From Acidobacteriota bacterium (GTDB lineage: Bacteria > Acidobacteriota > Terriglobia > Bryobacterales > Bryobacteraceae), in NCBI GenBank assembly GCA_016870995.1, contig VFZU01000058.1, forward strand, positions 1 to 34,070: a stretch of DNA of 34,070 nt, written 5' to 3'. The notes beneath the pieces were generated by a model. The model saw nothing but the letters and a program-made list of their open reading frames with translations, had not been told where the DNA came from and made no database searches. Numbering within the stretch: position 1 is the first letter of the stretch; the number at the start of each line of letters is the position of its first letter. Shown piece after piece: positions 1 to 34,070 of the stretch. Made by a program: the position numbers and the translations under genes.

Positions 1-12
1 CCCCGCGCCTAA

Positions 13-939
13 ACCGCTTCCGGTGCCGTCTTAAGCGCTCAAACTGCCGTTTCTAGGTTTACCAAGCCCTATGCCTCGTTCCCCAACACCGGAACGCTGG
101 CTCAAACCCTGCGGCCCTATCCGCAGTTCGGCAACCTCGGCAGCCTCTGGGCTCCCCTCGGTAGCACCTGGTACGACTCGCTTCAGATCAAGGTCACCAA
201 GCGCTACTCCAAAGGCCTCGCCGGAACCCTAGCCTACACCTGGTCGAAGAACCTCACCAACGTCGAGAACCAGTCTGGCGGCGTCATCCCGCTCAACGAC
301 GTCTACAACCGTGACATCCAGAAATCCTTCTCGGTGAATGACCAACCCCAGGTTCTGGTCATCGGCTTCAACTACGACACCCCCAAGTGGAACAAGAATT
401 GGGCCACAAAAGCCATCCTCAGTGGCTGGACTTTCGGCGGCATCCTGCGCTACTCAAGCGGCTTCCCCATCGCGTCGCCGGGTTCGCAAAATGCTCTCGC
501 CAGCCTGCTCTTCCGCGGCACGCGCTTCAACCGTGTCCCCGGAGAACCGCTTTATCTCAAAGACCTCAACAACGCCAAGTCCATTGACCCCTTCAAGGAC
601 CTCACCCTTAACCCCAAAGCCTGGGTCGATGCCGGCCCTGGCCAGTGGGGCACCTCTGCGGATTACTACAACGACTACCGCACCGCCCGCCGTCCTGACG
701 AACAACTCTCCTTTGGTCGCATGTTCCGCGTCAAAGAGCGCTACGTCTTCAGCGTGCGCGGTGAGTTCTTCAACGTCTTCAACCGCACCTATCTGAACAA
801 CCCCGATAGCGGCAACCCGGCTGCGACCACCAACATCAACGCAGCTGGCGTCGTCACCGCGGGCTTCGGCCGCATCAACCCTGCCAGCACGTTTAACCCG
901 CCGCGCAATGGCCAAGTGGTTGCTCGCTTCCAGTTCTAA
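13..939 (+). CDS. Oar-like TonB-dependent receptor, C-terminal part (5' end outside window)
   Basis: This is the distal beta-barrel of an outer-membrane TonB-dependent receptor of the Oar type, which probably takes up large or complex substrates. Readable homology-like sequence begins right after a TAA at 10-12 and includes the typical 'LRPYPQFG' and 'TWYDSLQIKVTKRYSKGL' stretches, then alternating barrel strands, 'FNVFNRTYLNNP' and a terminal 'VVARFQF' ending in phenylalanine, the usual outer-membrane barrel signature. No credible start lies inside the window: a GTG at 334 falls in mid-barrel. The N-terminal carboxypeptidase-like domain and plug must lie upstream. The in-frame TAA at 10-12 may mean that the gene is broken, that there is a frameshift at the very edge, or a sequence error; nine bases upstream are too few to decide. 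Its end overlaps the next gene by 32 bases. Confidence 0.85.
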   Translation, partial: TASGAVLSAQTAVSRFTKPYASFPNTGTLAQTLRPYPQFGNLGSLWAPLGSTWYDSLQIKVTKRYSKGLAGTLAYTWSKNLTNVENQSGGVIPLNDVYNRDIQKSFSVNDQPQVLVIGFNYDTPKWNKNWATKAILSGWTFGGILRYSSGFPIASPGSQNALASLLFRGTRFNRVPGEPLYLKDLNNAKSIDPFKDLTLNPKAWVDAGPGQWGTSADYYNDYRTARRPDEQLSFGRMFRVKERYVFSVRGEFFNVFNRTYLNNPDSGNPAATTNINAAGVVTAGFGRINPASTFNPPRNGQVVARFQF

Positions 940-2452
940 GCTGCTGCTCCTCGTGGCGCTGCTGGCCGAGCCCGAGTCCTCACTCTGGCTCACCCGCAGT
1001 GCCGCTGAGGTGGGCATCGACTACATCCACAACAACGGCATTACTCCACGGCGCCGCCTTCCCGAAAACATGGGTCCAGGCGTCGCCGTTCTTGATTTCG
1101 ACGGCGATGGTCGCATGGACATCGCCTTCCCCACCGCTCTTTATCGCAACCTCGACGGTAAGCGCTTCGCCAAAGTCGAGGGGCTCGATAGCACCCTTTT
1201 CGGCATCGGCATCGCCACCGGCGATCCTGATCACGACGGCGATACCGACATCGTTGTCACCACTTGGGGCCGCGCCTGGCTCTATGAGAACCAGGGCGGA
1301 AAATCCTTCGCGAAACGCCCCATCTCGCCTGAAGGCCTCTGGACCGCTGCCGTCTTCTTCGACGCCGATGGCGATGGTTGGGAAGACCTCTACCTCGGCC
1401 ACTTCGTCGACTACGATCCCGCCACTGAACCCGCCTGCAAGTACGGCAACAACTTCCACTACTGCCACCCTCTTTCCTACAAGCCCCACGCCTCGACGCT
1501 GCTCAAGAATCTTGCGGGCAAAGGCTGGCGCGACATCTCGAAAGAAAGCGGCATCGCAGCCCACCTCGGCAAAGCCTTCGGAGCAGTCGCTGCAGACTTC
1601 AATCTCGATGGCCGCCTTGATCTCTTCGTCGCCAACGACTCGGTCGCCAACTTCCTGTTCGTCAACCAGGGCAATGGCCGCTTTCTTGAACAAGGCCTCG
1701 AGGCGAACGTCGCTTACTCCTCTGACGGCAATCCCCGCTCCGGCATGGGCGTCGATGTCGCCGACTACGACAACGACGGCCGCCCCGACCTCTTCGTCGC
1801 CAACTTCAATCGCGAGCGCTTCTCCATCTACCGTAACCTCCCCGGCAAAGACCTCACCTTTCGTGATGAAGCCGACCCCACCGGCATCGGCCTCGCCACT
1901 CAGATGTACTCCGGCTGGGGCATCAAGTTCCTTGACGCTAACCACGACGGCATCGAAGACATCCTGCTCGTCAACGGCCATCCCGACGACCGTATCGAGA
2001 ACCTCTCTACTACGCTCGCCTTCAAGGAGCCCATCCTCTACCTCGCCAACTCGGGCTCCCGCTTCACGGCCACTCGTGTCGGCCCCAATCTCCCGGCACG
2101 AGGGCTAGCCATCGGCGACTTCAATGACGGTGGCAACTACGATGCAGTCGTCGCTACCAACGGCGAAACCCCGCTTCTGCTTACGTCGAAACCGCAAGAC
2201 AACAACCACTGGCTCGGTCTCACTTTCAGGCACCGCCCTGTCGGCGTAACGATCAGCTGGTCTACCTCTGGCGTCGTCCGCCGCAAGTCGATCCACACAG
2301 ACTCAAGCTACCTCAGCGCCCATGATCCCCGCGTCATCCTTGGCCTCGGCCAGTCCACCAAAGTGGACTGGGTAGAAGTCACCCTTGGAACTCGCCGCCA
2401 CCGTCTGAGCCAACCTCTCGTCGATCGATACCACTCGATCCCGCTAAACTAA
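908..2452 (+). CDS. Secreted CRTAC1-family protein (FG-GAP/VCBS repeats plus ASPIC/UnbV domain)
   Basis: The 514-residue protein has a probable signal peptide (hydrophobic 'KLLLLVALLA' at residues 11-20). It has about seven FG-GAP/VCBS-type repeats carrying calcium-loop motifs such as DFDGDG (63-68), DPDHDG, DADGDG, DFNLDG, DYDNDG, DANHDG and a degenerate DFNDGG, which suggests a beta-propeller. The C-terminal 80 or so residues resemble ASPIC/UnbV, with 'SSYLSAHDPRVILGLG'. Family members are extracellular; the biochemical role is unsettled, and binding of carbohydrate or protein is the usual guess. The ATG at 908 lies inside the preceding receptor gene, giving a 32-base overlap that suggests co-transcription. 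The next in-frame alternative, a GTG at 953, would cut away most of the signal peptide. The 3' end overlaps the convergent regulator gene by 9 bases. Confidence 0.9.
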   Translation: MAKWLLASSSKLLLLVALLAEPESSLWLTRSAAEVGIDYIHNNGITPRRRLPENMGPGVAVLDFDGDGRMDIAFPTALYRNLDGKRFAKVEGLDSTLFGIGIATGDPDHDGDTDIVVTTWGRAWLYENQGGKSFAKRPISPEGLWTAAVFFDADGDGWEDLYLGHFVDYDPATEPACKYGNNFHYCHPLSYKPHASTLLKNLAGKGWRDISKESGIAAHLGKAFGAVAADFNLDGRLDLFVANDSVANFLFVNQGNGRFLEQGLEANVAYSSDGNPRSGMGVDVADYDNDGRPDLFVANFNRERFSIYRNLPGKDLTFRDEADPTGIGLATQMYSGWGIKFLDANHDGIEDILLVNGHPDDRIENLSTTLAFKEPILYLANSGSRFTATRVGPNLPARGLAIGDFNDGGNYDAVVATNGETPLLLTSKPQDNNHWLGLTFRHRPVGVTISWSTSGVVRRKSIHTDSSYLSAHDPRVILGLGQSTKVDWVEVTLGTRRHRLSQPLVDRYHSIPLN

Positions 2453-3208
2453 CCGCTCCAGCGTCTTCCGCGTCTCCGCATCGGCGGCGAACATGTGCTC
2501 CACTCGCAACGACTCGAGCGTGATGTCCTGCGGCGTGCCAAACGTCGTGAACATGCTGAAGAACGATAACTCTCCATGCACCGTCGCAAACCTCGTTGTC
2601 ATCACGGGAGACATCTTCCGCCCGCTGTGTCTAACGCTTCCCAGTCGGCCCTCGATCAGATTGGCAACCGCCTCCACTCTTGGCAACAACTCCGGCTTCA
2701 CAACGGCCTCCTCACGCGGGTGCACGAGGATCGAGGGCGCTACCTCCCCAAGGTTCGTTACCGTCTTAAGAAACCCTTCAGGATGCGCCATCAGGTCCAA
2801 CAAGTTCATTGGGCCTTGAGCCCAGGGCACGAGTGTCCCCGCCAGCCACATCCCACCGCGGTTCACCCGCACCAGATTCCACTGTGCGTCCAGCACCAGC
2901 GCTGGCATTGGGTCATGCGCTTCGAGCAATCGCAGAATTGCCTGGTGCGCCACCACGAGCGCGGGATCCTCCAGCGGCGCGGCCGTGTAGCTGGGTGCAT
3001 AGCCTGCTTCAAGCATCGCCGCGTTTTGCGTGGCCAGTGGCAGGTCCAACGTCTCAAGCCATCCCAGCAACAGTTCGCGGCTCGGCTTCGACCTCCCGCT
3101 CTCAACAAAGCTCACATGCCGCTGCGACACACCAATCCGCATCGACAGCTCCAACTGGCTCAGCCTCCGCGCTTTTCGCGCCTGTTGCAAGGTCTCGGTT
3201 AGCCCCAT
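2444..3208 (-). CDS. XRE-family regulator with MmyB-like ligand-binding domain
   Basis: The 254-residue cytoplasmic transcription factor has an N-terminal helix-turn-helix (about residues 4-60, with 'LSQLELSMRIGVSQRHVSFVE' as the two recognition helices). It is followed by a domain typical of MmyB-like regulators (about 85-250: 'DPMPALVLDAQWNLVRVN', 'SFFSMFTTFGTPQDITLESLRVE'), a PAS-like fold thought to bind a small hydrophobic ligand. Family members usually act as local repressors of a divergent gene. Here the divergent neighbours are the membrane protein, TPR and cytochrome genes, and a perfect inverted repeat sits 32 bases upstream of this start. That makes control of itself and of the cytochrome operon likely, but this is inferred. 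The ATG start is followed at once by the HTH, as is usual in the family. Confidence 0.92.
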   Translation of the reverse strand: MGLTETLQQARKARRLSQLELSMRIGVSQRHVSFVESGRSKPSRELLLGWLETLDLPLATQNAAMLEAGYAPSYTAAPLEDPALVVAHQAILRLLEAHDPMPALVLDAQWNLVRVNRGGMWLAGTLVPWAQGPMNLLDLMAHPEGFLKTVTNLGEVAPSILVHPREEAVVKPELLPRVEAVANLIEGRLGSVRHSGRKMSPVMTTRFATVHGELSFFSMFTTFGTPQDITLESLRVEHMFAADAETRKTLERLV

Positions 3209-3239
3209 ACATTCAGTCCATCACAGCTGAGAAAAAATT

Positions 3240-3260
3240 CAATTACCTCGCGCGTAATTG
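3240..3260. promoter_or_regulatory. Inverted repeat, candidate operator for the XRE/MmyB regulator
   Basis: CAATTAC-N7-GTAATTG: two perfect 7-base arms with a 7-base spacer of CTCGCGC, in an AT-rich patch. It lies 31 bases upstream of the regulator's ATG (minus strand) and 33 bases before the ATG at 3294 (plus strand), placed to govern both directions. The spacing, about two helical half-turns between arm centres, fits a dimeric HTH protein. Binding by the adjacent regulator is inferred. Confidence 0.6.
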
Positions 3261-3286
3261 CTTCGATTCCCAACAGCTCCAATACT
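3258..3286 (+). promoter_or_regulatory. Weak candidate promoter of the cytochrome operon
   Basis: TTGCTT (3258-3263) and AATACT (3281-3286) are 17 bases apart; the -10-like box is 7 bases before the ATG at 3294. The -35-like box overlaps the right arm of the inverted repeat, so a bound repressor would block it. The boxes are imperfect, so this is tentative. Confidence 0.3.
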
Positions 3287-3293
3287 GGACTCG

Positions 3294-3593
3294 ATGCCTA
3301 AATCAATTCTCATTCTGATCCTCATCCCCTTCTCGGTGCTCACAGGCCTGGCCCTTCGGGACCATGGTGTCTGGGGCATCATCGAGCCACACTTCAAGAG
3401 CTACGGTGCCGGTCAGGTTTTTGCAGACCTCTGCATCGCCCTCACGTTGATGCTCGTCCAGATCTGGCGCGATGCAAAGCAAACCGGGCGCAACTTCTGG
3501 CTCTGGCTGGCAGTGACACTTGCCACTGGCTCTTTCGGCCCTTTGCTGTATCTGCTCACTCGCAGGGAACAACCCGATAAAATTGCTGCATAG
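3294..3593 (+). CDS. Small membrane protein, DUF2834-like
   Basis: A protein of 99 residues from the ATG at 3294. A TTG start at 3258 would place the coding region inside the inverted repeat and add a non-hydrophobic leader, so 3294 is preferred. Three membrane segments are visible at about residues 4-20, 42-58 and 68-88; the pattern 'VFADLCIALTLMLVQIWRDA' then 'SFGPLLYLL' resembles DUF2834 proteins, a family without a known function. It is the first gene of a compact group: the next gene starts on the last base of this stop codon (TAGTG). With a TPR protein and a multiheme cytochrome downstream it may be a membrane component of a redox or assembly system, but nothing in the sequence shows a cofactor site. 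Confidence 0.75.
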   Translation: MPKSILILILIPFSVLTGLALRDHGVWGIIEPHFKSYGAGQVFADLCIALTLMLVQIWRDAKQTGRNFWLWLAVTLATGSFGPLLYLLTRREQPDKIAA

Positions 3594-4285
3594 TGCAGTC
3601 GCTCAGCAATAGCGCCATCGCCGACGCCGAGAAGCTCCTCGCCGCCGATCCTGGCAACCTTAACGCCTTGCTGTTGCTCGGCCGCGCACACATGGCATCC
3701 CAGCGATACCCTGAAGCCCGCCGCCTGTTTGAGCAAGCTGCAGCGGCCAACCCCAAGGCCGCTAAAGCGCATTTCATGCTCGGCTTTTGCGCCTATGTCG
3801 ATAACGATTTCCGCCTCGCCATCGAGCCGCTATCGCGAGCCCGCCAACTCAACCCCAAAGACGCCAACACGGCCTTGTATCTCGGTCTCTCCCACCAGGG
3901 CCTCGCCGAGCCAAATCTCGCCAAGCCCTACTTCGAAGCCGCCCTTCAGCTCAGCTCCGATCCTGAGATCCGTCTCGCCTATGCGCGCTCGCTGCTCGAA
4001 CAAGGTAACCGCAGCGCCGCCGAGCCACTCATTGCTCAAGCGCTCCGCCTTGCGCCCCGATCCCGCGACGCCCACTACGAAATGGCACGTCTCAGGCTCG
4101 ATTCCGGCTCTGCCGCGCAAGCTGCCGCCGAAGCCGAACTCGCGCTGCAACTGCCAGGCTCTGGCATCACCGATCGCCAGGTGCACTTTCTCCTCGCCAA
4201 GGCCTATTCGCAACTCGGTGACGCAGCCAAAGCCGCAGCCCATCGCAAGGCTTTTGAAGCGATTCCCCCAAGGCTCATCCGATGA
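3593..4285 (+). CDS. TPR-repeat protein
   Basis: A 230-residue protein made almost wholly of helical pairs that fit tetratricopeptide repeats, for example 'NALLLLGRAHMASQRYPEARRLFEQA', then 'FMLGFCAYVDNDFRLAIEPL', about six in all. There is no clear signal peptide or membrane segment, so it may be cytoplasmic, or the leader is cryptic. The GTG start overlaps the previous stop by one base (TAGTG) and its stop overlaps the following ATG by four bases (ATGA), so all three genes are probably translationally coupled. TPR proteins often accompany multiheme cytochromes as assembly or scaffold factors; that role here is inferred from position. Confidence 0.85.
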   Translation: MQSLSNSAIADAEKLLAADPGNLNALLLLGRAHMASQRYPEARRLFEQAAAANPKAAKAHFMLGFCAYVDNDFRLAIEPLSRARQLNPKDANTALYLGLSHQGLAEPNLAKPYFEAALQLSSDPEIRLAYARSLLEQGNRSAAEPLIAQALRLAPRSRDAHYEMARLRLDSGSAAQAAAEAELALQLPGSGITDRQVHFLLAKAYSQLGDAAKAAAHRKAFEAIPPRLIR

Positions 4286-5205
4286 TCCCAATCTTGTTGG
4301 CCATTGCACTCGACTGCACCCCTTGCCACAAAGACATCGCCGCCAGCTTCGCCAAGACTCCCATGGCCAACTCGAGTGAGCGCGTCCGGTCTCTTCAACC
4401 CGCCGAGTTCCTGCATCCACCCTCCGCCACCCGCTACACAATTTCGGACAAGGCCGCCGTCACCATCGAAACTCCGGCGGCCAAAGCCCGCCAGCAACTC
4501 GACTTTTTCATCGGCAGCGGAGCCCACGGCCAAAGCTTCTTGTTTCTTCGCAACCGCAAGCTCTTCGAAGCACCCATCACGCTGTACACGCACAAAGGTT
4601 GGGGCGCCTCCCCTGGATATGAAAAAGATCTGAATTCCGATTGGACCCGCCCCGTCACCCGCGAATGCCTCTGGTGCCACGCCAGTGGCGCCAAGCCGAT
4701 CTACGGTACGGTCAACACCTATGCTGATCCCGTCTTCACCCACGGCGGGCTCACCTGCGAGAGATGTCACGCGGAAGACTCGAAACACTTCAACAACCCG
4801 GCTAAGCTAGCCGTCGAACCTCGCAACGATGTTTGCCGGCAATGCCACCAATTGAACGGCCGAACCGATCTTAAAGGCAAGAGCTTCTTTAGCTACAAGC
4901 CAGGCATGTTGCTCTCGGATCTAGTGAGCTATCAGACCAAACCCCAACAACCCGATACTCCCCTCAGCACCACCAGCCACTTCGAGCGGCTCGCTGCTTC
5001 CACCTGCGCCAAAGCCAGCGGAGACAAACTCTGGTGCGGCACCTGCCACAATCCCCATCCCACCAAGACCAGCGCCAACGCCTGCCTCAAATGCCACATC
5101 AACAATCTTTGTCGCCGCGGCCCCGATTGCGCCTCCTTTCACATGCCCAAAAACACAGCACCGGACTCAGGCCACGCCACCTTCACCGACCACTGGATCC
5201 GCTAA
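4282..5205 (+). CDS. Multiheme c-type cytochrome, six CxxCH plus one degenerate CxxFH
   Basis: A 307-residue protein with covalent heme-binding motifs CTPCH (12-16), CLWCH (129-133), CERCH (159-163), CRQCH (185-189), CGTCH (252-256) and CLKCH (268-272). A seventh site reads CASFH (283-287), where the second cysteine is phenylalanine. Multiheme cytochromes act in the periplasm in electron transfer. The export signal is unusually short: only nine apolar residues with no basic n-region come before the first heme motif. No start exists further upstream because a TGA at 4255 closes the frame, so ATG 4282 is fixed unless there is an error. The ending '..FHMPK..HATFTDHWI' resembles the CxxCHMPK..FTDHxI tail seen in TPR-associated cytochromes. 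The gene overlaps the TPR gene by 4 bases and ends 2 bases from the convergent adenosyltransferase gene. Confidence 0.9.
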   Translation: MIPILLAIALDCTPCHKDIAASFAKTPMANSSERVRSLQPAEFLHPPSATRYTISDKAAVTIETPAAKARQQLDFFIGSGAHGQSFLFLRNRKLFEAPITLYTHKGWGASPGYEKDLNSDWTRPVTRECLWCHASGAKPIYGTVNTYADPVFTHGGLTCERCHAEDSKHFNNPAKLAVEPRNDVCRQCHQLNGRTDLKGKSFFSYKPGMLLSDLVSYQTKPQQPDTPLSTTSHFERLAASTCAKASGDKLWCGTCHNPHPTKTSANACLKCHINNLCRRGPDCASFHMPKNTAPDSGHATFTDHWIR

Positions 5206-5207
5206 GA

Positions 5208-5810
5208 CTAACGAGCGCCCTTGTTGGGCTGCCACAGCGCTTCCTCAACTCCAAGCGCCTGATTCACCCAACGGCTCCAGACAAAGAAAGCGTCGCTTAA
5301 ACGGTTGAGATAAAGAAGGGCCTCTCTCGGCACTTCATCCTGGTGGCTCAGCGTAACCAGCTGGCGCTCAGCGCGCCGGCACACCGTGCGGCAAACGTGA
5401 AGCTCGGCGCAAACCCGCGATCCGCCGGGCAGCACAAAACTGCGCAAGGACGGCAAGCTGGCGTTGTAGTGATCAATATCACGCTCCAATTGCTCGATCG
5501 TTTCCTTGGTCACGCGCGGCTGATTCGGATGAAGGTCGGCAGGAAGAGTTGCCAGAACACTACCGAGGTTAAAGAGCTCGTGCTGGACACGCTCAAAGAT
5601 CAGCTCCAGCTCGTCGAGCTTATTTTCACGGCATGAAATGCGAACGAGCCCAACAAAGCTGTTGAGCTCGTCCACAGTACCGAAAACTTCAATGCGTTGC
5701 GAGTCCTTTGGGACGCGCTGACCTCCAACTAGTCCCGTCTCGCCTTTGTCACCGGTCTTGGTGTAAATCCGGTTTAGTGCCAGACGGGGTTCGTGGAAAG
5801 CCTCGCTCAT
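5208..5810 (-). CDS. pduO: Cob(I)alamin adenosyltransferase, PduO type
   Basis: This enzyme transfers the adenosyl group of ATP to cob(I)alamin to make adenosylcobalamin, in the cytoplasm. The 200-residue length is normal. Family motifs are all present: 'YTKTGDKGETGL' (16-27, ATP site), 'EVFGTVDELNSFVG' (41-54), 'FVLPGGS' (125-131), 'RTVCRRAER' (141-149) and 'YLNRLSDAFFVWSRW' near the end. It is the last gene of a minus-strand run, 11 bases after the OmpA-like gene, with an AAGGG just before its ATG. A coenzyme-B12-dependent mutase subunit is encoded 3.5 kb away on the other strand, which fits local B12 use. The human MMAB family is homologous; the CobA and EutT types are unrelated in sequence. 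Confidence 0.95.
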   Translation of the reverse strand: MSEAFHEPRLALNRIYTKTGDKGETGLVGGQRVPKDSQRIEVFGTVDELNSFVGLVRISCRENKLDELELIFERVQHELFNLGSVLATLPADLHPNQPRVTKETIEQLERDIDHYNASLPSLRSFVLPGGSRVCAELHVCRTVCRRAERQLVTLSHQDEVPREALLYLNRLSDAFFVWSRWVNQALGVEEALWQPNKGAR

Positions 5811-5821
5811 GCACCCTTAGA

Positions 5822-7756
5822 TTACTTCGGGCAGCCCTTGGATTGAATATCGCTCGCGGGGGCATCCTGAATTCCGGCGATACCGTTGGGCATCGGACCG
5901 GCTTTCGGAACCAGCCAGATTTCAACGCGACGGTTCTTCGCGTTGCCATCTTTCACGCTGATCTTGCCGCTCGAACGTTCTTTCACCGTCGCTTCGCAAA
6001 GCGAGGTCTTGAAGGCCGAAAGCTGCTCGGCACCGACCATGGCCACTTTGATGCGGCTGCGGTCAAGGCGCTTGCAGGGCTCAGTGCCGGCGCTGAGAAC
6101 AGCGGCAACTTGCAGCACGCGCTCTTCGTCCAGCTTGCGGGTCTTCTTGGCCTTTGCGTCGCGGACCTTGATGTTCTTCTCGACGGCGTCGAAGTGGCCG
6201 ACAAGCAGAACGTCATAGTTGCCCATCGAAGCGGCGCGTTCAAACACCTGATCGAGGATGCGCTTGCCGCAATTGTTGGTGCGGGCGCTTCCCTTGGCAA
6301 ACACTACGTCATCGAGCTGCATCGGCTGCGGAGCGGGCGGCGCCGGAGCAGGAGCCGGGGCGGGTGCGGGCGGTGCGGTTACGGTGGCGGAAGCGGACTT
6401 CGTTTGGTCCTTAGCCTTCGCGGTTACCGTAACGGTTTGTGACGGGCCGCCAGGAGGCAGGCTGAGGCCTTCAGTGGTGAGAATGACGGCGCTCGAATTG
6501 TTACCAGGCTTCAGCTTCATCTTGGTGACAACAGTCTTGCCACCGTCTGACACCGTACCGTTGCCACCAGCAGGAGCAAGGCGACCACCCGTTGTGGTGT
6601 TCACCAGTTCGATCTCTTCGCCAGCGGCAGGGCCGTCATAGCGAATCACGGAGGTGATGCGGGAAGAGCCATTGAAATTCAGCGTGGTGGGCTCCATCGT
6701 TACGCCAACCAGTTCGATGACGGGCTGCTTCACGGTCAACGTGGCAGTTCGCTCGGTGGCGGGAATCGGGAACTTCTTCAGATAGTTCTTCGTGCGGCGA
6801 TCGGTAACCTTCGTGGTGTCAGCTTCTACAATGGCCTTGAGCTGGTGTGTGCCCACCGGCGGGTTGCTGATGGCAAACAGCGAATCTCCGTTTACGGGCT
6901 GACCGTTCAGCGTCCACTTGTACTTCGGGGTGACGCCCATGAAGGTATTGTTCACGCCCAGGTTGAAGCTGGCTGATTCACCACGCCAAATGGTCGCGGT
7001 TGAAGGTTCGATCGAGTTCACGCGGAATTCGCCAATCGGGCCCTGGTCGATCGGGCCGAGGTAGAAGTTGATGCCGCCCGTGGTCTGCAGCGAGTGCAGC
7101 GGAGTCGTCTTGGTGGCAAGGATCATGTTCGGCAGACCTGCACCCTTCACGCCAAGGTCAGGCTGATCGGTCATGAAGGCGCGCGTATCAAAGCGGATAC
7201 CGATACGATCGGTCAACTTCGCTTTCACGCCCATGCCGTAGTTGAAGGCGAGGCGGAATTGTGATTCGAGGTTCGTCAACTGCCCGAACGGAGTGTTTAC
7301 ACCGTTACCCACTTGGCGGCGGGCTGTATCTGTGATGCCGAAATAGTCCATACCAAAGCCGGTGGTGAAAAAGGGACGCACACGCGACTCGCGCGGCTTA
7401 AAGTGAAACACCGGATTGAAATGGAACTGGCGAAGACGCGTGCCGATTGCGTAGTTGCTGTCGGTGGCCGGGATGCGGTAAATCGTGTTGGCGATGCCAT
7501 TCACCATGCCGGTCTGTTCAAGACTGATGTAATTCCAGAAGTTCTGAGTGACGCGGAAACCGGCGACGCCGCCGTTCGATTGATCCTGGTGCGGATTCTG
7601 TTGTTGGCGATGGAAGAATGCGCCGCCACCAAACAGGTTGATTTCAAAGAGATCTCCGCCGCCGGAGTTGTTCTTCTTCTGAGCTGACGTCTGGGTCGTC
7701 TGGGCCAGGAGGCTGCAAGCCATGGTAGCCGCAAGGAAGAGAGATTTGTATTTCAT
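5822..7756 (-). CDS. OmpA-family outer-membrane protein with barrel, Ig-like region and OmpA-like C-terminus
   Basis: A 644-residue protein. Residues 1-25 form a signal peptide. Residues about 36-235 look like an eight-strand-type beta-barrel ('FEINLFGGGAFF', 'FNYGMGVKAKLTDRIGIRFD', 'GGINFYLG'). Two Ig-like modules follow (about 245-345 and 346-460), then a Pro-Ala linker (462-477) and a C-terminal OmpA-like domain (about 480-620) closing on 'NRRVEIWL'. Such proteins anchor the outer membrane to peptidoglycan. The OmpA-like domain is divergent and holds several cysteines (C496, plus others later) that might form disulfides. It lies 20 bases after the BNR-repeat gene and 11 before the adenosyltransferase gene, so a shared transcript is likely. 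I see no clear Shine-Dalgarno before its ATG. Confidence 0.88.
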   Translation of the reverse strand: MKYKSLFLAATMACSLLAQTTQTSAQKKNNSGGGDLFEINLFGGGAFFHRQQQNPHQDQSNGGVAGFRVTQNFWNYISLEQTGMVNGIANTIYRIPATDSNYAIGTRLRQFHFNPVFHFKPRESRVRPFFTTGFGMDYFGITDTARRQVGNGVNTPFGQLTNLESQFRLAFNYGMGVKAKLTDRIGIRFDTRAFMTDQPDLGVKGAGLPNMILATKTTPLHSLQTTGGINFYLGPIDQGPIGEFRVNSIEPSTATIWRGESASFNLGVNNTFMGVTPKYKWTLNGQPVNGDSLFAISNPPVGTHQLKAIVEADTTKVTDRRTKNYLKKFPIPATERTATLTVKQPVIELVGVTMEPTTLNFNGSSRITSVIRYDGPAAGEEIELVNTTTGGRLAPAGGNGTVSDGGKTVVTKMKLKPGNNSSAVILTTEGLSLPPGGPSQTVTVTAKAKDQTKSASATVTAPPAPAPAPAPAPPAPQPMQLDDVVFAKGSARTNNCGKRILDQVFERAASMGNYDVLLVGHFDAVEKNIKVRDAKAKKTRKLDEERVLQVAAVLSAGTEPCKRLDRSRIKVAMVGAEQLSAFKTSLCEATVKERSSGKISVKDGNAKNRRVEIWLVPKAGPMPNGIAGIQDAPASDIQSKGCPK

Positions 7757-7776
7757 AAGTTGTAGATAGATTTAGC

Positions 7777-9258
7777 CTAATTTACTTTAACGGATTGCGG
7801 GATCTTTTGCAGATAGAGGCCCCGATGGGGGCTCACCGCAACCAACCAGCCCGGCCAGGCCGCAGCAACGTAAAGCTTTTCGAACCGCAGATGACTGTCT
7901 TCTTGCGCGGGCAACCAGTACCAGTTCTCCCCCGAGTCAGGCGACCAGAACACCCGCTGCTGTCTTAGAGCGAAACATAGACCTTTCTGTTTCGGATGAA
8001 AGACGACACTTTGAATCCACTCCTGCTGAACTAACCGCCAGGTCTTGCCACTGTCAACAGACTTCGCAAGGCCCGATCGCGAGGCGCGCAGTAGAACTTG
8101 CCTGTCGGAGGGATCGACAGCGGTTTCAAACCAATCGCCAGATTCGGTTTTCACCGCTTCGGGTTCAATGCGGGTCCAAGCACCTTCTGGCGATGACTTC
8201 ACAAAGCTGCCGTCATACTGAGAAATTGATTTCAATCCGGTTTCGCCATCGGCAACCGCAGCGATGGAGCGGCTGGCGAAGCCTTCGTTCACGGCTGTAA
8301 AGCTGGTGCCTCCATTGCTGGTTCGTTGAAGGCCATGACGCTCGGTAGAAATAAAGAACAGCTCTGCGTCTTTGGGGTGGAATGAAATCGAGGTAGCGAC
8401 AAACTCGTTAAGCTTCTTCCAGTTCATGCCGCCATCGCGTGAGGTCCACATGCCGGCGCTGGTCCCGGCGAATAGCAAATCGGCCTTATGCGGAGACTGG
8501 GCAACGACATAGGTTCGGCGATTGTTGCCAGGGATGCCCTGCACTCTTCTCCACGCGCCGCCCGCATTGAGTGAGCAGTAGATCCCACTGCAGGCGCTAG
8601 CGAAGATGCGACCGGTGCGCGTGGGGTCAACGGCGATCGAAAAGATGTCGGAATCGTCATACATGCCGACGTGAGCCTTCTGCCAGGAGGTGCCGGCGTT
8701 GGTTGTCTTCCACGGCAGATGAGGCGTGCCAGCGTAAATGGTGCCCGCCTTTTCAGGATCAAAGGCGACAGACACGATGGCGGCGAGGTCGGCGATTGTT
8801 GGAGGGCTGATGCGACGCCACGATGAGCCAGCATCGTTCGACATCCAAACGCCCTGATTGGTGCCTATAGCGAGCACTCGCGAATCTTTGGGCCAGGCAT
8901 TAATTGCGTATACCGACAGCTTGGCGGTGCCCGGCACAACCTGCCAGTGATCTCCCTCGTCGGTCGAAACCCAGAGCCCACCGGGTGCTGCTCCGACAAA
9001 CCACTTGCCGGGGATGAGGAAGCCGCAATCGAGACGGGCGTTAGGCAGCTCGGGGAAGGACGTCAGCAGCGTCCAGTGTGCGGCGGCATCGCGGCTTCGA
9101 AACACGGCAGTGCCGCGCATCGCGACAGCCATCAGAGTCTCGGGCTTCTGTGAGTCAACACGAATCACTCTTGCGGCACCTCCCCATGGGCCCACGGGTT
9201 GCCATGCGGGATACTCCGCCGCCGAGAGGCATAAACTGACAACGATAAGCCGGTACAC
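7777..9258 (-). CDS. Secreted BNR-repeat (sortilin/Ycf48-like) beta-propeller protein
   Basis: A 493-residue protein with a short signal-like N-terminus (residues 1-15) and about ten Asp-box motifs of the form S-x-D-x-G-x-x-W: SRDAAAHW (55-62), STDEGDHW (98-105), SNDAGSSW (140-147), TTNAGTSW (185-192), SLNAGGAW (229-236), SRDGGMNW (273-280), TSNGGTSF (313-320), a worn copy near 356, SVDSGKTW (400-407) and SPDSGENW (439-446). This builds one large or two small propellers. Family members include Ycf48-like assembly factors and sortilin-like domains; catalytic sialidase residues are not apparent, so an enzymatic role is not claimed. The start codon is GTG, with a TAAACT box 7 bases before it. 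It probably heads the minus-strand run to the adenosyltransferase. Confidence 0.87.
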   Translation of the reverse strand: MYRLIVVSLCLSAAEYPAWQPVGPWGGAARVIRVDSQKPETLMAVAMRGTAVFRSRDAAAHWTLLTSFPELPNARLDCGFLIPGKWFVGAAPGGLWVSTDEGDHWQVVPGTAKLSVYAINAWPKDSRVLAIGTNQGVWMSNDAGSSWRRISPPTIADLAAIVSVAFDPEKAGTIYAGTPHLPWKTTNAGTSWQKAHVGMYDDSDIFSIAVDPTRTGRIFASACSGIYCSLNAGGAWRRVQGIPGNNRRTYVVAQSPHKADLLFAGTSAGMWTSRDGGMNWKKLNEFVATSISFHPKDAELFFISTERHGLQRTSNGGTSFTAVNEGFASRSIAAVADGETGLKSISQYDGSFVKSSPEGAWTRIEPEAVKTESGDWFETAVDPSDRQVLLRASRSGLAKSVDSGKTWRLVQQEWIQSVVFHPKQKGLCFALRQQRVFWSPDSGENWYWLPAQEDSHLRFEKLYVAAAWPGWLVAVSPHRGLYLQKIPQSVKVN

Positions 9259-9265
9259 TTGTACC

Positions 9266-9271
9266 AGTTTA
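9266..9271 (-). promoter_or_regulatory. -10-like box TAAACT, 7 bases before a GTG start
   Basis: On the minus strand TAAACT is followed by 7 bases and then the GTG of the BNR-repeat gene. No good -35 box is seen. The geometry matches the other TANNNT boxes in this window and would give a leaderless mRNA. Confidence 0.4.
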
Positions 9272-9285
9272 AAAAGAACTATACT

Positions 9286-9290
9286 GGAGG
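9286..9290 (+). promoter_or_regulatory. Shine-Dalgarno GGAGG that fixes a TTG start
   Basis: GGAGG sits 9 bases before the TTG at 9300. No ATG or GTG gives a full mutase subunit, and the protein begins at once with the conserved '[15 protein letters not shown]', so the TTG is the best start. Confidence 0.75.
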
Positions 9291-9299
9291 CGTCTGGCC

Positions 9300-9698
9300 T
9301 TGAACCGCATACGCGTATTAGTGGCGAAGCCGGGACTCGACGGTCATGACCGCGGGGCCAAGGTAATCGCCAGAGCTCTTCGCGACGCCGGCATGGAAGT
9401 TATCTATACCGGTTTGCGTCAGACGCCGGAAATGATCGTTAACGCCGCTCTGGACGAAGACGTCCAAGTGATCGGCCTATCGATTTTGTCCGGCGCACAT
9501 ATGGCCATTGTGCCCAGGGTGCTCAGTCTTTTGCAGGAGCGCGAAATGTCAGACGTGCTGGTGGTTGTTGGGGGAATCATCCCTAAAGATGACGCTCAAC
9601 GGCTCAAGCAGTTGGGAGTGGCGGCGGTTTTCCAGCCCGGAACTTCACTCGAATCGGTAGTGGAATTTATCCGTGGCGCGGCAAGCATCCCTGCCTGA
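9300..9698 (+). CDS. Cobalamin-binding small subunit of a methylmalonyl-CoA-type mutase
   Basis: A 132-residue stand-alone B12-binding domain of the acyl-CoA mutase class. It carries the DxHxxG motif (D14, H16, G19 in 'LDGHDRG') whose histidine binds cobalt from below, the 'GLSILSG' strand-loop, and the 'VVVGGIIP' glycines that hold the nucleotide tail. Such subunits pair with a separate catalytic subunit of methylmalonyl-CoA mutase, isobutyryl-CoA mutase or a relative; the large subunit is not in this window, so the substrate cannot be named. Translation begins at TTG behind a strong GGAGG. The next gene starts 25 bases downstream. The PduO-type adenosyltransferase nearby could supply its cofactor. 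Confidence 0.93.
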
Positions 9699-9723
9699 CG
9701 ATATTTGAAATCAAGAGGAGCGA

Positions 9724-11361
9724 ATGCCTCTACAAGACAAAACAAACATTGCGGTGTTCGTCGATTACGACAACATCGAAATTGGATTAAAGACAACTTT
9801 GCGGCGTGAATTTGACGTCTCGCTTTGTCTAGATGCACTGAAAGAGCGTGGCGACATTGTTGCGAAATTCGCCTACGCAAACTGGGGCCGGCAGGAAGGT
9901 GCTGCCCGGCAGATGGCTGAAAACGCCGTACAGATGGTGCAGCGGCTGCCAAGCCCGCGCGGAGACAAGAATGGGGGAGACATCAATCTGGCGCTCGACG
10001 CCCTTGAGATGGCTTTCACCCACACCCATGTCACCGCGTTTGCCATCATCAGTGGCGATAGCGATTTCATCCCCCTGGTAAACAAATTGAAGGAATACGG
10101 CAAGATAGTTTACGTTGTGGGCGGCAAGGCCTTCACGTCGAACATCCTGCAGTCCAACTGTCACGAATTCGTGGCCTATGAGAACCTTCTGCTGGACCGC
10201 GCCGCACGTATGGACGGCGGCGAAAATGGCCCGGCAATGGAGAAGCTCAAGCAGGAACTGGCCGATTCATTGAGCCGCGCGGAAGCGCCTTCCGGCAGCC
10301 GCTGGGAACGCCAGCGTGACCGCGATGGACGTGACCGCCGGGATCGTGGCCGTGACCGTGGTGACTGCGGTGATCGTGGTGAACGCACCGAGCAGAGCCG
10401 TGAAGTTGAAATGGTTGATGCCGCTCCCGCGGATCGCATCGATCTGCTGCCGGGCGAAAAGCTCTCCCGCGCCAGCGCATCCAGCTACAGCGCACCGGTG
10501 GCTTCAGACGCGCCTCCCGAAAGAGGCCGTGAAAGCCGCTGGGAACGCCGCGACCGCCGTCGTGAAGAACGCAACCGCAAGGAGCGTCCGCCGCAGGCCG
10601 AACGTCCGCCGGTATCTAACGAACCGCGCGTGACGCAGGAGATCCAGGCGGCATTGCCGCTAGTGGAGCGCTCGCTGCAAACTCTCGAACGCCGCGGCGT
10701 GCAGGCTCAACTGGGCTTGCTCAAGAGCACGATGATGCAACTCGACCCGACCTTCCACGAACGTGGCTTTGGCGCTTCGAGCTTCAGCGACTTCATCGAC
10801 CGCCTCAAGAAGGCTGAGTTGATCGAAGTGCATGGCTCGGGCGGCAAGCTCACGATCGAGCGCAAGGGCGGAGCAAACGCAAAGCCTCTGCCAGAACCCG
10901 AAGAAGCTCTGCCATTGTTGCGCGATGCGCTCGAAGCGCACCGCTACGAGATGGAGATGGGCGACGGCGTGGAACCTGGCGACCTCGCTCAGTGGATCGC
11001 CACCGAGCACCCTGGCTTCGATGTTCACAGCTATGGCTTCCCCGGCTTTCACGAGTTCCTGACGTTCTCTGAAAAGAAGGGCGTCGTGAATGTGAAGAAA
11101 GAAGAAGAACGTGGCATCGTGGTTTACCTCGGCCGCGAGTTCTTCCCGCCCCCGGCACCGAAGGTGAAAAAGGAAGAGGACTTCTACAGCGAATACGATG
11201 AAGTGCAGCCCTATGTTGAAGGGCAGCCCAGCATCGTCGAGCCGAATCCTCCTCCCGCGAAGGCGAAAAAGGCAACGACGCGAGCTCGCAAGAGCACCGG
11301 CACCGCCGCCAAGAAGTCTTCGTCGAGCCGTCCGCGTACCACGAGGAAGAAGCCCGAATGA
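9724..11361 (+). CDS. NYN-domain ribonuclease-like protein with two OST-HTH (LOTUS) domains
   Basis: A 545-residue cytoplasmic protein. Residues 6-155 form an NYN/PIN-like nuclease fold with acidic residues in the expected places: D14 and D16 ('VDYDN'), D86 and D92 ('GGDINLALDA'), D112 and D114 ('SGDSDF'). A charged disordered linker (about 165-305) holds two Arg-rich blocks that share 'SRWER'. Residues about 305-380 and 394-470 look like OST-HTH/LOTUS domains ('GFGASSFSDFIDRLKKAELIEV' and 'SYGFPGFHEFL'), RNA-binding modules. The tail (513-545) is Lys/Ser/Arg-rich. NYN plus OST-HTH is the architecture of animal MARF1 and of bacterial proteins thought to process RNA; the target here is unknown. 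AGGAG lies 3 bases before the ATG. Its stop overlaps the RidA start (ATGA). Confidence 0.9.
   Translation: MPLQDKTNIAVFVDYDNIEIGLKTTLRREFDVSLCLDALKERGDIVAKFAYANWGRQEGAARQMAENAVQMVQRLPSPRGDKNGGDINLALDALEMAFTHTHVTAFAIISGDSDFIPLVNKLKEYGKIVYVVGGKAFTSNILQSNCHEFVAYENLLLDRAARMDGGENGPAMEKLKQELADSLSRAEAPSGSRWERQRDRDGRDRRDRGRDRGDCGDRGERTEQSREVEMVDAAPADRIDLLPGEKLSRASASSYSAPVASDAPPERGRESRWERRDRRREERNRKERPPQAERPPVSNEPRVTQEIQAALPLVERSLQTLERRGVQAQLGLLKSTMMQLDPTFHERGFGASSFSDFIDRLKKAELIEVHGSGGKLTIERKGGANAKPLPEPEEALPLLRDALEAHRYEMEMGDGVEPGDLAQWIATEHPGFDVHSYGFPGFHEFLTFSEKKGVVNVKKEEERGIVVYLGREFFPPPAPKVKKEEDFYSEYDEVQPYVEGQPSIVEPNPPPAKAKKATTRARKSTGTAAKKSSSSRPRTTRKKPE
10291..10587 (+). repeat. Two Arg/Asp-rich low-complexity blocks in the NYN protein
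   Basis: Bases 10291-10395 encode an RD/RG-rich stretch built on repeats of CGTGACCG and GATCGTGG-like units. Bases 10528-10587 encode a second block of the same style. Both begin with Ser-Arg-Trp-Glu-Arg, so one may derive from the other. Such RGG/RD-like regions often bind RNA. Confidence 0.65.
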
Positions 11362-11738
11362 TCGAGCGTTTGTTCCCTCCTGGGGTGCCAACGCCGAAGA
11401 ACCCGTACTCGCCAGCCGTCAAGGCTGGCGGGTTCGTTTTCGTTTCCGGTCAGGCTGCGACAGATGCCGCGACCGGCGAGATGAGCTACGGCGATATCCA
11501 GCATGAGACCCGCGTGACGTTGACCAACATCAAGCGCATTCTCGAGGGCTCTGGTGCGTCGATGGAGCAGGTGGTGAAAGTGAACGTGTATCTCCTCGAC
11601 GAGCGTGACTTCGCCAAGATGAACGAGGTTTATGTCGAGTTCTTTGGTAAGGATCGTCCGGCAAGGACGACAATTGGCTGTAAGTTCGCCAATCCGGTGA
11701 TGAAGGTCGAAATCGACTGCATCGCCTACACAGGTTAA
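11358..11738 (+). CDS. ridA: RidA-family (YjgF/YER057c/UK114) protein
   Basis: A 126-residue protein of normal length for the family that hydrolyses reactive enamine/imine intermediates made by PLP enzymes. It shows 'YSPAVKAGGFVFVSGQ' near the N-terminus, the central 'VVKVNVYLLDERDFAKMNEVY', and 'PARTTIGC', which holds the substrate-carboxylate-binding arginine, with 'KVEIDCIA' at the end. A true RidA activity is therefore plausible, though the 'TIGCKFANP' segment differs from classical RidA, so it may belong to another Rid subfamily. The ATG overlaps the NYN gene stop by four bases, implying translational coupling, and the TAA shares bases with the stop codon of the convergent MutS2 gene. 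Confidence 0.93.
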   Translation: MIERLFPPGVPTPKNPYSPAVKAGGFVFVSGQAATDAATGEMSYGDIQHETRVTLTNIKRILEGSGASMEQVVKVNVYLLDERDFAKMNEVYVEFFGKDRPARTTIGCKFANPVMKVEIDCIAYTG

Positions 11739-14134
11739 GAACGCAGTTCGGCGATGGTGGCGCCTGTGCCACCTTCCGCTGGACTTGCACCGTAGTACCG
11801 GGCCACATGGGGATGCTTTGCCAGCATCTGCTGTATGGCCTTTTTTAGTACCCCGTAGCCGTGTCCGTGGATGATACGGACGCGAGCAATGGAGCCAAGC
11901 GAGGCCTTGTCGAGAAAGCGGTCGACATTGTCGAGAGCCTCTTCGGAATTCTGGCCAATGACATTGATTTCGCGTGTCGGGACATCCCAGGTCGGGCCGG
12001 GTTCGAAGCGCACGTTTGAAGGGAGTTTCTTGCTCGCGGCAGCGCCAGTGAGAACTTCGAGGATCTCGGATTGGTCCACCTGCATTTTGAGGAATCCGGC
12101 CTGCACTTCCACGCGCCCATTGTCGAGCAGACGCAGCACTTGAGCCGGTTCGCGGACGTTCTCGATGCGGACCTTGATCCCGACCAAGAGCTTGGGGCCG
12201 GTCGGTGCGGCCGGCTGGCCTTCGGGACGCACCGCCGAAGCGACTTCAGCCTGAAATTCGCGCTTGAACTTTGCAGCTTTGAGCTGCGCCTGGTCGGCGG
12301 CCTTGCGAGCTTCGCTTGAGGTCTTGATGTCTTCGATGGTGGCGCGTGAGGTGCGCTCAAATTCATTGAGGAGCTTGGTGGTCTTAGCCTCGAACTCGCG
12401 GATGCGTTGGGCGTCGCGTTTGTTGAAGCGGTCTTCGAGATCGCGTTCCTTTGCGTTTACCGCGGCCTGACGCTGTTTCCAATCAGCTTCGAGGGCGGTG
12501 GCAGATTCGAGCTTCTGATGGAGCTCGTTGAGAAAGCGGGCGATGTCTTGTTCGCGCGTGGTCATAGAGGCACGAGCCTGCTCGATGACCTCGGGCAGAA
12601 TGCCAAAACGTGCGGCAGTATCGAGGCCCGCCGACTTGCCCGGCGCGCCGACGCGCAACTCAAAGGTCGGGAGCAGCGTGGCATCATCAAAGCCCATCGA
12701 GGCGCTCAAGACACCCTCGTGATTCACACCGTAGATCTTGAGGGCGATCAAGTGAGTAGAGGCGAGAGTGAAGCAGCCATCCCGGTGAAAGCGATCGACG
12801 ATGGCGACGCCAAGGGCACCACCTTCTTCGGGGTCGGTGGAGCGGCCGATTTCATCGAGGATCACCAATGAATCTGGGCTGGCCTGATCGAGAAGATCAG
12901 CAACGTGGCGCATATGCGAACTGAAGCTCGACAGGCTCGTCTCGATCGACTGGCTGTCGCCAATATCGGCAAGGATCTGATCAAAGATGGGGAGCGTAGC
13001 TTCCGCCGCAGGCACAGGTAAGGCGCTCTGAGCCATCAGCGACAGCAGAGCAACAGTCTTCATTGCCACCGTCTTGCCGCCGGTGTTGGGGCCAGAGATT
13101 AACAGCGTGCGCTTGGCTTCGTCCAAGTCGAGGTCCAGCGGTACCGCAGATTTTCGCTGACGCCGCAGTACGTCGGTGAGCAATGGGTGGCGCGCTTGTT
13201 TCAGGTGCAACGTGCGCTGGTTCTCTGAAGAAAAGCTCGGGATCGTGCAGCGGAACTCCGTGCCGAAGCGCGCCTTGGCGAAGACGAACTCGAGCGCGCC
13301 AAGAACATCGATGGCGACTGCAATCTCTTCATGCTGTTCCCGCATCTTGGCCGTAAGCTCGCGAAGGATCCGGTGGCACTCGCGCAGTTCTTCTTCGATC
13401 AGACGAACCAGTTCGTTGTTCAGCTGAATCGTTTCGAGGGGCTCGACGAAACTGGTCTGGCCGGAGCCACTGGTGCCATGAACCACGCCCTGAACGCGAC
13501 CCTTGAAGTTCGTGGCAACGGGCACGACGAAGCGGTCGCCACGCATGGTGACGTAGTCATCCTGCATGACCCCGTCGTCGCGGTGCGAGCGCATGAAGCG
13601 CTCGAGCGAGTTCTGGATCGATTCCTTCTGTCGGCCCAGCTCCTGCCGAAGGCGCTTCAGCGCGACACTGGCATCATCTTCAAGGCCACCATCAGGACGG
13701 ATCTTGCCATCGAGCAATCGCAGCAGTGTGCGGAAGTCGCCAATCCTCTCGGCTTTGTCCCAAAGAAGAGGAAAGCGATGAGGCGCTTCGCTCAAGCCCT
13801 GGCGGAACTCGGTGGCACGGGTGAGCCATGCGCGAATAGCGAGGATCTCAAGGCCATCCAGAACAGCGCCGTCAATGCGCACGCGGGCAACGGCTTCTTG
13901 GACATCAGCGAGGTCGGTGAAGCGGAGGCGAGGCAGGCCGGAATCTTCGGCGTCGCCTTCGGTAAGAAATGTGAGCGCTTCGCTCGTTTCGGCAAGGCTG
14001 GCAACCAGCTCATCGCGGTTGGTGGAAGGCTGCATCGCCTCGAGTTGACGATGGCCGGCGGCGCTAGAAACGTAGCGGCCCAGCAGGGCGCGCAGCGCTT
14101 CGTACTCTAAGAGATCCTGGCTCCAGTTCGGCAT
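11735..14134 (-). CDS. mutS2: MutS2 (RqcU-type) ATPase with C-terminal Smr domain
   Basis: A 799-residue protein, the normal size. It has an N-terminal core/lever region, Walker A SGPNTGGKT (347-355), Walker B 'LVILDEIG' (423-430), the 'STH' switch (460-462), a long coiled-coil clamp (about 520-635), a KOW-like region near 645-695 and an Smr domain (about 720-799) with 'IIHGHGYG'. MutS2 acts at collided ribosomes and has been tied to suppression of recombination. The first Smr motif, usually LDLRG, reads 'INVIGQ' here, so the nuclease-linked residues are altered, while HGxG is kept. It is convergent with RidA (4-base shared stop region), and its start lies inside the end of the upstream Nudix gene (28-base overlap), so the minus-strand genes are probably co-transcribed. 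Confidence 0.95.
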   Translation of the reverse strand: MPNWSQDLLEYEALRALLGRYVSSAAGHRQLEAMQPSTNRDELVASLAETSEALTFLTEGDAEDSGLPRLRFTDLADVQEAVARVRIDGAVLDGLEILAIRAWLTRATEFRQGLSEAPHRFPLLWDKAERIGDFRTLLRLLDGKIRPDGGLEDDASVALKRLRQELGRQKESIQNSLERFMRSHRDDGVMQDDYVTMRGDRFVVPVATNFKGRVQGVVHGTSGSGQTSFVEPLETIQLNNELVRLIEEELRECHRILRELTAKMREQHEEIAVAIDVLGALEFVFAKARFGTEFRCTIPSFSSENQRTLHLKQARHPLLTDVLRRQRKSAVPLDLDLDEAKRTLLISGPNTGGKTVAMKTVALLSLMAQSALPVPAAEATLPIFDQILADIGDSQSIETSLSSFSSHMRHVADLLDQASPDSLVILDEIGRSTDPEEGGALGVAIVDRFHRDGCFTLASTHLIALKIYGVNHEGVLSASMGFDDATLLPTFELRVGAPGKSAGLDTAARFGILPEVIEQARASMTTREQDIARFLNELHQKLESATALEADWKQRQAAVNAKERDLEDRFNKRDAQRIREFEAKTTKLLNEFERTSRATIEDIKTSSEARKAADQAQLKAAKFKREFQAEVASAVRPEGQPAAPTGPKLLVGIKVRIENVREPAQVLRLLDNGRVEVQAGFLKMQVDQSEILEVLTGAAASKKLPSNVRFEPGPTWDVPTREINVIGQNSEEALDNVDRFLDKASLGSIARVRIIHGHGYGVLKKAIQQMLAKHPHVARYYGASPAEGGTGATIAELRS

Positions 14135-14550
14135 CGTTCAATCACTTCCAGCGTGCCCGAGGTGATGGGCACTCCTTTCAATTCTTCAGGGCTAAACCAG
14201 CGGACGTCAGCCGAGTCGCTGCCCGGGTGGGGCTCGCCACTGATGACAGAGCAGACGTAATCGAGCAACACATAGTGGTATTCGATCTTGCCTTCCGCGT
14301 CGGGCATGATGCGCTCAAAGATCTCGCCGAAGCGGACGATCTCGACGATCAGATTGGTTTCTTCGAGGACTTCGCGGAGGAGGGCTTGTTCGACCCCTTC
14401 GCCCGGTTCGACGGCCCCGCCGGGCAGGCTCCAATAGCCTTGGAGCGGTTCCTTGCCACGTTGAACCAAAAGGACGCGGTCGCCATCATAGATCAGTGCT
14501 CCGACCCCCAGAATGGGTTTGTTTGGATAGCGCCGTACATCGTGTTGCAC
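14107..14550 (-). CDS. Nudix hydrolase
   Basis: A 147-residue Nudix-fold pyrophosphohydrolase. The box is at residues 45-67: G45, E51, R59-E60, E63-E64, matching G-x5-E-x7-REUxEExGU except that the glycine before the last hydrophobic residue is N66 ('EETNL'). The metal-binding glutamates are intact, so activity is expected. 'LPGGAVEPGE' and 'WFSPEEL' resemble the ADP-ribose or MutT-like groups; the substrate cannot be told from sequence. The GTG start is separated from the preceding stop by two bases, and the 3' end overlaps MutS2 by 28 bases. Confidence 0.92.
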   Translation of the reverse strand: MQHDVRRYPNKPILGVGALIYDGDRVLLVQRGKEPLQGYWSLPGGAVEPGEGVEQALLREVLEETNLIVEIVRFGEIFERIMPDAEGKIEYHYVLLDYVCSVISGEPHPGSDSADVRWFSPEELKGVPITSGTLEVIERCRTGARIS

Positions 14551-14552
14551 TG

Positions 14553-15422
14553 CTAGTCGGTAGTGGCTCCCTTTACCTTCATCCTCGCACGATAAACGCC
14601 CGTCTTGGCTGTAATGTAAAGCGTCATGCGGTCTTCATCGCCAAAGGCAATGTTGCTGGGCTTGTCGCCCATGGGGATCGTGTAGAGAGTTTTTCCTTGA
14701 GGAGAGACGATCTGGATGCCACCTGCTGCGATGTAGAGGTTGCCTTTTTCGTCCGTCCGCAGGCCGTCGGGAGGGCCTTCAATTTGGTCGACGAATACGC
14801 GTTCGCCCGAAGCGCGGCCACGGCCGTCGAGATCGTAGGCGTAAACGCGGCGCTCGTCCGAATTGGCGACATAGAGGATGCGGCCGTTAGGAGAAAGTGT
14901 GATGCCGTTAGGGCGGCCCTTGGGTTTAGCGATGGCAGTGAGCTCGCCCTTGGGAGTTAGATGATAAACGCCGTAGAAGTCGAGCTCGCGCGTATCAGAT
15001 TGCTTGCCGAAGGCCGGGTCAGTAAAGTACAGATTGCCGTCTTTGCGCACAGTCAAATCGTTCGGGCCATTCAGACGCTTGCCTTCAAAGCGTTCCACCA
15101 GGATGTCGAACTGCTCGGTGTCGCCGGGGTAGAGGCGGATGATACGGCGGGCGCGGGATTGGGCAACCAGTAGCTTGCCGTCGGGATCATAAGCCAAAGC
15201 CGTCGGGCCTTCCATTTTCTCGCGGTACTTGCCAACGCCCTGGCCGGGAACGAACGCGAGGATGTTATTGGCCGGTACGTCAGAGAACAGAAGTGCCGTA
15301 GTGGCCTTAGACCAGAGGGGAGCTTCCGTGAAACGGTGGCCAGCGGAGGCACGCTCAACCTGAATTCCAGAGAAGTCTTGAGCGAGGGCGAGCGAGGTGA
15401 TCCCCAAAATGGCGAATCGCAT
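14553..15422 (-). CDS. Exported SMP-30/gluconolactonase-like beta-propeller protein
   Basis: A 289-residue protein with a short signal peptide (residues 1-14, ending 'LALAQ'). It has the six-bladed propeller pattern of SMP-30/gluconolactonase/LRE proteins: 'FTEAPLW' (E33), 'LNGPNDL' (N121), 'YFTDP', 'RPNGITLSPNG' (N172) and 'PPDGLRTDEKGNLY' (D219). These four residues are those expected to hold the divalent metal, so lactone hydrolysis in the periplasm is plausible; the sugar lactone is not known. It is the first gene of the run leading to Nudix and MutS2, and its ATG is preceded by a TAGAAT box at 7 bases. The divergent DUF1684 gene begins 45 bases away. Confidence 0.93.
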   Translation of the reverse strand: MRFAILGITSLALAQDFSGIQVERASAGHRFTEAPLWSKATTALLFSDVPANNILAFVPGQGVGKYREKMEGPTALAYDPDGKLLVAQSRARRIIRLYPGDTEQFDILVERFEGKRLNGPNDLTVRKDGNLYFTDPAFGKQSDTRELDFYGVYHLTPKGELTAIAKPKGRPNGITLSPNGRILYVANSDERRVYAYDLDGRGRASGERVFVDQIEGPPDGLRTDEKGNLYIAAGGIQIVSPQGKTLYTIPMGDKPSNIAFGDEDRMTLYITAKTGVYRARMKVKGATTD

Positions 15423-15429
15423 GGGCTTG

Positions 15430-15435
15430 ATTCTA
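15430..15435 (-). promoter_or_regulatory. -10-like box TAGAAT, 7 bases before an ATG
   Basis: On the minus strand TAGAAT, one mismatch from TATAAT, ends 7 bases before the SMP-30-like ATG. The -35 is poor. It likely drives a leaderless transcript. Confidence 0.5.
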
Positions 15436-15460
15436 CATCGTAACAGTGAGAGAGTAAGAT
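15432..15460 (+). promoter_or_regulatory. Candidate promoter TCTACA-17-TAAGAT of the DUF1684 gene
   Basis: TCTACA (15432-15437) and TAAGAT (15455-15460) are 17 bases apart; TAAGAT ends 7 bases before the ATG at 15468. Its -35 overlaps the -10 of the divergent gene, so the two promoters may compete. Confidence 0.45.
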
Positions 15461-15467
15461 CATTCCA

Positions 15468-16352
15468 ATGTCGATCAAATATCTGGTGATTATGGTGGCA
15501 AGCTTGGCGGCAGGTGCTGGGTTGGACCCGGCTTACGAAAAATCGGTTCAGGAATACCGCACAAAGCTCGAGACTTCACTGAAGTCGGACACGGGTTGGT
15601 TGACCGTGGCTGGGCTGCACTGGCTAAAGCCTGGCGAAACGACGGTTGGCAGCGACCCGAAAAGTGGGTTCGTTTTGCCGGAAGGCAAGGCTCCGGCGCA
15701 ATTGGGTTCGTTTCGTTTCGACGGCAAGAAGGTTGTGTTTCAGGCAAAGGGTAGCGGTGTGACGGTGAACGGCAAGCCGTTTACCGAGGGGCCGATTCAG
15801 GACGACGGAGCGGACAAAAAGCCGGACCTGATTACTGTGGGCGACCTGACGATGACTGTGATCGACCGTGGCGGCAGGATTGGAATTCGCTTGCGGGACA
15901 AGACCAGCAAGTACCGCAAGGAGTTTACACACCGCAGCTGGTTTCCCGTGAAGGCGGAGTACAACGTGAAAGGGAAGTTTCTGCCGTATCCAGTGGCGAA
16001 GAAGCTGCGCGTGCCGACTGTGATTGATGGTGTGGTGGAGGAACATGAGAGCCCCGGTGAAATCGAATTTGCCCTGAACGGCCAGACGCACAAAGCGCAA
16101 GTATTGAAGTCCGGGGAGACGCAGCTTTGGCTGATCTTCCGGGACCGATCGAGCGGGAAGGCCACCTATGCAGCCTGCCGCTATCTGTATGGCGAGCTGA
16201 ACAAGGACAACAGCGTGTCGTTTGATTTCAACAAGGCCTATAACCCGCCTTGTGCCTTTACACCTTTCGCGACTTGCCCGTTGCCACCAAGGCAAAATTC
16301 TCTGAAGGTCGCTGTTGAGGCTGGCGAGCTGACTTATCACGTGGAGCCATAA
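15468..16352 (+). CDS. DUF1684 protein, probably exported
   Basis: A 294-residue protein with an N-terminal hydrophobic stretch (residues 4-18) that looks like a signal peptide. 'SDTGWLTVAGLHWLKPGETTVGSDP' with 'VVFQAKGSGVTVNGKPF' form the N-terminal FHA-like-looking part. 'DFNKAYNPPCAFTPFATCPLPP' (split here: FNKAYNPPC and FTPFATCPLPP) is the family hallmark near the C-terminus, followed by 'LKVAVEAGE'. The function of DUF1684 is unknown. The two cysteines in the hallmark may pair. A decayed copy of its C-terminal half lies 0.8 kb downstream. It appears to be a single-gene unit. Confidence 0.9.
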   Translation: MSIKYLVIMVASLAAGAGLDPAYEKSVQEYRTKLETSLKSDTGWLTVAGLHWLKPGETTVGSDPKSGFVLPEGKAPAQLGSFRFDGKKVVFQAKGSGVTVNGKPFTEGPIQDDGADKKPDLITVGDLTMTVIDRGGRIGIRLRDKTSKYRKEFTHRSWFPVKAEYNVKGKFLPYPVAKKLRVPTVIDGVVEEHESPGEIEFALNGQTHKAQVLKSGETQLWLIFRDRSSGKATYAACRYLYGELNKDNSVSFDFNKAYNPPCAFTPFATCPLPPRQNSLKVAVEAGELTYHVEP

Positions 16353-16366
16353 ACCGGTGAAGTGGG

Positions 16367-17002
16367 TCATGCCGCGTAAAGCTCGGGAGCTGGGTGGGTT
16401 GGGTTCGTTATTTCATTCTGCAATTTGAGGTCATGGTGGACGGTTAGGCCGAGGAAGAGAGCGTCTTCCTGGACAAGTTCGTGTTTGCGGAGTTTGGCGC
16501 AGGGCAGAGCGGGGGAGATGTTTTCATCGAGCTCGACATCTTTGAGCTCGGCGTGCATTTCGACGGCGGCGAAGCGATCGAGCTGGAGTTGGGAGAGTTG
16601 CTTGAAGGCTTTGGCGGCGCGGCGCTCGTAGAGGGCACCGAGTTTGACGATGCGTTCCATTTGGAGGAAAAGGATCTGGTTCTCGGGGCTCAAGAGCCAG
16701 CGATCCTGGGCATCTACTTCGAGCCGTTGGGCTCTTAGGGCCTGGAACGTGGAGTAGGCATATTGTTCGAAAATCAGTTCTTCAGCGGGGCCATTTGGGA
16801 CGATTTGCTGGAATAATTGTTCGCGGAGGGCTTTGTATTGGGCTTGTTCGGCGGGGTTTGAGGTGAAGAGGGTTCCGGCAGAGGCGTTGAGGCCGTGGCG
16901 GAGGGAATTTTTTGCCGATTGCTGCTTGCCGGCGTCGGTGCGAGGCCCGGTAGACTTGAGTGCATTCTGCCGATTGGCGAGAATCTGTTCTTTTGTGGTC
17001 AT
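16367..17002 (-). CDS. NAxKSTGPxT-family hypothetical protein
   Basis: A protein of 211 residues from the ATG at 17002; the frame stays open to 17047, but 17002 has AGGAG 10 bases upstream and gives the usual family beginning. The N-terminal motif 'ANRQNALKSTGPRTDAGK' then 'NSLRHGL' is shared by a family common in acidobacteria and planctomycetes, often in many copies, with no known role. The rest is helical, charged and coiled-coil-like (residues about 55-160). No signal peptide is seen. It sits between an intact DUF1684 gene and the decayed copy of that gene, which hints at past rearrangement. Confidence 0.8.
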   Translation of the reverse strand: MTTKEQILANRQNALKSTGPRTDAGKQQSAKNSLRHGLNASAGTLFTSNPAEQAQYKALREQLFQQIVPNGPAEELIFEQYAYSTFQALRAQRLEVDAQDRWLLSPENQILFLQMERIVKLGALYERRAAKAFKQLSQLQLDRFAAVEMHAELKDVELDENISPALPCAKLRKHELVQEDALFLGLTVHHDLKLQNEITNPTHPAPELYAA

Positions 17003-17012
17003 GTGCGTTGAG

Positions 17013-17017
17013 CTCCT
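17013..17017 (-). promoter_or_regulatory. Shine-Dalgarno AGGAG deciding the start at 17002
   Basis: On the minus strand AGGAG stands 10 bases before the ATG at 17002. The upstream in-frame ATG at 17047 has no such site. Confidence 0.55.
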
Positions 17018-17148
17018 GTTTTGAGATGATTGGGGATGCAACTGCATCCGGAAACAGGATATGGGGGAGGGGTGTTGGGGTTTGGCGGGAAAGTCGAAAA
17101 GGTATTGAAAAGAATGGAAAAATAATCTTCTTTTTTCTGCTAATGCTT

Positions 17149-17509
17149 AAGTTGTTTGCCACATGCCACGGCGAAGAAGCTGCGCCGGCCGACTTTGATT
17201 AGCCAGCATGAGCACCCCGTGGAGATCAAATTTGCCTTGAGTGGCCGGACACACAAGCGAAGGTGCTGAATGCCAGAGAGGGGAAGTTATGGCTGATCTT
17301 CGCGCACCGGCCGAGGGGAAGCAAATTATCTGGCTGGCTGCTTTCTGTATGGCGAGTTGAAAATAGGTGATAGAGCGACGTTTGGCTTTTGCAAGGCATA
17401 TGATCCGCCTTGTGGGTTTACGCAGTTTGGGACTTGCCTGTTTCCGTCGCGGCAGAATTCCTTGAAGGAGTTCGCCGCAATCCTGGCAGCCACTATCAGA
17501 TCTGCCTAA
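17149..17509 (+). pseudogene. Decayed copy of the 3' half of the DUF1684 gene
   Basis: This stretch aligns by eye with about 15974-16352 of the intact gene. Shared blocks include GGCGAAGAAGCTGCGC, TTATGGCTGATCTTC-like, CTGTATGGCGAGTTGAA-like, CCGCCTTGTG and a matching TAA. The reading frame is broken by small indels and stops: the first frame gives 'IKFALSGRTHK' and then ends, and later resumes as 'LYGELKIGDRATFGFCKAYDPPCGF' (two pieces: LYGELK and FCKAYDPPCGF). The N-terminal half is absent. Together with the flanks it fills most of the gap between the genes at 17002 and 17683. Confidence 0.8.
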
Positions 17510-17523
17510 GGGCAAGCTTGCCC
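17510..17523. repeat. 14-base perfect palindrome GGGCAAGCTTGCCC
   Basis: It lies directly after the stop of the decayed gene copy, with no T-run after it. It may be a remnant of a duplication junction or a protein site. The bases from 17524 to 17682 show nothing else I can name. Confidence 0.45.
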
Positions 17524-17682
17524 CGCAGCCACGTAGGGAAACGGACGGAATATCAACTTAACACTAATCGCTGGTACAAAATTTGGGAGCAGGTCAGGTG
17601 CAGGCAAGGAAGAGGAAGCTGGCAAAAATTCTCATGCTGCCACAAAACGCGAGAAATGCCGTACCAAAAGGATCAGAAGATA

Positions 17683-18708
17683 CTAGCGGGGCATAAAGCG
17701 GACGCGGTCGTCGTAGCCGGTCATCTCAAGGTAGCCGCGGCCAGACTGAGAGCCGGTGAACTGCATTGCACCTTCCCAGTAGCTGGGAGTGAGCTTGCTC
17801 TTGCTCAAGAGTTCCTGATTGTCGAGGAGAGGCTTCGCGCTGAGTTCGATGCCGATACTCGGAATGCGGATCAGCCATTCGACGGGGTAGCGCTTCCAGA
17901 GCCGTTGTGGGGTGAACTGAATGTCGCTCAACGCGAGGTGCGTGGTTTGGCCTTTTTCGTTGATGAAGGTGCCTGCCGAGAAGGGGCTCGATTTGCCGTC
18001 CTTCTGGCGGAGGCGGTAGAGCATCAGCTCAGTTGAGTTGTCGAGCTGGATCGAGAACCAGTCCCAGCCAGCAAGGTTTTGGTCGAGCTCACTTGAGAAA
18101 TACTCGTGGTCCATCCAGGTGTTGCCTTGCACCTGATGCGTGATGCCGCTGAGCTGGATTTGACCCTGGGTCGTAAGACGGGGGAAAGAAATGTAGTGGC
18201 TCGCCTGGCCGGGGTTGGGGCCTTTTTGACTCACACCATTGGGGCCGTGGATGACGTGGGGCTTCGCTGGAATGAGAGCCAGATTGATGTTGAAGTTCTG
18301 GTCGGTGGCAAGAAGAGTGTGTTTGTTTGGCGTAAGGTGGCAGGACCAATTGCCATTCCAGATTCGTTCCGACTTCAGGTCGACACCAGCAAGGCCGGGG
18401 CCGGGGCGATTCAGGCGCTCAGCATGGAAGAACTGCTTCCCCTCAACGTCAGTAAGAGCCAGGTGGGCCATGTAGGCATCGCGGGTAGACCAGATGGACT
18501 TCTGCTCAATCGAAGGCTGCAGAGCCGCGCGGAAGAATGTGAGCTCGTAGCCGAAGCGGCGGCCAGATTGGGTGGCGAGGTTGCCGGTGTAATACCACCA
18601 CTCGGTTTGAAACTCGGGATGAGAAAAGTGATCGCGCGGGAACTCGTATTTGTAGCCGGGGAGGGCCTTGATAAACGTAGCGGCGGAGAGGAACTGGCGG
18701 CGTGTCAT
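17683..18708 (-). CDS. attH: AttH-like (CrtC/lipocalin-like) protein of an AttEFGH-type ABC system
   Basis: A 341-residue protein of the CrtC/AttH family. Marks are 'FQTEWWYYTGNL' (33-44), 'YELTFFRAAL', 'WMDHEYFSSEL' and 'GWDWFSIQLD..ELMLYRLR', giving the two lipocalin-like halves. It begins MTRRQFLSAA, a possible twin-arginine-type export signal, though its hydrophobic part is short. In other bacteria this protein is encoded with an ABC transporter (AttE, AttF, AttG) and probably handles a hydrophobic cargo in the periplasm; the substrate is unknown. Its ATG overlaps the permease stop by 4 bases, and it is last in the operon. Carotenoid hydratase activity is possible for the family but unlikely here, with no carotenoid genes nearby. 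Confidence 0.85.
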   Translation of the reverse strand: MTRRQFLSAATFIKALPGYKYEFPRDHFSHPEFQTEWWYYTGNLATQSGRRFGYELTFFRAALQPSIEQKSIWSTRDAYMAHLALTDVEGKQFFHAERLNRPGPGLAGVDLKSERIWNGNWSCHLTPNKHTLLATDQNFNINLALIPAKPHVIHGPNGVSQKGPNPGQASHYISFPRLTTQGQIQLSGITHQVQGNTWMDHEYFSSELDQNLAGWDWFSIQLDNSTELMLYRLRQKDGKSSPFSAGTFINEKGQTTHLALSDIQFTPQRLWKRYPVEWLIRIPSIGIELSAKPLLDNQELLSKSKLTPSYWEGAMQFTGSQSGRGYLEMTGYDDRVRFMPR

Positions 18709-21200
18709 TCTTCGTGCAAGACCTCGATGGGGTTGAGTGTGGTGGCGATCTTCGCGGGGTAGAGGCCAGCGATGACCGTGGCGACGAATACGAAGGCAAG
18801 GGCGGAGAGCAACGCGAGAACGGGAGCGTGGAATTCAATCGTCCACCCGAAGCTCTGCTTGTTGATCACGAAGATCAAGACCAGGCTCAACAAGCTGCCG
18901 CTCAAGACCCCCAGGATCTGTGAAAACAGGCCAATGAATGCAGCTTCAAAAAGGATGATGCCGCGGACCTGTTGCTTCGCAGCACCAAGAAAACGAATCA
19001 GGCCGATCTCACGACGACGATCAATGATCAGTGCGAGCATCGCCCCGGCGACGCCCATCACAGCGACGAAGATGGCTACAGCCTCAAGCGCATAAGTGAC
19101 GGCAAAGGTTTGATCGAAGATGCGGATCGCTTCGTTCCGCAGCGAGTTGTTCTCGAAGACGACGATGCGGCGCGGCGCATAAGACCGTTCAATTTGAGTG
19201 CGAAGGGCAGCGCGGTCGACATCTGGTTTCGTGTAGATGGCGAGGTTCGATGGCTCGTCTGCCGGGAGGTAACGCTTGATGATGGAGTGATCGAGAATGA
19301 TGTAGCCGTTTTCGCTGGAGTAGTCGAGGAAGATACCCGCAATACGGAACGTTGGCTTGCCGGTGCCGAGGGGAATGGTGATGGGATCACCAACCTTGAC
19401 GCGGTGCTTTTCAGAGAAGGGTTCGCTGATGATGACAGCCTCCCCGGCGAGCATACTCTTAATGGCGTCCTGCATATCGCCAGACTTCAGTGACGTGCGG
19501 CCATAGCGCATCTGGGCGCGGACGTCCCCAGCAGCAAGTGTCACAGGCAGGCCGTTATAGCGGATGGAGTAAGCGCGGAAACGGTCGACGGCGACGACAC
19601 CGGGCAAGGCTTCAATCTTGGTGGCGACTTCTTCGGCGATGGTGGGGTGCCGGTCCATGGCGGCATCGCCGGCAGGGCGAAGGTAGAAGTCCGCGCGGAT
19701 CTGCCGATCAATCCAGGTGAGCATCGTTTCGCGGAAGCTACCCACCATGATGCCGACACTCGTCATCATCGCGATGGCCGTAGCGAGAGCCGCGACGAGG
19801 ACGCTCGATCGACGCAAGGCACCGGCGAGACTACGGCCTGCGAGCAGCGATTGCACACCGCCCCAACTGGCGATATGGCGGGCACCAAACTGAATCAGGC
19901 TGGCCGAGCTCAGACTGGCGGCGGCAATGAGGGCTAGCGTGGCGAGGTAGCCGCCAAAGGGCTTGCCCACGATGGGAGGCAATTGGCAAAGAGCCGCACC
20001 GATGGCGAGCAACACTCCCGCGTAAACCAGATGGCGCGGAGTGGCTTGTTGGAGTTGGGTATCGATGCGGCCACGGGCCATTGCCTCAGTGGGTGGAATC
20101 TGGCCCGCTTCAAGCGCAGGGGCGAGAGCGGCCAGCAGGCTGACGGCAATGCCAGAGCCAAGGCTGAGGGCGGCTGCTGCGAGATCGAATTCAACCGGGG
20201 CTGCAGTGGAGGAAACATAAAGTGCCTGGACGGTGAGCCCTACCAGCTTCACAGCGCCTTCAGCGAGGATGCGACCGATGACGAGGCCAAGCCCACCACC
20301 GGCAACACCAAAGAAGAGCGCCTCGGCAAGAAAGGCGAATGTCATCAATTGCCTGGTTGCGCCAACCGCGCGAACGATGCCGATCTCTGCGCGGCGGCGG
20401 ACCACAGAAACGCTGATGGTGTTGTAGATAAGGAACGCACCGACCATGAGGGCAATGTAGGAAAGCACGCGCAGATTCCAGCGAAACGCGGCCAGCATCT
20501 TGCGGTTCTCTTCTTTACGCGCACCGATGGGACGGACGCTGGCACCAGCAGGCACGTGTTTGGCGAGAGTGTCGACCCAAGTATCGACATTTACCTTTTC
20601 AGCGGCAGGAAGGCTCACCAGGATCCGGTCGACACGATTGCGGCGGTTGGTGACGGCTTCGGCGTCTTCAACATCCATCAGCACGAGGTCGCCAGAAACC
20701 TGACCGGAGTCGATAATGCCAAGGATCTTGTAAGAGAGGGGTTGGTCGTTGATCTGAAGCCAGATGGTCTCGCCTTTACGGCCAACAGAGGCCGTCGTGA
20801 ACACGCCGCGCTCTGTGGGTTTAACGGGCTGGGTCGGCTCGCCAGAGGATTCGAGTTCAAGGGCGTTGGCAAAGATGTCGACACCGATCAGTGGAACGGT
20901 GCGCTTGTTAGCAAGCAGCGCATAGTCTTCGATGCGGGGTGAGAACTTGAGGGGATAGGGGAGCTGGGAAAGTTGAGCGAGGAGATCTACGGGCAGTCCA
21001 CCAGTGGCGAGGATTTCAATATCGTCTTGACCCGAAACGGTCTCCATGGAGGACTTAAAACTGCCGGCGGCGGCTTCTCCGGCGAGGTCCATGGCAAAGA
21101 TCACGGCAACGCCGAGAGCGATGGAGAGCAGAGTAGTTGTCGTGCGTGCCTTGTCAGCCCAAAGAGGACGGAGGATGAGGCGGAAGAAAAGCCACGTCAT
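18705..21200 (-). CDS. Large FtsX-type ABC permease (double MacB/LolC-like domain)
   Basis: An 831-residue inner-membrane permease with two FtsX modules. The conserved 'RRxEIGxxRxxGA' occurs twice, at about 269-281 and about 730, each next to a TM pair. About ten membrane segments are visible: near 22-40, 245-266, 285-310, 340-362, 390-410, 418-438, 465-488 and three after 700. Large periplasmic loops lie between them (45-240 and 490-700). This is the layout of YbbP-like type VII ABC permeases, which move lipids or other hydrophobic substances across or along the envelope, or power periplasmic machines. It may be a fusion of AttF and AttG. It overlaps both neighbours by four bases. Confidence 0.92.
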   Translation of the reverse strand: MTWLFFRLILRPLWADKARTTTTLLSIALGVAVIFAMDLAGEAAAGSFKSSMETVSGQDDIEILATGGLPVDLLAQLSQLPYPLKFSPRIEDYALLANKRTVPLIGVDIFANALELESSGEPTQPVKPTERGVFTTASVGRKGETIWLQINDQPLSYKILGIIDSGQVSGDLVLMDVEDAEAVTNRRNRVDRILVSLPAAEKVNVDTWVDTLAKHVPAGASVRPIGARKEENRKMLAAFRWNLRVLSYIALMVGAFLIYNTISVSVVRRRAEIGIVRAVGATRQLMTFAFLAEALFFGVAGGGLGLVIGRILAEGAVKLVGLTVQALYVSSTAAPVEFDLAAAALSLGSGIAVSLLAALAPALEAGQIPPTEAMARGRIDTQLQQATPRHLVYAGVLLAIGAALCQLPPIVGKPFGGYLATLALIAAASLSSASLIQFGARHIASWGGVQSLLAGRSLAGALRRSSVLVAALATAIAMMTSVGIMVGSFRETMLTWIDRQIRADFYLRPAGDAAMDRHPTIAEEVATKIEALPGVVAVDRFRAYSIRYNGLPVTLAAGDVRAQMRYGRTSLKSGDMQDAIKSMLAGEAVIISEPFSEKHRVKVGDPITIPLGTGKPTFRIAGIFLDYSSENGYIILDHSIIKRYLPADEPSNLAIYTKPDVDRAALRTQIERSYAPRRIVVFENNSLRNEAIRIFDQTFAVTYALEAVAIFVAVMGVAGAMLALIIDRRREIGLIRFLGAAKQQVRGIILFEAAFIGLFSQILGVLSGSLLSLVLIFVINKQSFGWTIEFHAPVLALLSALAFVFVATVIAGLYPAKIATTLNPIEVLHEE

Positions 21201-21868
21201 TGAATGCGGCCGTCGCGCATGACGATGGTTTGATCGGTGACGCGAGTGGAATCCTGAGAATGGGTCGCCATGAGGATGGCGGTGCCGAAGTCGCTGGTGG
21301 CGCGGCGAAGTAGATCAAGGATGAGGTTGCCCGTGGTGGTATCCAGATTGCCAATCGGCTCATCAGCCAGCAGGAGCCTCGGCCTGTGAACGAGGGCGCG
21401 GGCAATGGCGACACGCTGCATCTGGCCGCCGGAGAGCTGGTGAGGCATCCGGTGTTCGTAGCCGGAAAGCTCAACCCAGGCCAGAGACTCCGTGGCGCTC
21501 TTGCGGGCGTCGGGTGAGCCCGCCAGCAGAAGAGGAAGTTCGACGTTTTCTACAACAGAAAGCGTGGGAAGCAACTGGAAGTTCTGAAAGATGAAACCGA
21601 CCTTGTTACGGCGGAGCGCGGTCAGTTGGGCATCGTCGAGGTTTGAAGTGATCTGGGTGTCGATCCGAACCTCTCCCGAGGTGGGGAAATCCATCGCACC
21701 GGCAAGGTTCAGCAGTGTGGATTTGCCGCAGCCGCTACGGCCCACCAAAGCTACAAACTGGCCCGGATCGAGAGTTAGGGACACCCCATCCAGCGCCCTC
21801 ACCTGTTGACCCTGTGCCTGGTATTGCTTGGTTACTTGATCGATTTGTAAAATTGCCACTCGATCCAT
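21197..21868 (-). CDS. ABC transporter ATPase, LolD/MacB class (AttE-like)
   Basis: A 223-residue nucleotide-binding protein with Walker A GRSGCGKST (43-51), a Q-loop ('FIFQNFQLLP'), the signature LSGGQMQRVAIARAL, Walker B 'LLLADEP' followed by 'IGNLD', and the H-loop 'ATHS'. 'LSVVENVELPLL' and 'DEPIGNLD' are typical of the LolD/MacB/FtsE class. It energises the permease encoded just downstream (ATGA overlap). It is the first gene of the three-gene operon; the antiporter gene starts 23 bases away on the other strand, so promoter elements must lie in those 23 bases or inside the antiporter gene. Confidence 0.95.
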   Translation of the reverse strand: MDRVAILQIDQVTKQYQAQGQQVRALDGVSLTLDPGQFVALVGRSGCGKSTLLNLAGAMDFPTSGEVRIDTQITSNLDDAQLTALRRNKVGFIFQNFQLLPTLSVVENVELPLLLAGSPDARKSATESLAWVELSGYEHRMPHQLSGGQMQRVAIARALVHRPRLLLADEPIGNLDTTTGNLILDLLRRATSDFGTAILMATHSQDSTRVTDQTIVMRDGRIQ

Positions 21869-21891
21869 TAGATTCCGCTAGCCTAAGAAAG

Positions 21892-23070
21892 ATGGCATTC
21901 TTACTCAGCAGCGGCGCCGACAGTGTTGGGCTCCTGCTGAACATTTTGCTCGTATTTGGGGCTGCAAAGCTGCTTGCCGAAGTGGCTGAGATCCTGGGGC
22001 AGCCTGGCGTGGTGGGCGAATTACTAGCTGGAGTACTAATTGGGCCCAGCGTTTTGGGCTGGGTTGCGCCAAACGAACTGTTGAATGTTTTCAGCGAATT
22101 GGGAGTAATGTTCCTGCTTTTTCAGGTGGGGATGGGATTGAAGGATTTCAAGCTGACACAAGTAGGATGGGATGCCGTCTTGATTGCGGTTTCCGGGGTG
22201 ATTGTTCCCTTCATCATGGGTCGGCAGATTATGCTGATGCTGGGACACCCAGGGGTAGAGGCGGCGTTTGTCGGTGCGGCCATGGTGGCGACCAGCGTCG
22301 GGATCACTGCGAAGGTGCTGGCGGATATGGGTTTGCTGAGTGTCCGGTCGAGCAAGTTGATTCTGGCGGCGGCGATTATTGACGATGTGCTGGGGTTGCT
22401 CGTGTTGGCCGTGGTGTCCAGCACAGCCAAAGGGCCATTGAATTATCTGGATTTGGGGCTGACGGCGGTGCTGGCAATCGGGTTCACGCTGGTCGTCGCG
22501 ATATTCGGTACACGAGCTTTCGAGAAAATTGTGCCGCGCTTCGATAGCGCGACCAAGACAGCGAAGAGCCAATTCATCCTTTCGATGCTGCTCTTGTTCG
22601 GATTGTCGATTTTGGCGAGCCGCGCGGGGGTGGCGGCAATCATCGGAGCTTTTTTGGCAGGTATGGCGCTGGCTTCGAGCGTGAGTCATGAGACGAAGAG
22701 CGAGACGGCGGGTGTAACGGAATTGCTGGTGCCCTTCTTCCTGGTGGGAATCGGAATGAGGATGGACCTCACGGTGTTTCGCGATCCAGGTACGTTGACG
22801 ATGTGCGGGCTGATCCTGGCAGCGGCCATCCTCTCGAAGTTGATCGGTTGTGGGATCGGGGCGTGGCGGTTGGGCTATCGCGGCGCGCTGCGCGTGGGAA
22901 CAGGGATGGTGCCGAGAGGCGAGGTGGGCATGGTGGTGGCGCAGATCGGGGCAGGGATGGGCGTGATCCCGAATGACGTCTTTGCAGTTGTCGTGTTCAT
23001 GTCGATTGCGACCACAATGATTGCTCCCGTGATGCTGAAGATGGCTTACCGCGGAGCGGTGGCGGAGTAG
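21892..23070 (+). CDS. CPA2-type cation/proton antiporter (Kef-like, no regulatory domain)
   Basis: A protein of 392 residues from the ATG at 21892; the frame runs further upstream through the ABC ATPase gene of the other strand, but the first membrane segment begins right after this ATG. About 12-13 membrane segments. 'GVVGELLAGVLIGPSVLG' (39-56), 'MVATSVGITAKVLAD' (131-145) and the 'IIDDVLGLL' motif with D164-D165 mark the NhaA-fold/CPA2 ion site; two aspartates point to electrogenic exchange. There is no C-terminal RCK/TrkA-N domain, unlike KefB/C. The ion, Na+ or K+, cannot be told. AGAAAG precedes the ATG. The last 25 bases overlap the convergent ankyrin gene. Confidence 0.93.
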   Translation: MAFLLSSGADSVGLLLNILLVFGAAKLLAEVAEILGQPGVVGELLAGVLIGPSVLGWVAPNELLNVFSELGVMFLLFQVGMGLKDFKLTQVGWDAVLIAVSGVIVPFIMGRQIMLMLGHPGVEAAFVGAAMVATSVGITAKVLADMGLLSVRSSKLILAAAIIDDVLGLLVLAVVSSTAKGPLNYLDLGLTAVLAIGFTLVVAIFGTRAFEKIVPRFDSATKTAKSQFILSMLLLFGLSILASRAGVAAIIGAFLAGMALASSVSHETKSETAGVTELLVPFFLVGIGMRMDLTVFRDPGTLTMCGLILAAAILSKLIGCGIGAWRLGYRGALRVGTGMVPRGEVGMVVAQIGAGMGVIPNDVFAVVVFMSIATTMIAPVMLKMAYRGAVAE

Positions 23071-23855
23071 CTTTCAAGCAGGGCGACGGCTTCGCTAAGT
23101 CCGGCGCGGCGGGCGACTTCAAGAGGCGTCATTCCGTTCTTGTCTTTCAGTTTGGGATTGGCCTTGAGGCCGATGAGGGCTTCGAGAGATTTGAGCTTCC
23201 CCATCGCAGCGGCCAAGTGGAGCGGTGTTTGTTGATCGTCGCGGGTGAGGGCGTTTGGGTCGGCACCTTCTTTGGTGAGTTCTGCGATCACAGCCGCGCT
23301 GTCGGCGAGGGCGGCTTCATGGATGGCTTGTGTTCCAGTCTTCGTCACTGTCCCTGGCCGCGCGCCTTGGTCGAGCAGCACGCGGACAATCTCCACATCG
23401 CCTTTGAATGCGGCGTCGGCAAGTGGAGTGGAGCCATTGCTGCCTGGGCGGTTAGGGTCGGTGCCCATTTGGAGAAGCATCAGGGTGATACTTTTTTCGC
23501 CGCGAGGGATGGAATGTTCAAGAGTCCAGGGTGAGGGTCCTGAGTTTCGCTGCGATGTGGGCGCAAAGAAAATCTTGGCCATAGCGGCTCGCTCTTGCGG
23601 GTTTGGGATGTTGACGAAAGCGTGGAAGGCCGTGCGGCCTTTGCGGTCGCGCTTGCTCATGCCGGCGCCAGCTTCCAGCAGGAGAGCGACGCAAGCGGGC
23701 TTGCGCGAATCGACAGCCATGTGGAGAGGCGTGAGGCCCTTTTCGTCAGGCTCGTTTAAGGCAGGTTGCTTCGCCAGAAGCTGCTTGAATTGGGCGGGGT
23801 CGCAGGTCTGGGAGGCCTGATGGAGAGTGATTGCGGCGGCGAGTTGAAGACGCAT
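23046..23855 (-). CDS. Ankyrin-repeat protein
   Basis: A protein of 269 residues from the ATG at 23855; longer starts to 24146 would run into the opposite receptor gene and its promoter, so they are not used. Ankyrin units: 'KGLTPLHMAVDSRKPACVALLLEAGA', 'GRTAFHAFVN', 'GSTPLADAAFKGDVEIVRVLLDQGA', 'GTQAIHEAALADSAAVIAELTKEGADPN', 'QTPLHLAAAMGKLKSLEALIGLKANP' and 'GMTPLEVARRAGLSEAVALLES'. The first residues (MRLQLAAAITLHQA) may be a weak signal sequence, as in acidobacterial secreted ankyrin proteins. It is a protein-binding scaffold; partners unknown. It overlaps the antiporter gene end by 25 bases. Confidence 0.88.
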   Translation of the reverse strand: MRLQLAAAITLHQASQTCDPAQFKQLLAKQPALNEPDEKGLTPLHMAVDSRKPACVALLLEAGAGMSKRDRKGRTAFHAFVNIPNPQERAAMAKIFFAPTSQRNSGPSPWTLEHSIPRGEKSITLMLLQMGTDPNRPGSNGSTPLADAAFKGDVEIVRVLLDQGARPGTVTKTGTQAIHEAALADSAAVIAELTKEGADPNALTRDDQQTPLHLAAAMGKLKSLEALIGLKANPKLKDKNGMTPLEVARRAGLSEAVALLESYSATAPR

Positions 23856-23913
23856 GGCGATTATGAAATAGAACGCAGGTGTGCAGAAATCGTCACGCCC
23901 AGTTTTAAGGCCA

Positions 23914-23942
23914 TTGGTTCTGCCACAGGAATCCAATACAAT
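23914..23942 (+). promoter_or_regulatory. Promoter TTGGTT-17-TACAAT of an Oar-like receptor
   Basis: TTGGTT (23914-23919), 17 bases, TACAAT (23937-23942), then 7 bases to the ATG at 23950, where no Shine-Dalgarno is seen. The best of the window's leaderless-type promoters. Confidence 0.6.
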
Positions 23943-23949
23943 TGTCCTC

Positions 23950-26900
23950 ATGTTCAAACGGGGAACATGCGCACTCGTATTGTGTCTACTCGGTGGTATC
24001 GGTCTAGCGCAAGCACCGACAGGGAGCATTCTGGGGACTGTAACAGATGCAAGCGGAGCGGTGATCTCAGAAGCAAAGCTACGCTTGCGCAATCTGGATA
24101 GCGGTGAGATTCGAGAAGGCAAGTCGGGGGAAGAGGGAGATTTCAACCTGGTAGCGCTGCCGCCGGCGCGTTACGAACTGGTGGCTGAGTCTGCAGGCTT
24201 CCGAAAGCATATTGAGGCAAATATTGTGCTCAATGTGGATCAGCAGTTGCGGGTGCAGATCCGGCTGGTTCCGGGCAGCGTGAGTGAAAGCGTAGAGGTG
24301 CAGGCCGAGGCTCCGCTGATTCAAACCGAGCAATCGTCACGTGGCGAGGTCTTGAGTTCGGGAGAGATTTCCGAGATGCCCCTCGATGGACGCGATCACG
24401 GCGACCTGGCGCGCTTGGTGCCGGGCGTGAATCGGACGGCGCAGGGAGGATCCGGGAGCGGTTTCGCGATCAACGGTGCGCGCAGCGACAATACGAACTT
24501 CGTGCTCGATGGCTTCAGTGACCAGAATATTCGCGCGGGCGGCATTCAGATATCGCCACCCATCGATGCCATGCAGGAATTCAAGATGCAGACGAATGGA
24601 TACTCTGCCGAGCATGGGCGCATGGCGGGGGGCGTGATGAGCATGGTGCTGAAGTCGGGAGGGAATCGCTTCCACGGGGCGGTGTTTCACTACTTGCGCA
24701 ACAACGCGTTTGATGCGCGCGATTTCTTCGACGCGACGCGGCTTCCGTTACGGCGCAATCAGTTCGGCTCTGTGATCAATGGTCCGCTGCGCAAGAACAA
24801 GACCTTCTTTCTCGCGAGCTGGGAGTCTTACCGACAAGTGATTGGAACGACGCGTTTGAGCCGCGTGCCGACAGTGCGGGAGAGGCAAGGAGATTTCTCT
24901 CGCAGTACAGACCTCAATGGCGTCCCTGTGCAACTGCGCGACCCTATGTCGAATGGCTTCTTCCCGGGGAATGTGATTCCAGCGGATCGAAAGGATCCGA
25001 TTGCGCTCCGGGTGCAAGCCTTCTATCCGTTGCCAAATAAGGGAGGCGTGAACAACTACCGGACCACGGGCCGTGACAGGGACCAGTGGGACGTCTTCCT
25101 GGGCAAGATTGATCACCGCTTCAGCGAGAAGGATCAAGCCGCCGTTCGGGTTGCCGTGAAGTCAAACCGACTATCGAATCCGTTCTCGGGTAGCGATCTT
25201 GGTACCTTCGGGAACTTCACCGATAACTATCAAATGCTGGCGGGCGTGAATTGGACGCGCATGTTTCAACCGACGCTGATCGCAGAGTTGCGGGTGGGCT
25301 TCAACCGGCTGAAGCAATTGGACGTGGGCAGTTTTCGCGACCGCGACATGGCGGCGGAACTGGGGCTGGCCCCAATTGGGGATCCGGATCTCTTCGGGTT
25401 TCCGGGATTCACGGTGCGGGATCTGGCAGCGATTGGCGACAACACAGATCAGCCGCTTCGATTCGCGGTTTCCACATATGAAGCAGGCGGAACCGTGACG
25501 TGGGTCAAGAACAACCACGTGGTCAAGGCCGGGGGCACGTACATCCTGACGCATTTTGGCCAGACTGTCACCTCGAACCTGCGAGGAACTTACAATTTTC
25601 TGGGCCGCTGGACTAACGACCCCTATGGCGATTTTCAGATGGGGCTCTTGAACAATTCCACACGCCGCATCGATGCATCGCCCAGTTTTCTGTTCCAGCC
25701 CAATGTAGGTCTCTTCGTGCAGGACGATTGGAAGATCAGGCCGAACCTGGTGTTCAATCTGGGGCTCCGCTATGAGTGGATCGCGCCGATGAGCGAGAGG
25801 TTTGGTAGATTGGGCAACTTCGTTCCGGAATTGGGCAAGGTGGTGATTGCGAGCCGGGAGAGTTCTCCGCTCCTTGAACAACGCCTGGCGCAAACGGGGT
25901 TGGTCAACCGCGTGGTCTTCGCTAGCGAGGCAGGCTTGCCGCGCACCTTGGTGAATGTGGATAAGAACAATTTCGCACCACGATTTGGCTTTGCCTGGCG
26001 GCCGGGCAATCGTCTGAATCAGGTCGTGCGCGCGAGCTACGGAATTTTCTTCGGAATCAATTTAGCGAATCCGATTCGCTCCGACCTGAGCTCAACGTTT
26101 CCCTTCAGCCAAACGGAAACCTACAACCGCCAGGTGACGAGCCCGAATGCTGTAACGCTGCAGAATCCGTTTCCTTCCAATCGAACTACGATTGAGGGGG
26201 CACTGAACGCAGCAGGCTATGAGGTGAACGCCAATACCGGTTATTTGCAGTCGTGGAATCTAACTTACGAGAGGGAGATCCTCAAGGATTCCGCCATCGA
26301 TATCTCTTACATGGGTTCGAAGGGAACCCACTTGGGACGCCGCTACGATATCAACCAGCCGACGCGCGATTTGGCACTGCGCCCTGTCGCGCCGTTTCCT
26401 CGTCCGATCGCAGGATTTAACACGATCAACTACTATTCATTCAACGCAGATTCGACATATCACGCCGCGACGCTTACCTTCCGACGACGCTTGGCACGGG
26501 GCTTCTTTTATCGCGCGAGCTACATTTTCTCGAAGAGCCTCGATGACGCCAGCCAGATCTCGGGTAACTCCGCGGGCGGCTATCCGGGCGTGCAGGACTT
26601 GCGAAATCTCCGCCTCGAACGTGGCCGCAGCGATTGGGACAATGGGCACTCCATCCTTGCCAGCTTCAGCTATGAGTTGCCGTGGAAGGGGAAGAACTTC
26701 ATTCGCGATGGATGGCAAATCGCGGGCACGGCGAGGGCTTATACGGGTCAACCCTTCACGCCGCGAACTTCCAATGTGCAGCTCGATCAAGGGGAAGCGA
26801 ATCGTCCAGACCGGATTGCCAAGGGCCGGCTGGATGGGCGAGATCCCGACATGTGGTTTGATCTGAGCGCATTCCCGGTCGTTCCGGTTGGTGGCTTTCG

Positions 26901-27150
26901 CATAGGCAATTCAGGGAGAAACATTCTCGATGGTCCGGGCTTCCAGGCCTGGAATGTGAGTTTGCTAAAGCGCTTCCGAGTGCCGCGGCGAGAACGCGAT
27001 ACGGTGCAGCTGCGAATCGAGAGCTTCAACGTTGTAAATCGCGCCAACTTCCAACTTCCCAACAACAACGTGAACGCGCCAAATGGGGGCGCGATCATTT
27101 CGACGCAGGGCCCGCGACGGATTCAGTTCGCTTTGAAGTACATCTTCTGA
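23950..27150 (+). CDS. Oar-like TonB-dependent receptor (full length)
   Basis: A protein of 1066 residues from the ATG at 23950; an upstream GTG frame exists, but the signal peptide MFKRGTCALVLCLLGGIGLA starts here. Residues about 25-105 form a carboxypeptidase-regulatory-like Ig domain ('GTVTDASGAVI..ALPPARYELVAE'). 'VQAEAPLIQTEQS' leads into a plug domain (about 125-250: 'ISEMPLDGRD', 'NGARSDNTNFVLDG', 'EFKMQTNGYSAEHG'), followed by a long barrel and the terminal 'IQFALKYIF'. It imports a TonB-powered substrate across the outer membrane; the substrate is not known, and large carbohydrates or peptides are typical guesses. An alpha/beta hydrolase gene follows 18 bases later, perhaps acting on the same substrate. 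Confidence 0.95.
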   Translation: MFKRGTCALVLCLLGGIGLAQAPTGSILGTVTDASGAVISEAKLRLRNLDSGEIREGKSGEEGDFNLVALPPARYELVAESAGFRKHIEANIVLNVDQQLRVQIRLVPGSVSESVEVQAEAPLIQTEQSSRGEVLSSGEISEMPLDGRDHGDLARLVPGVNRTAQGGSGSGFAINGARSDNTNFVLDGFSDQNIRAGGIQISPPIDAMQEFKMQTNGYSAEHGRMAGGVMSMVLKSGGNRFHGAVFHYLRNNAFDARDFFDATRLPLRRNQFGSVINGPLRKNKTFFLASWESYRQVIGTTRLSRVPTVRERQGDFSRSTDLNGVPVQLRDPMSNGFFPGNVIPADRKDPIALRVQAFYPLPNKGGVNNYRTTGRDRDQWDVFLGKIDHRFSEKDQAAVRVAVKSNRLSNPFSGSDLGTFGNFTDNYQMLAGVNWTRMFQPTLIAELRVGFNRLKQLDVGSFRDRDMAAELGLAPIGDPDLFGFPGFTVRDLAAIGDNTDQPLRFAVSTYEAGGTVTWVKNNHVVKAGGTYILTHFGQTVTSNLRGTYNFLGRWTNDPYGDFQMGLLNNSTRRIDASPSFLFQPNVGLFVQDDWKIRPNLVFNLGLRYEWIAPMSERFGRLGNFVPELGKVVIASRESSPLLEQRLAQTGLVNRVVFASEAGLPRTLVNVDKNNFAPRFGFAWRPGNRLNQVVRASYGIFFGINLANPIRSDLSSTFPFSQTETYNRQVTSPNAVTLQNPFPSNRTTIEGALNAAGYEVNANTGYLQSWNLTYEREILKDSAIDISYMGSKGTHLGRRYDINQPTRDLALRPVAPFPRPIAGFNTINYYSFNADSTYHAATLTFRRRLARGFFYRASYIFSKSLDDASQISGNSAGGYPGVQDLRNLRLERGRSDWDNGHSILASFSYELPWKGKNFIRDGWQIAGTARAYTGQPFTPRTSNVQLDQGEANRPDRIAKGRLDGRDPDMWFDLSAFPVVPVGGFRIGNSGRNILDGPGFQAWNVSLLKRFRVPRRERDTVQLRIESFNVVNRANFQLPNNNVNAPNGGAIISTQGPRRIQFALKYIF

Positions 27151-27162
27151 AGCGCTTATCCT
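27133..27162 (+). promoter_or_regulatory. Candidate promoter TTGAAG-18-TATCCT of the hydrolase gene
   Basis: TTGAAG (27133-27138) lies in the receptor's last codons; TATCCT (27157-27162) ends 6 bases before the ATG at 27169. The hydrolase may therefore be transcribed alone as well as by read-through. Confidence 0.4.
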
Positions 27163-27168
27163 TGACGT

Positions 27169-28035
27169 ATGCGAAATGCAATTGTGGGAAAGATCAGACG
27201 CCGGCTGCTGCTTGGATCTTTGCCCTTGATGGCTCAGACCTCGAACTACCCTCCGAGCCTGCCTGGATTTCAAAAGGAAGTCTACCGAAAGGTGGACGGC
27301 GTTGAGCTGAATCTCTGGATTCTCGGAGCTGGCGATGGCAAGCCCAGGCCTGCGATTGTGTTCTTCTTTGGCGGCGGCTGGACTAGTGGCACCCCAGGAC
27401 AGTTTCAGGAACATGCGGAGCTGCTGGTAAGTCAGGGAATGGTTGTGTTGCTAGCGGATTACCGGGTAAAGTCACGCCACAATGTAACCGTGCCAGCTTG
27501 TGTTGCCGATGCAAAGGCGGCAATGCGGTGGGCGCGCGCTAATGCTGCACGCCTCGGCATCGACCCACGCCGCATCGCCGCAGGCGGCGGCTCGGCGGGT
27601 GGGCATCTTGCGGCAGCAACGGCACTGTTGTCTGGCTTCGAGGATGGCGATCATCTGAAAGAAAGTTCGAAGCCGAGCGCTCTGGTACTATTCAATCCAG
27701 TGCTCGTGATGGCACCTGGAGACGGAGTGGACACAGGCTTGAGTCCGCAACTGGCCGAGAGGGCTGGAGGAGATCTGAAGGCGGTGTCTCCTTATCATCA
27801 CCTCTCCAAGAACGCCCCGCCGACACTGATCCTGCACGGAAAAGCCGATACCACTGTGCCCTATCGCACGGTGGAGGCGTTTCAACAAAAGGCGCTGAAG
27901 CTGGGGGGTGAGTGCACCCTCGTAGGATACGAAGGGCAGTCTCACGGCTTTTTCAATTATGGTCGTGGGGAATACTACGAGAAGACGACGGCAAAGATGG
28001 TGGAGTTCTTACGATCGCTGGCTTATCTGCGCTAG
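27169..28035 (+). CDS. Alpha/beta hydrolase (esterase/lipase, BD-FAE/HSL-like)
   Basis: A 288-residue protein with a probable N-terminal export signal (arginines at 10-12, apolar 13-21, then 'MAQTS'). The oxyanion motif 'FFFGGGW' (65-71), the nucleophile elbow 'GGGSAGGHLA' (S142), an acid at D227 ('HGKADTTVPY') and H259 ('SHGFFNY') complete the catalytic triad. This is the layout of carboxylesterases and acetyl/feruloyl esterases. The gene is 18 bases after the receptor, so it may process what the receptor imports. Nothing in the sequence sets the exact substrate. Confidence 0.93.
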   Translation: MRNAIVGKIRRRLLLGSLPLMAQTSNYPPSLPGFQKEVYRKVDGVELNLWILGAGDGKPRPAIVFFFGGGWTSGTPGQFQEHAELLVSQGMVVLLADYRVKSRHNVTVPACVADAKAAMRWARANAARLGIDPRRIAAGGGSAGGHLAAATALLSGFEDGDHLKESSKPSALVLFNPVLVMAPGDGVDTGLSPQLAERAGGDLKAVSPYHHLSKNAPPTLILHGKADTTVPYRTVEAFQQKALKLGGECTLVGYEGQSHGFFNYGRGEYYEKTTAKMVEFLRSLAYLR

Positions 28036-28045
28036 AGGAGATTAT

Positions 28046-28087
28046 GCCAGCGTCTGGAGGGTTGACGCTGGCGCAATCGATATTTTT
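28046..28087 (+). terminator. Candidate stem-loop terminator after the hydrolase gene
   Basis: GCCAGCGTC (28046-28054), a 9-base loop, and GACGCTGGC (28064-28072) form a perfect 9-base stem, with TTTTT at 28083-28087. The T-run is 10 bases after the stem, so termination may be weak. Confidence 0.45.
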
Positions 28088-28111
28088 ACTTTGAAGACGA
28101 GAAGTAATTAG

Positions 28112-28558
28112 TTAGACGGCTGCGCCACTGCAGGTCTGTTGCCCGCATGTGTTGGCGAAGTGTCCGATAGTGTCAGCCATTTCGGAGAGAGCCGAGATGG
28201 AGGAGCGGAGACCGAACGTATGGCTCAGGCGGAACCAGAGTTGAGTCACGCGGAAATTTGCGCGAAGCAACTTAATTTCAAGCAGGTTTTCAGACTGGCT
28301 TGAGGGGGAGATCTGGTCAAGGAGTGAGTTCACCACAGCGTATTCGCGCTCAAGCGAGGCGTACAGTTCGGCGAGGTTGGCATCGCCGGTAGCTTCGATC
28401 TGTCTTTTGACCAGGTCAAAGCTAAGACCGTTTTCACGGCTCACGGCCCCGGAAAAATCTTCCGGAGTTTGTGTGCGAAGGATCAGGAGGCAGCTATAGC
28501 GAAACCAATACGCGAATAGAGCGACCGAGAGCCCGATGAGTAGGATACTGAAACTCAT
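28112..28558 (-). CDS. Hypothetical protein with one N-terminal membrane segment
   Basis: A 148-residue protein with one apolar segment (about 3-27, 'ILLIGLSVALFAYWFRYSCLLIL') and a helical, partly coiled-coil cytoplasmic part ('LVKRQIEATGDANLAELYASLEREYAVV'). It ends on 'CGQQTCSGAAV'. I do not recognise a family. The gene has its own possible promoter (TTGGCC-17-TATTCT) and follows the CYTH gene after 108 bases. The spaced cysteines at the end could bind metal or form a disulfide. The call of a real gene rests on length, codon use and the membrane segment. Confidence 0.7.
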   Translation of the reverse strand: MSFSILLIGLSVALFAYWFRYSCLLILRTQTPEDFSGAVSRENGLSFDLVKRQIEATGDANLAELYASLEREYAVVNSLLDQISPSSQSENLLEIKLLRANFRVTQLWFRLSHTFGLRSSISALSEMADTIGHFANTCGQQTCSGAAV

Positions 28559-28572
28559 TTGTCTTCAAAAGT

Positions 28573-28601
28573 AGAATAACACCCGCAACCAATAAGGCCA
28601 A
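28573..28601 (-). promoter_or_regulatory. Candidate promoter TTGGCC-17-TATTCT
   Basis: On the minus strand TTGGCC (28601-28596), 17 bases, TATTCT (28578-28573); the ATG of the small membrane protein lies 14 bases beyond. It fits sigma-70 spacing. Confidence 0.4.
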
Positions 28602-28666
28602 TAGAGTTTGAGGTAGTAAGTAAAGATTGCATGACGTACTATGACAAAACTTTTTTACTAAGGCAT

Positions 28667-29221
28667 TTACCTGAACTTCATGTGTCCAGGGTCTATGCCC
28701 TCGCGCTCGCACCAGGTGAGGTAAAGAGCGCCGTAGCTAGCTGTTATGTATTCTTTGTCGGCAATTCCAAGAATTTTTGCACAAGAATCGATCCATTTTT
28801 CTGAGCCTTCGAGTTCTGCATAGATTCCAAGCGGTGTTTCATCAAGGGTAATGACGCCCTCAGAAGCCGCATCAGAATACTCGGTTCGATATTTTTCATA
28901 GACAAAGTGCGGATGATATCCGAGGCGCACGAGAAAGGTGTAGGCGGCTTCGGCATCGGAGACCGAAAACTCGACTTCTTCGCGCGACTTGTGCTTGCCC
29001 ACTGTCGCTGGACCTTTATATGTAATCGTGAATCGCGATCCGGCCTCACGGACTCGCACAAGGCAGCCGCTCGGGCGCAGCGAGGGCGGCTCCGTTTCGA
29101 AGATGGTGTTGCGTTCAAAAACGCGCCTGTGTTTGACGCGGAATCCGGCCTCGCGCAGCTTGCGACGAAACTGGCGGAAGTTGGGCACCGCCACTTTGAC
29201 TTCAATTTCTAAACCCTTCAC
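28667..29221 (-). CDS. CYTH-domain protein (class IV adenylate cyclase/triphosphatase-like)
   Basis: A protein of 184 residues from the GTG at 29221; an upstream ATG at 29344 would overlap the divergent gene and add a non-conserved leader. The CYTH signature ExExK is E5-x-E7-x-K9 ('LEIEVKV'). Further conserved parts are 'CLVRVRE' (substrate-binding arginines), 'FTITYKGP', 'REEVEFSV', 'YEKYRTEY', 'ITLDETPLGIYAELEG' and the closing 'SYGALYL'. CYTH proteins form a tunnel that binds triphosphates with metal; members include CyaB cyclases and thiamine or inorganic triphosphatases. Which reaction applies here is open. A TAGGCT box lies 7 bases before the GTG, and the divergent DUF2071 gene starts 18 bases away. 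Confidence 0.88.
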   Translation of the reverse strand: MKGLEIEVKVAVPNFRQFRRKLREAGFRVKHRRVFERNTIFETEPPSLRPSGCLVRVREAGSRFTITYKGPATVGKHKSREEVEFSVSDAEAAYTFLVRLGYHPHFVYEKYRTEYSDAASEGVITLDETPLGIYAELEGSEKWIDSCAKILGIADKEYITASYGALYLTWCEREGIDPGHMKFR

Positions 29222-29227
29222 AAGAGA

Positions 29228-29234
29228 TAGCCTA
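29228..29234. promoter_or_regulatory. Shared bidirectional -10-like box TAGCCTA
   Basis: Read on the plus strand TAGCCT ends 6 bases before the GTG at 29240; read on the minus strand TAGGCT ends 7 bases before the GTG at 29221. One near-palindromic 7-mer thus serves both starts, which is unusual. Confidence 0.45.
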
Positions 29235-29239
29235 CTATT

Positions 29240-30031
29240 GTGGCCGTGAAAGAAGTTTTGAGCATGGTGGAGCATCGCCCCTGGGCGCTGCCCGAGGGGC
29301 CGTGGGTGATGACGCAGTGGTGGCGGGATTTGTTGTTTGCTCACTGGCCAATCGAGTTAGGGGCCATTCGCGGGTTGGTGCCATCCTGCCTCGATGTGGA
29401 TTCGTTTGATGGCAACGCCTGGGTGGCCGTGGTGCCGTTTCGAATGACTGGGGTGAGGCCAAGATTTACTCCGGCACTGCCGGGGCTATCGAGTTTCGCG
29501 GAATTGAACGTCCGGACCTATGTGAAACCAAGGGGTGGTGGCAAGCCGGGTGTGTATTTTTGGAGTCTTGAAGCGGATAATCCGGTTGCCGTGGCCGTTG
29601 CGCGCGGGCTGTTTCACTTGCCATACATGAATGCGGAGATGCGATGTGAAGAAAGGCAGGGTTGGATCGAGTATCAGTCGCGACGGTGGCATAAGGGTGA
29701 ACCAAGTGCAGAATTTCGTGGCCGGTATCGCGGCAGAGGGCAGGCCAGCAAGTCAGAGCTGGTGAAGTGGTTGACTGAGCGCTATTGCCTCTACACAACC
29801 GACAAGCGGGGAGGGCTATACCGGGGAGAGATTCATCATCAGCCCTGGCCGCTGATGGATGCCGAGTGCGAGATCGAAGTGAATACGATGGCTCGAGCTG
29901 CGGGGATTGAACTGCCAAAGTCGCCGCCCTTGCTCCACTTTGCGCGGGCGATTGAGGTGCTGATCTGGCCGTTAGGGGCAGGCGGCCGTCATGGGGACGC
30001 CGATGGGACGGGCGGTGCCTTGAAAGGCTGA
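29240..30031 (+). CDS. DUF2071 (YqjF-like) protein
   Basis: A protein of 263 residues from the GTG at 29240, or 255 from the ATG at 29264; the GTG is favoured by the TAGCCT box, but the ATG is also credible and begins at the conserved 'HRPWALPEGPWVM'. Family marks: 'WWRDLLFAHWPI', 'LDVDSFDGNAWVAVVPF', 'ELNVRTYVKPRGGGKPGVYF', 'SLEADNPVAV' and 'LPYMNAEM'. DUF2071 has no firm function. The C-terminal 60 bases overlap the convergent M48 peptidase gene, and the last residues (glycine-rich) look unlike family ends, so this overlap may be recent read-through. Confidence 0.9.
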   Translation: MAVKEVLSMVEHRPWALPEGPWVMTQWWRDLLFAHWPIELGAIRGLVPSCLDVDSFDGNAWVAVVPFRMTGVRPRFTPALPGLSSFAELNVRTYVKPRGGGKPGVYFWSLEADNPVAVAVARGLFHLPYMNAEMRCEERQGWIEYQSRRWHKGEPSAEFRGRYRGRGQASKSELVKWLTERYCLYTTDKRGGLYRGEIHHQPWPLMDAECEIEVNTMARAAGIELPKSPPLLHFARAIEVLIWPLGAGGRHGDADGTGGALKG

Positions 30032-30751
30032 GCCGCGGGATTTGACGCGTTCGATGCGTTCGGTTAGAGGCGGGTGGCTGGCAAGGTATTTCAACGGAGC
30101 AGGCTGATTGCCAGTGGAGCGTTGTAGGTTCTCAAAGGCGCGTTGCATTTCGATAGGAGGGATGCCCGCCCGCATGAGCGTGTTCAGAGCTTCGTCATCG
30201 GCGCTCTGTTCGTCGGAACGCATGAAGTGAAGAACCGTCAGGTTGCCAGCGAGATCACCGAGCAAGCCAACATCGCCAAAGATGAGGGAAAGGCCAAGCT
30301 GCAGGCCGAGAGAGCGCATCATGCCACGCGTCGAATGGCGCTGCACGACATGTTGCATTTCGTGAGCGAGCACGGCCGCAAGTTGTTCGGGAGTGTCCAT
30401 CTTGTCGATCAGGCCGCTAAAGACCACAATGTGGCCACCGGGGGCGGCGAGGGCGTTGACCTCGGGGTTGCGAACAATTTTGATGTTGAAGCGATAGCCA
30501 GAGCTTGGCATCGCCGCCTGAAGCCGTTGTGAGATTGCGCTGATGAGGGCTTGCGAAGTTTCGCCATCGCAAGTGCTGCCAGGCCGCGTCATGCCGGCCA
30601 CGACAGCGCGTCCGAGAGACTCTTCCCACGAGGTGGGGACCAGCTTGACGACGCCGGTGAGCACGAGCGGGACACTTCGCCAGACAACGTAGCCGGCAAC
30701 AAGAATGAGGCAGAGGACGCCGATGGCGAGCGAGGCGAGTTTCAACTTCAC
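29972..30751 (-). CDS. M48-family metallopeptidase, membrane-anchored
   Basis: A 259-residue protein with a GTG start and an N-terminal membrane anchor or signal (about 5-23). The zinc motif is H130-E131-x-x-H134 ('LAHEMQHVVQRHS'), with the third ligand in 'RSDEQSADDEAL' (E181). 'NPEVNALAAPGGHIVVFSGLI' and the terminal 'HPPLTERIERVK' are typical of the bacterial periplasmic M48 group (BepA/YcaL/LoiP-like), which act in outer-membrane protein quality control. The active site is intact. Its gene is convergent with, and overlaps by 60 bases, the DUF2071 gene, and is divergent from the third receptor. Confidence 0.92.
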   Translation of the reverse strand: MKLKLASLAIGVLCLILVAGYVVWRSVPLVLTGVVKLVPTSWEESLGRAVVAGMTRPGSTCDGETSQALISAISQRLQAAMPSSGYRFNIKIVRNPEVNALAAPGGHIVVFSGLIDKMDTPEQLAAVLAHEMQHVVQRHSTRGMMRSLGLQLGLSLIFGDVGLLGDLAGNLTVLHFMRSDEQSADDEALNTLMRAGIPPIEMQRAFENLQRSTGNQPAPLKYLASHPPLTERIERVKSRGSAFQGTARPIGVPMTAACP

Positions 30752-30802
30752 AGCACTTTCAGTGTGTCATGAGGATGGTTGCCCAACATGCTACCCTGAA
30801 AG

Positions 30803-33430
30803 TTGCAAAGCACTTTATCAGTTGTTCAAGTGATATTGATATTGCAATTGCATAGCCTCTTGGCTCTGGGGCAGGTGTCGAGCCGGACGGGGGCCTTTAG
30901 CGGGGTGGTCAACGATCCGCAGGGAGCACCGGTGGCAGGGGCGATCGTGAAGGCAGTCAACGTGGATACAAATCTCACCCGGCAAGCCGAGACCAATCAG
31001 CGAGGAGAATTCTTGCTGGCGAACCTGAATGCGGGCCCCTATGCGGTGACGGTTGAAGCGGCGGGCTTTGCCGGTAAGGAGTTTCCTGAAGTACTCGTGG
31101 GGGCAGGGCAGACGTTGTTTCAAAAAGTGGAGCTACGGGTATCGAGCTTGACAGAAAAGTTGGAGGTTGTGGAAAGCGTGCCGGTGCTTGATGTCAGTGC
31201 GAGCAGTGCGTCGGTGGCATTTGGCTACGAGCGGATGGAGCACTCGTCGGCGCAGGGGCGGAACTATGTGAACTTTGTGTTGACTGCGCCGGGCATGGCG
31301 CCGGCGCAGGGGCAGTCGACAGGGCGGAGCCCGGCGGCGAGCTGGAATGCAAACAACGATTCAGGCTTTGTCTCGAACGGGATCCGTTCGCGGAACAACT
31401 CCGTTTCGATCGACGGTACGGATAACCGCGATGAGACGACGGGTGCGATCCGCGTATCGGTGCCGCTTGAGATGGTGCAGGAGTTGCGAATTGCAGGTAC
31501 GACGGTGTCAGCCGAATTCGGCGGGGCAGCGGGCGGCGTGGTGAATGTGGTGACACGTTCGGGATCTAACGCGCTGCATGGGCATGGCGAGTTGATTGCG
31601 CAGAATGAAGCACTGAATGCGAGGAACCCGGAGTTTGGCATTTCACGGACGCCCAGGTTGCGCCGGTGGCAGCCGGGAACTTCAGCAAGCGGGCCGGCAC
31701 GACGGGACAAGACGTTCTTTGCCGCCGCGATGGAGGTCTACCGCGAAGATTGCGAGGAATGGTCCGAAGGCTTATTGGGCTTGCGAAACCCGTTTGTGTT
31801 TCGGGCTGAAGAGAGGAACTATCAGTACTCGGGGAAGGTGCAGCACATCTTCAACAACGTGCACAGTGGGTCGCTGCGCTACGCGTATTCCTTGGGGCGC
31901 GTGAAGGACGGAGTGCAAGGCATCGAGAACTTCTCCGACTACTCCGCAAGGGGCTCTTCGCAGATTGCGGATCACGGAGTGGTGGGGACGCTCGCGAGCG
32001 CATTCAAGGCGACGCTGCTTAACAATCTGACTTTCCAGTATGGGAGGCGGGATGTGGGGCTGACACCGAACTCGCGCGAGATGTTTGTGGAGATCCCGGG
32101 AGTGTTGAGTTTCGGGCAAGGATGGCGGCTCGATCAGCAAAGGAATGAGCAGCATTTTGAGGTAGTGGATGGGTTGACGATCGTTGCAGGGAGAAACACC
32201 ATGTCGCTTGGTGCCAGCGTGCATGATGTTCGCTTCGACGGGCGTCTGGCAAACCGCTTTGGGGGCTTGACGCTCTATCCGACGCTGGCCGATTACCGGG
32301 CGGGGCGGGCAGATTTTACGATTCGAGCATTAGGCCGCGCCGAGACGGCGTATTCCACCACACTGCTGGGATTCTGGATCAATGACCGCTGGCAGGCACG
32401 GCGCGGACTCACAATTGAAGCGGGGCTGCGATATGACTACCAGCGGATGCCGGCAGGCTTGCCGGCCTCGACACGCAACATCGCGCCGCGGTTCGGCTTG
32501 GCTTGGAATCCGGGTGGTGAATCAAAGCTGGTGTTCCGCGTTGGAGCGGGATTGTTCTTTGACCGTTATCCATTGGCGTTCTTGAATGAGGCGATCCAGA
32601 AGGATGGAGTAAATGCGTTTGAGCAGTATTCTTATCCCGGGTCGAATTTGAATTTCCGCGCGGCCTACCGCGTGTCGCAGAACTTGCCCGCAGCGTATGG
32701 CGGAAAGGTGACGGCGGGCGTGGAGCGGCAGTTAAACGCGGATACCACGTTGGCCTTTGAGTACAGCCACGTGCGGGGCCTACACTTACCGCGGATCCGA
32801 AATGCGGCCGGTGGTTTGCCAACGGCGTTCTTGCTTGAGCAGAATGCGAGCTCAACCTTTGACGGTGCGACAGTGACGCTGAGCCGCAAGATGACGAGTG
32901 AGTTCGGATACCTGTTGTCGTATACAGGCGGCAGGACGAATGACGATGGCTCCGACTATGACGAGCAAGCGCAGAACCCGCTCGATCTGCGCCAGGAGTG
33001 GGCACGCAGCCGGCAGCATCAGGCGCATCGTGTGACGGCGACGGCGCTGTTCGAAATTGAGGAGCTTGAGAAGATGAGCGAGAAGCTCTCGCACATCCAT
33101 ATCGTGCCAACGTTCACTTTCGGCTCCGGGCGGCCGCTGAATGTGTTGCAAAGCTCGGATGCATTTCGTACCGGAGCGTTCCCGTTAAGCACGCGGGTGG
33201 GGAAAAGGAATTCGGCATTCACCCCCGCGGTCGCGTCTCTCGATGCGCGTGTGTTCAAGGAAATTCATTGGGAAGAGAAGAAGATGCGGTTGCAGATGGG
33301 GGTAGAAGGCTACAACTTGCTGAACCGCTCCAATCCTCTGCGGCAGATCGGTTACGCGGTGGCGCGCGGGCAGACAATCGAGTTCAGCCCGGCACGGCAG
33401 CTACAGTTGTTTCTCCATTTCGAATATTGA
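30803..33430 (+). CDS. Oar-like TonB-dependent receptor, shorter form
   Basis: An 875-residue receptor, shorter than the usual 1000-1150. The TTG start gives a signal-like apolar stretch (residues 6-24, 'SVVQVILILQLHSLLALGQ'); a GTG at 30830 is an alternative but truncates it. Residues about 28-105 form the carboxypeptidase-like Ig domain ('GVVNDPQGAPVAGAIVKAVN'). The plug (about 145-265) shows 'NGIRSRNNSVSIDGTDNRDE', 'MVQELRIAGTTVSAEFGGAAGGVVNVVTRSG'; the barrel ends 'QLQLFLHFEY', closing on an aromatic residue. The shorter barrel loops suggest a different substrate from the 1066-residue receptor. The DUF1569 gene begins 45 bases downstream. Confidence 0.93.
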   Translation: MQSTLSVVQVILILQLHSLLALGQVSSRTGAFSGVVNDPQGAPVAGAIVKAVNVDTNLTRQAETNQRGEFLLANLNAGPYAVTVEAAGFAGKEFPEVLVGAGQTLFQKVELRVSSLTEKLEVVESVPVLDVSASSASVAFGYERMEHSSAQGRNYVNFVLTAPGMAPAQGQSTGRSPAASWNANNDSGFVSNGIRSRNNSVSIDGTDNRDETTGAIRVSVPLEMVQELRIAGTTVSAEFGGAAGGVVNVVTRSGSNALHGHGELIAQNEALNARNPEFGISRTPRLRRWQPGTSASGPARRDKTFFAAAMEVYREDCEEWSEGLLGLRNPFVFRAEERNYQYSGKVQHIFNNVHSGSLRYAYSLGRVKDGVQGIENFSDYSARGSSQIADHGVVGTLASAFKATLLNNLTFQYGRRDVGLTPNSREMFVEIPGVLSFGQGWRLDQQRNEQHFEVVDGLTIVAGRNTMSLGASVHDVRFDGRLANRFGGLTLYPTLADYRAGRADFTIRALGRAETAYSTTLLGFWINDRWQARRGLTIEAGLRYDYQRMPAGLPASTRNIAPRFGLAWNPGGESKLVFRVGAGLFFDRYPLAFLNEAIQKDGVNAFEQYSYPGSNLNFRAAYRVSQNLPAAYGGKVTAGVERQLNADTTLAFEYSHVRGLHLPRIRNAAGGLPTAFLLEQNASSTFDGATVTLSRKMTSEFGYLLSYTGGRTNDDGSDYDEQAQNPLDLRQEWARSRQHQAHRVTATALFEIEELEKMSEKLSHIHIVPTFTFGSGRPLNVLQSSDAFRTGAFPLSTRVGKRNSAFTPAVASLDARVFKEIHWEEKKMRLQMGVEGYNLLNRSNPLRQIGYAVARGQTIEFSPARQLQLFLHFEY

Positions 33431-33466
33431 TGAGCCGGGAGGGAGTTGGAATCTCGCGATTTAAAC

Positions 33467-33470
33467 GAGG
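33467..33470 (+). promoter_or_regulatory. Shine-Dalgarno GAGG fixing the start at 33476
   Basis: GAGG with a 5-base spacer precedes the ATG at 33476; the earlier in-frame ATG at 33446 lacks a site. Confidence 0.55.
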
Positions 33471-33475
33471 TAAGC

Positions 33476-33934
33476 ATGAAGACCCTTGTGGACGTTGGCG
33501 AGATACAACAACTGACTGCGCGGATTCCGCGGCTGGACGCTGGCCACAAGCCGGATTGGGGATCGATGAATGCTGGCGGAATGATACGGCACTTGCTCGA
33601 TTCCTTTGAGATGGTCATGGGGCAACGGCCGGCCGCGGATGTTTCGAGTTGGGTGTCGCGGAGTTTGTTGAAATATCTCGCGCTCAAGGTTCCAATCGCA
33701 TGGCCCAAGGACTACCCGACCAGACCGGAAGCGGATCAAAAACTCGGCGGCACCAAGCCTGGGGATTTTGAGGTCGAACGAGAAAAACTCATCTCAGTCT
33801 TACAACAGTTCTCAGCAACACCGAGAGACTTTGAGTTCGGGCGTCACCCGGTGTTCGCTGAGTTAAGCGCGTGGGAATGGATGCGCTGGGGATGGCTACA
33901 CGTGGATCATCACTTGCGCCAGTTTGGGGTTTAG
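33476..33934 (+). CDS. DUF1569 (DinB-like fold) protein
   Basis: A protein of 152 residues from the ATG at 33476. Features: 'MKTLVDVGEIQQLTARI', 'NAGGMIRHLLDSFEMVMG' (with the histidine of the first DinB-like metal site), 'FAELSAWEWMRWGWLHVDHHLRQFG' (two further histidines near the C-terminus). DUF1569 is predicted to form the DinB/YfiT four-helix fold with a three-histidine metal site. The three histidines are present, so a metal-dependent hydrolase or thiol-transferase-like role is possible, but unproven. The gene follows the short receptor by 45 bases and may share its transcript. Confidence 0.88.
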   Translation: MKTLVDVGEIQQLTARIPRLDAGHKPDWGSMNAGGMIRHLLDSFEMVMGQRPAADVSSWVSRSLLKYLALKVPIAWPKDYPTRPEADQKLGGTKPGDFEVEREKLISVLQQFSATPRDFEFGRHPVFAELSAWEWMRWGWLHVDHHLRQFGV

Positions 33935-34021
33935 CGCGCCTTGTTGAGTTGTGTATGTCAAGTTCTGCAATTACGAATTTGGCCAATGCTGCCTTTCTGG
34001 GCTTTTAGGGGAGGAGTGCAG

Positions 34022-34045
34022 AGGAGGGGATGTGTCCCTCCTTTG
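34022..34045 (+). terminator. Possible terminator hairpin
   Basis: AGGAGGG (34022-34028), 7-base loop, CCCTCCT (34036-34042), then TTG. It lies about 90 bases after the DUF1569 stop. The T-run is short, so it may only be an inverted repeat. Confidence 0.3.
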
Positions 34046-34070
34046 CATCCAGTAATGTAGAGTCCCACCG

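Follow-up and report, generated by a model that had tools for sequence, protein, structure and literature searches.

The locus described here raises the question of whether four adjacent genes, a regulator gene and three genes divergent from it, form one conserved module or the junction of two. It lies in a window of 34,070 nucleotides (the whole stretch of DNA that was analysed), which is an entire contig of a 215-contig draft genome of 5.7 Mb from a soil-type bacterium. An earlier note on this DNA had read the four genes as one module, in which a ligand-sensing regulator switches a periplasmic electron-transfer unit by way of a perfect inverted repeat. The features on which that reading was built are real; its interpretation is partly mis-assembled.

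The regulator gene (2444..3208, minus strand) encodes an MmyB/MltR-like protein according to Pfam, fold match and relatives, in agreement with the XRE/MmyB-type assignment and the divergent orientation given before. An N-terminal XRE-type HTH (HTH_3, 7.8e-11) is combined with a C-terminal PAS-like ligand-binding domain (MLTR_LBD, PF17765, E 2.9e-19, 70.2 bits against a cut-off of 26.3), and, as expected of such regulators, the upstream region is shared with a putative divergent target in the window and at 13 other loci. The AlphaFold model of the protein has a mean pLDDT of 82.8, and its best Foldseek match was 3pxp (MltR with a fatty acid), with an E-value of 2.5e-9, a TM-score of 0.49/0.44 and an identity of 16%; a PDB profile search with the sequence yielded HTH relatives only. 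Passages of PMC3406030 describe a fatty-acid-like ligand in the MltR crystal structure, and a part of PMC8694187 lists MltR as a fatty-acid PAS domain. The ligand of the present regulator would be small and lipophilic, and its binding would relieve repression. The relatives searched included Acidobacteria and Bryobacteraceae MAGs. Among 61 of them, strong near-full-length matches to the regulator were restricted to the own genome, G002 and G007, with G016 matching in pieces, and the matches in the other six genomes were weak and mainly to the HTH alone. The proteins of G002 and G007 are 63-65% identical to the regulator and are encoded divergently from a DUF2834-like gene.

As stated before, the divergent trio is headed by a small DUF2834-like membrane protein of 99 amino acids (3294..3593, plus strand), for which the alignment of relatives favours the ATG at 3294, not the TTG at 3258. 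The protein is called DUF2834-like because its score against PF11196 (21.7 bits) falls just below the Pfam cut-off of 22.9; its relatives in G002 and G007, to which it is about 71-73% identical, pass that cut-off with 26.3 and 25.8 bits. The model of the protein is helical (mean pLDDT 75.3) and gave no useful match in the PDB. A search for DUF2834 on plasmids gave no match, and the DUF2834 Pfam model yielded one match in 14 control genomes, in Deinobacterium chartae.

The trio is completed by a TPR protein with a GTG start (3593..4285, plus strand; Pfam TPR_19/TPR_16) and a multiheme c-type cytochrome (4282..5205, plus strand), and the reported overlaps of 1 base (3593, DUF2834-like/TPR) and 4 bases (4282-4285, TPR/cytochrome) are present in the sequence. 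The cytochrome, which is 54% identical to those of L006, L047 and L048, had been called hexaheme. Six CxxCH motifs are indeed present, but the family is a seven-motif family (seven CxxCH in 45 of 47 relatives), of which the window carries one motif altered to CASFH. Regarding the two relatives with six motifs, L063 is cut by a contig end and L062 matches from query residue 70 only. Separate TPR and cytochrome genes were seen in the window, L006, L047 and L048 (L006 and L048 are probably one and the same genome), and most relatives of the cytochrome are longer frames of up to 731 amino acids, which to judge by length would be fusions with TPR. Ahead of the first CxxCH there is only a short hydrophobic stretch, and that of L131 and L047 is similar. 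Inspection by eye revealed no obvious signal peptide in the TPR protein of the window lineage, so that a periplasmic location of the whole trio, as earlier proposed, is not supported.

The distribution of the four genes in relatives bears directly on the question of one module or two. Regarding the cytochrome, the search of 61 genomes gave matches in 47; the 47 loci compared comprise 29 outside the own genome (L006-L034, flanks of up to about 1.5 kb) and 18 further ones (L047-L064, flanks of up to 6 kb), with shorter flanks at contig ends, and neither regulator nor DUF2834 was found by tblastn (E 1e-4) within the flanks compared at any of the 47. Regarding the TPR gene, 43 of 237 genomes of the family gave matches and 29 non-own loci were compared (L159-L187), again with neither regulator nor DUF2834 within the stretch compared (0/29). 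Conversely, none of the order's 13 further regulator-DUF2834 loci has a TPR or cytochrome gene within about 1.5 kb, and the genomes G002, G007 and G016 carry the regulator-DUF2834 cassette without TPR or cytochrome. On this comparison, the regulator, the repeat and the DUF2834-like gene are one conserved unit, the TPR and cytochrome genes belong to another, and the four-gene set, seen in one genome only, is where the two modules meet. Because none of the 29 TPR, 47 cytochrome and 13 regulator-DUF2834 loci combines them, a conserved regulator-cytochrome module is rejected for the loci examined. That all four genes coevolved as a ligand-switched periplasmic electron-transfer system would accord with the tight gene overlaps in the window and with the single upstream site, yet in view of the same counts this is highly improbable.

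The conserved unit is marked by the repeat CAATTACCTCGCGCGTAATTG at 3240..3260, the probable operator of the MmyB-like regulator, for which the family consensus is CAATWACCT-N4-RGTAATTG. The perfect CAATTAC-N7-GTAATTG described before lies exactly at 3240-3260, where it is the sole mismatch-free copy in the whole genome; the closest other place has 1 mismatch. The conserved site, however, is longer than that repeat, and perfect CAATTAC/GTAATTG symmetry is a minority form, found at 3 of 14 loci. A search for the DUF2834-like gene in 257 genomes of the order gave matches in 20, including the own genome; a divergent MmyB-like regulator (tblastn, E 1e-2) accompanies the gene at 14 of these loci and is lacking at six. 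All 14 regulator-DUF2834 loci carry the site with at most 2 mismatches (11 of them with none) and an invariant right arm GTAATTG; since the consensus was built from these same 14 loci, the count is a measure of conservation. The repeat is present at all of the other 13 such loci of the order, the check on orthologous regulators that had been suggested. Tests outside the 14 loci were given by the regulator-less DUF2834-like loci, all six of which had a best site with at least 5 mismatches, and by a genome scan. In the sequences compared, the site is conserved beyond what chance would give: all 14 loci have it with at most 2 mismatches, and none of 2000 rounds of mononucleotide shuffling matched this.

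In the scan of the 257 genomes, all ten places without mismatch among the matches listed were regulator-DUF2834 loci. At 2 mismatches, chance matches were common (113 of the 257 genomes), and a regulator match was found at four (L116, L121, L127 and L130) of 29 loci with such sites (L102-L130). A pattern one base shorter, used as a spacing control, matched in 9 of the 257 genomes, in every case with 1 mismatch and none having a DUF2834-like match. Elsewhere in the phylum, two genomes (L142 and L143) combine the regulator and DUF2834 with a site that has 2 mismatches; the full set was absent from L139, L140, L144 and L145 in the same phylum-wide search (L139 and L145 gave a regulator fragment only, and in L140 and L144 the regulator was unmatched, L144 having a variant palindrome). 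In the own genome, the extended consensus with at most 2 mismatches occurs at one place; a larger regulon was therefore set aside, and control by the regulator looks local. Among the literature matches listed, no description of an ATTACCT/AGGTAAT operator or of a regulator-DUF2834 pair was found; the XRE motifs derived in PMC12565409 may already contain the operator motif.

The putative promoter of the DUF2834-like gene (3258..3286, plus strand) consists of the TTG at 3258-3260, which is the right end of the operator, a 17-base spacer and AATACT at 3281-3286. On this side, TTG closes the site at 14 of 14 loci, and.A..CT follows at a spacer of 17 in nine and of 18 in four (13 of 14 loci); at the remaining distances tested, it occurred twice at spacer 3 and once at spacer 24. 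At the outer end that faces the regulator gene, TTG is found at 13 of 14 loci, and a looser.A...T follows at a spacer of 17 or 18 in 10 of 14 (up to three at some other distances); neither the window nor L066-L068 has this element. The promoter elements are rated as inferred from conservation because a generic sigma-70 scan of 2300-5300 returned no promoter. In this sense, as a geometry deduced from the TTG (14/14) and.A..CT (13/14) counts, the earlier placement of the repeat over a possible -35 of the trio holds. The operator would thus overlap the -35 of each promoter, and by our reckoning its centre would fall near -43 of both. Because it spans the putative -35 regions of two back-to-back promoters, the repeat is very probably the operator of the regulator.

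Regarding the sign of control, repression is favoured over activation because the site is placed alike relative to both promoters. A comparable case, described in passages of PMC7532634, is the XRE regulator MsrR, which acts at overlapping divergent promoters as a repressor of both its own gene and the divergent one. A centre near -43 also suits activation, which counts against the repression reading: the ligand-bound regulator, sitting at the same operator, could recruit RNA polymerase to the DUF2834-TPR-cytochrome promoter, in line with the family model in parts of PMC3406030, where MmyB regulators are proposed as activators that respond to small molecules and have a divergent target gene. 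The TTG at both outer ends of the site suits occlusion of both promoters more than activation of one, an argument weakened by the unrecognisable -10 on the regulator side of the window; activation is considered rather unlikely, and repression is retained below.

Of the second unit, the first gene seen in the window encodes a TonB-type outer-membrane barrel protein, whose C-terminal part (334..939, plus strand; Pfam OMP_b-brl_4) is 81% identical to the corresponding part in L131 and L047; the homologous frame extends upstream to about position 13, at the start of the contig. It is followed by an FG-GAP/ASPIC-UnbV protein of the CRTAC1 type (908..2452, plus strand), about 60% identical in L131, L047 and L048. 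The CRTAC1, TPR and cytochrome genes are consecutive in L006, L047, L048 and L008, and CRTAC1 overlaps the TPR start in L131, L047 and L048. In G001, a genome of the same genus (L131), the order receptor-CRTAC1-TPR-cytochrome is uninterrupted, with overlapping CRTAC1 and TPR frames and a cytochrome that breaks off at the contig end after its first 110 residues; cassette and operator are absent there (best site with 6 mismatches). At 28 of the 29 TPR loci CRTAC1 is found upstream in the same orientation (a receptor part takes its place in L183), and at 8 the cytochrome lies downstream; CRTAC1 would be the ancestral upstream neighbour of TPR.

In the window, by contrast with L131, L047 and L048, a cassette of about 1.15 kb with regulator, operator and DUF2834-like gene (2444..3593) stands between CRTAC1 (stop at 2452) and the TPR GTG at 3593, which overlaps the DUF2834 stop. 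Insertion, not loss, is inferred because G001 and the L047/L048 lineage share the uninterrupted order, and most likely the cassette entered between CRTAC1 and TPR, placing the TPR and cytochrome genes behind the cassette promoter. (No transposase or flanking repeat was noticed in passing at the cassette.) A search for the TPR-cytochrome DNA on plasmids gave no match.

The comparison itself shows that there is a cassette with a conserved site and a promoter-like geometry, and that the order in relatives is uninterrupted; the explanation that accounts for these findings best, held with somewhat better than even confidence, is a self-repressing switch that was inserted and took over the TPR-cytochrome pair. 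The switch, about 1.15 kb long, would have entered a receptor-CRTAC1-TPR-cytochrome unit at the boundary of CRTAC1 and TPR. By binding CAATTACCTCGCGCGTAATTG, a dimer of the regulator would cover the -35 regions on both sides and so repress both the regulator gene and the DUF2834-like gene. The PAS-like domain would hold a small ligand, probably lipophilic, that alters binding, and both genes would switch on. With TPR and cytochrome directly behind the DUF2834-like gene (overlaps of 1 and 4 bases), the two would come under the same switch on a single transcript.

It could also be that the cassette had no functional effect, the regulator and DUF2834 genes being switched alone and the TPR-cytochrome pair being read from elsewhere or decaying. 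The truncated TPR start (an N-terminus about 12-14 amino acids shorter than in L131, L047 and L048 by alignment) and the altered seventh heme motif would fit this, as would the lack, by eye, of a clear ribosome-binding site ahead of the GTG at 3593. The TPR and cytochrome frames are nevertheless intact, and their shares of residues unique to the window (51/230 and 20/106) do not clearly exceed that of CRTAC1 (100/491), so that an insertion without effect is regarded as rather unlikely. For the same three proteins the shares amount to 19-22%, compared with 5% (11/201) for the receptor. Relaxed evolution of TPR and cytochrome after the insertion was rejected, no sign of it relative to CRTAC1 being seen in these shares. 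Since the receptor part has diverged less than any of these three, the history of the unit may have been more complex than a single insertion, and one recent insertion does not explain their divergence. Transcription of TPR and cytochrome from the CRTAC1 side could occur, despite the antisense regulator gene in between.

What follows the cassette at the 13 other loci was judged from the longest frames. A co-directional FdhD/NarQ gene begins about 4 bases on in L075 and a gene for a co-directional DUF1549/Big_2 protein 21 bases on in L078; the co-directional frame in L068 matches no Pfam family, and in L066, L070 and L072 the cassette lies tail-to-tail with a long opposite frame. As the followers in L075 and L078 are credible and differ, the cassette sometimes precedes unrelated genes.

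Related sites occur at more distant regulators. A tblastn search of plasmids with the regulator gave 72 records, and 15 of the 20 listed were compared. Nine of these 15 loci contain the pattern ATTACCT-N3-AGGTAAT with no more than 2 mismatches; the best match has 3 in four (L086, L089, L189 and L192) and 4 and 6 in L085 and L092, respectively. Dinucleotide shuffles (40 per locus) never gave a best match under 3 mismatches, so that the sites with 3 mismatches depend on their position. In the annotated plasmid loci, the site is situated either in the interval separating regulator and partner or ahead of a row of genes, and the partner genes are often NTF2-like and alpha/beta-hydrolase; the exception is L190 (Streptomyces), with the site about 600 bases past the regulator's far end. 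The clear plasmid cases are those of Pseudomonadota and Deinococcota, support being poor for the Actinomycetota loci L085, L092 and L190. In the HTH, L085 and L092 have SPRH, where the window and the remaining loci have SQRH, STRH, SARH or SQRQ (a correlation of small numbers). Within the window's own family, six palindromic places outside the DUF2834 loci were picked by hand (L133-L138): L133, L134 and L136 have the site together with a regulator match and NTF2/SnoaL-like or hydrolase neighbours, and L135, L137 and L138, chosen in the same way, have a site-like palindrome with the regulator unmatched.

A broader proposal, put forward tentatively and at less than even confidence, is that a portable autoregulated MmyB-type switch, whose operator type ATTACCT-N3-AGGTAAT is common to at least two other phyla, captured a cytochrome operon here and gave it a small-molecule control absent in relatives. 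For the little-characterised MmyB-like branch, the locus offers a concrete, testable operator and a conserved partner, DUF2834, of unknown function; the natural ligand can therefore be searched for by reporter or binding assay. The capture, if true, would be a clear small case of regulatory rewiring through a complete switch inserted into an operon.

Regarding known systems, the regulator resembles MltR (Caur_2278) and the MmyB family in its XRE HTH with PAS-like domain, in the divergent target and in the short common intergenic region, as these are described in parts of PMC3406030, and 3pxp is its best fold match, although at the low identity and TM-score given above. It differs in its partner, which is a DUF2834-like membrane gene here and an SDR/MDR or antibiotic gene in the parts of PMC3406030 concerned, and in that the operator is delineated here, by comparison. 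The MmyB-like loci on plasmids (L087, L088, L090, L191, L193 and others) share the regulator type and the related ATTACCT-N3-AGGTAAT site, whereas their partners are others (NTF2-like, alpha/beta-hydrolase), often in a co-directional row instead of a divergent pair. MsrR of Corynebacterium glutamicum is likewise an XRE regulator with a site in overlapping divergent promoters and negative autoregulation, but according to passages of PMC7532634 it senses thiol redox and has other targets. The CRTAC1-TPR-cytochrome loci of the order (L131, L047 and L048) have the same TPR/cytochrome overlap and upstream CRTAC1; they are without regulator, DUF2834 and operator and have a longer TPR N-terminus, and L047 and L048 have seven CxxCH motifs (L131 is cut). 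Switches of this general kind are known, whereas the operator and the DUF2834-like partner look new: the regulator is of a known type, its operator and its partner are newly delineated, and the cytochrome operon next to them was probably captured in one lineage.

The switch, composed of an MmyB/MltR-like regulator, its probable operator site and a divergent DUF2834-like gene, was also examined at loci in other genomes. At one locus (L038/L078, G016, contig C5) the regulator is split between two reading frames, with the site and the DUF2834-like gene still present. At a second locus (L075, G172) an FdhD/NarQ-family gene (646-1467) lies approximately 4 bases 3' of the DUF2834-like gene and is a further unrelated gene downstream of the regulator-DUF2834 switch.

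DUF2834-like sequences were also seen at loci where no regulator was found. L144 (G412) carries a variant palindrome (ACTACCTCTGAGGTAGT, at approximately 1400) with a DUF2834-like gene, and no regulator match was found near that gene. The match at L083 (contig C310 of the same-genus genome G001, 1501-1629) is partial, contains an internal stop codon and has no regulator with it at the locus; G001 also retains an uninterrupted CRTAC1-TPR-cytochrome unit.

Elsewhere in the window, positions 9724-11738 hold a gene for a protein with NYN and OST-HTH/LOTUS domains and, after it, a gene of the endoribonuclease L-PSP family. Along the receptor-CRTAC1-TPR-cytochrome unit (334-2452 and 3593-5205), the adjoining receptor part is markedly less diverged from its relatives than CRTAC1, TPR and cytochrome. 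The organism's whole genome yielded nine cytochrome-like matches, and the window's cytochrome is therefore one member of an expanded family; among the matches listed, all except the window's sit in longer frames. The seventh heme-binding motif of the window's cytochrome reads C-A-S-F-H (5128-5142), which may represent a true loss of the motif or a sequence error, whereas relatives carry CxxCH at this position.
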